DNA from: Burkholderiales bacterium Ga0074133
GTDB lineage: Bacteria > Pseudomonadota > Gammaproteobacteria > Burkholderiales > Burkholderiaceae_C
Assembly: GCA_001464865.1 (NCBI GenBank)
Contig: LNEG01000125.1
Coordinates: 1-64,000, forward strand
Reading direction: 5' to 3'
Length of the DNA stretch: 64,000 nucleotides
The notes below the pieces were generated by a model. That model saw only the letters and a list, made by a program, of their open reading frames with translations, was not told where the DNA came from and did no database searches. Positions within the stretch are counted from its first letter, which is position 1; the number at the start of each line of letters is the position of its first letter. The translations under genes were made by a program, and so were the position numbers. Below, piece after piece: positions 1 to 64,000 of the stretch.

Positions 1-1046
1 AGTTCGTGTTCTTCGATGTACTTGTTGATGACACGGGTCATCGCGGCGCGCAGGCCGGTCAGGTGGGTGCCGCCGTCACGCTGGGGGATGTTGTTGGTAA
101 AGCACAGCACTTGTTCGGTGTAAGCGCTGTTCCACTGCATGGCCACTTCCACGCCGATGTGCGTGCCGGGGATGCCGCCATACGTTTCGGCCGGGCGCTC
201 GCCTGCGGCGTAGAACGACGTGGGGTGCAGCACCGTCTTGCCCTTGTTGATGAACTCGACAAAGCCGCGCACGCCGCCGGCGCCCGAGAAGTCGTCTTCC
301 TTGCCGCTGCGCTCGTCCTTGAGGCGAATGCGCACGCCGTTGTTCAAGAACGAGAGTTCGCGCAGGCGCTTGGCCAGGATCTCGTAGTGGAAGTCGTTGT
401 TCTCTTTGAAGATGTCCGTGTCGGGCAAGAAGTGCACCATGGGGCTGACTTCAAAGCCGTCCACGGTGTTGAGCAGGCGGTCTTGTACAAAGCCGCGCGC
501 AAACTCGATCTGGTGCACCTTGCCTTCGCGACGCACGGTCAGGCGCAGCCATTTGCTCAATGCGTTCACGCAGCTCACGCCCACGCCGTGCAGGCCGCCC
601 GATACCTTGTAGCTGTTCTGGTTGAACTTGCCGCCCGCGTGCAGTTCGGTCAGGGCAATTTCGGCTGCCGAGCGCTTGGGCTCGTGCTTGTCGTCCATCT
701 TCACCCCGGTGGGGATGCCGCGGCCGTTGTCGGTCACGCTGATGGAGTTGTCGGTGTGGATGGTGACCACAATGTCATCGCAGTGGCCGGCCAGGGCTTC
801 GTCGATGGAGTTGTCGACCACCTCAAACACCAAGTGGTGCAGCCCGGTGCCGTCGCTCGTATCGCCGATGTACATGCCGGGGCGCTTGCGCACGGCCTCC
901 AGGCCTTCCAGGATGGTGATGGCGCCTTCGCCGTAGCTTTCGCTGGCCCCTGCCTGGTTGGTGTCGATCTTGGCAACCGTGGGCTCCACATGGCCGGAGA
1001 CGCCGGTGTCTTCGGGCTCGGAAGGAATGCTGTTCTCAACGGTCAT
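1..1046 (-). CDS. gyrB: DNA gyrase subunit B (N-terminal part; runs off the left edge)
   Basis: Reverse translation [15 protein letters not shown]...[45 protein letters not shown]...[14 protein letters not shown] is a typical GyrB ATPase domain. Confidence 0.97.
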
Positions 1047-1090
1047 GGTGGGCCTTGGGATCCGTGGAAACCGGGGTTTCCAGTGTTTTC

Positions 1091-1150
1091 AATGTCAAAT
1101 CACGCTGTAGTGCTTGTTTTATAAGCACTACAGCTATCAAAAGCGTAGCG
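1091..1150 (-). repeat. AT-rich palindromic element, copy A (gyrB-dnaN intergenic)
   Basis: Perfect 11-bp inverted repeat ctgtagtgctt(1105-1115)/aagcactacag(1123-1133), next to GCTAtcaaaagcgTAGC; minus strand reads GATAGCTGTAGTGCTTATAAAACAAGCACTACAGCGTGATTTGAC. Confidence 0.8.
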
Positions 1151-1219
1151 TAGGGGCTTGGCTGCCAAGGTGCCGCGCGCCATGCATGCGCCGGCCCCCC
1201 GCACCCCGCCGCAGCGGGC

Positions 1220-2338
1220 CTAGATGCGCATCGGCATCACGACATACTTGAAGCTGTCGTTGTCGGGGATGGTCATCAGCGCAGAGCTGTTGCCGTCCGA
1301 AAGCTCCACCTTCACCATGTCCTGGCCCATGTTGGCCAGGGCGTCGATGAGGTAGGTCACGTTGAAGCCGATTTCGATGGTGTCGCCACCGTAGTCGATG
1401 TCGAGCTCGTCCACGGCCTCTTCCTGCTCGGCGTTGTTGGACGCCACGCGCAGGGTGCCGGGCTCCAGGTTCAGGCGCACGCCCTTGAACTTGTCGCTGG
1501 TCATGATGGCAGTGCGCTGCAGGCTGGCCAGCAGCGGGGCGCGGCCCAGGGTCACGCTGTTCTTGTGGTTCTTGGGGATCACGCGGTTGTAGTCGGGGAA
1601 CTTGCCCTCGACCAGCTTGGTGACGAACTCCATGCCGCCAAAGGTGAACTTGGCCTGGTTGTTGGCGAACTGCATCTCGATGTGGGGCTGGTTCTCGCCA
1701 CCGGCGTCAGACAGCAGGCGCTGCAGCTCGATCACGGTCTTGCGCGGCAGGATGACTTCCTGCTTGGGCACTTCCACATCCAGCGTGGCGCTGGCAAACG
1801 CCAGGCGGTGGCCGTCGGTGGCCACCAGGCTCAGTTGCTTGCCCTCGGCCACAAACAAAATGCCGTTGAGGTAGTAGCGGATGTCCTGCACCGCCATCGC
1901 AAAGCTCACCTGGCCCAGCAGGTCTTTCAGCGTCTTTTGCGGCACGGCGAACACGGGGCCGAATGCGGCCGATTCCTGCACCAGCGGGAAGTCTTCGGCC
2001 GGCAGGCTCTGCAGCGTGAAGCGGCTCTTGCCGCCTTTCAGGATCAGCTTGGACTGGCTGGACTCCAGGCTCACGGTCTGGTCGCCGGGCATGGTGCGCA
2101 GGATGTCGATGAGCTTGCGCGCGCCCACGGTGGTCGTGAAGTCGCCGGTGTCGCCGCCCAGCTCTGCCGTGGTGCGGATCTGTATTTCGAGGTCGCTGGT
2201 CGTCAGCTGCAGGGCATTGCCCGTCTTGCGGATCAGCACGTTGGCCAGGATGGGCAGGGTGTGGCGCCGCTCCACGATGCCCGCCACGGACTGCAGTACC
2301 GCGAGAACCTTGTCTTGTGTTGCCTTCAGGACGATCAT
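1220..2338 (-). CDS. dnaN: DNA polymerase III subunit beta (sliding clamp)
   Basis: 372 aa, MIVLKATQDKVLAVLQSVAGIVERRHTLPILANVLI...YVVMPMRI; located between dnaA and gyrB. Confidence 0.98.
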   Translation of the reverse strand: MIVLKATQDKVLAVLQSVAGIVERRHTLPILANVLIRKTGNALQLTTSDLEIQIRTTAELGGDTGDFTTTVGARKLIDILRTMPGDQTVSLESSQSKLILKGGKSRFTLQSLPAEDFPLVQESAAFGPVFAVPQKTLKDLLGQVSFAMAVQDIRYYLNGILFVAEGKQLSLVATDGHRLAFASATLDVEVPKQEVILPRKTVIELQRLLSDAGGENQPHIEMQFANNQAKFTFGGMEFVTKLVEGKFPDYNRVIPKNHKNSVTLGRAPLLASLQRTAIMTSDKFKGVRLNLEPGTLRVASNNAEQEEAVDELDIDYGGDTIEIGFNVTYLIDALANMGQDMVKVELSDGNSSALMTIPDNDSFKYVVMPMRI

Positions 2339-2468
2339 GTCTTCAACCTCTTGTGGTTTTTGGGACGGTGCTTGGACAGCTGCGCAGGTTGTGCCTCCCC
2401 CCGCTGCCTAACCCGCCATTTTGCCCGTTTACCGGGGGCTTCCCGCTCGGTGTCTTTCCCACGCGCCG

Positions 2469-3893
2469 TCAACCCTTCAGGGTCTGTTCCAGCACATGCA
2501 ACTGCTGGTTCAGCTCGGTCAGCTGCTGGCGCTCGCCCGATATCTTTCGCACTGCATGCAGCACCGTGGTGTGGTCGCGCCCGCCAAACAGCTCGCCGAT
2601 CTCGGGCAGGCTCTTTTGTGTCAGCTCCTTGGCCAGGTACATCGCAATCTGGCGCGGGCGGGCAATGCTGGCCGGGCGCTTCTTGCTGTACATGTCGGCG
2701 ACCTTGATCTTGTAATAGTCGGCCACCGTCTTCTGGATGTTTTCCACGCTGATCTGCCGGTTCTGGATCGACAGCAGGTCGCGCAGCGCCTCGCGGGCCA
2801 GCTGGATGGAGATTTCCTTCTGGTTGAAGCGCGAATACGCCAGGATCTTGCGCAGCGCGCCTTCGAGCTCGCGCACGTTGGAGCGCACGTTCTTGGCGAC
2901 GAAGAAGGCGACTTCTTCGGGCATTTCGGTGCCCTCGACGCGCGCCTTGTTGATCAGAATCGCCACGCGCATTTCCAGCTCGGGCGGCTCGATCGCCACC
3001 GTCAGGCCCGAGTCAAAGCGCGACACCAGCCGCTCGTGGATGTTGGCCAGGCCCTTCGGATAAGTGTCCGAAGTCATCACGATGTGGCTCTTTTTGGCCA
3101 GCAGGGCTTCGAACGCGTTGAAAAATTCTTCCTGCGTGCGGTCCTTGTTGGCGAAAAACTGCACGTCGTCGATCAGCAGCAGATCGAGCGAGTGGTAGCG
3201 CTCCTTGAATTCATCAAAGGTGCGGCGCTGGTAGGCCTTAACCACATCCGACACAAACTGCTCGGCATGGATGTAGAGAACTTTGGCGTCGGGCTTGTCC
3301 TGCAGCAGGCGGTTGCCCACGGCGTGCACCAGGTGGGTCTTACCCAGGCCCACGCCGCCATAGATGAACAGCGGGTTGTACAGGTGCCCCGGCATGCCGG
3401 CCACGTGCATGGCGGCAGAGCGTGCCATGCGGTTGGCCGTGCCTTCCACCAGGGTCTCGAACGTGAGGGCGGCATTGAGCCGGTTGCGGAAGGCGCCGGC
3501 AGAGGCGTTGTCGCTGCTGCTGGCGGGTGCATCCGACTGCTGCTGGCTAGTGGAAGCCTCGGGCGCGGCGGGGCGCACATAAGTACGGGCAACGGATTCG
3601 CGCTGAGCGAGCGCTAACTCCAGCGTCACGGGCTGGCCGTACAGGCCTTCCAGCAGGGCAGCGATCCGGCCCGCGTACTGGGCGCGGATCCAGTCGAGCT
3701 TGAAGCGGTTGCCCACCAGCAGCGTCACCTTGGAAAAGTCTTCGGCCACCTGGGCGATCAGCGGCTTGATCCAGGTGTTGAACTGCTGCTCGGGGAGGTC
3801 TTGCGCCAGCTGCTCTACGCACGCCTGCCACAGGCCCTGGCCTGCGTCGGAGCCAGTCGATGGAAGGGGGCTGCGGGAGTGTTCCTCGGTCAT
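2469..3893 (-). CDS. dnaA: Chromosomal replication initiator protein DnaA
   Basis: 474 aa; Walker [26 protein letters not shown]-terminal [15 protein letters not shown]. Confidence 0.98.
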
Positions 3894-4307
3894 TTCAGGG
3901 AGATTCTTGTTGTGGATAGAGGAACTTGGCTGGGCCGCGGATTGTAGCTTGTCAAGGAGTTATCCACATGCAGGCGACGCAGGATACGGGGCGTGTCGGC
4001 GGGGTCGTCTGCCTGGCTGACTGCTGCCTTGCAGGGCGCTGGTCGCGCCCAGGGCTGGCGTGCAAACGGGAGCGCTCAGGGGCGGAAATCGGGCTTGCAA
4101 ATGGGCTCTGAATCCGAAAGGCATTGCCAGCCCGTGTCAAGCCTGCGATAATTTTGGGTTTCCCTGAATGTGTTCAGGGTGATTTGACCCGGCGCGCCGA
4201 TATTTGCGGCCCCTTCAGGTCTGCCGCCAACGCTGCCATGCAGCCTGTGCATGCAGCCTCGGGGTTCAAGAGCAGCAGTCCGGAACTGAACCTCAAGGAA
4301 TAGCATC
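3894..4307. other. Putative oriC region (dnaA-rpmH intergenic)
   Basis: Divergent dnaA/rpmH; one perfect DnaA box TTATCCACA at 3960-3968 and a one-mismatch inverted box TGTGGATAG at 3911-3919; coding strand switches here. Confidence 0.5.
4124..4152 (+). promoter_or_regulatory. Putative sigma70 promoter of rpmH
   Basis: TTGCCA (4124-4129), 17-bp spacer, GATAAT (4147-4152), upstream of rpmH. Confidence 0.6.
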
Positions 4308-4442
4308 ATGAAACGTACTTACCAGCCTTCCAAGACGCGCCGCGCGCGCACCCACGGTTTCCTCGTCCGCATGAAGACACGCGGCGGCCGTGCCGTTATC
4401 AACGCACGCCGCGCCAAGGGCCGCAAGCGCCTGGCTGTCTAA
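4308..4442 (+). CDS. rpmH: 50S ribosomal protein L34
   Basis: 44 aa [44 protein letters not shown]; too short for the ORF track. Confidence 0.98.
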
Positions 4443-4514
4443 GGCCGATCGGTCTACAGCCTGCTCCCCGCCTGCTGCCGGTCTGTACCGACAGATGACA
4501 AACGGGGTGCCTGC

Positions 4515-5003
4515 ATGCAACGGCTGAAAACCCGTCCGCAGTTCCAGGCCGCCATGGCGGGAGGCACTGTCTCCCGCACTGCGCACTTTGCACTGCACCG
4601 TCTGGTGCTGGATGCGGGCAGCGGTGTACACCGTTCCCCAGCCAGCGAACCCACAGGGCCCGGCTCCTTGCCGTCACAGCAAGGGCCGCAGGCCCTGTTT
4701 GCCGTGCAGGGCGTGTGGCTGGGTGCCATGGTGCCCAAGCGGTGGGCCAAGCGCGCGGTGACGCGCAACGCCATCAAACGCCAGATCTACACGGTCGGTG
4801 CGACGTTCGAGGCCCGGCTTCCGCAGGCTGCACACGTGGTGCGCCTGCGTACAGGCTTTGACCGCAAGCAGTTCAAAAGCGCTGTTTCCGACCCGTTGAA
4901 AGACGCGGTGCGCGCCGAGCTGCTGCAGCTGTTTGACCATGCAGCGCGCCGTTCGGCAGGCCCTGCGCCCCGCGCCCCAGCGGTAGAGGCACCTGCGCCA
5001 TGA
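4515..5003 (+). CDS. rnpA: Ribonuclease P protein component
   Basis: Position between rpmH and yidD; motif WAKRAVTRNAIKRQIY. Confidence 0.92.
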   Translation: MQRLKTRPQFQAAMAGGTVSRTAHFALHRLVLDAGSGVHRSPASEPTGPGSLPSQQGPQALFAVQGVWLGAMVPKRWAKRAVTRNAIKRQIYTVGATFEARLPQAAHVVRLRTGFDRKQFKSAVSDPLKDAVRAELLQLFDHAARRSAGPAPRAPAVEAPAP

Positions 5004-5302
5004 TGATGCAGCGCCTGCTGATGGGCGTGGTCAAGGGCTATCGCCTTTTTCTGAGCCCGTGGCTGGGCTCGGCGTGCAGGTTCGAGCCCACCTGCTCGGT
5101 GTATTCGCTGCAGGCGCTTGAAAAGCACGGCGCGGCTGCGGGCAGCTATCTCACGGTGCACCGGCTGGTACGCTGCAATCCCTGGTGTGATGGGGGCCAT
5201 GATCCGGTCCCGCAACATCTGCCGCGCGGCATGCGCCTGTTCTCGCGGCTCTCCGATTCCGACACCACCACCCAACCATCTTCACCAAAGAAGTCTTCAT
5301 GA
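5000..5302 (+). CDS. yidD: Membrane protein insertion efficiency factor YidD
   Basis: GYRLFLSPWLGSACRFEPTCSVYSLQALEKHG...RCNPWCDGGHDPVP. Confidence 0.96.
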   Translation: MMMQRLLMGVVKGYRLFLSPWLGSACRFEPTCSVYSLQALEKHGAAAGSYLTVHRLVRCNPWCDGGHDPVPQHLPRGMRLFSRLSDSDTTTQPSSPKKSS

Positions 5303-7020
5303 ACGACATTCGCCGCACCATCCTGTGGGTGATTTTTGGCTTTTCCATGGTTCTGCTGTGGGACAAGTGGCAGTTGCACAACGGCAACAAGGCCACCTTC
5401 TTCCCCACCACTCCAGCGGTGACAGCCCCCGCCGCCAATGCGCCGGCGTCTGGCGCCGCAGGTGCAGCCAGCGTGCCGTCGGCCTCGTCGGCCTCGTCGG
5501 CCAGCGTTCCGGCACCGGCGGCAGTCGCAGCAGCAGGCGCTTCGGCAGTGCCGGGCCAGGCTGCACCCGCCGCCAAGCGCGAGCGCGTGGAAGTGAAGAC
5601 CGACCTGTACCGCCTCACCTTTGATACCGAAGGCGGCTCGCTGGTGCATGCAGAACTGCTGCAGCACATCGACATGGCGGACAAGACGCGCAACTTCCTG
5701 CTGCTCGACGAAAGCGCGCAGCGCGTGTACGTGGCGCAGACCGGCCTGGTGGGCGGCACTTTCCCCACGCACAAGACGGCCATGACGGTGGTGCCCGGCC
5801 CGCGCGAACTCAAGGACGGCGAAGACTCCATCAGCATCCGCTTCGAGTCGCCCGAGCAGGGTGGCGTCAAGCTGGCCAAGACCTGGACGATCAAGCGCGG
5901 TGCGTACGACATTGCCGTGAAGCACGAGGTGGTCAACACCGGCAGCACGGCCGTGTCGCCGCAGCTGTATCTGCAGCTGGTGCGTGACGGCAACAAGCCA
6001 CCAGGCGAGTCGTCGTTCTACTCCACCTTCACGGGCCCTGCCGTCTACACCGACGCCAAGAAGTACCAGAAGGTCGAGTTCAAGGACATCGAAAACGGCA
6101 AGGTCGACATCCCCAAGGATTCGCCCAACGGCTATGTGGCCATGGTGCAGCACTACTTTGCCACCGCGTGGCTGCTGGCCGACGGCGTGCAGCGCGAGCT
6201 GTTCACCCGCAAGGTCGACACCAACCTGTACTCGGTGGGCATGCTCACGCCGCTGGGCAGCATCGAGCCTGGCGCCACCAAGGCCATCGACTCGCGCCTG
6301 TTCGCCGGCCCGCAGGTCGAGACCATGATGGAAAAGCTCAGCCCCGGCCTCGAGCTGGTCAAGGACTACGGCTGGCTGACCATCCTGTCCAAGCCGCTGT
6401 ACTGGCTGCTCGACCAGCTGCACAAGATCCTGAACAACTGGGGCTGGGCCATCGTGGCACTGGTGCTGCTGCTCAAGATCGCGTTCTACTGGCTCAACGC
6501 CAAGGCCTACGCCAGCATGGCCAAGATGAAGGCCATCAACCCCAAGATCATGGAGATGCGCGAGCGCCTCAAGGACAAGCCGCAGCAGATGCAGCAGGAG
6601 ATGATGCGCATCTACCGCGAGGAGAAGGTCAACCCCATGGGTGGCTGCTTCCCCATCATGATCCAGATCCCCGTGTTCATTGCGCTGTACTGGGTGCTGC
6701 TGTCCAGCGTCGAGATGCGCAACGCGCCCTGGATCGGCTGGATCAAGGACCTGTCCACACCTGACCCATTCTTCATCCTGCCCTTGCTGATGACCGTGAG
6801 CTCGCTGGTGCAGACCGCGCTGAACCCCGCGCCACCGGACCCGCTGCAGGCCAAGATGATGTGGTTCATGCCGCTGATCTTCAGCGTGATGTTCTTCTTC
6901 TTCCCGGCCGGCCTGGTGCTGTACTGGCTGACGAACAACATCCTGTCGATTGCGCAGCAGTGGATCATCAACACCCGCATGGGTGTTCCCCCGCAGTTCA
7001 ACCTGCCCAAGTTCAAGTGA
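5299..7020 (+). CDS. yidC: Membrane protein insertase YidC
   Basis: 573 aa; [25 protein letters not shown]...; [27 protein letters not shown]. Confidence 0.98.
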
Positions 7021-7039
7021 CGTTTCGCCACTGAACCCC

Positions 7040-7062
7040 AAGGCCGCGCAAGCGGCCTTTTT
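7040..7062 (+). terminator. Rho-independent terminator downstream of yidC
   Basis: aaggccgc-gcaa-gcggccttttt hairpin with T tract. Confidence 0.8.
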
Positions 7063-7090
7063 CATTCGCGTCCCCGTTAAAGTCACGCCC

Positions 7091-8527
7091 ATGCTTGCAC
7101 GCCACCACGACCCCATCGTCGCCATTGCCACAGCCCCCGGTCGTGGTGCGGTAGGCATCGTGCGGGTATCGGGCCGGGCCATTGGTGCGCTGGTGCAGGC
7201 GCTGTGCGGCCGCGCACTGAAAGCCCGCGAGGCCACCTACCTGCCTTTTCGCGACGCGCACGGACAGCCCATCGACCAGGGCCTTGCGCTGTACTTCCCC
7301 GGCCCGCACAGCTACACCGGCGAAGACGTGCTGGAGCTGCAGGCCCACGGCGGCCCGGTGGTGTTGCAGTTGCTGTTGGCCCGCTGCCTGCAGGCCGGTG
7401 CCGCCATCGACCCTGCCACCGGCCAGCCGACTTTGCCCGGCCTGCGTGTGGCCCAGCCGGGCGAGTTCACCGAACGCGCCTTTCTCAACGACAAGATCGA
7501 CCTGGCACAGGCCGAGGCCATCGCCGACCTGATCGATGCCAGCACCGAGGCAGCGGCGCGCAGCGCCAGCCGCTCGCTCACCGGCGCGTTCTCGGAAGAA
7601 ATCCACGGCCTGCGCGATGCGCTCATTCACCTGCGCATGCTGGTGGAGGCCACACTGGACTTCCCTGAGGAAGAAATCGACTTCTTGCGCAAAGCGGATG
7701 CACACGGACAGCTATCGAACCTGCAGGAAACGCTGGCGCGGGTGATGCAGCGCGCGCGGCAGGGTGCGCTGCTGCGCGAAGGCATCAAGGTGGTGATTGC
7801 AGGCCAGCCCAATGCGGGCAAGAGCTCGCTGCTCAATGCGCTGGCGGGGGCCGAACTGGCCATCGTCACGCCGATTGCCGGCACCACACGCGACAAGGTG
7901 CAGCAGACCATCCAGATCGAAGGCGTGCCGCTGCACATCATCGACACGGCGGGCCTACGCGACAGCGAAGACGAGGTGGAGCGCATCGGCATCGCCCGGG
8001 CCTGGGATGAAATTGCCGCAGCGGACGCGGTGCTCTTCCTGCACGATCTATCCCGACAGAATGCTATTGAATATATAGCATCAGAGGCAGATATCGAAGG
8101 GGCCTTGGCGCAAAAAGTGCCCAAATCAGTGCCTGTGATCGATGTGTGGAACAAACTCGATTGCGCCGGGCAACACCTGCCCGCCGAGCACAGCGAACAG
8201 GCCACGGTGCAGCGGCCGGCAGTCCGGCTGTCGGCGCGCACGGGCGAGGGCCTGGATGGCCTTCGCCGGCTGTTGCTGCAAGTGGCGGGCTGGCAGTCGG
8301 CCCCGGAGGGCCTGTACATTGCCCGCGCACGACACGTTGAAGCCCTGCACGCCGTGGCGACGCACCTGGACGAAGCGCAAGCCCAACTGCAGGCGCTCGG
8401 ACCGGCGCTGGACTTGCTGGCGGAAGAACTGCGCCTGGCCCAGAACGCGCTGAGCGCGATCACCGGGGAATTCACGTCCGACGACCTGCTGGGCGTGATC
8501 TTCTCCAGTTTCTGCATTGGCAAGTAG
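7091..8527 (+). CDS. mnmE: tRNA uridine-5-carboxymethylaminomethyl(34) synthesis GTPase MnmE
   Basis: [28 protein letters not shown]...[14 protein letters not shown]...[13 protein letters not shown]. Confidence 0.97.
8059..8119 (+). repeat. AT-rich palindromic element, copy B, in frame inside mnmE
   Basis: ATGCTAT(8061-8067)/ATAGCAT(8075-8081) perfect 7-bp inverted repeat in a local AT-rich patch of a GC-rich gene; encodes [15 protein letters not shown]. Confidence 0.55.
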
Positions 8528-8621
8528 CCACGCACGGCGCTGGCCCCCGTGAGGACGATGTTGTAAACGGAAGTAAACAGTGCTTGTGCGCCATCTGTAA
8601 CAGGGGTACTTTCAGCGCACC

Positions 8622-9113
8622 ATGAATCTTCCCTCCCCCGTTGCTTCCAAGGTCGACCTCAGCGGGCTCCTTGATGCCATTGCCAAGGCGAGTGCTGACG
8701 ACAGCATCACCAACCCGCTGGCGCCTGCGCAGTGGGACATCCTGTCCTCCTACCTGCTGCCCGTGGTACTTCCCGCCGGGCAGGTGCTGTTCAGCCAGGG
8801 GGCCAACGACCGCACCCTGTACTTCGTGGAAAGTGGCAGCCTGAGCGTGCACTACCAGGACGAGAAAGAGCGCCTGCGCCTGGCCATCGTGGGCGCAGGT
8901 TCCGTCGTGGGAGAAGGTGCATTCTTTTCGCACCGCTCGCGCAGCGCGACCGTGCAGGCCAGCGCTCCCTGCAAGCTGTGGAGCCTGACGGCGATCCGCT
9001 TCACCGAGCTCACCAACCGCCAGCCCGCCATTGCACTGGGCCTGGCGCTGGCTGCGGGCTCGGTTCTGGCCAAGCGCCTGGGCAACCGCCGCCGCCGCGT
9101 GGCAGCCACCTGA
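8622..9113 (+). CDS. Cyclic nucleotide-binding domain protein (Crp-like, no HTH)
   Basis: LPAGQVLFSQGANDRTLYFVESGSLSVHYQDEKERLRLAIVGAGSVVGEGAFF.HRSRSATVQA is a cNMP-binding fold signature. Confidence 0.85.
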   Translation: MNLPSPVASKVDLSGLLDAIAKASADDSITNPLAPAQWDILSSYLLPVVLPAGQVLFSQGANDRTLYFVESGSLSVHYQDEKERLRLAIVGAGSVVGEGAFFSHRSRSATVQASAPCKLWSLTAIRFTELTNRQPAIALGLALAAGSVLAKRLGNRRRRVAAT

Positions 9114-9137
9114 CAGACGGCTGCCAGGGCCGTCTGT
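9113..9137 (+). terminator. Strong hairpin at the end of the cNMP-binding gene (possible terminator)
   Basis: Perfect 9-bp stem acagacggc/gccgtctgt; no clear T tract. Confidence 0.4.
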
Positions 9138-9226
9138 GCGGGGCCTTCCCAAGGGCCGTGGCAAAGCCTGCGGCGTTAAACTCAACCCCGTTTTTCAGGC
9201 GCCGTTCCCAAGAAAGCAAGCAAGCC

Positions 9227-10219
9227 ATGTCCCTGTTCAGTTGGTTCAGCCGCAAGCCGGCCCCTGCCAAGCCCCGTTCCGTCGCTGAACCCTCAGGTTT
9301 GCTCAACGCCGATGCCACCGTTCCCCTGAATCCGGGCCGCCAGGGTCGGCCGCTGTCGGAACAGCTGCCGCCCGAACATGCGGCCAACCGCAAGAACGAG
9401 CGCATGGAGCGCCGCGAGCTGCTCTACACCGTGGTGCGTGACGCCATGGTGCGCGCGGGCGTGCTTTCGGCCAGCTACAAGTTCAAGGTGCTGTCGCTGG
9501 ACCAGCGCGGCCGCCAGTTTCTCGTGATGATGGACCTGGCCCGCGAGTACGGTGGCGAGACGGTGCGCCTGAGCGAAATCGAGGCGCTGATCGCCCAGAC
9601 TGCGAAAACGCGCTATGACATCCTGGTCACGGCCGTGTACTGGCGCATCAACGACCATGTTGCAGTGGGCCTGCCCCAGAAGGGTGTGAGCCCGCAGGCC
9701 GCTGCCGGCGCTGCGGCCTTGCAGAGCGCAGCGCAGTCGCTGCGCAGGCCGCCCGTGGCAGCGGGCCCCCTGGGCGCGCCTGCCGGTACGTCCCCTGGCG
9801 TGCCCGCCATGCCAGCCGCATCCGGCGCGGCCCTGCGCCCTCCTGCTTCTGCCCCTGCTCCTTTGGCCGCCCAGCCACCGCTGGCCCGCCCGCCGGTAGC
9901 GGCAGCGGCTCCTGCCGCGATGGCTGCCGCAGTGGCGGTCGCGCGCCCGTCGCCGACCGATGCTGCGCGTACCGCATCGACACGGTTTGAACCCATTGAA
10001 GCTGACGAGGTAGCCGCTTTCAAGCGTGCGCTGGCCTCGGCTGCAGGGGCTGGCGCCGCGGCTGCCGCCGTGTCTGCCGCAGCCCGCCCCGGTGTGGCCG
10101 TGCGATCGGGTCCCATCCTTGCCCCATCGGCGCCCACGGGCTTCGAAGACACCCAGACGCCGGTTGCCGACGGTCCATCGCCCGACCTCAGCACCACACA
10201 GTACGGCGAGCTGAACTGA
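9227..10219 (+). CDS. Conserved hypothetical protein with Ala/Pro-rich linker
   Basis: In-frame ATG with upstream AAGAAAG; MSLFSWFSRKPAPAKPRSVAEPSGLLNADATVPLNPG...; N-terminal structured part, then low-complexity A/P region. Confidence 0.75.
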   Translation: MSLFSWFSRKPAPAKPRSVAEPSGLLNADATVPLNPGRQGRPLSEQLPPEHAANRKNERMERRELLYTVVRDAMVRAGVLSASYKFKVLSLDQRGRQFLVMMDLAREYGGETVRLSEIEALIAQTAKTRYDILVTAVYWRINDHVAVGLPQKGVSPQAAAGAAALQSAAQSLRRPPVAAGPLGAPAGTSPGVPAMPAASGAALRPPASAPAPLAAQPPLARPPVAAAAPAAMAAAVAVARPSPTDAARTASTRFEPIEADEVAAFKRALASAAGAGAAAAAVSAAARPGVAVRSGPILAPSAPTGFEDTQTPVADGPSPDLSTTQYGELN

Positions 10220-10288
10220 GCCCGGGCCGCGGGGCGGCGGCCGGCTCCTCGTTGCCCTGTGTCCTGCGTCGTTGCCGAGCCCGGTTGT

Positions 10289-10843
10289 TCAATGTCCCTC
10301 GAAATCGACCAGGGTGAACAGCGGCAGGCCTGAATCGCTCAGCTTCCGGGAGCCCCCCAGCTCGGGCAGATCCACGATGGCTGCACCCTCCGTCACGGTG
10401 GCGCCCAGCTTTTCAAGCAGGCGGCGGCCTGCCATCATGGTGCCGCCCGTGGCAATCAGGTCATCGATCAGCAGGACCCGGTCGCCTGCCTTGACGGCAT
10501 CGGTATGCAGCTCCACCGTGGCGCTGCCGTACTCCAGCTCGTAGGTTTCCTCCACCGTCGTGAAGGGCAGCTTGCCCTTCTTGCGGATGGGCACGAAACC
10601 CACGTTCAGCTCGTAGGCCACCACCGCCCCCAGAATGAATCCGCGCGCATCCAGCCCGGCCACGATGTCTGGTCGCAAGGCTTTGTCCATGTACCGGTGC
10701 ACAAAAGCATCGATCAATACCCTGAAGACCTTCGGATCCTGCAGCAGCGGTGTGATGTCGCGAAACTGCACGCCGGGCGCGGGCCAGTCGGGCACCGTAC
10801 GGATGTGCTCGCGAAGATAGTCGTTGATGCTCTGGGAATGCAT
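10289..10843 (-). CDS. apt: Adenine phosphoribosyltransferase
   Basis: [37 protein letters not shown]...[14 protein letters not shown]. Confidence 0.97.
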
Positions 10844-11012
10844 GGGCGGCAGGGAGTGAGGAACAGGACAAGGAGGCTGAAGGAGCGAAAGTGTAAACAC
10901 CGCAGGTGGTAATGATCGCGGCACAGTCCGTGACCGCAACGCATAATGTTCATTCCGGTTACGTCTCCCGGTCGCCCTGGTCGACCTGAGTGAGGCCCGT
11001 TACAGGCCGTTC

Positions 11013-14000
11013 ATGCCCATCACTATCCTGTTCGTTGAAAGTGATCCGCGCCATGCGCAGGCGGTAAAAGACGCGCTCGCCGACCCTTGGTCGGGCTGGA
11101 CGGTCGACGTGGCCACGACACTGGCTGACACACACTCATATCTCACCACCCGCCGGCCGGATGTCGTGCTGGCGGCCGAGCGGACCATGGGCGGCTCCGC
11201 ATTTGATCTGTTGCAGTCCCTGCGCGGCATTCCATCCATCATCATGGTCGGCATCGGCCACGAAACACGCGCAGCCCAGGCGCTGCGTCACGGCTTCGAT
11301 GATTTCGTGGTGCAGGATTCGCAGCTGGGCTACCTCCTCGAACTGCCCGCCCAGATCGATGCGGTGCTTGAACGCCACGCCGGCAAGCGCGTGCGGGAAG
11401 AAGCAGAGGCCATGCTTGCCCGCCAGCACCGGTTGCTGCAGGCCATCTCGCAGGCGCAGGCCATGTTCATCGCGAGTGCCGGGCCGCGTGCGGCGTTCGA
11501 GGCCCTGCTCGGCGAACTCATGTCTCTCACCCAGAGCGGCTTTGGCATGGTCGGGCAGGTCGAGCGTGCTGAAGACGGCCATCCGTATCTGCGTGTGCAC
11601 GCGCTGACCGACATCAGCTGGGACGAGGCTTCGCGCGCCCGCTATGCCCGCCATGCTGAAGAAGGCATGGTGTTTGACAACCTGGACTCGCTGGTCGGGG
11701 CTGCCCTGCTGACCGGGCAACCGGTGTTGACCAATGACACGTCTGGCGACCCGCGCAGTGCAGGGGTGCCGCCAGGTCATCCGGTCATCCGGTCCTATCT
11801 GGGTCTTCCCATCCATGCCTCGGGCGATCTGGTGGCCATGGTGGGGTTGGCGAACTGCCCGGGGGGCTATTCCGACGCAGACATCCGCTTTCTGCAACCC
11901 CTGCTCAGCACCATCGGGCAGATGGAAATGGCCCGCCGCGCCGAGCTGGCCCGCCGCTCCGTGGAGCAGCAGCTTGCGCGCACCAGCGAGCTCCTGGCCG
12001 AGAAAACGCGCGCGCTGGAAGGTACCCTCGCCAGCGTGTCGCAGGGTATCTCCAACGTGGACGCAGAGGGCCGCATCCGTGTGTACAACCGTCGTTATCT
12101 GGAGGTGCTGGACCTGCCCGAAGCGCTTCTGGCGGCCCAGCCGCGCGTCGAGGAAGTGGTGCGCTTCCAGCAGGAGCGCGGCGACTTCGGCCCCGGGTTC
12201 GAGCTCATAGAGCCTGCAGCCCGCGCCTATGTGGCTTCGGAGTACCCGCCCAGGGGCAAGGACATCACCATGCCGCCCCAGTACATCCGCAAGAACCCGC
12301 ACGGCCGGTACCTCGAGGTGCGCACGCACGTGTTGCCCGAAGGCGGACGGGTGAGGACATTTACCGATGTCACCGACTACCTGAGCACGCTGGAGGCGTT
12401 GCGCCAGAGCGAGGCACGCTGGCGCAGTCTCACGCAGCTGTCTTCCGACTGGTATTGGGAGCAGGACGCGCAGTTCCGCTTTGTGAGGATCGATGGCAAC
12501 GTGGACAAGGTGCCAGGGTCGTGGGAGGCCCATCAGGGCCTTACCCGCTGGGAGCTTCCGCGCACTTTTGCCACCGAGCACCAGTGGGCCGAGCACCGCG
12601 CGCAGCTGCAGGCGCACCAGGTGTTCCACGATTTCGAAATGCGCCAGCAGGCAGACGATGGCAGCGTGATCTGGGTGTCGGTGAGTGGCGAACCCATCTT
12701 TGATCTGGACGGCCAGTTCACCGGCTACCGGGGCGTGGCCCGCGATGTCACCGATCGCAAGCGCGCCGAGGCCGAGATTGAACGGCTGGCGTTCTACGAC
12801 GAGCTGACAGGTCTGCCCAACCGCAGGCTGCTTGCGGACAGGCTCGAAAGGGCCGTTGCAGTGTGCGCGCGCGACGAAAGCCATGGCGCCTTGTTCTTCC
12901 TTGATCTGGACGACTTCAAGGGCGTGAACGACACGCTGGGTCACGACTGGGGCGATCAGCTGCTGGTTCAGGTGGGCGCCCGGCTGCGTGGCTGCGTGCG
13001 CACCATCGACACGGTGGCCCGTCTGGGCGGCGACGAGTTTGTCGTCGTGGTCGGCGGCCTGAGCGGGCAGGCGCCCGCCGCTGCAGCTGAAGCGGAAGCC
13101 ATCGGCTGCAAGCTGCTGCAGTCGCTGAACCAGCCCTACCGTATCCAGGACTCTGACGTGCACAGCACGCCCAGCATTGGCATCGCGCTGTTCTCCAGCC
13201 TGGAGCTGCCGGTGACGGAGCTGCTCAAGCGCGCGGATCTCGCCATGTACCAGGCCAAGTCGCAAGGGCGCAATATGCTGTCGTTCTTCGACCCCGCCGT
13301 GCAGGCCGCGGCGTCAGAGCGATCTGCCCTTGAAGCAGCCATCCGCCAGGGCATTGGCCGCGAGGAGTTCGTGTTGCATTTCCAGCCCGTGGTGAACGAA
13401 CGCGGCGCTGTGCAGGGGGCCGAGGCGCTGGTGCGCTGGCAGCATCCGCAGCGCGGCATGGTGGCACCCGGAGAGTTCATCCCTCTCGCAGAACAGACCA
13501 GCCTGATCCTGCCCCTGGGCCGGCTGGTGCTGTCCATGGCTTGCCGGCAGCTCGCCCGGTGGGCCAGTGCGGGCGTGCAGCCTGCTGCCTCGTGGACTGT
13601 GGCGGTCAACGTGAGCGCGCGGGAGTTCAGGCAGGCCGACTATGTGGACCAGGTCAAGGCGGTGCTCCAGGAAACCGGCGCCGATCCGCGCCGCCTGAAG
13701 CTTGAGCTGACCGAAAGCCTGCTGCTGCATGATGTGGAAGAAAGCATCCTGAAAATGCAGGTCCTGCGCGCGCTGGGCGTCGGCTTTTCGCTGGACGACT
13801 TCGGTACCGGATATTCATCGCTGAGCTACCTCAAGCGGCTGCCGCTGGACCAGCTCAAGATCGACCAGAGCTTTGTGCGTGACGTGCTGACCGACCCTAA
13901 CGATGCGACCATTGCATGCACCATCATCGCCCTGGCGCGCAGCCTGGGGCTGGATGTGGTGGCGGAGGGCGTGGAGACCGAAGGGCAGCGCGCTTTCCTG

Positions 14001-14078
14001 CTGCAAAACGGCTGCCGCAAGTTTCAGGGCTACCTGTTCGGCCGCCCGGGTGCAGCCGACCTGTTGCACGTCGCATAG
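11013..14078 (+). CDS. Receiver-like/GAF/PAS/GGDEF/EAL protein (c-di-GMP turnover)
   Basis: 1021 aa; RTIDTVARLGGDEF (I-site-like RxxD plus GGDEF), AEALVRWQHP (EAL), DDFGTGYSSLSYLKRLPLDQLKID; N-terminal receiver-like fold. Confidence 0.92.
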   Translation: MPITILFVESDPRHAQAVKDALADPWSGWTVDVATTLADTHSYLTTRRPDVVLAAERTMGGSAFDLLQSLRGIPSIIMVGIGHETRAAQALRHGFDDFVVQDSQLGYLLELPAQIDAVLERHAGKRVREEAEAMLARQHRLLQAISQAQAMFIASAGPRAAFEALLGELMSLTQSGFGMVGQVERAEDGHPYLRVHALTDISWDEASRARYARHAEEGMVFDNLDSLVGAALLTGQPVLTNDTSGDPRSAGVPPGHPVIRSYLGLPIHASGDLVAMVGLANCPGGYSDADIRFLQPLLSTIGQMEMARRAELARRSVEQQLARTSELLAEKTRALEGTLASVSQGISNVDAEGRIRVYNRRYLEVLDLPEALLAAQPRVEEVVRFQQERGDFGPGFELIEPAARAYVASEYPPRGKDITMPPQYIRKNPHGRYLEVRTHVLPEGGRVRTFTDVTDYLSTLEALRQSEARWRSLTQLSSDWYWEQDAQFRFVRIDGNVDKVPGSWEAHQGLTRWELPRTFATEHQWAEHRAQLQAHQVFHDFEMRQQADDGSVIWVSVSGEPIFDLDGQFTGYRGVARDVTDRKRAEAEIERLAFYDELTGLPNRRLLADRLERAVAVCARDESHGALFFLDLDDFKGVNDTLGHDWGDQLLVQVGARLRGCVRTIDTVARLGGDEFVVVVGGLSGQAPAAAAEAEAIGCKLLQSLNQPYRIQDSDVHSTPSIGIALFSSLELPVTELLKRADLAMYQAKSQGRNMLSFFDPAVQAAASERSALEAAIRQGIGREEFVLHFQPVVNERGAVQGAEALVRWQHPQRGMVAPGEFIPLAEQTSLILPLGRLVLSMACRQLARWASAGVQPAASWTVAVNVSAREFRQADYVDQVKAVLQETGADPRRLKLELTESLLLHDVEESILKMQVLRALGVGFSLDDFGTGYSSLSYLKRLPLDQLKIDQSFVRDVLTDPNDATIACTIIALARSLGLDVVAEGVETEGQRAFLLQNGCRKFQGYLFGRPGAADLLHVA

Positions 14079-14198
14079 GGATTTGCCAAAGCGTTGCGTC
14101 CGCCTGTGGCCTTTGGGCTCAGTGCAATTGCGGCAGATGCTGCCTTTGTCTGCGCGTGGATGCTTGTCTGGCGAGCGGACCTTCGCGGGGGCATCCCA

Positions 14199-15374
14199 TC
14201 ACGTGCGTTCCAGCCGCTGGAACAGCCCGCCTGCCAGCCTCGCCACCCGCCCATCCAGTTCAAGCGTCAGCAGTTCGACCTGAAGCGTTGCGGCATCCAT
14301 CCCTGTCCGGGCCACCAGAGCATCAATACCCATGGGGTCAAAGCCCAGTGCTGTGAGGAGCGGGCCCTCGGGCAGGTTCGCCAGGCCGCTTTCTCCGGGT
14401 GGGGCGTTATCCGGGGCGCCGCACGGCGCGGCGGTTGGCGGAAGCCGCAGCTCTTCCAGCACATCCTGCGCCGATTCCACCAGCTTGGCCCCTTGACGGA
14501 TGAGCGCATGGCAGCCCCGTGACTGGGGGGAATGGATGGAGCCCGGAATGGCGAACACTTCCCGTCCCTGCTCGACAGCCGTCCGTGCCGTGATCAGTGA
14601 CCCTGAGGCGAGAGCGGCCTCGACCACCAGCGTGCCCTGCGACAGGCCCGAGATGATCCGGTTGCGTTTGGGGAAGTTGGGTGCCAGCGGTGGCGTACCC
14701 AAGGGGTATTCGCTGACCAGAAGGCCCTGCGCGGCTATCCGCCGCGCCAGGTCCAGATTTCTGCGGGGATAGACACGGTCGAGGCCTGTGCCTACAACAG
14801 CGATGGTGGGTGGCGTGCTTGGCGCCTCGGTCTGGCCGGATGCCTCCAGAGCGCCCTCATGCGCCGCTGCGTCGATGCCCAGTGCCAGCCCCGAGACAAT
14901 CACGAAGCCTGCGTCCCTCAGCGCGCGGGCGAACTGACGGGCGTTTTCCGCACCCTGAGCGGTGGGGTTGCGGCTGCCCACCATCGCGAGGCTGGCCGTG
15001 GCCGGAAACGGGTTGTGTGCCAGCCACCGCGCAGCGCCCATCATGTAGAGCAACAGCGGGGGATCTTCGGTATCCAGCAGCGACTGCGGGTATCGGGGGT
15101 CGCCCAGTGTGATCACTGCGCGCGCCACTCCATCGGCTGTCGCGTCGTGCTGCAGCCAGGTCCAGGTGGTTTCGACGAGCCCGGCCAACCCCTCGGGCAC
15201 CTGCACCAGCGCCCTCGCCTGCGCTGGAGTGCTGACCTGCGCCAGTACGGCTTCAGGTTGAACGAAGATGGATTGCGGCAGCCCGAAGCGCGCCAGCAGG
15301 CGCCTCGCAGCGGTGTTGCCCACCCCCGCCGTCAGCGTGAGGCGCAACCATGCACCAAGCTCCTCGAGATCCAT
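14199..15374 (-). CDS. dprA: DNA-processing protein DprA
   Basis: MVGSRNPTAQGAENARQFARALRDAGFVIVSGLALGIDAAAHEGAL. Confidence 0.95.
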   Translation of the reverse strand: MDLEELGAWLRLTLTAGVGNTAARRLLARFGLPQSIFVQPEAVLAQVSTPAQARALVQVPEGLAGLVETTWTWLQHDATADGVARAVITLGDPRYPQSLLDTEDPPLLLYMMGAARWLAHNPFPATASLAMVGSRNPTAQGAENARQFARALRDAGFVIVSGLALGIDAAAHEGALEASGQTEAPSTPPTIAVVGTGLDRVYPRRNLDLARRIAAQGLLVSEYPLGTPPLAPNFPKRNRIISGLSQGTLVVEAALASGSLITARTAVEQGREVFAIPGSIHSPQSRGCHALIRQGAKLVESAQDVLEELRLPPTAAPCGAPDNAPPGESGLANLPEGPLLTALGFDPMGIDALVARTGMDAATLQVELLTLELDGRVARLAGGLFQRLERT

Positions 15375-15433
15375 CAGGTTTTGTGGGGGGCTTTATCGGC
15401 GTTCAGCCAGCGCCGGTGCGCAGCCAGGGCCGC

Positions 15434-16645
15434 TTACTTGGGGTTGACCAGCCGGTCACCCACGCGCACGCCATTGCGGATCTCCAGCAGCAGCGCATAC
15501 GACACACGGTCGAACGTGCGGAACACCATCGCCGTGCCGTTGTCTTCATTGGGCAGCTTGATCGTGACGCCCTTGCCGTCCGTGCCGTCCTTGACCCGGC
15601 TGTCCCTGGACAGCAGAGACAGAACGTGGCCGGGTTCGACCCCATCCTGCGTGCCCACGCTGATGGCGACCACCTGGTTCTGGGCTGCAAAGGCTACCGC
15701 CGAGCTGCCGTAGATGGACACGACGCGCGCCTCCACCTCAAACTGCGGCGCACGCGGCGTGTAGGTCGTGAAGGCCCGGGGCGGGGTGGGCAACAGGCGG
15801 TCACCGGCCCGGATCTCTTCCTTGGTGGCCGTGAGATCGACCGTGGCCGGTACGTACTCGACCGTGTAGCCGCCCCGGCCGTTGGGTACGTCTTCAAATC
15901 CTTCGCCGCGAACCAGCTCAGCCCTGCCGAGGTACTGAGCTTCGTAGCCGAGGATTTCGCCCGTGGCTGGGTGCTTCAGGGCCACGGCATCACGGAACAC
16001 GCGGAACTGGCGCTGCTCGCCCAGTTCGGCTTTGAGTTCCGAGCCCTGCTGGCTGCGCACATAGGCCCGGTCCCCGCTTGCCATCAGCACCCGCTCCTCG
16101 GTCGTTGCCACGATCCGCGGTGCCTGCTGCAGCAACGCCGCGTCCACCACCAGCGGCTCCACCAGGAACGGTTCGATCAGATGGGGCTTGAGCGTGGGGA
16201 GTGCGGTGTCACCCAGGCTTTCCGTGCGCGTGCGCGGAGAGACGCGCACGGTTTCGGGCTCGGTAGAGCCCGGACGCGTGGTGCTCAGGCGTGCATAGGC
16301 GCCGTCCTTGTCCAGGTACAGCGTCTGTCCCGGGAAAATGAGGTGCGGGTTGGGAATGGCCTTGAGGTTCATCCCCCACAGTTCGGGCCAGCGCCAGGGG
16401 CGCTTGAGGTACATGCCCGAGATGCCCCACAGGGTGTCGCCGCGCTTGACGGTGTAGCTGTCCGGGGCATTGGGAGCGAGCTCGGACAGCGGGATGCCGC
16501 GCTCGGACACCTGTTGCGCGGTGGCGCGCTGGTCTCCCGAGACGGAGTGGCCTTGTGCATGGGCCGACAGCGTGCACAGCGTTGCGCCAGCAAGGATGGT
16601 GAGTGCGCCCAGAGCGTTCCGCCGCATGCTGGTGAATGCTGTCAT
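15434..16645 (-). CDS. LysM peptidoglycan-binding domain protein (secreted)
   Basis: Signal peptide MTAFTSMRRNALGALTILAGATLCTLSAHAQ with AGAGGAAC RBS; LysM DSYTVKRGDTLWGISGMYLKRPWRWPELW...NPHLIFPGQTLYL. ORF open to 16756. Confidence 0.88.
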   Translation of the reverse strand: MTAFTSMRRNALGALTILAGATLCTLSAHAQGHSVSGDQRATAQQVSERGIPLSELAPNAPDSYTVKRGDTLWGISGMYLKRPWRWPELWGMNLKAIPNPHLIFPGQTLYLDKDGAYARLSTTRPGSTEPETVRVSPRTRTESLGDTALPTLKPHLIEPFLVEPLVVDAALLQQAPRIVATTEERVLMASGDRAYVRSQQGSELKAELGEQRQFRVFRDAVALKHPATGEILGYEAQYLGRAELVRGEGFEDVPNGRGGYTVEYVPATVDLTATKEEIRAGDRLLPTPPRAFTTYTPRAPQFEVEARVVSIYGSSAVAFAAQNQVVAISVGTQDGVEPGHVLSLLSRDSRVKDGTDGKGVTIKLPNEDNGTAMVFRTFDRVSYALLLEIRNGVRVGDRLVNPK

Positions 16646-16843
16646 GTTGTTCCTCTTCTCATGCATTGTGAAACGCCCCTCGCGCGCGCCGCAGTCCTCG
16701 CGGCATGCGAACCGCCGGGCACGTTCGTTACAAACCTTCTTAGATTCTCTGCTCAAGCCCTTGATTCGGCAACGATTATTGCCCTGCAGGCCTGCCAGTG
16801 CGGCTAAAAGTGGCGAAAATAGCGACAGCTAATCCCGATCTCC

Positions 16844-17353
16844 ATGGCAATCCTCCCCATTCTCTGTTACCCCGACCCCCGCCTCCACAAGGTCGCCCAG
16901 CCTGTCCACGAAGTGGACGGGCGCGTCAAGGCGCTGGTGTCGGACATGCTCGCCACCATGTACGACGCCCATGGCATCGGGCTGGCGGCCACCCAGGTTG
17001 ACGTTCACGAACGTGTGGTCGTGATCGATGTCTCGGAAGAGCGCGACCAGCCCCTGGTGCTGATCAACCCCGAGATCGTCTGGGCCAGTGAAGAGACCCA
17101 TGTGAACGAGGAAGGCTGCCTCTCGGTGCCCGGTATCTACGACGGCGTGGAGCGTTTTGACGCAGTGCACGTGCGGGCCCTCGATGCGCAAGGTCAGTCG
17201 CGCGTGATCGAGGCGGACGGGTTGCTGGCCGTCTGCATGCAGCACGAGATGGATCACCTCATGGGCAAGGTGTTTGTGGAATACCTCTCGCCGCTCAAGC
17301 GCAACCGGATCAAGACCAAGATGATCAAGCAGCAGCGCGGAGCCCGCGACTGA
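16844..17353 (+). CDS. def: Peptide deformylase
   Basis: [20 protein letters not shown]...[11 protein letters not shown]...[14 protein letters not shown]. Confidence 0.98.
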
Positions 17354-17877
17354 TGTTCGCTGCTGCTGCGCCTGGCGCGCCGCGCCGTCCGGCAGCCTGG
17401 CCGTTCGCGCTCGGGTGTGCGGTGGCGGCCCTTCTGCTCGCAGGTTGCGCGCTGCCAGCACGCGAAGCCCCTGGTGCGCTCAGGAGCGACGTGGTGGCCA
17501 GGCTGGGCCCGCCCCAGGCGGTGTATGCCCTGCCATCGGGTGAGCGGCTTCTCTACACCGAGCTGCCGGCAGGTTTTGCAGCGTACAACCTCGACTTTGA
17601 CGCCGCCGGGCGGCTCGTGCGCAACGAGCAGGTGCTCACACAGTCCCGCTTCGAGGCCCTTGCGGCCAGCGGCTGGACAGCCCAGGACGTGCAGCGCACC
17701 TTCGGCCCGCCTGTCCTCGTGGAGCGGGTGGCACGCTTTGACGGTGACATCTGGACGTACCGGTTCCGGCAAAACTCTGATTCCCGCCTGGCGCACGTGC
17801 ACCTGGACCGCCAGGGTGTTGTGCGGCAAGTCATCTTTACCGACGAGTTGCCCAATTTCGACAACGCGCGCGACTGA
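17353..17877 (+). CDS. Small lipoprotein, BamE/SmpA-like
   Basis: Lipobox LLLAGC; RSDVVARLGPPQAVYALPSGERLLY and FGPPVLVE... BamE-like repeats; ATG overlaps def stop. Confidence 0.65.
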   Translation: MFAAAAPGAPRRPAAWPFALGCAVAALLLAGCALPAREAPGALRSDVVARLGPPQAVYALPSGERLLYTELPAGFAAYNLDFDAAGRLVRNEQVLTQSRFEALAASGWTAQDVQRTFGPPVLVERVARFDGDIWTYRFRQNSDSRLAHVHLDRQGVVRQVIFTDELPNFDNARD

Positions 17878-18092
17878 CGGCGGGTGACGGATGTGCGGCA
17901 GCCAGGCAATGCGCAGGGTGACCCGCACGACGGGTGGTGACCGAAGCCACCGCGTGTGCCCGCGCTACGGGTCTGCACCCTGGGGACCCTTGCAATGAAT
18001 TTCGCCGCCACCCGCCCCGCGGTTGCATCGTTTCCCCGCCGTGCCGCGCACCACAACCTTCCTTCCTGTTGATTCCCCTACGGACCTCGCCC

Positions 18093-19088
18093 ATGAAAGT
18101 GATCTTTGCCGGAACGCCCGAGTTCGCCAGCGCCGCGCTGCAGGGCCTGCTGCAGGCGGGCTTCTCGGTCCCCCTGGTGCTCACGCAACCTGACCGCCCC
18201 GCGGGCCGGGGCATGAAGCTGCAGGCGTCGCCCGTCAAGCAGTGTGCGCTCTCTCACGGCATTCCCGTCGCGCAGCCGCGCAGCCTGCGCCTGGACGGCA
18301 AGTACCCGGGCGACGCTGCGGCAGCGCGGGATGCACTGCTAGCTGCGCAGGCCGATGTGATGGTGGTGGCCGCCTACGGGCTCATCCTGCCCCAGTGGGT
18401 GCTGGACTTGCCGCCCAAGGGGTGCCTCAACATCCACGCCAGCCTGCTGCCCCGCTGGCGCGGCGCGGCGCCCATCCACCGTGCGATCGAGGCGGGGGAT
18501 GCGGAAACCGGCATCACCATCATGCAGATGGACGCCGGTCTCGATACTGGCGACATGCTGCTCACCGAGCGGCTGCCCATCGCGCTGGCAGACACCACCG
18601 CCACCCTGCATGACCGCCTGGCCGCCCAGGGTGCGCAGCTCATCGTGCAGGCCCTGCAGCTGGCAGCCAGTGGTGGGCTGCGCCCCACGCCGCAGCCGGC
18701 CGACGGCGTCACCTACGCGCACAAGATCGAAAAAGCCGAAAGCACCATCGACTGGTCGCTCGATGCTCCGGCCATCGCGCGGCGTGTGCGCGCCTTTGAT
18801 CCGTTTCCGGGCGCCAGCACCGGGTGCGCCGGTGAGACCATCAAGGTATGGTCTTGCGAAATTGATAGCACTACAGGCAATAAAAACCTGGACCCGGGGC
18901 AGATTTTGTCTGCAAACGGCCAAGGCGTGACGGTGGCGTGCGGCCAAGGCGCCCTGCGCCTGACCACGCTGCAGCGTCCGGGCGGCAAGCGCCTTTCAGC
19001 TGCGGATTTCCTGCGCGGTTTTGATCTGCAGCCCGGCATGCAGCTGGGCGCGATGTCAGGGGCGGCGCCGGACCAGGCAGGCGCATGA
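18093..19088 (+). CDS. fmt: Methionyl-tRNA formyltransferase
   Basis: [20 protein letters not shown]...[21 protein letters not shown]...[20 protein letters not shown]. Confidence 0.98.
18860..18910 (+). repeat. AT-rich palindromic element, copy C (core only), in frame inside fmt
   Basis: AATTGATAGCACTACAGGCAATAAAAACCTGGACCCGGGGCAGATTTTGTC; aligns without gaps over 31 nt to copies D and H. Confidence 0.7.
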
Positions 19089-19921
19089 GGCAGGGCTCTG
19101 GCGCGATGGCCGCAGTGCGGTCCACGGTGCAGCATCCTTCCTTTCGGCAGGCCGTGCAGGACATGGCCGGTACGTCCCTGGGCATTGCCGCCTGGGGGCT
19201 GGTCACGGGCGTGGCCATGGTCAAGAGCGGCATGCCGGTGGGCATGGCGCTTTTCATGTCGCTGGCGGTCTACGCGGGCAGCGCGCAGCTGGCGGTGATC
19301 CCGCTGATGGCGGTGGGTGCGCCGCTTTGGGTGATCTGGCTCACGGCAGCGTGCGTCAACCTGCGCTTTGTCATCTTCAGCAGCATGTGGCGCAGCTACT
19401 TCGCGCACCTGCCGCTTCGCCAGCGTCTGTCCGTGGGCTATTTCAGCGGTGACGTGATCTACGTGGCTTTCATGAAGCGCTTCCCCGAGCCGCGTCCGCA
19501 GCCGGAGCAGATCCCCTACTTCTGGGGTGCCGCGTCCACCAACTGGCTGGCGTGGCAGGTGCCGTCGATTGCGGGCATTCTTCTGGCCAATGCCGTTCCG
19601 CTGTCGTGGGGGCTGGGGTTTGCGGGCGTGCTGGCGCTGCTGGGCGTGCTGCTGTCGCTGCTGTTCGACCGTGCCACATGGCTGGCTACCGGTGTTGCCG
19701 CGACGGCTGCCATTGCCGCATTCGCCCTGCCGCTCAAGCTGAACATTCTGGTGGCCATTGCGGCTGCCGTGGCGGCCGGGCTGCTGATGGAGGCGGTGGA
19801 CCGCCGCCGCCGTCACCCACGGGTGGTGCTCGTACCCCCTGACAGCACGCTGCCGCCCCAGGAGCGCGCCCATGTGCAGGATGGCGAGACAGTGCCCCTG
19901 CGCGAGGAGCGTCATCCATGA
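19085..19921 (+). CDS. azlC: AzlC family branched-chain amino-acid exporter large subunit
   Basis: [77 protein letters not shown] overlap with fmt. Confidence 0.88.
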
Positions 19922-20271
19922 ACACGCTGGTGAACACGGACTGGTCCTGGGTCGAGCCCGCCATTGCCATTGCCGGGCTGGCGGTCATCACCGTGGTCTC
20001 GCGCGCTTTCTTCATGATCCCGCAGCGCGAACTGCCCCTGCCCGACTGGCTCAAACGCGGCCTCAAGTACGCGCCCCTGGCGGCGCTCACGGCCGTGATC
20101 GCACCTGAAATCCTGATGGCGCACGGCGAGCTCATCGGCACGTTCAGGGATGCGCGGATACCCGCCGTGCTCTGCGCCACGGCCTACTATTTCTGGCGCC
20201 GGGGCATCCTGGGCACCATTGTGGTCGGCATGGCGGTGTATCTGCCGCTGCACATCGGCTGGGGCTGGTAG
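19918..20271 (+). CDS. azlD: AzlD family small transporter subunit
   Basis: 117 aa, TM-rich; ATGA overlap with azl[39 protein letters not shown]. Confidence 0.88.
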
Positions 20272-20392
20272 CCACGGGACCAGGCCCCAGTCACAAGGGG
20301 GCAAGGCACCGGCGGCGGTGGCCGCGCGTCAGGCCCATGGAATCCCGGTCACTAAAATGGCGGCCTCCAAGCCTCCTTTTTCCCCTTCTGCC

Positions 20393-21589
20393 ATGAACAT
20401 CCTCCGCTTCTCCGACCTGTGCGCCCAGGGCAAGGCCCAAGGCCAGCGCGTTTTCATCCGTGCCGACCTCAACGTGCCACAGGACGATGCGGGCCGCATC
20501 ACTGAAGACACGCGCATCCGCGCTTCGGTGCCATGCATCCGCATGGCGCTGGATGCGGGCGCGGCCGTCATGGTCACCAGCCACCTGGGCCGCCCCACCG
20601 AAGGCGAGTTCAAGCCCGAGGATTCGCTGGCCCCCGTGGCGGCGCGCCTGTCGGAGCTGCTGGGCCGCGACGTGCCGCTGGTCAGCCACTGGGTGGACGG
20701 CGTGAGCGTGGCCCCCGGCCAGGTCGTGCTGCTGGAAAACTGCCGCCTGAACGTCGGGGAAAAGAAGAACAAGGAAGACCTGGCACGCAAGCTCGCCGCG
20801 CTGTGCGATATCTTCGTGAACGACGCGTTCGGTACCGCCCACCGCGCCGAGGGCACCACCTACGGCATCGCCCAGTACGCACCGGTGGCCTGCGCGGGCC
20901 CGCTGCTGTCGGCCGAAATCGACGCGCTGACCAAGGCCCTGGCCCATCCGCAGCGCCCGCTGGCCGCCATCGTGGCGGGCTCCAAGGTCTCGACCAAGCT
21001 CACCATCCTCAAGAGCCTGGCCTCCAAGGTCGACCAGCTCATCGTGGGTGGCGGCATTGCCAATACTTTCATGCTGGCCGCAGGCCTGCCCATCGGCAAA
21101 AGCCTGGCCGAGCCGGACCTGCTGGAAGAAGCCCGCGCCGTGATGCAGGCCATGAAGGCCCGCGGCGCCGAGGTGCCGATCCCCACCGACGTGGTCACGG
21201 CCAAGACCTTTGCGGCCGACGCCCCCGCCACCTTGAAGGCGGCCACTGACGTGGAAGCGGACGACCTCATCCTGGACATCGGCCCGCAGACCGCGGCGCG
21301 GCTGGCAACGCAACTCAAGTCGGCCGGCACCATCGTCTGGAACGGCCCGGTCGGCGTGTTCGAGTTTGCCGCCTTCGAGAACGGCACCCGCGAAATCGCC
21401 CACGCCATCGCTGAATCGCCTGCCTTCAGCATTGCAGGCGGTGGCGACACCCTGGCCGCCATTGCGAAATACGGCATCGAAAAGCAGGTGGGTTACATCT
21501 CCACTGGCGGCGGCGCGTTTCTGGAAGTGCTGGAGGGCAAGACGCTGCCTGCCTTCGAAATCCTGGAAAAGCGATTTGTTACGCTTTGA
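20393..21589 (+). CDS. pgk: Phosphoglycerate kinase
   Basis: [14 protein letters not shown]...[11 protein letters not shown]...[12 protein letters not shown]...[15 protein letters not shown]. Confidence 0.98.
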
Positions 21590-21797
21590 TTAATCTGATT
21601 GCAATTGCATAAATCCCCTGCCTGGTGCTTTGCGCACGGGCAGCGGAAGTTGTGACCAAAAACAACGAAATGTGTGTGCTGGTCGCCACTTGAATCAGGT
21701 TTCTCTTGTTTTTGTTGTGTATCCCGCCCAGAATTATTTTTAAAGTCGGCGGGATGCAATGGCATTTCTGCCTCTCTTAGGTCCGTAGGAGGGAACC

Positions 21798-22484
21798 ATG
21801 AAGTTTTCAAAAGCAGTCAGCTTGGCGATTCTCGCCGGCGCTGTCGCCACCTTGACTGGCTGTGCATATCGTTCGCCCATTCCCCTTGCGGAAAATTTCC
21901 AGCTGACCGTGCAACCCAAGGTCCGCTCTGCGGGGCATTGGGAGATCCTGTCCCAGGACGTGGTTTCGCAGACGCTCGGCACGTTGGAGAAGGCCGGCAT
22001 TGCGCCCGGTACGCAGCTGCATGTGGCCTTGCCGCCTAACCCCAGCGCGTTTGACCTGGCGTTCCGCGACTTCCTGATCACCCGCATGGTCCAGAGCGGC
22101 GCGCCGGTGCTGCAGAACCCTGGCCAAGCCCTGGACGTGACGTATCACACCCAGCTGGTCCGGCACAACAGCCCGCGCCCGCACTTCGTGCCCAACCAGC
22201 TGACCATGATCGCCGTGGGCCTGATGGCCGCATACGGTCTGCGCCATGAGCATCTGGACGCACAGCTGCTGGCCACGCTGGGCTTCACCTCGCTGGCCGA
22301 CTACGGTTTGAGCGTTGGCTCTGGCGGCCCGACAAACACCGAAATGATCCTCACGACCACGGTCACCCGTGGAGGCCAGTACGTAGCACGCAAGACGGAC
22401 GTGTACTACCTCGAGAACGCGGACACCCCGCTTTTCATGCGCCCCTCGTACAGGAACGTCAACATGAAGGTAGTTTCCCAATGA
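21798..22484 (+). CDS. Putative lipoprotein, unknown function
   Basis: Signal peptide and lipobox ATLTGC; ATGA overlap with the downstream FlgO-like gene. Confidence 0.75.
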   Translation: MKFSKAVSLAILAGAVATLTGCAYRSPIPLAENFQLTVQPKVRSAGHWEILSQDVVSQTLGTLEKAGIAPGTQLHVALPPNPSAFDLAFRDFLITRMVQSGAPVLQNPGQALDVTYHTQLVRHNSPRPHFVPNQLTMIAVGLMAAYGLRHEHLDAQLLATLGFTSLADYGLSVGSGGPTNTEMILTTTVTRGGQYVARKTDVYYLENADTPLFMRPSYRNVNMKVVSQ

Positions 22485-23038
22485 AAGTCACCGCATCCCT
22501 GACGGCGCTGGCCGCAGCCGCCCTGTTGGCGGGCTGTGCAAACACGGCAGCGCCTGTGCGCACCGAGCCTACCTACCAGGAGGCGGCCAGCAGCCCCTTC
22601 CTGAACAGCAGCCGCGAGGCCGTGGGCAAGCTGACGGCAGGCTTTGACCTCAACACCCTGGGTGGCGGGCCGGTGCTCGTGGCCACCGTCGTGAACGTGA
22701 ACGACCTGAGCCGTTCTGCCCCGCTGGGCCGGACGCTGTCCGAACAGTACGCGTCGCAGATGGCCAACAGCGGTTTCAACGTCAAGGAAATCAAGCTGCG
22801 CGGCGATGTGTTTGTCCGCGAAGGCGCGGGTGAACTGCTGCTCTCGCGTGAGATCAAGGACATTGCCCGTAGCCACAACGCGTCGCTGGTGGTCGTAGGG
22901 ACCTACTCTGCCGCGGCCAATTTCACCTATGTGAGCCTGAAGCTCGTGCGCACCGAGGACAGCCGCATCGTGGCTGGCCACGACTACGCGCTGCCCAACG
23001 ACCGCGACGTGATGCGCCTGCTGGCCGTTCCACGCTGA
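22481..23038 (+). CDS. FlgO-domain-like outer membrane lipoprotein
   Basis: Lipobox ALLAGC; NDLSRSAPLGRTLSEQYASQMANSGFNVKEIKLRGDVFVREGAGELLLSREIKDIARSHNASLVVVGTYS. Confidence 0.75.
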   Translation: MKVTASLTALAAAALLAGCANTAAPVRTEPTYQEAASSPFLNSSREAVGKLTAGFDLNTLGGGPVLVATVVNVNDLSRSAPLGRTLSEQYASQMANSGFNVKEIKLRGDVFVREGAGELLLSREIKDIARSHNASLVVVGTYSAAANFTYVSLKLVRTEDSRIVAGHDYALPNDRDVMRLLAVPR

Positions 23039-23092
23039 CGCATCGCACCTGCCGGTTGCTGCTGCCCTCGCTGCTCGGCAACCATCCGCTCC

Positions 23093-23118
23093 AAAAGGCC
23101 GTCTCGACGGCCTTTTTT
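23093..23118 (+). terminator. Rho-independent terminator
   Basis: aaaaggccgt-ctcg-acggcctttttt. Confidence 0.85.
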
Positions 23119-23198
23119 CATGGGTGGCTCATCTTCTCGAGGCCCGCTGAACGGCCGTGCAACGAGCGTTCGATGGTGCCCACCTAAAATCACGCCCC

Positions 23199-24035
23199 AT
23201 GACCTTTACCGACATGCTGCGCAGCGCCACGGCGCAGAACCAATCCCTGCTGTGTGTGGGCCTGGACCCGGAGCCGACACGGTTTCCTGCAGGGATGCAG
23301 GGCGACCCGCGCAAGATCTATGACTTCTGCGCGGCCGTGGTCGATGCCACGGCAGACCTCGTGTGTTCCTTCAAGCCGCAGATCGCGTACTTCGCCGCCC
23401 ATGGCGCCGAAGACCAGCTGGAGCGGCTGATGCAGCACATGCGCTGCAATGCGCCGCATGTGCCGGTGATCCTGGATGCCAAGCGCGGCGATATCGGCTC
23501 CACCGCCGAGCAGTACGCCAAAGAGGCGTTCGAGCGCTACGGTGCCGATGCTGTCACGCTCTCGCCTTTCATGGGCTTTGATTCGATCGAGCCCTACCTG
23601 GCCTACCACGGCAAGGGCGCGTTCCTGCTGTGCCGCACGTCCAACCCCGGCGGCGACGACCTGCAGAACCAGCGCCTAGCCAGCATCGAAGGCCAGCCGC
23701 TGATGTACGAACACGTGGCGCGCCTGGCGCAAGGCCCCTGGAACAAGAACGGCCAGCTTGGCTTGGTGGTGGGCGCCACCTACCCGCAGGAGATCGAGCG
23801 CGTGCGCAGCATTGCGCCCACGCTGCCCCTGCTGATCCCCGGCGTGGGCGCCCAGGGTGGCGATGCGGCGGCCACGGTGCGTGCCGGCCTGCGCACTGAC
23901 GGGCCGATCATCGTGAACTCGTCGCGCGCCATCCTGTACGCATCGCGCGGTGACGACTTTGCGGCGGCCGCGCGCGCAGAAGCCGTGCGCACCCGCGCGG
24001 TGCTGCAGGCGGCCCAGGCAGCGGCCGGGTACTGA
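23199..24035 (+). CDS. pyrF: Orotidine-5'-phosphate decarboxylase
   Basis: [14 protein letters not shown]...[41 protein letters not shown]. Confidence 0.97.
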
Positions 24036-24148
24036 CGCCTGGCACGCCCGCCGCAGGCGGCGTTGCTGCGGGCGCCCTGGTGGGGGCCAGCGGCTTTTTT
24101 ACCTGATGGCGCGCACCGCCCCGCGCGCTTTGACCCCGGAGCCCCGCG

Positions 24149-25045
24149 ATGCAGCTCAAATGGCTCGAAGACTTCATCGTGCTGGCGCAGGAGCGCAGCT
24201 TCACCCGTGCGGCCGAGCTGCGGCATGTGACGCACCCCGCCTTTGGCCGGCGCATCCGTGCGCTGGAGGCCTGGGCGGGCACGCCGCTGGTCGAACGCGG
24301 GGGCGGGCCCGTCACCCTCACCCCGGCGGGCCAGAGCTTTCTGGAAACCGCGGCCAACCTGGCGCGCAGCCTGACCCAGGCGCACGAAGAGCTGCAGAGC
24401 CTGGCCGGGCGCCAGGGCCGCACCATCACGCTGGCCACGGGCCGCACGCTGGCGCGCACCGTGGTGGCCGACTGGCTGGTGCGCCTGCAGCCGGTGCTGC
24501 AGGGGGCCGAGGTTTGCGTGCGCACGCGGTCGCTGGCCGACACGGTGGCCATGCTGGAGCGCAGCGAGGCCGACTTTTCCCTGGTCTACCACCACCCCAC
24601 GCTGGCTGTGCGGCTCGATGCCCGGCAGTTCAGCCACGTCACGGTGGCGTCCGACCGGCTGGTGCCCGTATCGCGCGCCACCGCCCAGGGCCAGGCGCAG
24701 CACCGCTTCGGCCAGGGCTCCGCGCTGGTGCCCTACCTGGCCTATGCCCCGCAACTGGCGCTGGGGCGGCTGGTGGAAGACCATCTGGCGCAAAACCCCC
24801 ACGCCCCGCGCCTGCAGCGGGTGGTGGAATGTGACTCGGCCGATGCGCATTACGAATACGTGCAAAAGGGTCTGGGCGTGGCGTGGCTTCCCTGGTCCAT
24901 GGTGCATGCGGATTGCAAGGCCGGGCGGCTGGCACCGGCGGGCGATGTGCGCATGGAGGTGCGTTTTGACGTGCGCCTGTACCGCCCCAAACGGCGTCTG
25001 GGCCCGCTGGCCGAAGCGTTCTGGAAAGCCATGGCGCAACGCTGA
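24149..25045 (+). CDS. LysR family transcriptional regulator
   Basis: MQLKWLEDFIVLAQERSFTRAAELRHVTHPAFGRRIRALEAWAGTPLVERG HTH. Confidence 0.92.
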   Translation: MQLKWLEDFIVLAQERSFTRAAELRHVTHPAFGRRIRALEAWAGTPLVERGGGPVTLTPAGQSFLETAANLARSLTQAHEELQSLAGRQGRTITLATGRTLARTVVADWLVRLQPVLQGAEVCVRTRSLADTVAMLERSEADFSLVYHHPTLAVRLDARQFSHVTVASDRLVPVSRATAQGQAQHRFGQGSALVPYLAYAPQLALGRLVEDHLAQNPHAPRLQRVVECDSADAHYEYVQKGLGVAWLPWSMVHADCKAGRLAPAGDVRMEVRFDVRLYRPKRRLGPLAEAFWKAMAQR

Positions 25046-25292
25046 CGCTTTTGCGGCAAGGCGTCGCCGCGGCCTGGGCACCCCGCGTGGCGGGCCTCCG
25101 CGCGCCAGCGCCGAATTCCGAGGGTTAACCCCCCGCTCTCAACGCAAACCAGCACCAGTCCGTGCTGTTTCGGCACCACGGCCAGCCTGCGGGTTTTTGA
25201 CAATCAGGGCACGGCCAGCGCTGGCCCACGCGCCCTGCGATGACCCCGAAGGCCCCGCAAAAGCAAGCAAGTGCCCTCCACAAGGAAACCCC

Positions 25293-26282
25293 ATGCCCAC
25301 CACCCGCCTGACTTCCCCCCGCCGCACAGCCCTGCTCTGCGGCCTCGCCCTGCTGTCCACAGCGGCGCCCGTGTTCGCGCAGGACGCTGCCTGGCCGTCC
25401 AAGCCCATCACCATCGTCGTGGGCTACCCGCCCGGCGGCAGCACTGACCTGACCGGCCGCACCGTGGCCACCGAGCTGAGCGCCAAGCTCGGCGTGCCGG
25501 TGGTGATCGAGAACATCGGCGGTGCCGGTGGCGCCATCGGCGCGCAGAAGGTGGCCAGCGCCGCGCCCGATGGCTACACCTTGCTGGTGGGTGCCAGCAA
25601 CGAGATCGCCATCAACAAACTGGTGACCAAGAAGGTCAAGTACGACATCAAGGACTTCACCGCCATCGGCCTGATTGCCTCTCAGCCGCTGGTGCTGGTG
25701 GCATCGCAGGGCGCGGGCGTGAAGAACCTGGCCGAGTTCACGCAGAAGGTCTCGAAGAACCCCGGCAAGTTCAGCTACGGCAGCTCGGGCGTGGGCACCT
25801 CGCTGCACCTGGCGGGCGAGATGGTCAAGGAGCAGGGCAAGCTGTTCATGACGCACATCCCCTACCGCGGCGTGGCGCCGCTCACCAACGACCTGATGGG
25901 CAACAACCTGGAGTACGGCGTGTTCGTGCTCTCCAGCGGCCTGCCGCACATCAAGAGCGGCAAGGTCATTGCGCTGGGCACCACCGAGGCCAAACGCTCG
26001 GCCACCACGCCCGAGATTCCGGCGCTGGCCGAAACCGCGCAGTACAAGAACGTGGACATCGGCGTGTGGTTTGCGCTCATGGGCCCGGCCAACCTGCCCA
26101 AGCCGGTGTTCGACAAGCTCAAGAAGGCGCTCAACGACAGCCTGCAGTCGCCCGAGTTCAGAAAGAAGATGGAATCCAGCGGCTCCACCGTAGCGGCCAC
26201 CACGGTCAACCTCGACCAGTTCCTGGCCACCGAAGTGGCCAAGTACAAGCAGATTGTTGACTACGCAAAGATCGAAGAATGA
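25293..26282 (+). CDS. Bug/TctC family tripartite tricarboxylate transporter substrate-binding protein
   Basis: Signal peptide ...AAPVFAQDA; WPSKPITIVVGYPPGGSTDLTGRTVATELSAKLGVPVVIENIGGAGGAIGAQKVASAAPDGYTLLVG. Confidence 0.94.
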   Translation: MPTTRLTSPRRTALLCGLALLSTAAPVFAQDAAWPSKPITIVVGYPPGGSTDLTGRTVATELSAKLGVPVVIENIGGAGGAIGAQKVASAAPDGYTLLVGASNEIAINKLVTKKVKYDIKDFTAIGLIASQPLVLVASQGAGVKNLAEFTQKVSKNPGKFSYGSSGVGTSLHLAGEMVKEQGKLFMTHIPYRGVAPLTNDLMGNNLEYGVFVLSSGLPHIKSGKVIALGTTEAKRSATTPEIPALAETAQYKNVDIGVWFALMGPANLPKPVFDKLKKALNDSLQSPEFRKKMESSGSTVAATTVNLDQFLATEVAKYKQIVDYAKIEE

Positions 26283-27277
26283 GCCACCCCGACGACAACC
26301 GCACCGTGCAGCCCCTGCACTTTGAACTGCCCGCGCCCGACATCAGTGCCTGGCGCGCGGGCAACACCGGCACCGAAGGTGTGTGGCGTTTCGACTCGGG
26401 TGTGCCCGGCCGCCGCGTGATGGTCAGCGCGCTCGTGCACGGCAATGAGCTGTGCGGCGCCTGGGCATTGAAGGGCCTGCTGGAGGCCGGCGTGCGGCCC
26501 CTGCGCGGCACGCTCACGCTCGCGTTTTGCAACCTCGATGCCTTCGACCGGTTTGACGCCGCCCACCACGATGCCTCGCGCTTCACCGACGAAGACCTCA
26601 ACCGCCAGTGGCTGGACGAGCGCATTGATGCCGCCGATACGCGCGAACGCCGCCGTGCCGCGGCCTTGCGCCCCTGGGTCGCCCAGGCCGACTGGCTGCT
26701 GGACATCCACTCCATGCACGAGCCCTCGGCACCGCTGCTGCTCACCGGCATGCAGCCGCGCAACCTGCAGCTGGCGCGCGCCATGCGTTCGCCCGAGCAC
26801 ATCGTGGTCGATGCGGGCCACAAGGACGGCGTGCGCATGCGCGACTACGGTCGCTTTGGCGCGCTGGCCGATGCGCCGGGCGATGACACGCGCTCGCTGC
26901 TCATCGAATGCGGCTTCCACGGCGACCCGGCCAGCCGCGCCGTGGCGCAGGACCAGTGCGTGCGCTTCATCGAACAGGCGGGCGTGCTGGAGGCCGACGC
27001 GCTGGCGCAGCAGCTGCCCGGCTGGCGCCTGCCCGACGCACCGCGCCAGTGGGCCCTGGAAGTGACCGGGCCGGTGGTGGCCACCAGTAGCGCCTTCCGG
27101 TTTGTGGCGCCATTCACGGGGCTGGAGGTGTTCGAGAAAGCCGGTACGGTGATCGGCGACAACGATGGCGTGCCCGTGACCACGCCTTACGACGACTGCG
27201 TGCTGGTGATGCCATCGGTGCGCCAGGCCCGGGCGGGCGTCACGGTGGTGCGCTTTGCGCGGCGGCGGGTGCTGTAG
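26279..27277 (+). CDS. Succinylglutamate desuccinylase/aspartoacylase family protein
   Basis: VMVSALVHGNELCGAWAL...DEDLNRQWLDERI...WLLDIHSMHEPSAPLL...LLIECGFHGD. Confidence 0.85.
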   Translation: MSHPDDNRTVQPLHFELPAPDISAWRAGNTGTEGVWRFDSGVPGRRVMVSALVHGNELCGAWALKGLLEAGVRPLRGTLTLAFCNLDAFDRFDAAHHDASRFTDEDLNRQWLDERIDAADTRERRRAAALRPWVAQADWLLDIHSMHEPSAPLLLTGMQPRNLQLARAMRSPEHIVVDAGHKDGVRMRDYGRFGALADAPGDDTRSLLIECGFHGDPASRAVAQDQCVRFIEQAGVLEADALAQQLPGWRLPDAPRQWALEVTGPVVATSSAFRFVAPFTGLEVFEKAGTVIGDNDGVPVTTPYDDCVLVMPSVRQARAGVTVVRFARRRVL

Positions 27278-27340
27278 CAGCCCCCGGCCACGGCGATGCA
27301 CGCTTTCGCCCTGGCACCGTCGCTGCGTGGCTGGCGCCGT

Positions 27341-27401
27341 ACTGCTATTGAATAAATAGCAAAACAGGCAATTTACTCAGGGACCTCAGGCCGTTTTTGC
27401 C
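27341..27401 (+). repeat. AT-rich palindromic element, copy D (overlaps 3' end of EamA gene)
   Basis: TGCTATT(27343-27349)/AATAGCA(27355-27361); AATAGCAAAACAGGCAATTTACTCAGGGACCTCAGGCCGTTTTTGCC. Confidence 0.75.
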
Positions 27402-28336
27402 TGAAACCGGGGCCCCAGCAACACGCAGGCCAGCGCAACCACGATGAAGGCAATGCCCGCCCATTGCCAGGGCGCCACCGTCTCGCCCAGCACCAGCCAC
27501 CCGGCCGTGAGCCCCACCACCGGCACGGCCAGGCTGAAGGGCGCCACGCGGTTGGCCGGGTGGCGCTGCAGCAGGTGGGTCCACAGCGCGTTGCCGACGG
27601 TGTTGGCAGCCCACCCAAGGTATGCCACGGCGGCCCAGCCCGACAAGGGAACATTCGCCAAAGCTTCCCACTGCAGCCAGCGGGCGGCATCAGGGTCAAA
27701 AATGGCCGACAGCACGATGAATGGAACGATAGGCACCAGGCTGCTCCAGATCACAAAGGCCAACGGGTCGTAGCCGGGCGCTGCGTTTTGCGCCAGCCGC
27801 GCCACGATGTGGGATGCAGCCCACAGGGATGCGGCGCACAGGGTGAGCACCAGCCCCGCGACCGTGGTTGCCGCTGCAGCACCGGGTGCTTCAGGCCCCA
27901 GGTGGTGCATTCCAAAGCACACCAGGCCAAGGGTTGCCAACGCCATGCCCCATACCAGAGGCCGGCCGGGCTTCTCGTGGAGAAATGCAAACGCGAACAG
28001 CGCGGTGAAGAACACCTGCGTCTGAAGCAGCACACTGGCCAGGCCGGCCGTAATGCCCACCTGCATGCCAATGAACAAAAAGCCGAACTGTCCCACGCCC
28101 TGCAACATGCCGAAGCAGAGCACCCAGCGCCAGTTCACACGGGGCGGCGGGATCATGAGGAGCAGCGGCAGCGCCGCAAAAATGTACCGCGCAGCCCCCA
28201 GCTGAAACGGGGTGAAGCTGCGCAGCCCCCACTTCATCGCCACAAAGTTCACGCCCCACAGCACCACCACCAGCAGCGCCGTCAGCAGGTCGCGCGGGCG
28301 AAAGGGGGTGGCCGGCGCCGGCGCGGGGGCCGTCAC
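27386..28336 (-). CDS. EamA/DMT family transporter
   Basis: GTG start; LLTALLVVVLWGVNFVAMKWGLRSFTPFQLGAARYIFAALPLLL; two EamA repeats. Confidence 0.9.
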   Translation of the reverse strand: MTAPAPAPATPFRPRDLLTALLVVVLWGVNFVAMKWGLRSFTPFQLGAARYIFAALPLLLMIPPPRVNWRWVLCFGMLQGVGQFGFLFIGMQVGITAGLASVLLQTQVFFTALFAFAFLHEKPGRPLVWGMALATLGLVCFGMHHLGPEAPGAAAATTVAGLVLTLCAASLWAASHIVARLAQNAAPGYDPLAFVIWSSLVPIVPFIVLSAIFDPDAARWLQWEALANVPLSGWAAVAYLGWAANTVGNALWTHLLQRHPANRVAPFSLAVPVVGLTAGWLVLGETVAPWQWAGIAFIVVALACVLLGPRFQAKTA

Positions 28337-28776
28337 TGCGCCGCCCGCGCGGCTTCCAGGTGGGCCTGCACCCGCTGGGCGAGCGCGATGTCGCCCGGGG
28401 TGTCGGGCATCCACCTGTCCACGCTGCGGGGCCTCTCCTCGGCATCCACCGCCGTGTAGGCGGCCACGCAGTGCACCACGTCGTGCAGGGCGCCGCCCTG
28501 CACGCTGCCGCTGCGCACATCCAACACCAGGTTCAGCGTGGCGTCCTGGGTGTAGGCCAGCCGGGCATGCACCTCGACCAGATCGCCGGGCCGGATGGGC
28601 TGCAGGAAAGCGGCACTGCCCACAAACTGCGTGATGCACGGCCCGCGGGCCCAGGCGCTGGCGCAGGCAAAGCCGGCCTCGTCCACCCAGCGCAGCACCG
28701 TGCCACCCGGAATGCGGGCTGCCGATGGCGACGTGGTGGGGTGCGATGCAAGAAAGCGCAGCGTGATCGATTGCAT
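28333..28776 (-). CDS. Acyl-CoA thioesterase (hotdog fold)
   Basis: MQSITLRFLASHPTTSPSAARIPGGTVLRWVDEAGFACASAWARGPCITQFVGSAAFLQPIRPGDLVEVHARL. Confidence 0.82.
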   Translation of the reverse strand: MQSITLRFLASHPTTSPSAARIPGGTVLRWVDEAGFACASAWARGPCITQFVGSAAFLQPIRPGDLVEVHARLAYTQDATLNLVLDVRSGSVQGGALHDVVHCVAAYTAVDAEERPRSVDRWMPDTPGDIALAQRVQAHLEAARAAQ

Positions 28777-29102
28777 GGGCGGGTTCCGGGGCCGGGGTGT
28801 CGGCGCATTATCCCCAGCAGGTTCGCCGCCGCAGCGCCCCGCCACCTCCAGCGGGCGCGCCGGGGGAACAGCCGGTGCAATGCGCCAGCGGCTATGCGGG
28901 CAGCATGGCTGGATGGGATGGGTAGCCCCGCGCGCAGACCCGGCGGGCAGGCACATTCCGGCACCCATCGTGCACGTAGAACCCACCACTCACCTAGCGC
29001 CGACTTGACCCCGGTCAATACTTTGGCGACAGCACGCGCCTACAGTCGAAGCGATACTTTCGGTTACATCCACCCTTTCGCGCCCCGGCGCCAGCGTGCC
29101 TC

Positions 29103-31073
29103 ATGTCCCTGCTCCACCGTCTCAACCTGCTCCAGAAGTTCCTGATTCTCGGCGCCCTCGGGCTGCTGATGAGCGCCCTGCCCACAGGGCTATACGTGGC
29201 CGATGCACTCGGCACTATCGCACACGCACGGCAGGAGGCCGCAGGCATTGGCCCGGCGCAGGCCATCACCCAGCTGGTCCAGCGGGTGCAGGTACACCGG
29301 GGGCTCTCGGCCGGCATGCTGGGGGGCGATGAAGCTTTGGCCGGGCGCCGTCCCGCTGCGCGCGATGCTGTGGAGAAAGTGATTGCCGAGACCGCCGAAA
29401 AGCTCAATGACGCCAACATACCCGCACCCCAGATGGCGGCATGGACCGAGGCCCTGACCACCTGGCGCGCGCTCGAGCAGGCCGTGGGCGCCCGCAGCCT
29501 GGATGCGCCGCAGAGCACTGCGCGCCACACCCAGCTCATTGCGTCGCTGCTGCGGCTGAGCGAGGCCGTGGTGCACAGTTACGGCCTGCAGATCGACCCC
29601 GACGCGCAGACGAGTGCGCTGGTGCAGGCCTCGCTGATCCAGGCGCCCATGCTGGGCGAAAAGCTGGGTGTGCTGCGTGCGCAGGGCGCCGGCGCGCTGG
29701 GCCGCGGCGAGCTCTCGCCCCAAGCCAAGGGACAGATGCTGGTGCTGCAGCAGCGCGTGGTGGAATTGCAGGGCGACACCTTCCGCGGGCTGGACCGCGC
29801 ATTGCAAGGTAACCCAGCATTCGCGAAGCAACTGGCTGAACAGTCGAAGACCATCCAGGAGCAGATCGCGCAGTCCCTGCAACTGGCCGAGCGCGAAGTG
29901 ATCAACGCTACCGAATTCAAGCTGGCCTCGCGCGACTATTTTGATGCTTTCACCCGCACCATCGACGCACTGAACAACCTCAACACCAGCGCCCTGGGCC
30001 TGCTGGACGCGGCGCTGCAGCAGCGCGTGGCCGAAGAGCAGCGCAGCCTGGGCCTGATTGCGGCCGGCCTGCTGCTGGTGATGGCGCTGACCAGTGCCAT
30101 GGCCCTGGTGTTCGTGCGCTCCATCACCGTGCCGCTGTCGCAGGCGGTGCAGCTGTCGCGCGCGGTGGCGCAGGGTGACCTGGGCGAGACCCGCGTGCAG
30201 CACGGCACCAACGAAGTTGGCCAGCTGCTGCGGGCGCTGCTGCAGATGCGCGGCCAGCTCACACACGTGGTGCGCCAGGTGCGCACCGGCTCCGAAGGCG
30301 TAGCCACGGCCAGCGTGCAGATTGCGCAAGGCAACACCGACCTGTCGGCCCGCACCGAGAGCCAGGCCAGTGCGCTGGAGCAGACCGCGGCGTCGATGGA
30401 GCAGCTCAACGCCACCGTGCGCCAGAACGCCGACAGCGCCCTGCAGGCCAGCCAGCTGGCCGCCAGCGCCAGCAAAGTGGCCGTGCAGGGCGGCGAGGTG
30501 GTGGCGCAGGTGGTGGACACCATGCACGGCATCAATGCCTCGTCGCAAAAGATCGCCGACATCATCGGCGTGATCGACTCGATTGCCTTCCAGACCAACA
30601 TCCTGGCGCTGAACGCCGCGGTGGAAGCCGCCCGCGCGGGCGAACAGGGCCGCGGCTTTGCCGTGGTGGCCACCGAAGTGCGCTCGCTTGCCGGGCGCAG
30701 CGCCGAGGCCGCCCGCGAGATCAAGACCCTGATCAACGACAGTGTGGAGCGCGTGGCCCAGGGCAGCGTGCTGGTGGACCGCGCCGGTGACACCATGAAA
30801 GAAGTGGTGGGCTCCATCCGCCGCGTGACGGAAATCATGGGCGAGATCAGTGCCGCAAGCCGCGAGCAGAGCCAGGGCGTGGCGCAGGTGGGCGAAGCCG
30901 TCACGCAGATGGACCAGGTCACGCAGCAGAACGCCGCGCTGGTCGAAGAAATGGCCGCCGCCGCCAGCAGCCTGCAAACGCAGGCGCAAGACCTGGTGAA
31001 GGTGGTGTCGGTGTTCCGCCTGGGCCACGATGCCACCCCTGGCACGCAGCCAGGAGTGCTACAAATACAGTAG
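29103..31073 (+). CDS. Methyl-accepting chemotaxis protein (NIT-like sensor, HAMP, MCP signalling)
   Basis: Hairpin tip [56 protein letters not shown]-terminal [15 protein letters not shown]. Confidence 0.93.
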
Positions 31074-31125
31074 CTATAAAAGACCGATGCACTAGCACGT
31101 TGGGCCAATTGGGCCCGAAATTGTC
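31056..31125 (+). repeat. AT-rich palindromic element, copy E (contains the MCP stop codon)
   Basis: GCTAC(31058-31062)/GTAGC(31070-31074); MCP stop TAG = 31071-31073; right end GAAATTGTCTGCC resembles copy C. Confidence 0.55.
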
Positions 31126-31202
31126 TGCCTGGCGCTGCACAAGGCCCCTGCGAAGGCCTTGGGGTTGCCCTGGCCGCCCGCAAAAGGCCCGCCAAGAGCC
31201 CG

Positions 31203-31580
31203 CTAAAGGCCCCCGGGCCGCGTGATCCCCAGCGCCGCCAGTTCCTCATCGGTGAACACCCGCGAGCGCGTGTGGAAGGCCCGGCCCTCCGGCCCCTCCA
31301 GCGAAAACGTGCCACCCGTGCCCTCGATCACATCCAGTATCAGCTGCGTGTGCTGCCACGTCTGGTACTGCGCACGGCCGATGTAGAACGGGCAGCCGCC
31401 CACATCCCCCAGGTACACGTCGCCCGCGCCCATCGTGATCTCGCCCTGCAGGTAGCAGTTGGCCGCGCTGTTGTCGCAGCAGCCTCCGCTCTGGTGAAAC
31501 ATGAGCCCGGGCCCGTGCTTGGCTTTGAGGAATTCAACGAGTTCAAGCGCTGCCGCTGTGGCAATGACTTTGTCGACCAT
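31203..31580 (-). CDS. DUF779 family protein
   Basis: MVDKVIATAAALELVEFLKAKHGPGLMFHQSGGCCDNSAANCYLQGEI...DVYLGDVGGCPFYIG. Confidence 0.88.
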   Translation of the reverse strand: MVDKVIATAAALELVEFLKAKHGPGLMFHQSGGCCDNSAANCYLQGEITMGAGDVYLGDVGGCPFYIGRAQYQTWQHTQLILDVIEGTGGTFSLEGPEGRAFHTRSRVFTDEELAALGITRPGGL

Positions 31581-31756
31581 GGGTGTCTCCAGCGTGCAAA
31601 TCAACAAGCGCGGCAAGTTGGAACAACGAGCCGCGCCCCCAGGGCATCCAGCGGTTCACAAACCGTTCCTGGCTAGGCGCGTCGTCGCAGACAGTGGCAG
31701 CGCCACGGCAAGACGGCGCAACGACGCCAGGGACGGTTTTTGGACCGCCACCCCCA

Positions 31757-33280
31757 TCAGAAGAAGCCGAGCTTGTTTTCGGAGTAGCTCACCAGCAGGT
31801 TCTTGGTCTGCTGATAGTGGTCCAGCATCATCTTGTGCGTCTCGCGCCCGATGCCCGACTCCTTGTACCCGCCAAACGCCGCGTGCGCCGGGTACGCGTG
31901 GTAGCAGTTGGTCCACACGCGCCCGGCCTTGATGGCGCGGCCCATGCGGTAGGCCACGTTGCCGTTGCGGCTCCACACGCCCGCGCCCAGGCCGTACAGC
32001 GTGTCGTTGGCAATCTCCAGCGCCTCGGCCTCGTCCTTGAAGGTGGTCACGGCCAGCACGGGACCGAAGATTTCTTCCTGGAAGATGCGCATCTTGTTGT
32101 GGCCCTTGAACAGCGTGGGCTGCACGTAGTAGCCGCCTTCCAGGTCGCCGCCCAGGTGGGCCTGGCCGCCACCGGCCAGCACTTCGGCACCTTCCTGCTT
32201 GCCCAGGTCGAGGTAGCTCAGGATCTTGGTGAGCTGCTCCTTGCTGGCCTGCGCGCCCATCATGCTGTCGGTGTCGAGCGGGTTCTGGTGCTTGATGGCG
32301 GCCACGCGCTTGAGCACACGCTCCATGAACTTGTCGTAGATCGATTCCTGGATCAGCGCCCGCGATGGGCAGGTGCACACCTCGCCCTGGTTGAAGGCAA
32401 ACAGCACCAGGCCTTCGATGGCCTTGTCCAGGAACGCGTCGTCCTTGTCCATGATGTCGGCAAAGAACACGTTGGGGCTCTTGCCGCCCAGCTCCAGCGT
32501 GGCGGGGATCAGGTTGTTGGCAGCGGCCTGCGCAATCACGCGGCCGGTGCTGGTCGAGCCGGTGAAGGCAATCTTGGCAATGCGCTTGCTCGTTGCCAGC
32601 GGCATGCCTGCTTCACGGCCATAGCCGTTGACGATGTTGAGCACGCCGGGTGGCAGCAGGTCGGCAATCAATTCGGCCAGGATGAGGATGGAGATCGGCG
32701 TGGACTCTGCAGGCTTGAGCACCACGCAGTTGCCGGCGCCAATAGCGGGGGCCAGCTTCCACGCCGCCATCAGGATGGGGAAGTTCCACGGAATGATCTG
32801 GCCCACCACGCCCAGCGGCTCCTGGATGTGGTACGCCACGGTGTTCTCGTCGATGTTGGAGAGGGCGCCCTCTTGCGCGCGCACGCAGCCCGCAAAGTAG
32901 CGGAAGTGGTCCACCGTGAGCGGGATGTCGGCATTCAGCGTCTCGCGGATCGCCTTGCCGTTGTCCACCGTCTCGGCATAGGCCAGCAGCTCCAGGTTCT
33001 GCTCGATGCGGTCGGCAATCTTCAGCAGGATGTTGCCGCGCGTGGCGGCGTCGGTCTTGCCCCAGGCGTCGGCAGCGGCGTGGGCGGCGTCCAGCGCCAG
33101 TTCGATGTCTTCGGCGGTGGAGCGGGCGGCCTGGGTGTAGACCTTGCCGTTGACGGGCGAGATCACGTCAAAGTACTGGCCCTTGACCGGGGCGACAAAC
33201 TTGCCGCCGATGAAGTTGTTGTACTGGGGCTGGTAGGCGATCTTGGCGCCTGCGGTGCCGGGGGCTGCGTAAACGGTCAT
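31757..33280 (-). CDS. Aldehyde dehydrogenase (ExaC/AldB-like)
   Basis: 507 aa; [33 protein letters not shown]...[15 protein letters not shown]...[11 protein letters not shown]. Confidence 0.95.
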
Positions 33281-33362
33281 GGTGCTTGTCTCCTGCGGAT
33301 GGATGCGGGTGTTGTGGTCATCGGTGCGGCCTGCACGGCACGCCGCCCGATGCACACCTCTA

Positions 33363-33379
33363 CTCAAGAGGCGTGCCAG
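33363..33379 (-). promoter_or_regulatory. Candidate sigma54 (-24/-12) promoter of aldehyde dehydrogenase
   Basis: Minus strand CTGGCACGCCTCTTGAG versus consensus TGGCACGN4TTGCW, about 85-100 nt upstream of the ALDH ATG; divergent sigma54 activator gene adjacent. Confidence 0.55.
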
Positions 33380-33616
33380 CCGATCCACGCAGTGCAGGGC
33401 GTTGAATTCATTGGGTTTTCTGGCCGCAGCACCCGTGCGCGCTGCGCCCTGCGTCCGCCTGCGGACACCGCTGCGGCGCGACACCTGTCACACAATGGAA
33501 CAGTCGGACAGTGCAGGCGCCTGTATTTGCCCATCGTGCTTGCCGCGCTCCCCCGGGATTGCCATACTCGTTCGCAACGACAAGAGGGGCAGCATGACCC
33601 CGCACGGAGACAACGC

Positions 33617-35626
33617 GTGCGAAGCAGTTCATCCCCTTCCCCAGGCCTTTACCCAGGCCTTGCCCCGGGCGGCCCGCTGGCCCTGCGGCAGGCGCGCCAG
33701 CACCTGCTGGAGTTCGGCCATTGCCCCAGCGGCCTGCTGGACGAGCGCCTGGCCCGCTCGTGGGCGCGCAGCGCCGCCGCGGGCCTTGCGCCCACCGGCC
33801 GCGCCGCAGCCACCGACCACGCCAGCACCGGTACGCTGCGCCAGGCGCTGGCACACAACCACGCGCTGCTGGCGCATTCGCGCCCGGTCATGGAATACCT
33901 GTTTGAGCAGGTGCGCCACAGCCAGAGCGTGGTGGTGCTGGCCGACCGCAGCGGCATGCTGATGCACACCCTGGGCGACCCGCACTTTGTCGGCAAGGCC
34001 GAGCGCGTGGCGCTGACCAGCGGCGCGTCGTGGCACGAAGAGCACCGCGGCACCAACGCCATCGGCACCGCGCTGGCCGAATGTGCGGCGGTGGAGGTGC
34101 ACGCGGGCGAGCACTACCTGGAGCGCAACGGTTTCCTCACCTGCGCGGCCTCGCCCATCCTCTCGGCCACGGGCGAGCTGCTGGGCATCCTCGACATCTC
34201 CAGCGACCACCGCAACGGCCACGCCCACACGCTGGGCCTGGTCAGCACCGCCGCCCGCATGATCGAAAACCGCCTGCTGGTGGCCACCTGCAAGCGCCAT
34301 ATCCGCCTGCACCTGCACCGCGAGCCCGAGGGCATTGGCAGCGTGGCCGAAGGCATCGTGGCGGTGTCGGCCGATGGCTGGATCGTGGGCGCCAACCGCA
34401 CGGGCCTGGCGCTGCTGGGGCTGCACGCGGGCGACGTGGGCGCCACGCCGCTGGAGCGCGTGGCCGATGTGCGCCTGGATGACCTGCTGTCGCACCACCG
34501 CCGCCGGCCCCAGCAGCCGCAAGCCCTGCGGCTGCGCGGCGGTGCGCTGCTGTTTGCGCAGGTGCAGCTCGATGCTGCGGTCTGGCCTGCCGTGCCATCA
34601 GCCGCGCGGCCCACGGCGACCGAAGCCACCGCCGCGCCCGCCCACAACGACGCCCTGGCCCGGCTGGACACCGGCGACACCCGCTGGCGCGCTGCCGCCG
34701 ACAAGGCCCGCCGCGTGGTGGCCAAGCCCATCCCCGTGCTCATCCAGGGCGAATCGGGCGTGGGCAAAGAGGTGTTTGCGCGCGCCCTGCACGCCAGCGG
34801 CCCCCGGCGCGATGCGCCCTTTGTGGCCATCAACTGCGCGGCCATTCCCGAGAGCCTGATCGAATCCGAACTCTTCGGCCACGTGGCCGGTGCCTTCACC
34901 GGCGCCCGCAAGGAGGGCCACCTGGGCCGCCTGCGCGAGGCCCATGGCGGCACGCTGTTTCTCGACGAAATCGGCGATATGCCCCTGGCCCTGCAGACCC
35001 GCCTGCTGCGCGTGCTGCAGGAGCGCAGCGTGACACCCGTGGGCGCCAGCCGCGCGGTGCCGGTGGACTTTGCGCTGGTCTGCGCCACGCACTGCCAGCT
35101 GGCGCAGGCGGCCGAGCAGGGCCGCTTTCGGGCCGACCTGTACTACCGCATCAACGGCCTGACGGTGCAGCTGCCCGCCCTGCGCGAGCGCACCGATTTT
35201 GCGGCGCTGGTGCAGCAGCTGCTGGCCGACCTGGCTGCCGAACAGGGCCTGCCTGCCGATGTGCAGGTGGCGCCCGACCTGCTGGAGCGCCTGGCCGCCT
35301 ACCCCTGGCCCGGCAACCTGCGCCAGCTGGCCAGCGTGCTGCGCACGGCCTGTGCCATGCTGGCCGAAGGCGAGGACACGCTGGACTGGCAGCACCTGCC
35401 CGATGACATTGCGCAGGCGCTGGACGGTGCGGGTGCTGCCCTGGCCCCGGCCCCTGCGCCCGCGGCCCGGGGCGCAGTGCTGCCGCCGCAAAGCCTGCAG
35501 GAACTGTCGCACCACGCCATCGACCAGGCGCTGCAGCATGCCCGCGGCAATGTCTCGCAGGCCGCCCGCCAGCTGGGCATCAGCCGCCAGACGCTGTACC
35601 GCAAGCTCGCCGGGCGCACGCACTGA
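33617..35626 (+). CDS. Sigma54-dependent Fis-family transcriptional activator, AcoR-like (GAF/AAA+/HTH)
   Basis: GESGVGKEVFARALHASGPRRDAPFVAINCAAIPESLIESELFGHVAGAFTGARKEG; C-terminal Fis HTH ARGNVSQAARQLGISRQTLYRKL; GTG start tentative, since upstream codons are antisense to ALDH. Confidence 0.93.
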   Translation: MRSSSSPSPGLYPGLAPGGPLALRQARQHLLEFGHCPSGLLDERLARSWARSAAAGLAPTGRAAATDHASTGTLRQALAHNHALLAHSRPVMEYLFEQVRHSQSVVVLADRSGMLMHTLGDPHFVGKAERVALTSGASWHEEHRGTNAIGTALAECAAVEVHAGEHYLERNGFLTCAASPILSATGELLGILDISSDHRNGHAHTLGLVSTAARMIENRLLVATCKRHIRLHLHREPEGIGSVAEGIVAVSADGWIVGANRTGLALLGLHAGDVGATPLERVADVRLDDLLSHHRRRPQQPQALRLRGGALLFAQVQLDAAVWPAVPSAARPTATEATAAPAHNDALARLDTGDTRWRAAADKARRVVAKPIPVLIQGESGVGKEVFARALHASGPRRDAPFVAINCAAIPESLIESELFGHVAGAFTGARKEGHLGRLREAHGGTLFLDEIGDMPLALQTRLLRVLQERSVTPVGASRAVPVDFALVCATHCQLAQAAEQGRFRADLYYRINGLTVQLPALRERTDFAALVQQLLADLAAEQGLPADVQVAPDLLERLAAYPWPGNLRQLASVLRTACAMLAEGEDTLDWQHLPDDIAQALDGAGAALAPAPAPAARGAVLPPQSLQELSHHAIDQALQHARGNVSQAARQLGISRQTLYRKLAGRTH

Positions 35627-35627
35627 T

Positions 35628-35686
35628 TTCGCTATTCAAAAGTAGCTGTTTTCGCTGGTATTTCTGCAGCTCCGGCCCGTTTTGAC
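35628..35686 (+). repeat. AT-rich palindromic element, copy F (starts 2 nt after the AcoR-like stop)
   Basis: GCTATtcaaaaGTAGC then ...CTCCGGCCCGTTTTGAC; 46 bp from AGTAGC to TTTGAC as in copies A and I. Confidence 0.65.
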
Positions 35687-35722
35687 GCTTGGTTTGCCTG
35701 CCACGGGTAGATGCTTTGCCTT

Positions 35723-35772
35723 GAGCCTGGTCGAAGTAGCTGCCTGGCCGTTGCCCCGGCTTCGACAGGCTC
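35723..35772. repeat. REP-like inverted repeat pair (GAGCCTGtCGAAG / CTTCGACAGGCTC)
   Basis: gagcctggtcgaag (35723-35736) and cttcgacaggctc (35760-35772) inverted, followed by atcccgaacgg. Confidence 0.65.
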
Positions 35773-37147
35773 ATCCCGAACGGGTTGCCGGGTCTACCGC
35801 ATGCAGCACCACCCGCGCCCGCAGCCCCTGGCCGGAGGCGCTGTGCAGTTCCAGGCGCCCGCCATGCGCGCGGGCTACGCGGTCGGCAATGGCCAGGCCC
35901 AGCCCGGCGCCGGGGCGGCCGCTGCGGGCGGCCTCGCCCCGGGCAAAGGGCTGGCGCACGCGCTCCAGTTCGCTGGCGGGCAGGCCGGGGCCGTGGTCCT
36001 GCACCTCGATCCAGACGGCGTCGCTTTTGCTACCCGTGCGCAGCACCACGGGCGGCGCGCCGTGGCGCCAGGCGTTCTCCACCAGGTTATCGACCGCGCG
36101 GCGCAGGGCCTGGGGCTGTACGGGCGCGAGGGGCGGTGCGCCCAGCTCCAGCGCCACGCTGCGGCCATGGTCGGCCTGCGCCTGGGCGATGGCCTGGGCC
36201 AGGTCGTCCAGCGCGGCACGGTGCAGGGGTTCGGCTTCCTGCATGCGGGCAAAGTGCAAGAACTGTCCGAGGATCGCGTCCATCTCGTCCATGCTGCGCA
36301 CCATGCCCGTAGCCAGTTCTGGCTCGATCTTCGGGCCGGCAATTTCGACGGCCAGGCGCAGCTTGGTCAGGGGGGTGCGCAAGTCGTGCGACACGCCTGC
36401 CAGCATCAGCGCCCGCTCCTGGTCGGCCTGGGCCAGGCTGTGGGCCATGTGGTTGAAGCTGCGTGCCACGGTGGCGATCTCGGTGGGGCCGTCCTCGGGC
36501 AGAGTCCCGGGCGGCAGGCCTCGGGCCAGGCGCTGCGCGGCCTGCACCACGCGCTGCAGCGGCTGGTTGAGGTGGCGTTGCAGCCACCACGCGCCCGCCA
36601 GCGCCAGCACCATGCTGGCCAGCGTGGCCGTGAGCCAGGCGCCGGTGAACTCGCGCGTGGGGAAGACGTTGGGCAGGTTGAGCCAGTATTCCGTTTCCTC
36701 ATGCACCACGCGCACCGACAGCACGCCGCTGCTGTCGCGTCGCCACATGGCGTCTGCAGTTGGGGTGGTGCGTGTGCCCTGCGCTTCATCGAGCCGCCGC
36801 ACCACCGTCCGTACAAACCGCCGCTCCAGCGGCGAAAGCACGGCGCGCCAGGTGCCCGGTGTGTCCGCTCCGGCCTGTGCCAGCGGGGCCTGCTCGTTGA
36901 ATGCCTGCACAAACGCGTGTCGCTGCGCCTGCGGCAGCGCCTGCAGACCGGCGCGGATGGCGGCCACGTTGCGCGCCACGCCATCGGCCACCTGCGCCAC
37001 GCGGGGCTTGAGGATCATGTGCCGCACCAGCACCGCCGCACACAGCTGCCCCAGCACGATCAGCACCGCCATCAACAGCAGGTTGCGCCCCAGCAGGCTG
37101 CGGGGCCAGACGCCTCGCGGCGCAGTGGCCAAAGCGGGCGCGGTCAT
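35771..37147 (-). CDS. Sensor histidine kinase, EnvZ-like (HAMP, HisKA, HATPase)
   Basis: MLAGVSHDLRTPLTKLRLAVEI; DHGPGLPASELERVRQPFARG; AGLGLAIADRVARAHGG. Confidence 0.94.
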   Translation of the reverse strand: MTAPALATAPRGVWPRSLLGRNLLLMAVLIVLGQLCAAVLVRHMILKPRVAQVADGVARNVAAIRAGLQALPQAQRHAFVQAFNEQAPLAQAGADTPGTWRAVLSPLERRFVRTVVRRLDEAQGTRTTPTADAMWRRDSSGVLSVRVVHEETEYWLNLPNVFPTREFTGAWLTATLASMVLALAGAWWLQRHLNQPLQRVVQAAQRLARGLPPGTLPEDGPTEIATVARSFNHMAHSLAQADQERALMLAGVSHDLRTPLTKLRLAVEIAGPKIEPELATGMVRSMDEMDAILGQFLHFARMQEAEPLHRAALDDLAQAIAQAQADHGRSVALELGAPPLAPVQPQALRRAVDNLVENAWRHGAPPVVLRTGSKSDAVWIEVQDHGPGLPASELERVRQPFARGEAARSGRPGAGLGLAIADRVARAHGGRLELHSASGQGLRARVVLHAVDPATRSG

Positions 37148-37896
37148 GGCCTGCCCCCGCTGGCAGGCGCAGCCCCATCGGGCACAAACACATAGCCCAC
37201 ACCCCACACGGTGCGGATGTGGCGCGGCTGGGCCTGGTCGGCCTCGATGAGCTTGCGGAGCCGCATGATCTGCACGTCAATGCTGCGGTCGGTGGCCGTG
37301 TGGTCGGGGCCATAGGCCAGGGCCATGAGGCGGTCGCGGCCCAGCGGGCGCTGAGGGTTTTGGGCCAGCGCCAGCAGCAGGGCGAATTCGCCGGTGGTGA
37401 GGGGAATGTCCGCACCCACCTTTTCCAGCCGCCGCTCGGCAGGCAGCAGCACAAAGTCGCCAAACGCCAGCCGCCCCTGCACGCCGTACACACCCTGCGG
37501 CCCGGTGTGCGCGCCCAGCATGCGCTGGCGGCGCACCATGGCCTGGATGCGTGCCAGAAGCTCGCGCGGGTTGAAGGGCTTGGGCAGGTAGTCGTCTGCG
37601 CCCATCTCCAGGCCCACGATGCGGTCCACCGGGTCGCCCCGGGCCGTGAGCATCAGGATAGGAATGGTCTCGCCCTGCGCGCGCAGGCGGCGGCAAATGG
37701 ACAGGCCGTCTTCCCCCGGCATCATTACGTCGAGCACCAGCACGTCAAAGCGCTCGCGTGCGAGCAGCACGTCCAGCGGCCTCGCACCGTCCACCGTGCG
37801 CACGGTGTAGCCCTGGTCGCTCAGGTAGCGCTGCAGCAGGGCGCGTAGGTCGGGCTCATCATCGGCGACCAGGATCTTGGCCAGAGTGTTGGACAT
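37144..37896 (-). CDS. OmpR-family response regulator
   Basis: ILVADDEPDLRALLQRYL...VLVLDVMMPGEDGL...LTARGDPVDRIVGLEMGADDYLPKPFNPRELLARI; ATGA overlap with HK. Confidence 0.95.
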   Translation of the reverse strand: MSNTLAKILVADDEPDLRALLQRYLSDQGYTVRTVDGARPLDVLLARERFDVLVLDVMMPGEDGLSICRRLRAQGETIPILMLTARGDPVDRIVGLEMGADDYLPKPFNPRELLARIQAMVRRQRMLGAHTGPQGVYGVQGRLAFGDFVLLPAERRLEKVGADIPLTTGEFALLLALAQNPQRPLGRDRLMALAYGPDHTATDRSIDVQIMRLRKLIEADQAQPRHIRTVWGVGYVFVPDGAAPASGGRP

Positions 37897-38106
37897 GGGG
37901 CGAAGGGCAACGTGACAAGGGAGGCGGTGTGGATGCAATGGTAGGCGCTACAAAGCCCGCGCGCAGCCGTGGCGGCGGGCGTTACGGCAGGCCATGCACA
38001 CCAGGCATGACAAGGCATGACGGGCCTGCAGGCGCTTGTCATGGTTTGTCATACATCGGCACGTTCCTGCCATCCAGGGCTCACACCTGGAGCCCACAGT
38101 ACAGCC

Positions 38107-38778
38107 ATGCCACACGCCAACGCAAACGCCAAAGCCAAAGCCAAAGCCAAAGCCGATGCAAACCCCATGAAGTCGATCACCATGCCCTCAATCACCCGCC
38201 CCGCCGACCATGGCCTGCTGCAACGCCCCGTGCTGGCAGCAGGTGTCTTTGTGTTCTCGGCCTTCACCGCCCTGGGGTTCAGCGCCGTGCTGGCGCTGGC
38301 CGCCCCGGCCGATGCCCAGGCCCGCACCCGCCACAGCGTGGAACACAACACCGACGGCAGCACCACTGCGCGCACCGGCGTGGCCCGCAGCGGAGCGAAC
38401 GGCACCGTGCTACGCGGCCGCACCGCCACCGCCGATGGGCAGGGCAATGCGAGCTTGACAAGCCGTGGCGTTGCTGTGGGCGCGCAGGGCGGTATGGCCA
38501 CGCGCCAAGGCAGCACCACCCGCAGCGCAGACGGTAGCGCCAGCCACGCAGGCACCATGTCAGCCCAAGGTGTGCAGGGCAGTCTGCAAAGCAGCGGCGG
38601 GGCTACCCGCAGCATCGACGGCACCTTCACGCAAGCCCGCAGCACCACTGCCACCAGCGCGGCCACGGGCCACAGCGTGCAGGCGCAAAGCAGCTACAGC
38701 AAGGACAACGGCCTGAGCCGCAGCGCTACATGCCATGACGCCAGCGGCACGGCGATGGCCTGCCCCACGCGGCCCTGA
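38107..38778 (+). CDS. Secreted/anchored hypothetical protein with N-terminal (AK)n repeat and Ser/Thr/Gly-rich repeats
   Basis: MPHANANAKAKAKAKADANPMKSITMPSITRP... then hydrophobic LAAGVFVFSAFTALGFSAVLALAAPADAQA; true start may be MKSITMPS at about 38167. Confidence 0.65.
   Translation: MPHANANAKAKAKAKADANPMKSITMPSITRPADHGLLQRPVLAAGVFVFSAFTALGFSAVLALAAPADAQARTRHSVEHNTDGSTTARTGVARSGANGTVLRGRTATADGQGNASLTSRGVAVGAQGGMATRQGSTTRSADGSASHAGTMSAQGVQGSLQSSGGATRSIDGTFTQARSTTATSAATGHSVQAQSSYSKDNGLSRSATCHDASGTAMACPTRP
38128..38151 (+). repeat. Hexanucleotide tandem repeat (GCCAAA)x4
   Basis: gccaaagccaaagccaaagccaaa, in frame, encodes AKAKAKAK. Confidence 0.95.
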
Positions 38779-38830
38779 AGTCATCAGGCCGTTTCCCTGA
38801 TTTACCCCACTCGCCATCGAGGAGCCTTCC

Positions 38831-39802
38831 ATGTCCCTGCGCCCTTGTCTGACCGTGGCCTCCCTTGCGCTGCTCTCACTGGCCGCTGCCAGCGTGCAAG
38901 CCCAAAACACCGCACAAAACGGCGGTCGTCTGCGTGCGCTGATCGCACAGAAGCAGGCTGCGGCCGCTGAAGCCGCCTTGCCTGCGGGCGTGCAGCGCAT
39001 TGCCGACGTGCCCTATGGCACAGAGCCGGCGCAGCGCATGGATGTGTATGTATCCACCAGCCCCACCACGGGAACCAACAGCCCGGCAGCCAGCGCCGTG
39101 CGTGCGCCGGTCATCTTCATGGTGCATGGCGGCGGCTGGCGTCACGGTGACAAGGCCCTGGGCCGCGTGGTGCAGGAGAAGGTGAACCGTTGGGTGCCCA
39201 AGGGCTTCATCGTCATCTCCACCAACTACCGCATGCTCCCCGATGCCCCCGTGGCCGTACAGGTGCGCGACGTGCAGGCCGCCCTCATGGCCGCGCAGCA
39301 GCGCGCGGGAACGTGGGGCGGGGACCCGAACCGCTTCATCCTCATGGGGCACTCCGCTGGTGCCCACCTCGTGTCGCTGCTCAACGCGCGCGCGCCGCAG
39401 GCCCTGCGCGAAGGGGCCTGGCCCTGGCTGGGCACGGTGTCGCTCGATAGCGCCATGATGAACGTACCCGCCCGCATGCGCGTCCCGCACCTGCCTCTGT
39501 ACGACGACGCCTTTGGCTCCGACCCGGCGTACTGGGTGGCCATGTCGCCCTTTCACCAGTGGACGGTGGGCGCCCCGCCGATGCAGATGGTGTGCTCTAC
39601 CCAGCGGGCCGACGACCCCTGCCAGCAATCCGACGCCATGGCCCGCCACGTGCGCAACCATGGCGGTCGCGCCGAAGTGCTGCCGGAGGACCTGGACCAT
39701 GGCGAGATCAACGCCCAGCTGGGCCTGGACAGCGACTACACGCGCACCGTGGAGGCCTTCATGGGGTCGCTGGACGCCGAGGTGGCGCGGCGGCTGCAGT
39801 GA
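38831..39802 (+). CDS. Alpha/beta hydrolase (BD-FAE/kynurenine-formamidase-like esterase), secreted
   Basis: Signal peptide; VIFMVHGGGWRHGDK, RFILMGHSAGAHLVSLL, EDLDHGEIN. Confidence 0.88.
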   Translation: MSLRPCLTVASLALLSLAAASVQAQNTAQNGGRLRALIAQKQAAAAEAALPAGVQRIADVPYGTEPAQRMDVYVSTSPTTGTNSPAASAVRAPVIFMVHGGGWRHGDKALGRVVQEKVNRWVPKGFIVISTNYRMLPDAPVAVQVRDVQAALMAAQQRAGTWGGDPNRFILMGHSAGAHLVSLLNARAPQALREGAWPWLGTVSLDSAMMNVPARMRVPHLPLYDDAFGSDPAYWVAMSPFHQWTVGAPPMQMVCSTQRADDPCQQSDAMARHVRNHGGRAEVLPEDLDHGEINAQLGLDSDYTRTVEAFMGSLDAEVARRLQ

Positions 39803-39812
39803 TGCCAGTAGA

Positions 39813-39872
39813 TTTGATATTTAATCAATAGCTTCCAGTGCTTATGAGATAAGCGCTGGGGTTCATTTTCAT
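39813..39872 (+). repeat. AT-rich palindromic element, copy G (between hydrolase and uvrA; overlaps uvrA stop)
   Basis: AATAGCTTCCAGTGCTTATGAGATAAGCGCTGGGGTTCATTTTC; stem ccagtgcttat(39835-39845)/ataagcgctgg(39849-39859) with one wobble. Confidence 0.8.
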
Positions 39873-42800
39873 GCTGAACGGGCCTTGAGATAGGGCGCTA
39901 GGTACCGCCCCGTATGGCTGGCCGGGTTGGCCGCCAGTTCCTCGGGCGTGCCCACGCCCACCACGGTGCCACCGCCCGCGCCGCCCTCGGGGCCCATGTC
40001 GATGAGCCAGTCTGCCGTTTTGATCACGTCGAGGTTGTGCTCGATGATGACGATGGTGTTGCCCGCATCGCGCAGCTGGTGCAGCACCTTGAGCAGCAGG
40101 TCGATGTCGGCAAAGTGCAGGCCGGTGGTGGGCTCATCCAGGATGTAGAGCGTGCGGCCGGTGTCGCGTTTGGACAGCTCCTGCGCCAGCTTCACCCGCT
40201 GCGCCTCACCGCCCGACAGCGTGGTGGCGGCCTGCCCCAGGCGGATGTACGACAGGCCCACATCCAGCAGCGTCTGCAGCTTGCGCGCAATGGTGGGCAC
40301 GTCCTTGAAGTAGGCCGCGGCGTCCTCCACCGTCAGCTCCAGGATCTGGGCAATGTTCTTGCCCTTCCACTGCACTTCCAGCGTCTCGCGGTTGTAGCGC
40401 TGGCCGTGGCAGATGTCGCAGGGCACGTACACGTCGGGCAGGAAGTGCATCTCCACCTTCACCACGCCGTCGCCCTGGCAGGCCTCGCAGCGGCCACCGC
40501 CGGAAGATTGCGACACGTTGAAAGAAAAGCGCCCCGGGCCATAGCCTCGTTCCTTGGCCGTGTTGGTCTCGGCCATCAGCTCTCGGATGGGGGTGAACAG
40601 GCCGGTGTAGGTGGCCGGGTTGCTGCGCGGCGTGCGGCCAATGGGGCTCTGGTCTACGTTGATGACCTTGTCGAAATACTCGATGCCCACGATCTCTTCG
40701 TGCGCAGCCGGCTCCTCGTGCGCGCGGTGCACCTGCCGCGCCACGGCGGCGTACAGCGTGTCATTGACCAGCGTGCTCTTGCCCGAGCCCGACACGCCGG
40801 TCACGCAGGTGAGCAGCCCCACGGGGAAGTCCACCGTGACGCCCTTCAGGTTGTTGCCGGTGGCACCCGCCACGCGCAGGGCCTGCACGGCGCCCTGGCG
40901 TGCATGGTGTTCGGCCATGCGCTCGGCGCGGCGCTTGCTGGCCTCGGTCTGCGGAAATCGCGATTTGGCCTTAGCCTCGACCACGGGCGCGGGCTGGTCC
41001 AGCACGGGCAGCCAGGGCGTGCGCCGCTTTGGCACGGCAATGGTGCGCGTGCCGGACAGGTACTGGCCCGTGAGCGACTGGGCGTTGGCCCGCACTTCGT
41101 CGTACGTGCCCTGCGCCATCACGCGCCCACCGTGCACGCCCGCGCCGGGGCCCATGTCGATCACATGGTCGGCGGCGCGCATCATGTCTTCGTCGTGCTC
41201 CACCACGATCACGCTGTTGCCAATGTCGCGCAGGTGCTGCAGCGTGGCGATCAGCCGGTCGTTGTCGCGCTGGTGCAGGCCGATGCTGGGCTCGTCCAGC
41301 ACGTACATCACACCCGTCAGGCCCGAGCCGATCTGCGACGCCAGGCGAATGCGCTGCGCCTCGCCGCCCGACAGCGTCTCGGCGCTGCGGTCCAGGCTCA
41401 GGTAGCTCAGGCCCACATCGTTCAGGAACTGCAGGCGCGTGGCGATCTCGCGCACCACCTTGTCGGCAATCTCGGCCTTGGCACCCGTCAGCTGCAGGGC
41501 CTTGAACCACGCGTGCGCGCCGCTCAGTGTGGCGTGGCTCACCTCAAAAATGGCGCGGGCCTGGTCGCCCTCGCCCACCTTCACATGGCGGGCCTCGCGG
41601 CGCAGTCGGGTGCCCTGGCATTCGGGGCAGGGCTGCGTGCTGCGAAAGCGCGCCAGGTCCTCGCGCACCACCACCGAGTCGGTCTCGCGGTAGCGCCGCG
41701 CCATGTTGGGGATGATGCCCTCGAACGGGTGCTTCTTGGTGTGCACCTTGCCCTTGGAGGCCCCGCTGTCCATGATGTAGGTGAAGGCGATTTCCTCGTC
41801 GCCCGAGCCGTACAGGATGGCGTGCTGCACCGGCGCAGGCAGCGATTCAAAGGGCGCTTCGATGTCGAATGCGTAGTGCCGCGCCAGGCTCTCCAGCATC
41901 GCAAAGTAGTAGCCATTGCGCCGGTCCCAGCCCTTGATGGCGCCGCTGGCCAGGCTGAGCGTGGGGAAGGCCACCACACGCACCGGGTCGAACACCTCGC
42001 GCTGGCCGATGCCGTCACACGATGGGCACGCGCCCATGGGCGAGTTGAAAGAGAACAGGCGCGGCTCCAGCTCGGCCAATGAATAGCTGCACACCGGGCA
42101 GGCAAACTTGCTGCTGAACAGGTGTTCCTGGCCCGAGTCCATCTCCAGCGCCAGCACGCGGCCGTTGCCGTCGTGGCCGCCCACGCGCAGGGCCGCTTCG
42201 ATGCTCTCGGCCAGACGCTGGGCCAGGTCGGCCCGCACCTTGATGCGGTCGATCACCACGTCAATGTCGTGCTTCTCGGTCTTCTTGAGCACGGGCAGGT
42301 TTTCGTGCTCGTAGGTCTGCCCATCCACCCGGAACCGGATGTAGCCCAGCGCCTGCATCTGCGCAAACAGCTCGGTGAACTCGCCCTTCTTCTCGCGCGC
42401 CACGGGCGCGAGGATCATCAGCTTGGTGTCCTCGGGCAGTGCCAGCACGGCATCCACCATCTGGCTCACCGTCTGCGCCGCCAGCGGCAGGCCGTGCTCG
42501 GGGCAATAGGGCGTGCCCGCACGGGCGTACAGCAGGCGCAGGTAGTCGTGGATCTCGGTCACCGTGCCCACGGTGGAGCGCGGGTTATGGCTGGTGGCCT
42601 TTTGCTCGATGGAAATCGCTGGCGACAGGCCTTCGATCAGGTCTACATCGGGCTTGTCCAGCCGCCCCAGAAACTGCCGCGCGTAGGCCGACAGGCTCTC
42701 CACATACCGCCGCTGCCCCTCGGCATACAGCGTGTCAAACGCCAGGCTCGACTTGCCCGAGCCCGACAACCCCGTGATCACCACCAGCTGGTTGCGCGGG

Positions 42801-42964
42801 ATGTCCAGGTCGATGTTCTTGAGGTTGTGCGTGCGTGCGCCGCGGATGCTGATGCGCGCCTGCGCCAGCGCAGCACCCAGGTACATGCCGTTCGGCGAGT
42901 CGCTGTGGTCGGAACGCGGGGGAGTAGGACTGGTCACGGTGGGCGGGGGCTCAAGGCTGGGCAA
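39869..42964 (-). CDS. uvrA: Excinuclease ABC subunit UvrA
   Basis: [62 protein letters not shown]; second [19 protein letters not shown]. Confidence 0.98.
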
Positions 42965-43184
42965 CCGGACATGATAACCAGCGCCCCCTCAGTTGAGGTC
43001 CGCACGGTGCCGGCGCGCATGCATCGCGCCGTTGGCATCCGTACGTTTGCTTTCAATTTGGCCCGCATTCAATGTATCGTCATGTCGTAACCGGTTGATA
43101 CGATGCGGCCCGAATTCCATCCTTTGGCCCTTGCTGGCCTATTCGACGATGCTGCGCGGCGCTGGCGCTGGCTGACGACACCAC

Positions 43185-46100
43185 ATGAAGAAAATCCTCA
43201 CGGCCTTGCTGGGCCTCCTCGTACTGCCTTGTGCCTTCGCAGTGAACTACGCGATCCAGGATGGGGGCAGCGATGGTGCCTGCCCCAACGCGTGGCCGCC
43301 CTCCATCGTTGGCAATTACGTCGAGAACGGCACGCTCAACGGCGTACCGCGTTATGACGGCAACGGCTGGTATTTGTACCGTGCGTCGGTTTTTGGGGCC
43401 AATACCTGGGTCGTCAGCAACGTGCCCGGAAGTACGGACCTGAACAACAGCACGATTGCTTTCTATCTCGGATCTGAGAGCACCACCCCACCCACCGGCA
43501 CGGGCTATGCCAAGACCAACTCGGCCTGCGGCAAGATCAACGTGCAGCAAGGCGTGGCGGTGCCTCCACCAGACGCACCGCAGCTCTACAACCTCAACTC
43601 CGGGACGCCCCCGTACGTGTCATCGGGCAAGGCCACCATGTACTGGTCTGCGGTGGCGGGTGTCGTGGGTTACAAGGTCGACGTGGCGACTGACGCGGCG
43701 TTCACTGCATTTCATCCTGGCTACAACGGGCGGGTCGTTACGGCTTCACCCACCCCGCCAACGTTTCTCGAGGTCGACAACCTCACGAGTGCAGGCACAA
43801 CGTATTACTTCCGTGTGCGTTCCTACACCGGCGCTGGAGACAGCGCGCAGTCGAACGTGATCAGCACCACGACCGTGCCAGCCTCACCGGCGGTCCAGGC
43901 CGCCACAGATGTCCGGGCCAACCGCTTCACCGCCCAATGGAGCGCCGCTGCGGGGGCTGACAGCTATCGACTGCAGGTCTGCACGGATGCGGGGTTTGGC
44001 AGTTGCGTGGGCGGCTACAACCCGGCGGTGCTCGGGGACGCCACACAGACATTGGTGTCGGGCCTTGCACCCAACACCACCTACTACTACCGGGTGTCCG
44101 CCGGAAATGTCAACGGCACGAGCGCGTACTCCGCCAGCACCAGCCTTACCACCAACGCTTTGCCCACGCTTGGGGGCACTTTCACGACGGCAGGCGCAGT
44201 GAATGACAACGCGACCATCGCGCCCTTTTCTGGTGTGACCGTGACCGACGTGAACGCAGGGGCGCTGACCGTGCGCATCACCTACGCTGCGGCAAATGGC
44301 ACCCTCACAGGAACAGGGCTTACAGGCATCGCTGGCAACTACACCGTCGCAGGCGCCAGTCCTGCCGAGGTCACGGCACGCTTGCAAGCGCTGGTGTTCC
44401 ATCCAACCTACGGCCAGGGGCCTGTGGGTACCACCGTCACCACCACGTTCACGCTGGTGCCCAACGATGGCATCGACAACGGGAGCGGCAACAGCTCGAC
44501 AGTGGTGGTCACGACGATGACCAACGTGGCCCCCGCCTTTGTGGCTGGCACGACCAGTCTCACCGTGGGTGCCAACAGCAGTGCCAACGATGTCAAACCG
44601 CTGCTCGCTGTCAATGACTCGGACGCCGGGCAGACGCTCACCTGGACAGTGCAAACCGCGCCCAGCCATGGGTCCGTACAGTTGACGGGGACGGCAACAA
44701 CGGCAGGTGGATCCGGCATCGCTCCATCAGGCACCATCACCTACACGCCCGCTGCTGGCTATGCTGGCAACGACAGCTTCGTCATTCGTGTGAGTGACAG
44801 CTTCGATTCCGCCTTGCGCACCATCACCGTCACCGTACAGGCGGTGGCGCCTGCAGCGCCCTTGATCGGCACCGCCACAGCGGGAGACGGAGAGGCCAGC
44901 GTGACCTTTAACGCGCCTGCCAGCAACGGTGGATCGGCCATCACCATCTACACCGCCACCGCCAACCCGGGCGGTGCATTCGGTACATGCGCCGGGCCGG
45001 CGGCCTGTGCTGCAACCGTCGCTGGCCTGACCAATGGAACGGCCTACACCTTCACCGTCACTGCTACCAACAGTATCGGCACTGGTCCGGCGTCTGGCGT
45101 ATCCAATTCCGTGACCCCAAAGGGCAGTCAAACCATTACTTTTGCCAACCCCGGCGCACAGAATTTTGGAACGACGCCCACGCTCACTGCTACGGCAGCA
45201 TCCGCAACCGGGACCAGCGGTCTGACCGTCAGTTTCACTTCGTCAACCACCGGGGTCTGCACGATCACCAGTGGCGGTGCACTCACGTTTGTGACGGCGG
45301 GCTCGTGCACGATCAATGCGGATCAGGCGGGTGACGCGGCTACCAGTGCAGCGCCGACCGTGACACAAACGTTCACTGTCAGTGCGACAGTGCCCGGCGC
45401 TCCCACGATCGGCACTGCAACCGCCGGCAATACCCAGGCAACGGTCACTTTCACACCACCAGCAAGCACCGGCGGTGCGTCCATCCTGGCTGGGGGCTAC
45501 ACCGCGACTGCCAACCCGGGCGGCGCAACGGGTACGGGCTCTGGTTCGCCCATCACCGTGACCGGCCTGATCAACGGTGTGGCGTATACCTTTACCGTGA
45601 CGGCCACCAACGCGGCAGGGGCCGGTGCAGCTTCGGCCGCATCCAACGCGGTCACGCCGGCGGCGCCCCAGACCATCACGTTCAACGCCCCCGGTGCGCA
45701 GAACTTTGGCACCTGGCCCACGCTCACGGCGACTTCCTCGTCGGGGCTGACGGTAGTGTTTACCTCGTCCACCGCGAGTGTGTGTACGACGACCAGCGGC
45801 GGTGCGCTGATGTTCTTGTCCAGCGGCACCTGCACCATCAACGCTGATCAGGCTGGCGACTCCAGCTATCTCCCGGCCCCGCAGGTCAGTCGCAGCTTTG
45901 CGGTCAGTCCGGCGGTACCTGGCGCCCCCAACATCGGCACGGCCATTGCTGGTGACACCCAGGCCTCCGTGGCATTCACCGCGCCGGTCAACATCGGCGG
46001 CTCTCCAATCACGTCCTATATTGTCACCGTCATCCCTCCAGACGTGGCGCCCGTCACCGGCGCCAGCTCGCCTATCGTCGTCACGGGTCTGACCAACGGA

Positions 46101-46964
46101 CAGGCTTACGCCTTCCGCGTCACTGCCGAGAACGTAGCCGGTGTCGGCCCGGCCTCTGCGGCATCGAACTCCATTACTCCCAAGTCCATCCAGACCATCA
46201 CCTTTGCCAACCCGGGCGCCCAGAGCTTCGGCGCCACGCCCACTCTTGCGGCAACAGCCGACTCCGGCCTGACAGTGGACTTCACGTCCTCCACACCGGG
46301 TGTGTGCACCATCAGCTCGGGTGGCGCCCTTACGTTTGTGGCGGCGGGCGCCTGCACCATCAATGCTGACCAGCCCGGTAGCGCCACTTACCTGGCGGCC
46401 CCTCAAGTCACCAACACCTTCACGGTGAACCCCATGCTCAGCATGAGCGGCACTGTGCCGGGCATGGCGGGCACCGCTACCGCCACGCTGACAGGGGGTG
46501 GTCCGGGTTGCACGCTGGATTCCGCCAACACCCGCTTCATGGCCGCAGTCTCTCTGCCAGCTGGTCGCACTGCTCCGCATGGCGGGTTCGAGTTCCGGGC
46601 CACGGGTTGCACCGGCAGCGTCACCGTGGCTCTGGCCTACCCGGACCCCCTGCCTGCGGGCGTGGCGTTCTGGAAGTTCGGCCCCGCCACGTCGGCCGCC
46701 GCAAGCAGCTGGTTCCAGTGGTCCGGCGCCACGCTCAGTGGAGACCGGCGCACTGTGAGCTACACCATTGCCGACAACGGCGTGGGCGATGCCGACCCCG
46801 CCACCGGGGTGCTGCGAGACCCATTTGTGCCCGCGCTGGGCGGTGCTGCCGATGCGGTGGGCATCCCGGTGGATGCACCTTGGGCGCTGGCCTTGATCAG
46901 TGCGTTGATCGGCTGGTTCGGCTGGCGCCGTACTGGGCGCGCTGCGCCTTCAACACAAGGCTGA
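43185..46964 (+). CDS. Secreted FN3/Ig-like repeat protein with choice-of-anchor-type domain and IPTL-CTERM-like C-terminus
   Basis: Signal peptide MKKILTALLGLLVLPCAFA; FN3 units (PGAPTIGTATAG..TVTFTPPAS..ITVTGLINGVAYTFTVTATNAAG); three QTITF(A/N)xPGAQxFG repeats; C-term PHGGFEFRATGC...ADNGVGDADPATGVLRDPFVPALG + IPVDAPWALALISALIGWFGWRRTGRA. Confidence 0.88.
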   Translation: MKKILTALLGLLVLPCAFAVNYAIQDGGSDGACPNAWPPSIVGNYVENGTLNGVPRYDGNGWYLYRASVFGANTWVVSNVPGSTDLNNSTIAFYLGSESTTPPTGTGYAKTNSACGKINVQQGVAVPPPDAPQLYNLNSGTPPYVSSGKATMYWSAVAGVVGYKVDVATDAAFTAFHPGYNGRVVTASPTPPTFLEVDNLTSAGTTYYFRVRSYTGAGDSAQSNVISTTTVPASPAVQAATDVRANRFTAQWSAAAGADSYRLQVCTDAGFGSCVGGYNPAVLGDATQTLVSGLAPNTTYYYRVSAGNVNGTSAYSASTSLTTNALPTLGGTFTTAGAVNDNATIAPFSGVTVTDVNAGALTVRITYAAANGTLTGTGLTGIAGNYTVAGASPAEVTARLQALVFHPTYGQGPVGTTVTTTFTLVPNDGIDNGSGNSSTVVVTTMTNVAPAFVAGTTSLTVGANSSANDVKPLLAVNDSDAGQTLTWTVQTAPSHGSVQLTGTATTAGGSGIAPSGTITYTPAAGYAGNDSFVIRVSDSFDSALRTITVTVQAVAPAAPLIGTATAGDGEASVTFNAPASNGGSAITIYTATANPGGAFGTCAGPAACAATVAGLTNGTAYTFTVTATNSIGTGPASGVSNSVTPKGSQTITFANPGAQNFGTTPTLTATAASATGTSGLTVSFTSSTTGVCTITSGGALTFVTAGSCTINADQAGDAATSAAPTVTQTFTVSATVPGAPTIGTATAGNTQATVTFTPPASTGGASILAGGYTATANPGGATGTGSGSPITVTGLINGVAYTFTVTATNAAGAGAASAASNAVTPAAPQTITFNAPGAQNFGTWPTLTATSSSGLTVVFTSSTASVCTTTSGGALMFLSSGTCTINADQAGDSSYLPAPQVSRSFAVSPAVPGAPNIGTAIAGDTQASVAFTAPVNIGGSPITSYIVTVIPPDVAPVTGASSPIVVTGLTNGQAYAFRVTAENVAGVGPASAASNSITPKSIQTITFANPGAQSFGATPTLAATADSGLTVDFTSSTPGVCTISSGGALTFVAAGACTINADQPGSATYLAAPQVTNTFTVNPMLSMSGTVPGMAGTATATLTGGGPGCTLDSANTRFMAAVSLPAGRTAPHGGFEFRATGCTGSVTVALAYPDPLPAGVAFWKFGPATSAAASSWFQWSGATLSGDRRTVSYTIADNGVGDADPATGVLRDPFVPALGGAADAVGIPVDAPWALALISALIGWFGWRRTGRAAPSTQG

Positions 46965-47187
46965 GTCGGCGGCAGCGAGGCACGCAGCAGCAGCCGGCCC
47001 TTTCTAGCCTGCAGGGGGCGGTGTTGACCGCCCTTCACATCACCATCGGTCGCCAGGCTCTGCTGCCCATGGGATCACCAGGCCCCGGGTGCACACGCCG
47101 GGCAGTTCCCATCCGGCGGTCGCATCCCACGGCATCGCGTGTTCACGGGATGTGCAGGTGCCCAGGGTTCGCATAACGTCCGGGCCA

Positions 47188-48077
47188 TGTTGCAACCCGC
47201 ACGCCTAGCCCCTTCCCTTGCACCGCCAGTCGCGGCCGGCATGTTCGAGTTCGGCGGTCCGACCTGCCAGCCTGGCGTTCGCGAACTGCTGGACGGGATC
47301 GCCTTGCGCGCCATCCAGCCGGGCGACGAGGCCTGGCTGCATGCAATCTTCAGCTGCACGCGCGATGCCGAGCGCCAGCTGCTGGCATGGCCGCACGAGG
47401 CCTGGCAGGCCTTCGTGGCGCAGCAGTCCGCATGGCAGCAGGCGCAGTACCAGGCACAGTGCCAGAACCCCGCGTTCGACCTGGTGCTCTTCCACGGACA
47501 GGTCGCGGGCCGGCTTTACGTGGACCGGCGCCGCGATGAGATCCGTGTGGTGGACATTGCACTGCTGCCCGCATTTCGCGGCCAGGGTATCGGCAGGCGT
47601 TTGCTCCAGGCACTGGTGGCCGAATCGGATGCCTGCGGCCAGCCTCTGGCGCTGCAGGTAGCGCGGCACAACCCCATCCTGGCGTACTACCAGCGGCTGG
47701 GCATGCAGATGCAGGACGACCTGGGGGAGCACCTGTGCCTGACGCGTCCCTGCAGGACGGCCGCCCCGCCGTCGGCCGACGCATTCCTGGATGGCGTGGG
47801 TTCGGACTTCCGGCTGGTGCACCCCGAAGCAGGGTACCTCGCCACGCTGCGGCTGGAGCGGGTGCAATCTTGGCAAGCCGGAGCGCTGCAGGGCTGCGCG
47901 GTGCATTTTTCAGGGCCGGACATCCAGCGCACGGCCCCTGACACCTATGGCCTGGAGCATCGGCAACTGGGACGGTTTTCGCTGCGTCTGGGGCCTGTAC
48001 AGCGCGGCGGCGATGGCGCATGCCGTTACGAGGCACTGATCACCCGCATGCATTCACCCACAGAGCAAGGAACCTGA
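47188..48077 (+). CDS. GNAT N-acetyltransferase with an additional C-terminal domain (DUF6916-like)
   Basis: GNAT motif IRVVDIALLPAFRGQGIGRRLLQALVAES...QVARHNPILAYYQRLGMQ; C-terminal ~90 aa DFRLVHPEAGYLATLRLERVQSWQAGALQGCAVHFSGPD...YGLEHRQLGRFSLRLGPV. Confidence 0.82.
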
Positions 48078-48078
48078 C

Positions 48079-48597
48079 ATGAGCGATGCATTTCTGGGCG
48101 AAATCCGCCTGCTTGCCAGCGCCATCGTGCCGAGCGGCTGGGCCGTGTGCGACGGGCGCCAACTGGCCGTGGCGGACAACACGGCGCTGTTTGCCCTGCT
48201 CGGCAACGCCTATGGCGGCGACGGCAGCCAGACCTTTGCGCTGCCCGACCTGCGCGGTCGCCTGCCGATCGGAATCGGACAGGGGCCCGGCCTGAGCCCG
48301 CGTAACCTGGGCGACGCATTGGGCGAAGAGCGCGTGACCCTGGCGGTGCAAGAGATGCCACCGCACACCCACGCACTGCAAGCGGGCGGCGCGGCCACCA
48401 GCAACGTGCCGCGGGCGCTGGTTCCCGCGGCGGTGGAGGGCTTCAACCTGTATGCCACGGCGGTTGCAAATCCGCAGGTGCTGGCCACCGGGACGGTACA
48501 GGCCACGCAGGGCAGCGAGCCGCACAACAACGTGATGCCGTCGCTGGTGCTCAATTTCATCATGTGCCTGGATGGCGCATCCCCGAACTTGCAATGA
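48079..48597 (+). CDS. Phage tail collar domain protein (MdpB-like) 1
   Basis: FLGEIRLLASAIVPSGWAVCDGRQLAVADNTALFALLGNAYGGDGSQTFALPDLRGRLPIG...HTHAL...NNVMPSLVLNFIMCLDG. Confidence 0.92.
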   Translation: MSDAFLGEIRLLASAIVPSGWAVCDGRQLAVADNTALFALLGNAYGGDGSQTFALPDLRGRLPIGIGQGPGLSPRNLGDALGEERVTLAVQEMPPHTHALQAGGAATSNVPRALVPAAVEGFNLYATAVANPQVLATGTVQATQGSEPHNNVMPSLVLNFIMCLDGASPNLQ

Positions 48598-48609
48598 GAG
48601 GACAAGGCG

Positions 48610-49116
48610 ATGGACCGCTTCATCGGTGAGATCCGTGCATTTGGCTTTGGCCGTGTTCCGCAGGGCTGGGCCGCGTGTGACGGCCGCCTGCTGGCAATTG
48701 CACAAAACCCCCTGCTGTTTGAACTGCTGGGGCGGCGCTATGGCGGGGATGGTGTCAGCCAGTTCGCGTTGCCCGACCTGCGCGGACGCACACCCATCGG
48801 CTGTGGCAACGCGACCAACGGCATGGCCGTGAAGCTGGGGTCGCATGCGGGAGATGAAGGCGTTGCCCTGACCAGCGCGCAAGTCCCTGGGCACAGCCAC
48901 GCACTGATGGGGGCCACTGCGGCAGCGAGCACGGGCGTGCCCGCGGGTGCAGCGCTTGCGCAGCCTGCCGGGGCAGCGTACGCCGCCCCCAATGGCACGT
49001 ACATGTCCAGCGAAGCGGTGGCGGTGAGCGGAGCCGGCCTGCCGCATTCCAACATGCAACCCTCGCTCGCCGTCAACTGGTGCATCGCCATTGACGGTCT
49101 GCGTCCCCCGCGCTGA
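48610..49116 (+). CDS. Phage tail collar domain protein (MdpB-like) 2
   Basis: FIGEIRAFGFGRVPQGWAACDGRLLAIAQNPLLFELLGRRYGGDGVSQFALPDLRGRTPIG...HSHAL...HSNMQPSLAVNWCIAIDG. Confidence 0.92.
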   Translation: MDRFIGEIRAFGFGRVPQGWAACDGRLLAIAQNPLLFELLGRRYGGDGVSQFALPDLRGRTPIGCGNATNGMAVKLGSHAGDEGVALTSAQVPGHSHALMGATAAASTGVPAGAALAQPAGAAYAAPNGTYMSSEAVAVSGAGLPHSNMQPSLAVNWCIAIDGLRPPR

Positions 49117-49134
49117 TCGCTGCAGGAGCTGACC

Positions 49135-49677
49135 ATGGCCGATTCATTTCTCGGAGAGATCCGGGCCTTCGCATTCGATGGCGCCCCCGCCAACTGGGCC
49201 CCGTGCCGCGGCCAGCTGTTGCCGATCGCGCAGAACAATGCGCTGTTTGCATTGATCGGCACCAGTTTCGGCGGTGACGGAAAAAGCAACTTCGCACTGC
49301 CGGACCTCCAGGACCGCGCTCCCATGGGGCAGGGGACCGGCCCCGGGTTGAGCCAGCGACACCTTGGGCAGGCGGTTGGCTTCGCAGAGCACGCGCTGCG
49401 GCCCCAGGAGATGCCCACCCACAGCCACGCGCTCGTCGCCGCTGGTGCGCCGGCGAATTCTGCTGTCCCGTCATCGGCGGTGTTTGCGCAGGGCGGTTCA
49501 TTCGGCTCGCGCCCCACGCCTGCCCCTACCTATGCAGCCGTGGAGCCCGATGTGCCCATGGCCGCCGAGGCCCTTGCCCCCTTTGCCGGCGGCGGGAAGG
49601 CGCATAGCAATACCCAGCCCTACCTGGCGCTCACCTTCTGCATCTGCATCAACGGCATATACCCATCGGCCGCTTGA
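49135..49677 (+). CDS. Phage tail collar domain protein (MdpB-like) 3
   Basis: FLGEIRAFAFDGAPANWAPCRGQLLPIAQNNALFALIGTSFGGDGKSNFALPDLQDRAPMG...HSHAL...HSNTQPYLALTFCICING. Confidence 0.92.
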   Translation: MADSFLGEIRAFAFDGAPANWAPCRGQLLPIAQNNALFALIGTSFGGDGKSNFALPDLQDRAPMGQGTGPGLSQRHLGQAVGFAEHALRPQEMPTHSHALVAAGAPANSAVPSSAVFAQGGSFGSRPTPAPTYAAVEPDVPMAAEALAPFAGGGKAHSNTQPYLALTFCICINGIYPSAA

Positions 49678-49699
49678 GCGCACCGGGACCTGTTCTGCC

Positions 49700-51859
49700 A
49701 TGCTCCACCTGCAATTCCTGACCATGCCGTTTCCCGGAGTGCGCCACTGGCTGTGCCTTGCAGGCCAGCGCTTGCGGCGGGGAGTCCTTGCCCTGCTGAC
49801 CGGATGCTTCGCGCTGGCACTGCCTGCGCACGCAGCTGTCACCCCGGGTGCGCAAGGATTCGGCACTGGCGATCCGGAACTGGGCCTCATCGGCGAGCTC
49901 AACGGCATTGCGTTCAATGGGCTGGTCGCGGGGGACGGCCAGGGGTGGGTGTACGGCAAGGCAGACACCTACACCTCCTGCAACAACTGCGCGGGCCGCG
50001 GCGGGTTTGCGCTGGCCGAGAACGGCGGGGCCAACACGCCTTCGGTGGCATTCTTCCGTGCGGCAAGCCCGGGAGACCGCTTTGGCGTGAGCGGCGTGCG
50101 CATCTACAACCCCAGCGCTGCCAACACCGGCATGACCGTGCGCGGCTACCGCAATGGGAGCGTGGTGCAGACGGTGTCGCTCACGCTCACCCGCATCTCC
50201 CCGATGCTGGTCACATACGACCTGGGTCTGACCGATGTGGACCAGGTCAGCTTCACTTCCAGCCACGACTGGTTTTTTGCCATCGACGACCTCGGAATTG
50301 CGCCGCGGCCCGCCGTGAGCGGTGTGTCGCCCGTCGGTGGTGCGGGTGGAAGCACGGTCGTGATCACGGGCAGTGGCTTCGCAGCCGCCGGGTATCCGGC
50401 GGGCACGGTGGTGCGGTTTGGCGCGGCCACGGCTGCTGCCACGGTGGACAGCGATACGCAGATCACGGCCACGGTCCCGGCAGGGGTGGGCACGGTGGAC
50501 ATCACCGTGACCACCGCTGGCGGCACCAGTGCCACGGGCAGCGCCACGCAGTTCACCTATCCGCTGGCGTCGCAGAGCATCAGCTTCGCTCCTCCTGGCC
50601 CACAGAGTTTCGGCAGCGCCCCCACCCTGGTGGCGACAGCCAGTTCGGGCCTTCCGGTGAGTTTCAGCACGGCGTCTGCAGGCGTGTGCACCATCACCGC
50701 GGGGGGGCTGCTGAATCTTGTAGCCACCGGTAATTGCACCATCCACGCCGACCAACCGGGGAACAGCAGCTACAGCGCTGCGCCTCGGGTCTCGCAAACC
50801 TTCGCCGTGCAGCCCGTGCCGCCGGGTGCGCCCACCGCGGTGGGCGCCACCGCGGGCGATGGCGAAGCCTTCGTCGTGTTGACGGCCCCGGCCAGCAGTG
50901 GTGGCGACCCCATCACCAGCTACACCGTCACGTCCAGTCCGGGTGGTATCGCTGCGACCGGTACGACCTTGCCCATTCGAGTGTCAGGACTGACCAACGG
51001 CCAGGCGTACACCTTCACCGCCACGGCGACCAACGGAGCGGGCACAGGCCCCGCGTCGGCAGCCTCGGCCCCGGCAACGCCCCGCAGTGCGCAGACCATC
51101 AGCTTCAGCAATCCGGGACCACGCAGCTTTGGCACCACAGGCACCCTCACCGCCACGGCCAGTTCCGCTTTGCCCGTGGCCTTCAGCTCTGCCACGCCCG
51201 GCGTATGCGCCATCACGTCGGGCGGTGCGCTCAGTTTTCTGACTGCGGGCACTTGCACCATCAACGCCAACCAGACCGGCAACGCCAGTTTCTTGCCCGC
51301 TGCGCAGGTGGCGCAAACCTTCCAGGTCAACCCGGTGCTGGGCCGGGCCAGTACCGTGCCCGGCATGGCGGGCTTCGCCAACGCAACGCTCAGTGGCGGG
51401 GGCGCAACCTGTACCCTGGTGGCCGGGGACACGCGCTTCATGTCCCCGGCTCCGCTGCCTGGCGGGCGCAGCGCACCACACGGCGGGTTTGAATTCCGTT
51501 CGGTCGGCTGCGTGGGCAGCGTGACCATCACCATCGCCTACCCCGAGCCATTGCCGGTCGGTGTGGCGTTCTGGAAGTTTGGCCCTGCGAGCCCGGGAGC
51601 CGCCAGCAGCTGGTTTGCGTGGAGTGGCGCCACGCTCAGCCCCGACCGGCGCACGGTCAGCTACACCATTGCCGACAACGGTGCAGGCGATGGCGACCCG
51701 GCCGTGGGGGTGGTGCTCGACCCGTTCGTCCCTGCGCTGGGCGGCGCGGCCGATGCGGTGAGCATCCCTGTGGATGCCCCCTGGGCGCTGGCGTTGATCA
51801 GTGCACTGATCGGCTGGCTTGGCTGGCGCCGGACAACACGCGCGGCGCCCTCGGCATAG
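49700..51859 (+). CDS. Secreted IPT/TIG + Ig/FN3-repeat protein with the same anchor domain and IPTL-CTERM-like C-terminus
   Basis: ATG at 49700; IPT/TIG PAVSGVSPVGGAGGSTVVITGSGFAAAG...; QSISFAPPGPQSFG / QTISFSNPGPRSFG repeats; IPVDAPWALALISALIGWLGWRRTTRA, paralogous to the 43185 gene. Confidence 0.87.
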   Translation: MLHLQFLTMPFPGVRHWLCLAGQRLRRGVLALLTGCFALALPAHAAVTPGAQGFGTGDPELGLIGELNGIAFNGLVAGDGQGWVYGKADTYTSCNNCAGRGGFALAENGGANTPSVAFFRAASPGDRFGVSGVRIYNPSAANTGMTVRGYRNGSVVQTVSLTLTRISPMLVTYDLGLTDVDQVSFTSSHDWFFAIDDLGIAPRPAVSGVSPVGGAGGSTVVITGSGFAAAGYPAGTVVRFGAATAAATVDSDTQITATVPAGVGTVDITVTTAGGTSATGSATQFTYPLASQSISFAPPGPQSFGSAPTLVATASSGLPVSFSTASAGVCTITAGGLLNLVATGNCTIHADQPGNSSYSAAPRVSQTFAVQPVPPGAPTAVGATAGDGEAFVVLTAPASSGGDPITSYTVTSSPGGIAATGTTLPIRVSGLTNGQAYTFTATATNGAGTGPASAASAPATPRSAQTISFSNPGPRSFGTTGTLTATASSALPVAFSSATPGVCAITSGGALSFLTAGTCTINANQTGNASFLPAAQVAQTFQVNPVLGRASTVPGMAGFANATLSGGGATCTLVAGDTRFMSPAPLPGGRSAPHGGFEFRSVGCVGSVTITIAYPEPLPVGVAFWKFGPASPGAASSWFAWSGATLSPDRRTVSYTIADNGAGDGDPAVGVVLDPFVPALGGAADAVSIPVDAPWALALISALIGWLGWRRTTRAAPSA

Positions 51860-52117
51860 AGCGAAGCGGGGTCTCGCCCTGCCATGGCCCAAGGCGCGCG
51901 CCGCATGGCAGGCGGCACGGTAGCGTTCGCTGCTTTGTTGTGCAAAGCAGCGGCGCCACCCCTCAAAACCGGGGCGCTGTGTTCACTGCGCCCCGCCACA
52001 CCGGCCAATGGGCGAAAATCACGCCTTTGCTCCACTTGGCCTCAAGCGCACACCGTGCCGGATTCCTCCCCCTCCCTGTCAGATACCGCCGCGCAGCCGC
52101 CGTCCCCCAGCACCCGC

Positions 52118-53299
52118 ATGACCGCCCTGGAGCGCCGCTCCAGCGTCAGCCTGGCGCTGATCTTTGCGCTGCGCATGCTGGGCCTGTTCCTGGTCTTGCC
52201 CGTGTTTGCGCTGGAGGCCCGCAAGTACCCGGGTGGCGATGATCCGGCCCTGGTGGGCCTGGCCATGGGTATCTACGGGCTCACGCAGGCCGTGCTGCAG
52301 CTGCCGCTGGGCATGGCGTCCGACCGGTTCGGGCGCAAGCGCGTCATCGTGCTGGGGCTGCTGGTGTTTGCCGGTGGCAGCCTGCTGGCGGCGCTGGCCG
52401 ATTCGCTGACCGGACTGCTGGTGGGGCGCGCCCTGCAGGGCGCCGGGGCGGTGTCTGCCGCCGTGACGGCGCTGCTGGCCGACCAGACGCGTGACGAGGT
52501 GCGCACCAAGGCCATGGCCATGGTGGGCGGCAGCATCGGCCTGATGTTTGCGGTGGCCCTGGTGGCTGCGCCGGTGCTCACGGCGGCGTTCGGGCTGTCG
52601 GGCCTGTTTGCGCTGACCTGCCTGCTGGCGCTGGCCGGCGTGGCCGTGATGCTGTGGTGGGTGCCGCCCGAGTCCGGCGCGCTGCGGCAGGCGCCGCGCG
52701 GCCGGCTGGCCGAGGTGTGGGCGCACCCCGATCTGCTGCGCCTGAACCTGGGCGTGTTCGTGCTGCACACCGTGCAGCTGTCGATGTGGGTGGCCGTGCC
52801 CGCCATGCTGGTGCAGGCGGGCCTGGACAAGGACCACCACTGGCAGGTGTACCTGCCCGCCGTGGTGCTGTCGTTTGTCGCCATGGGCGGGCTGTTTGCG
52901 CTGGAGCGCGCGGGCCGCCTGCGCGGCGCGCTGCTGGGCTCCATCGGGCTGGTGCTGGCCGTGCAGGCCGGGCTGTGGTGGCTGTCGGCCAGCGGGGCCA
53001 CGCCCACGCTGTGGCTGCTGGGGCCGCTGCTGTTTCTGTTTTTCTGCGGTTTCAACGCGCTGGAGGCCAGCCAGCCCAGCCTGGTCTCGCGCATGGCGCC
53101 GGCCCATGTGCGCGGTGCGGCGCTGGGCAGCTACAACACGCTGCAGTCGCTGGGGCTGTTTGCGGGCGGTGCGCTGGGCGGTGCGCTGGTCAAGTGGGCG
53201 GGCGCGCCGGGCCTGTTTGCCACCACGGCCGCGCTCACGGCCCTGTGGCTGGTGCTGACCTGGCCCTTGCGGCCCGTGGGGCGGGGCCGCGCCCGCTGA
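52118..53299 (+). CDS. MFS transporter (YajR-like)
   Basis: [69 protein letters not shown]. Confidence 0.92.
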
Positions 53300-53428
53300 C
53301 AAGGCGCAAGCCCGGGAAGGCGCAAATGCTGACCCACAGCCGGTGGGTGTTGCGGCACAATGCTGCGCTCTGGCGCCCGGAATTCCCTCAAATCCGGCGC
53401 TTCCTCCGTTACTTTTCAAGGCACTCTC

Positions 53429-53995
53429 ATGGCATCCGTCAACAAAGTCATCATCGTCGGCAATCTGGGCCGCGACCCGGAAATGCGCACCTTCCCCAGC
53501 GGCGACCAGGTGGCCAACGTGACCATTGCCACCACCGACAAGTGGAAAGACAAGCAGTCGGGCGAGATGAAGGAAGCCACCGAATGGCACCGCGTGGTGT
53601 TCAACGGCCGCCTGGCCGAGATCGCCGGCCAGTACCTGCGCAAAGGCTCGCAGGTGTACGTGGAAGGCTCGCTGCGCACCCGCAAGTGGACCGACCAGAG
53701 TGGCGTGGAAAAGTACAGCACCGAGATCCGCGCTGACCAGATGCAGATGCTGGGCAGCCGCCAGGGTATGGGCGGCGGCCAGGGTGGTGGTGGCCAGCAA
53801 GGCGGCGGCTACGACGATGGCGGCTACGGTGGCGGTGGTGACCAGGGCGGTGGTTACGACCAGGCCCCGCGCCGCGCCGCAGCCCCGGCTGCCCGCCCGC
53901 CAGCCCCCATGCAGCGCCCCGCCCCTGCCCCCGTGGCACAGGCGCCCCGCGCTGCCTCGGGCTTTGACGACATGGACGACGACATTCCGTTCTGA
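53429..53995 (+). CDS. ssb: Single-stranded DNA-binding protein
   Basis: [66 protein letters not shown]...DDMDDDIPF. Confidence 0.98.
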
Positions 53996-54026
53996 TCGCC
54001 GCTTTCAGCGTTCAGCGTTCAGAAGA

Positions 54027-54062
54027 AACGGCTCGGGGCGTAAGCCACCGGGCCGTTTTTTT
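54027..54062 (+). terminator. Rho-independent terminator downstream of ssb
   Basis: aacggctcgg...ccgggccgttttttt stem (one wobble) with T tract. Confidence 0.75.
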
Positions 54063-54094
54063 GGCGCAGCGGCGTGTAGCCCTGCGCACCCCGT

Positions 54095-55210
54095 TCACTC
54101 CATGGCTGCAATCACCCCGCCGCCCAGGCACACATCGCCGTCGTACAGCACGGCGCTCTGGCCGGGCGTCACTGCCCACTGGGCCTCGGGGAACTGCAGC
54201 GCAAAGCCTTCGGGGGCGGCTGTCAGGGTGCAGGCCGCATCCTGCTGGCGGTAGCGCGTCTTGGCCGCATAGGCCCCGGGCGCGGGTGCATGGCCAGCGC
54301 ACCAGCTGGCGTCCTGTGCCGTCAGGCGGTGCGACTGCAGCCAGGGGTGGTCGTGCCCCTGCACCACCTGCAGGGTGTTGCGCACCAAATCCTTGCGGGC
54401 CACGAACCACGGGGCGTGCTCGCCGCCACCGCGCTGCGCGCCCTTTTCCTTGATGCCGCCAATGCCCAGGCCCTGGCGCTGCCCCAGCGTGTAAAACGAC
54501 AGCCCCACATGCCGGCCCACCTTGCGGCCGCGCTCGTCTTCGATGGCGCCCGGCGCGTGGCTGATGTAGCGGTTCAGAAATTCGCGAAAAGGCCGCTCGC
54601 CGATGAAGCAGATGCCGGTGGAGTCCTTCTTGCGCGCGTTGGGCAGGTTGATCTCTTCGGCAATGCGGCGCACTTCGGTCTTGTGCAGCTCGCCCACGGG
54701 GAACAGCGTCTTGGCCAGCTGCGCCTGGTGGAGCCGGTGCAAAAAGTAGCTCTGGTCCTTGGCCGGGTCCAGCCCCTTGAGCAGCTCGTGCAGGCCGGTG
54801 GCGGGGTTGTGGCGCACGCGGGCGTAGTGGCCGGTCGCGATCTTCTCGGCCCCCAGGCGCATGGCGTGGTCCAGAAACGCCTTGAACTTGATCTCGGCGT
54901 TGCACAGCACATCGGGGTTGGGCGTGCGGCCTGCCTGGTACTCGCGCAGGAACTCGGCAAACACGCGGTCCTTGTAGTCGGCCGCAAAGTTCACATGCTC
55001 GATTTCGATGCCGATCACATCGGCCACGGCCGCGGCGTCCACGAAGTCGATGTTGGACGAGCAGTATTCGCTGTCGTCGTCGTCTTCCCAGTTCTTCATG
55101 AAGATGCCGACCACCTCATGGCCCTGCTGCTTCAAGAGGTAGGCGGTCACGGCCGAATCCACGCCGCCCGAAAGGCCGACGACCACGCGTTGTCTGGTGC
55201 TTGCTGTCAT
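54095..55210 (-). CDS. mnmA: tRNA-specific 2-thiouridylase MnmA
   Basis: [45 protein letters not shown]...[19 protein letters not shown]. Confidence 0.98.
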
Positions 55211-55289
55211 TGGCCTGATTGTATTTTTTGTGCGTGCCAGGCTGTGCGGGCGGGCCGCAAAGGCCTCCGCTGCACAGCGCCCCGCGCCT

Positions 55290-56477
55290 TCACGCCGCGG
55301 GCGGCGCGCTGCGGCGGCGGTGCAGCGCAAGCCAGATCAGTGCGGCACCTGTGAGGGTGATGGGCGCGAGCGAGCCAGCGTTCAGCAGCGTCCAGCCCTG
55401 CGTGGTGACCAGCACGCCTGAAGAGAAAGCGCTGAGTGCCAGCGTGGCGTACACGCAGAAGTTGATGGCGGCCTGGGCGCGGTCTTTTTCCTCGGGGCGG
55501 TAGGCCGTCATGGCCAGCGTGGTGCCGCCCGTGAAGAGGAAGTTCCACCCCACCCCCAGCAGAAACAGCGCAATGCCGAAGTGCCGCAGCTCCACCCCCA
55601 TCAGCGCCACGGCCACGCAGGCAAAGTTGAGCACCACGCCCGCGCCCATCACCGGCAGCACGCCCACCCGCTTGATGAGGTGGCCCGTGAAGAAGCCTGG
55701 CGCAAACATGCCGATCACATGCCACTCCAGCACCAGCGCCGAGGCATCGAAGTCAAAGCCGCACACCTGCATGGCCAGCGGCGTGGCAGCCATCAGCAGG
55801 TTCATCACGCCGTAGCCCAGCGCCGCGCCCATGATGGCCACCACCAGCGCGGGCTGGCGCAGCAGCTCGGCCAGCGGCCGGCCCTGTGCGGGCTGCCCGG
55901 CGGCGTTCAGCACCACGGGCTGGGCCTCAAACCGGATGGCCGCCATGCACACCATGGCCAGCAGCGCCACGCCCATCAGCGCAATGTAGGCACCCGCAAA
56001 CGGCACCGGGAACATCGTGCGCGTGGCGCTGGCCAGGTTGGGCCCGGCCACCGCGCCCAGCAGGCCACCGGCCAGCACCAGCGACACGGCCTTTTCGCGG
56101 TAGTCGGGGGTGGACAGCTCGGCCGCCGCAAAGCGGTACAGGCCGCCGTTGGCGCTGTAGTAGCCCGCCACCAGCGTGGCCGTGCACAGCAGCCAGAAGT
56201 TGGCCGAGAACGCCGCCCACGCGCACAGCCCGGCCGATGCCACCGCCACCACCAGCCCGATCTGGAACGACACCTTGCGGCCCCAGCGCATCTGCGTGTG
56301 CGCCACCAGCGGCGTGGCCAGCGCGCCGCCCACCACGTAGCCCATCACCGGCAGCGTGGCCATCCAGCCAAAGGGCGCCAACTGCAGCCCCACCAGGCCG
56401 TTGATGGCGATGAAGACAACGTTGTTGGTGAGAAAAAGGCCTTGGCACAGGGCCAGCAACCAGAGGTTCTTGTTCAC
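55290..56477 (-). CDS. MFS transporter
   Basis: GTG start [58 protein letters not shown]. Confidence 0.9.
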
Positions 56478-56652
56478 GGCAGGGCGGCAGCGCGCGTTGA
56501 GAAGGGAAGGGATGGTGTGGGCACGGCCGCAAGGCACGGCAGGTGGTGCTGGCGGGACGGTGCCGCACGGAGGCGCAATTTCATTGCTCTGGCATTGTGC
56601 ACCGCGGTGGGGGCATATCCGTGGCGCTGTGCGGCAGGGTGGCAGCGAGGGT

Positions 56653-57186
56653 TCAGGCGTTATCGTGCAAGTAGTCAAGCAGCTGCACTGACTTCGCGTT
56701 TTTTGGCGTGACGCCTGCCAGGGCAAGAGCGACCTCTGCGCGGGGAAACTTCCTGATGAGTTTGGAGTAGTCCTCAAGCTCCCGTGGCGCGTACTCTTGG
56801 TTGAGCAGCTTCGCCGTTGCGCAGAGGACTTGGCCACGCTCTGACGCGGTGATGCTGGCGAGTTGCTTCTTGAGTGCTCGCGCCAGATTGCTCTTGATCA
56901 GCTTGCCGAGCGGGAGCATGGGATCACGTTCGATGAGTTCGCAAGCCAGGGAAATAGCCTGCGTATCGCCGGCGGCCACGGCGGCTTTCACGCGGCCGAA
57001 CATTTGACCGACCCAGATGGCCGGGTGCTCGTGTTCATCAGGAGGCCGGTAACCGCGAAGTCGCGGGCCGAGCATGTCGAGTAGTTGGTGCTCCATGCGC
57101 TCGCGCGGATTCAATCTTGATGCCTCACGTTGGCGCGCCGCTTCAGCGAGGGGTTGGGCCGCACTTGCGGCGAACGAATGCAGCAT
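56653..57186 (-). CDS. Hypothetical protein
   Basis: ORF open to 57297; internal start MLHSFAASAAQPLAEAARQREASRLNPRERMEHQLLDMLGPRLRGYRPPDEHEHPAIWVGQMFGRV; no family recognised. Confidence 0.55.
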   Translation of the reverse strand: MLHSFAASAAQPLAEAARQREASRLNPRERMEHQLLDMLGPRLRGYRPPDEHEHPAIWVGQMFGRVKAAVAAGDTQAISLACELIERDPMLPLGKLIKSNLARALKKQLASITASERGQVLCATAKLLNQEYAPRELEDYSKLIRKFPRAEVALALAGVTPKNAKSVQLLDYLHDNA

Positions 57187-57265
57187 CCGGGATTTCTGAA
57201 GCCCGCGAATGCTCGGCGCAGCGCTTTCGGGGCGTCTGTCTTGCAGACGTAGCTGCCCTCGGCAT

Positions 57266-57550
57266 TCATGCTTCTTCCACGACCACAAGCGGAACAAATG
57301 CGCGCATGGCGATGCAGGCCAGTGCGAACCCCAGGACGAAGACGGCAGCGACCATCAAGTTGGGTGAGGCAGCCGAAGCGACGAGGCCAAACGGAAAGAA
57401 TACAAGCTCAGACACCAAAGCACTTCTCGTGCTTGCCGGGTAAAAGCCTGCGCCACAGGCCTTGCATCTGGCAGGCCACCAAACCGTTGCGCACCAAACT
57501 CGCAGCTCGGCGCGACCGTGAGGGTGATGGCATTGGGGACAGTCGCTCAT
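57266..57550 (-). CDS. Small hypothetical protein: Zn-ribbon-like N-terminus plus TM segments
   Basis: MSDCPQCHHPHGRAELRVWCATVWWPARCKACGAGFYP (CxxC...CxxC) followed by hydrophobic stretches. Confidence 0.55.
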   Translation of the reverse strand: MSDCPQCHHPHGRAELRVWCATVWWPARCKACGAGFYPASTRSALVSELVFFPFGLVASAASPNLMVAAVFVLGFALACIAMRAFVPLVVVEEA

Positions 57551-57795
57551 GGGCTGCGGATTGTTCTCTGCGTGGCTTGACGGTCGACGTGAGAGGGTGA
57601 CTGTTCAGAATCCAAGTATAGAAATTCAGCCATACCAGGCCAGCGCAAGCTGCGCAGACTACATCGGGCAAGCCGATTGCTCCCAGCAGCCGGCTTTGAA
57701 TACGAGCAGGCTCCCATCGCCGCTGCTTGCATGGGCAAACACTGACCATTGGTGGGCGCCCCCTCCATGGCTGAGAAATCGTCGCGATCCAGCCC

Positions 57796-58614
57796 TTACC
57801 CCAACCACCCCTTCGGCACCTTGTCCGCCTTCTTCTCGACCGGGTTGGCCAGCAGCCACTGCGCCGCGTACTGCCGCATGAACTCCTTGGCCTTCTCCGG
57901 CCGGGCCGTCAGCCACGCGTCGTAGGCGCCTTCGTTCAGGATGGCGGGCATGCTCTTTTCGCTGCCCGGCTGGCCGTAGCGGTGCAGCAGGGCGTGGTTG
58001 TTGGCGTTCACCGTGAGCAGGCAGTAGCTGATGATGACCTCGCCATCGGCGCCCTGCCAGCGCGCCCACAGGCCGGCCACGCCCATGGGTTTGCCGTCCA
58101 CGCGGGCCACGCGGGTGGGGATGGCTTTGCTGCCGTTGCGCAGGTCGTCTTCGTAGAAGGCCTGCATGGGCACGATGCAGCGCTGGCCGTTCAGCCACGC
58201 GTCGCGGAAGGCGGTGCCGGTGGAGGCGGTGTCGGATTTGGCATTGACCAGCTTGGGCGCGCGCAGCTTGGCGTCGGACGCGGACTTGACCCAGTGCGGT
58301 ACCAGGCCCCACTGCGCGGGCACCAGCACACGGGTGGTGTCGGGCGCGGGCTTGTCGGCGGCCCCGGCGGCCGGCGCGCCGTCGGTCATCTCGGTGGGGG
58401 CATCGGCCACTTCAGGCGGCTGCTCCGGGGCGGGCGTTTGTGGCGCGGCGGCGCCTGCGGGGTGTGCCAGCGCGGCGGCCGTGGTGGCGTGCACGATGAA
58501 GAAGCCCGGCTTGCGCGGCCACAGGTGGCGCTCGCCCAGGGCGGCAGGGGCATCCACCGCGAACGCCTCGCGGTAGGTGTCGGCGTGGGCCAGGGTTTCG
58601 TAGTGGGTGCTCAT
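57796..58614 (-). CDS. SOS-response-associated peptidase (SRAP/YedK/HMCES)-family protein, variant lacking Cys2
   Basis: RVLVPAQWGLVPHWVKSASDAKLRAPKLVNAKSDTASTGTAFRDAWLNGQRCIVPMQAFYEDD...GLWARWQGADGEVIISYCLLTVNANN matches the SRAP fold; start MSTHYETL (ORF open to 58674). Confidence 0.85.
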   Translation of the reverse strand: MSTHYETLAHADTYREAFAVDAPAALGERHLWPRKPGFFIVHATTAAALAHPAGAAAPQTPAPEQPPEVADAPTEMTDGAPAAGAADKPAPDTTRVLVPAQWGLVPHWVKSASDAKLRAPKLVNAKSDTASTGTAFRDAWLNGQRCIVPMQAFYEDDLRNGSKAIPTRVARVDGKPMGVAGLWARWQGADGEVIISYCLLTVNANNHALLHRYGQPGSEKSMPAILNEGAYDAWLTARPEKAKEFMRQYAAQWLLANPVEKKADKVPKGWLG

Positions 58615-58649
58615 CGGGCGATGGTACCTGCGGTTTGCCGGGTTTTTGG

Positions 58650-58709
58650 GCTGAATCAGCCGCAGGTCCAGCATTTAATTGCCTTGGCAGCTATTGATTT
58701 AGTAGCAAA
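58650..58709 (-). repeat. AT-rich palindromic element, copy H (upstream of the SRAP gene)
   Basis: Minus strand TTTGCTACTAAATCAATAGCTGCCAAGGCAATTAAATGCTGGACC; ungapped 31-nt match to copies C and D. Confidence 0.75.
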
Positions 58710-58947
58710 TTGGGGCGATTGCTGCCCATGGCGCCGGGGGGCATGACACGCATGCAGCCGCGCTCCCGCCCGGTCGATCCACATCATGCGGCCCTGCGGC
58801 TGGCCTGCGCCCGCCTTCGCCGCGCCGCTGGTGCGCCGTTAATGCGCCGGTTTTGCGGCGGTTCAGGGCTTGGCAGCCCGGCAGCGCGTGGCGATACTGG
58901 CAGGTGCCGACATCGGTGTGTCGCGCCAACCCTGTGAGGTCATTCCC

Positions 58948-59505
58948 ATGCACAAGATTGCACTTGCCCTGGCCGCGGCGGCCCTGCTGCCCGGCGCTGC
59001 CAGCTTGTCCCACGCCCAGGTGCAGAAGATGCGCCCCGGCCTGTGGGAACACAGCGTCACCATGAAAAGCCAGAGCGGCCAGATGGAGGCCGCCATGGCG
59101 CAGGCGCAGAAGTCGCTGGCCGACATGCCACCCGCCCAGCGACGCCAGATGGAAGAAATGCTGGCCCAGCAGGGCGTGAGCCTGGGCGCCAAGGCCACCA
59201 CGGTCAAGGTGTGCGTCACCCCCGAGCAGGCCGACCTGGACCGCCTGCCGCCCGCGCAGGATGGCTGCACGCACAAGCTGCAGCGCACCAGCCCGAACAC
59301 GCTGTCGACCACCTTCAGCTGCCCGGCGGCGCAGGGTCGCCCGGGCTCCAGCGGCAGCGGCACCATGACGATGAGCAGCCCCACGGCCTACACCGGCCGC
59401 TACAAGGTGGAGACGCAGACCGCGGGCAAGCCCGAGCAGCTCGACATGGAGCAGACGGGCCGCTGGCTTGCAGCCGACTGCGGGGCGATCAAGCCCGCGC
59501 GCTGA
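58948..59505 (+). CDS. DUF3617 family secreted protein
   Basis: Signal peptide MHKIALALAAAALLPGAASLSHAQ; MRPGLWEHSVTMKSQSGQ...KVCVTPEQADLDRLPPAQDGC. Confidence 0.85.
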   Translation: MHKIALALAAAALLPGAASLSHAQVQKMRPGLWEHSVTMKSQSGQMEAAMAQAQKSLADMPPAQRRQMEEMLAQQGVSLGAKATTVKVCVTPEQADLDRLPPAQDGCTHKLQRTSPNTLSTTFSCPAAQGRPGSSGSGTMTMSSPTAYTGRYKVETQTAGKPEQLDMEQTGRWLAADCGAIKPAR

Positions 59506-60646
59506 CGCCTGGCGCCGGCCTGGCCGGGGGGGCCATCACCACCCGGTTGCGGCCCAGCGCCTTGGCGGTGTACAGGGCCTGGTCGGCCCGTTCCAGCGTG
59601 TGGTCGATGGTGTCGCCGGTGCGGTGCTGCGCCAGCCCGGCAGACACCGTCAGGTGCAGCACGCCGGCGGAGTGCGTGATTTCCAGGGCCTCGACCGCCT
59701 GGCGCACCCGGTCGAGCAGCTCGCGCGCATCCTCGGGCCCGGTTTCAGCCAGCATCAGCACGAACTCCTCGCCGCCCCAGCGCGCCAGCACATCGGTGTC
59801 GCGCACACTGGCGCGCACGGTGCTGGCAAACGCCTGCAGCGCGCGGTCGCCGGTGGAGTGGCCGTGCGTGTCGTTGACGGGCTTGAAATGGTCGATGTCG
59901 AGCTGCGCCAGCATCAGCGGCCGGCCGGTGCGCAGCGCACGGCGCTGCTCCAGCGCCATCAGGTCCTGCATGGCGCGGCGGTTGAGCAGGCCCGTCAGCT
60001 CGTCGCGGGTGGCCAGTTCGCGGTTGACGGCCAGGGCTTCGGCCAGGGCCTCGCGCTGGCGCTGCAGCTTGGCGCGGATGCGCTGGATGCGCAGGTTCAG
60101 TGCAATGCAGCCGCCCAGCACGATGAACACCATCAGCGCATACGCGGTGTCCAGATAACCTGAGGTGCTGGCGCTGAAGCGCGTGCTCACGGCAATGGCA
60201 CAGCCGAACGCGGTCAGCGCATACACGCCGATGCCGACCACCTCTGCCATCGTGAGGGCAAAGGTGCCAAAGAAAAGGATCATGGCCAGCACGCTGGGCA
60301 CGATGCCCCGTGCCTCACCCGCCAGCACGTACGCCACCGCGCCGCTGGTGATGGTCCATGCCATCTGCGGGATGGTGAGGGACGGATCGTTCAGCTGCGC
60401 TGTTTTCCCCGAGCGCACAAATGCCGTCATCACCAGCAGCCCGCACACCGACATGGCCGCCCACCAGCGCACGGCCGTGACGTTCATGGTCTGCGTGGCC
60501 TCGGCCAGCAGCAGCATCACGCCTGCACTGTTGGCCATGAGCAGCAGCGCCAGCAGCGCCATGCTCACCAGCGTGCGGCGGCGCGGGTCGGTGGAAAGCG
60601 CGGCATTGGTGACGCGCTGCCACACACGGGCGATGGGGTGTTTCAT
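59489..60646 (-). CDS. Membrane diguanylate cyclase (GGDEF)
   Basis: TM N-terminus; RDTDVLARWGGEEFVLML (I-site RxxD + GGEEF); DELTGLLNRRAMQ. Confidence 0.92.
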   Translation of the reverse strand: MKHPIARVWQRVTNAALSTDPRRRTLVSMALLALLLMANSAGVMLLLAEATQTMNVTAVRWWAAMSVCGLLVMTAFVRSGKTAQLNDPSLTIPQMAWTITSGAVAYVLAGEARGIVPSVLAMILFFGTFALTMAEVVGIGVYALTAFGCAIAVSTRFSASTSGYLDTAYALMVFIVLGGCIALNLRIQRIRAKLQRQREALAEALAVNRELATRDELTGLLNRRAMQDLMALEQRRALRTGRPLMLAQLDIDHFKPVNDTHGHSTGDRALQAFASTVRASVRDTDVLARWGGEEFVLMLAETGPEDARELLDRVRQAVEALEITHSAGVLHLTVSAGLAQHRTGDTIDHTLERADQALYTAKALGRNRVVMAPPARPAPGVSARA

Positions 60647-61101
60647 GCGCCGTGGCAGCGCAGCCGCTGCAGACCCGGGGCGAGGTTGCACCGCACGCCA
60701 GCCATGGCGATTGCAGCGGTGCGGGCAGTGCGGCAGCCCGGTTTATCACGCGCGGCCCTGGTGCGCTGCAGGTCACTGCTGTCCCTGCCGTCACCGCCGC
60801 GCACGGCACGCGGCCCCCGGGCCGAAGGCGCCGAGCAGGGGGTCGGGCAGTACCGCGCTGACATGGCAGTGGCTGGTGGAGGTGTGGGGCCGGAGACGCT
60901 GATGGAGGGTGGGGCAGCCGGGCGCAGGGGTTGCATCGCCCGGCCCCGCAGCATCGGCAGGTGGCTGCAGTGGAAAACCGCGCGAGTGTTGGCCCCTTGG
61001 GGACAATACAGAAGTTGGGGTGCTGCGTCTACCCACCCGAAGTGGGGATGTGTAATCCGGGGGACTGTCCCGGTCTGCGCGAGGCGCAGCGGGTGGCCCG
61101 G

Positions 61102-61887
61102 TCAGGACAGCACGAGTGCCGCGAGTGCCGCCAGCGGAGCGGTTTCGGCGCGTAGCACGCGCGGCCCCAGGGTGACGGGCGCAAAGCCGTGCTCTGCGGC
61201 CAGCGCTTCTTCGGCAGGGCTCAGGCCGCCTTCAGGGCCCGACAGGAACAGCACCGCCCGCCCGTCCTGCCCGGCCACGGCCGTGTGCAGCGGTACCGTG
61301 CCCGCGCGCAGCGACAGCAGCAGGCGCTGCGGTGGCACGGCGGTATCAGCAGCACCGGCAGCATCGGTGCCCGCGCCTGCGCCTGCGCCGTGGTGGCGCA
61401 CCCAGCCGGCCAGGTCCGCGGCCGGGTGCACCAGCGGCACGCGGTTGCGGCCGCATTGCTCGGCAGCCGATATGGCCACGGCCTGCCAGTGGGCGATCTT
61501 CTTGTCGGCGCGCTCGCCCTTGAGCTTGAGTACGCTGCGCTCGGCCATCAGGGGCGTGATGCTGGCCACGCCGAGTTCGGTGGCCTTTTCCACCAGCCAG
61601 TCCATGCGCTCGTTGGCGGTGATGCCAGCCAGCAGGTGCACAGCGCGTGGCGCCTCGCGTTCGATGGCGTGGTGGGCGCCCACGCGCACGCGCACATCGC
61701 TGCGGCCCATGTGGACCACGGTCGCCTCGAACTCGCCCCCCGGGCTGCCGGGTACCAGGCCGCCATCAAACAGCGTGATGGCGTCGCCCGGCTGCAGGCG
61801 CAGCACCTGCACGTGGCGGGCGACACTGGGCGGCAGGTCCAGCTCGGTACCGGTGGCCAGGATGGCGGGGCAGTGAAAACGGGGCAT
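61102..61887 (-). CDS. rsmE: 16S rRNA (uracil(1498)-N(3))-methyltransferase RsmE
   Basis: MPRFHCPAILATGTELDLPPSVARHVQVLRLQPGDAITLFDG...LFLSGPEGGLSPAEEALA...LGPRVLRAETAPLAALA. Confidence 0.96.
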   Translation of the reverse strand: MPRFHCPAILATGTELDLPPSVARHVQVLRLQPGDAITLFDGGLVPGSPGGEFEATVVHMGRSDVRVRVGAHHAIEREAPRAVHLLAGITANERMDWLVEKATELGVASITPLMAERSVLKLKGERADKKIAHWQAVAISAAEQCGRNRVPLVHPAADLAGWVRHHGAGAGAGTDAAGAADTAVPPQRLLLSLRAGTVPLHTAVAGQDGRAVLFLSGPEGGLSPAEEALAAEHGFAPVTLGPRVLRAETAPLAALAALVLS

Positions 61888-61946
61888 TTGCTACTATATT
61901 AATAGCTGTCGGGCATGATAAATCAAGCACCACAGCCCAGTTTGAC
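61887..61946 (+). repeat. AT-rich palindromic element, copy I (abuts the rsmE start codon)
   Basis: TTTGCTACTATATTAATAGCTGTCGGGCATGATAAATCAAGCACCACAGCCCAGTTTGAC; right half matches copy A (CAAGCACyACAGC..GTTTGAC-like). Confidence 0.8.
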
Positions 61947-61989
61947 TCAAAAACGCCTTGCAGCGGCTGCTGCAGGGCTTGCGGACCCA

Positions 61990-63132
61990 TTACATGCGGC
62001 CGTAGGCAAAGCCCGTGACAGGCTCGGTGCCCTCGATCTGGTCAAGCATCTTGAGCAGCGGCCCGAGCTGGCGGTAGCGGTTGGCCGTGGCGCGGATGTA
62101 GCCCATGAAGCGAGGCGCATCGGCCAGGTACTTGGGCTTGCCGTCGCGCAGCGTCAGGCGCGCAAAGATGCCGGCCACCTTCAGGTGGCGCTGGAGCCCC
62201 ATCCACTCCACCGCGCGGTAGAACTCGCCAAAGTCATCGCCCCAGCCGCTGGCGCTGTTGGCGCCCAGCAGGCCGGCCTTGCGCGCCTTTTCCCAGTAAC
62301 GCACCGTAATGTCGATGACAAACTCTTCTTCCCAGCTGATGAACGCATCGCGCAGCAGGCTGGCAATGTCGTACGTGATGGGGCCGTACACCGCGTCCTG
62401 GAAGTCGAGCACGCCCAGCGGCGCGCCGGGGCTGGCAGGCGCCATCAGATTCCGGGTCATGAAGTCGCGGTGCACATACACGCTGGGCGCGGCCAGGTTG
62501 TGCGCCACGATGATGTTGAACGCGCTTTGCAGCGTGGCCTGCTGGGTAGCGTCGAGCGTGACGCCGCGGTGCTGGGCCAGGTACCAATCCGGGAACAGCG
62601 CCAGTTCGCGGCGCAGCAGGGCCTCGTCGTACGCGGGCAGCACGCCGGGCTGCGATGCCTTTTGCCAGTCCAGCAGCACATCGGTGGCCTGCTGGTACCA
62701 GGCGTAGGCGTCCTGGGGCCGGGCCGGGTCCAGCAGTTCGATCAGCGTCTGGCTGCCCAGGTCAGACAGCAGCATGAAGCCGCCGGCCTGGTCCCACGCC
62801 ATGATGTGTGGCACGTTCAGGCCTGCCCCTGCCATCAGCGCCTGCACCTGCACGAAGGGCGCGCAGTTTTCCTTATCGGGCGGGGCATCCATCACGATGC
62901 GGCTTTCGCCCGTGGCGCTGTCAATGCGCAGGTAGCGGCGGAAGCTCGCGTCGGCCGACGCAGGGCGCAGGCTGGCGGGCAGCAGCTGGTGCGTTTGCGC
63001 CAGCGGCCCGAGCCACGCATGGAAGGCCGCCTCGCGGGCCGGGTCGGCCCAGGTGACCAGGGCTTGGGAAGGAGCGGCCGGGGCGGTGCCCGAAGGCAGA
63101 CCGGAGGGCAAGGGGGAGGAGGGGTGGCTCAT
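61990..63132 (-). CDS. amgK: Aminoglycoside-phosphotransferase-like sugar kinase (AmgK-like)
   Basis: YVHRDFMTRNLMAP..PLGVLDFQDAVYGPITYDIASLLRDAFISWEEEFVIDI; divergent to lptD. Confidence 0.88.
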   Translation of the reverse strand: MSHPSSPLPSGLPSGTAPAAPSQALVTWADPAREAAFHAWLGPLAQTHQLLPASLRPASADASFRRYLRIDSATGESRIVMDAPPDKENCAPFVQVQALMAGAGLNVPHIMAWDQAGGFMLLSDLGSQTLIELLDPARPQDAYAWYQQATDVLLDWQKASQPGVLPAYDEALLRRELALFPDWYLAQHRGVTLDATQQATLQSAFNIIVAHNLAAPSVYVHRDFMTRNLMAPASPGAPLGVLDFQDAVYGPITYDIASLLRDAFISWEEEFVIDITVRYWEKARKAGLLGANSASGWGDDFGEFYRAVEWMGLQRHLKVAGIFARLTLRDGKPKYLADAPRFMGYIRATANRYRQLGPLLKMLDQIEGTEPVTGFAYGRM

Positions 63133-63216
63133 GGATAATCCGATTTTACAAACCCGCCCCTGCGCAGCCGTGCAGGGGTGCCGCTTCGTCTGCCTTTGTT
63201 GCCCATTCCACCCCAC

Positions 63217-64000
63217 GTGCCCCGCCGCCAGCCTCTTCCCGCGCAGTCTTCCTCCTTTCGGACCGTGCCCGTCCGGGGGACCCTGCGCGCAGGCGCCCGG
63301 CCGCCCGTGCCGCGCACCCTGGCCTGCGCCATTGCCCTGGCGTGGTGCGGCCTGCCGCTGGCCCATGCCCAGGATGCCGGCGCCCCGGCCGCCAGCGGCT
63401 GGGATGCCCCGCCTGCGCTGCGCTCATCGCCCCTGCTGCAAGAGCGGATTCCGGACGCGGTGCGCTCACAGCTGCCGGTGTTTGTGCGTGGCGACCGCGT
63501 GAGCGGCCAGACCGACCTGAATGCCGTGATCGAAGGCAATGCCGAGTTGCGCCGCGGCGACACCGTGATCCGCGCCGACCGCCTGGACTACAACGTGCCC
63601 GACGACCTGGCCCGGGCCCAGGGCAAGGTGCGCATCAACCGCGCGGGCAACGTGTACGAAGGCACGGCGCTCGAGCTTCGCGTGGATGCGTTCGAGGGTT
63701 TTTTCAGCGATGCACGCTACCGTTTCCTGGCCAATGGTGCCCACGGCGAGGCCACGCGGGTGGACTTCATCGACCGTGACCGCGCCGTGGTGCACAGCGC
63801 CACCTACACCACCTGCGAGCGCGGCAACGAGGCCAGCTGGCAGCCCGACTGGGTGCTGCGCGCAGGCACGATCCGCCTGGACAACGAAGAACAGGTGGGC
63901 ACGGCCGAAGACGCGGTGCTGGAGTTCAAGGGCGTGCCGGTGCTGCCCATTCCGTACATCACCTTCCCGCTGTCGGACAAGCGCAAGTCGGGCCTGCTGC
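63217..64000 (+). CDS. lptD: LPS-assembly protein LptD (N-terminal part; runs off the right edge)
   Basis: GTG start tentative; signal ...LACAIALAWCGLPLAHAQDA; VIEGNAELRRGDTVIRADRLDYNVPDDLARAQGKVRINRAGNVYEG...YPITFPLSDKRKSGLL-type OstA/LptD region. Confidence 0.9.
   Translation, partial: MPRRQPLPAQSSSFRTVPVRGTLRAGARPPVPRTLACAIALAWCGLPLAHAQDAGAPAASGWDAPPALRSSPLLQERIPDAVRSQLPVFVRGDRVSGQTDLNAVIEGNAELRRGDTVIRADRLDYNVPDDLARAQGKVRINRAGNVYEGTALELRVDAFEGFFSDARYRFLANGAHGEATRVDFIDRDRAVVHSATYTTCERGNEASWQPDWVLRAGTIRLDNEEQVGTAEDAVLEFKGVPVLPIPYITFPLSDKRKSGLL

Follow-up and report, generated by a model that had tools for sequence, protein, structure and literature searches.

In 2017, two pairs of short words were listed as candidates for new motifs, with no role assigned to them (PMC5217627). 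The first, GCTTAT(N)5AAGCG in Acidovorax ebreus, has approximately 114 copies (Table 7), of which 94% are intergenic, with 44 convergent and 4 divergent positions. The second, ATAGCT(N)22CAAAAG, was found in Polaromonas naphthalenivorans. The betaproteobacterial repeat element (BRE), which is present in Bordetella and Comamonadaceae, is approximately 90 bp long and has a GC content of 63.7-78.9% (PMC3110155). With regard to REP sequences, one survey found no REP-like sequences for the TnpA-Y1 subclasses 2.1 and 2.3 (PMC6006769), and two others name none of the genera considered here (PMC12306157, PMC3733652).

The window, which is the whole stretch of 64,000 nucleotides of Burkholderiales bacterium Ga0074133 that was analysed, carries a dispersed hairpin element. 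Its description as a new variety of REP-like element, which is real, old and spread through the family, is well supported. The words and the spacing of GCTTAT(N)5AAGCG are found inside this element in several relatives, e.g., GCGCTTATCCATCAAGCGC. No name for it was found in our literature search, so it is apparently unnamed, and an Rfam scan of the window returned no family matches above the gathering score. A copy occurs roughly every 8 kb in widespread Comamonadaceae, including Acidovorax, Comamonas, Ottowia and others. The element also shows a rare combination of features, i.e., fixed positions, hairpins maintained in situ, and centres shared within a clade.

The element and its copies

The borders of the unit, which is approximately 70 bp long, are sharp: in an alignment of 117 copies from the window's own genome with 60 flanking bases, information is present only in columns -4 to 65 and is near background in the flanks. 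The left end, TTGCTAYTAAATTNATAGCT, is followed by a central stem-loop and by the right end, RATTTGRCYCAAAAA. The conserved word is ATAGC, and the base preceding TAGC in own-genome copies is an A in 91% and a G in 8% of cases. Terminal inverted repeats are weak, as the symmetry of the ends is limited to TTTG and AAA tracts, and the GC content of copies is mostly 0.34-0.53. In many relatives, the central hairpin is GCTAGCGCTTATNNNNNAAGCGCTAGAGGCC. The own-genome copies are degenerate, and a pattern scan of that genome found no strict GCGCTT..AAGCGC. A first, sequence-only reading of the window had sorted the copies into two hairpin subtypes (A/G/I and C/D/H), but these are parts of a continuum of centres.

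Nine blocks, A to I, were first read and aligned, and a strict stem pattern (AATAGCT, GCGCTT, AAGCGC) was defined. Of 41 related genomes, 22 contain this pattern, and all 22 belong to the same genus; the highest number in a single genome is 97 copies. The reversed pattern has no match in the 41 genomes. Strict-pattern copies from related genomes were used to make a sequence model, R1, which is sequence-only because the mixed seed gave no consensus pair in RNAalifold. A further profile was trained without any window sequence. With this leave-out profile, seven of the nine blocks are detected again, at E values from 7e-12 to 8e-5. The profile finds nothing better than E 8.6 in the reversed window.

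For these seven blocks (E below 1e-4), the coordinates and the architecture of the sequence-only reading hold. Copy A (1088..1150, minus strand, E 1.4e-5) lies between dnaN and gyrB. Copy B (8060..8127, plus strand, E 9e-6) is an element-like tract in mnmE, in frame and made of AT-rich codons. Copy C (18859..18917, plus strand, E 8e-5) is located inside a called gene (18093-19088) and has no counterpart among the relatives mapped. Copy D (27342..27407, plus strand, E 9e-10) lies between convergent genes and overlaps one 3' end, and copy G (39814..39874, plus strand, E 4e-7) is located at convergent gene ends; both are common to the window and its closest relative, G250. Copy H (58642..58709, minus strand, E 8e-10) lies between divergent gene starts, and a copy adjoins the same flank in all six relatives. 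Copy I (61887..61954, plus strand, E 7e-12) lies between two co-directional minus-strand genes and adjoins a start codon. The two remaining blocks are both on the plus strand between convergent genes. Block E (31052..31124) is not significant alone (E 2.9), but a clear copy occupies the orthologous position in G250 (E 1.3e-6). Block E is thus a real but decayed copy, rather than the one approximately 11 nt longer that had been proposed. Block F (35629..35689) remains unconfirmed, since it is scored solely by a model trained with F, is missed by the leave-out profile, and has no match at that place in G250. Elsewhere in the window, positions 45024-46490 and 50987-51391 hold diverged long direct repeats with 65-76% identity, which presumably encode domains that recur within large proteins.

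The initial estimate of nine or more copies is true but too low for the genome, where R1 has at least 150 matches, all at E 0.0011 or better. A profile search had been proposed as a check, and it finds many copies genome-wide and in Comamonadaceae. In a wider search, 358 copies were detected in fetched loci totalling 1.5 Mb, compared with none in the reversed sequence, so that the hits do not reduce to chance matches, an outcome that the sequence-only reading had allowed for; the reversed-pattern control is likewise empty. The density in syntenic stretches of six relatives is 0.9 to 1.5 per 10 kb, or approximately 1.2, which by extrapolation would mean approximately 500 copies per genome. Within the family, matches are found in 65 of 201 sampled genomes and in 52 of 141 genera (E 1e-4, stricter filters). 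Among the matches listed are Acidovorax, Ottowia, Ramlibacter, Diaphorobacter, Comamonas, Simplicispira, Extensimonas, Giesbergeria, Alicycliphilus, Rhodoferax and Polaromonas, and the named ones are mostly Comamonadaceae.

Fixed positions, maintained hairpins and shared centres

Positions were compared in syntenic stretches of 54-87 kb from seven genomes, i.e., the window, G250, G257, G018, G011, G004 and G024. Counting the alignments that span a site, with rearranged sites outside the count, 199 of 202 pairwise comparisons within the genus show a filled site, three a partial one, and none an empty one. An all-against-all blastn of the fetched loci found no empty sites either, contrary to the prediction that relatives would have them, and the compared sites showed no sign of a transposition event, a junction or a target duplication. 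The reading of the family as MITE/REP-like therefore divides: a dispersed family that is old and REP-like, with variable interiors between fixed ends, is retained, whereas a MITE that is mobile inside the genus is rejected. Copies A and I are each present at the orthologous site in 30 of 30 same-genus genomes read. Presence and absence differ solely between genera, in the dnaN-gyrB gap, where 11 of 28 genomes read have an element at E 0.01 or better; no clean junction is seen there, and the flanks are too diverged for a target duplication to be read. The elements diverge faster than their own flanks.

A separate region, 13930-14290 of the window, has an element in five relatives at the orthologous position near 14030, and none in the window's own genome and G250. 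It was considered as a clean empty site and rejected, as synteny breaks there.

In the own genome, the central hairpin has a mean energy of -8.72, compared with -6.47 +/- 0.11 when columns are permuted among copies. As no complementary pairs are among the top ones in the mutual information between columns of own-genome copies, orthologous sites and permutation tests were used. At site A, with 22 orthologs, two-sided changes are present in 7 of 13 pairs, and the covariation of 0.247 lies above all slid versions and is reached by none of 500 shuffles (0.108 +/- 0.017). Site I is weaker but shows the same direction, at 0.201 against 0.150 +/- 0.017, a value reached by 2 of 500 shuffles; at both sites, the shuffles leave the relatedness of the sequences in place. 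Real hairpins are also more stable, at seven of seven sites, than chimaeras in which the 5' half of one species is joined to the 3' half of another (p 0.016), the effect being smallest at the protein-coding mnmE copy. Judging from these alignments, the central hairpin is maintained in situ by two-sided substitutions at orthologous sites, and the covarying stem predicted for the family is borne out at A and I.

The centres also show a pattern between sites. In the clade of G018, G004 and G024, three different orthologous sites have the centre CATATTGCACTRGCGC, and the centre at these sites is of the GCGCTT type in G257 and G011. The word TTGCAC is present in 7 of 23 copies of this clade and in 0 of 32 elsewhere, with a p of 0.0012 that is optimistic, as the motif was noticed before testing and the result rests on seven copies. 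The presence of clade-specific centres at several fixed sites suggests that copy-to-copy exchange or in-place replacement is the best explanation.

The RAYT-like gene and the possible origin of the element

A search for Y1 transposases led to P0001, a RAYT-like HUH transposase of approximately 232 residues. It matches Pfam Y1_Tnp, has HFH and Y---NP motifs, and scores 75.8 bits against NCBIfam NF047646 (REP-associated tyrosine transposase), just below the cut-off of 80. The sole match in a PDB sequence search was a designed Pizza protein, which was taken as spurious. The RAYT-like gene is found in 186 of 201 family genomes, with one copy in nearly all, and the three element-bearing genomes without a match are all less than 90% complete. 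As elements are found in only 65 of the same 201 genomes, the presence of the enzyme is no predictor of the presence of elements. One genome, G056, has several near-identical IS200-type transposase genes (loci L247, L268, L273 and L275), and it also has the element.

In 213 kb covering 70 RAYT loci, 14 element matches are found at E<0.05. Ten of these, from 10 genomes of 9 genera, are antisense copies lying across or adjoining the stop codon of the gene, and two are within 100 bp upstream of it. The centre of the adjacent copy is of the own-genome type in the window's genome and of the GCGCTT type in G160 and G011. Downstream of the gene, the flank GCTATNNAAATTTGAT is followed by RTGTCCC, which indicates that other sequence has taken the place of the element's left end. 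A scan of the RAYT flanks with a 15-nt left-end motif was weak, owing to a one-base indel. The hairpin strength of the 3' flanks is suggestive, with a mean z of -0.81 in element-bearing genomes, 0.16 in others and -0.12 in controls. With regard to the wider surroundings of the gene (1462-2160 in L258; also L277, at C46 of the own genome), GGGGAC.. upstream and TGTCCCC / CTGACCCC downstream are conserved, including in genomes without detected elements. The link between gene and element is suggestive, as the common position and orientation of the copies could equally reflect a single ancient insertion or a functional pair.

The explanation that we favour, at slightly less than an even chance, combines these observations: an old, non-autonomous REP-like element would have been spread by RAYT in an ancestor and would now be fixed, with its centres still exchanged. 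A single-strand (HUH/Y1) activity may have spread the copies in an ancestor of the genus; the most plausible source is the resident RAYT-like transposase, as an antisense copy lies at the end of its gene. Insertion would later have stopped or become very rare, while copies would still swap their hairpin centres by conversion or templated replacement, and only sequences that can fold on one DNA strand would be passed on. The copies may also be retained in part because they benefit the host at the 3' ends of genes. As neither target duplication nor transposition was seen, the mechanism of spread is unproven and the status of MITE is not established. The absence of the classical GTAG foot counts against the role of RAYT, as does the negative survey result for subclasses 2.1 and 2.3 (PMC6006769), to one of which P0001 may belong. 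The faster divergence of the elements relative to their flanks also speaks against this explanation. If the link is true, it bears on the targets of near-universal single-copy RAYT proteins.

It is less likely, but still deserving of attention, that the element is a cis-acting RNA, i.e., a transcript hairpin at gene 3' ends that terminates transcription in both directions or stabilises mRNA ends, and is selected by the host at each site. The gene context is in agreement with this. With genes called by a simple codon model, a context could be assigned to 105 own copies. Of these, 8 are inside genes and 97 are intergenic, with 30 in convergent, 55 in co-directional and 12 in divergent gaps. The convergent to divergent ratio is 30:12 in own copies, compared with 29:51 in background gaps (p 3e-4), and 46:9 in named genomes, compared with 50:99 (p 2e-10); the A. 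ebreus motif is similarly skewed (PMC5217627). The two-sided changes at sites A and I are also expected for an RNA hairpin, and several genera that lack the element have another GC-rich hairpin in the dnaN-gyrB gap, of the ACCCGC..GCGGGTTT type. However, own copies show no orientation bias relative to genes, the orientation of the T-tract is independent of that of the genes, and no strong U-tract directly follows the stem, which is followed by NATTTGAC in the aligned own copies. The excess of G.T over A.C mismatches in stems should reverse with the direction of transcription if the function were that of an RNA, but it is 0.67 and 0.68 for the two directions (p 1). This strand test is suggestive of a one-strand DNA reading over a transcript, although ancestral variants may contribute. 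Furthermore, centres shared by a clade at different sites are unexpected under independent selection at each site.

We consider it rather improbable that elements at fixed positions evolve in concert because an enzyme, perhaps a RAYT-like HUH transposase, overwrites their centres in place instead of inserting. The mnmE gene (7091-8527, protein P0002) is relevant here. Its element-like tract is conserved in the same-genus genomes read, and in most other genera read the corresponding coding sequence has the same length (44 residues) and is usually GC-rich at third positions. The tract therefore looks like a replacement of coding sequence rather than an insertion, although it may instead be a convergent resemblance to the element. 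In-place overwriting would explain this, as the coding sequence is replaced and not interrupted.

A MITE that is still mobile, with a DDE-type insertion sequence as its driver, could account for the discrete borders, the high copy number and the patchy presence among genera. This is very unlikely in view of the lack of empty sites in the 202 within-genus comparisons and the weak terminal inverted repeats, and no autonomous relative was seen in a non-exhaustive search. Chance AT-rich blocks or a compositional artefact, which would suit block F alone, can practically be dismissed given the empty reversed-sequence and reversed-pattern controls.

Comparison with described repeats

The element differs from an intrinsic terminator in that its stem has no strong U-tract directly after it in the direction of transcription. 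Like bacterial MITEs, it is small, non-coding and dispersed with sharp borders, but no target duplication or insertion polymorphism was observed and its terminal repeats are weak. It resembles BREs in being dispersed and mostly intergenic with some copies in genes, and in being present in Polaromonas, Rhodoferax and Acidovorax (PMC3110155). In contrast, its length of approximately 70 bp and its GC content of mostly 34-53% set it apart from BREs in size and composition.

The similarity to REP/REPIN sequences and their RAYT (TnpA-REP) is closer. The element forms stable imperfect palindromes in high copy number, mostly between genes, and a RAYT-like gene lies beside a copy in several genomes. 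However, the GT[AG]G tetranucleotide at the hairpin foot is missing, and the element has two ends of its own and positions that are fixed through the genus. With regard to the motifs of PMC5217627, that work reported short word pairs alone, without an element, borders, relatives, structure or history. ATAGCT(N)22CAAAAG has a shorter spacer than the element and is likened to it by description. The first motif, in turn, falls within the stem-loop consensus and, like the element, is intergenic and rich in convergent positions.
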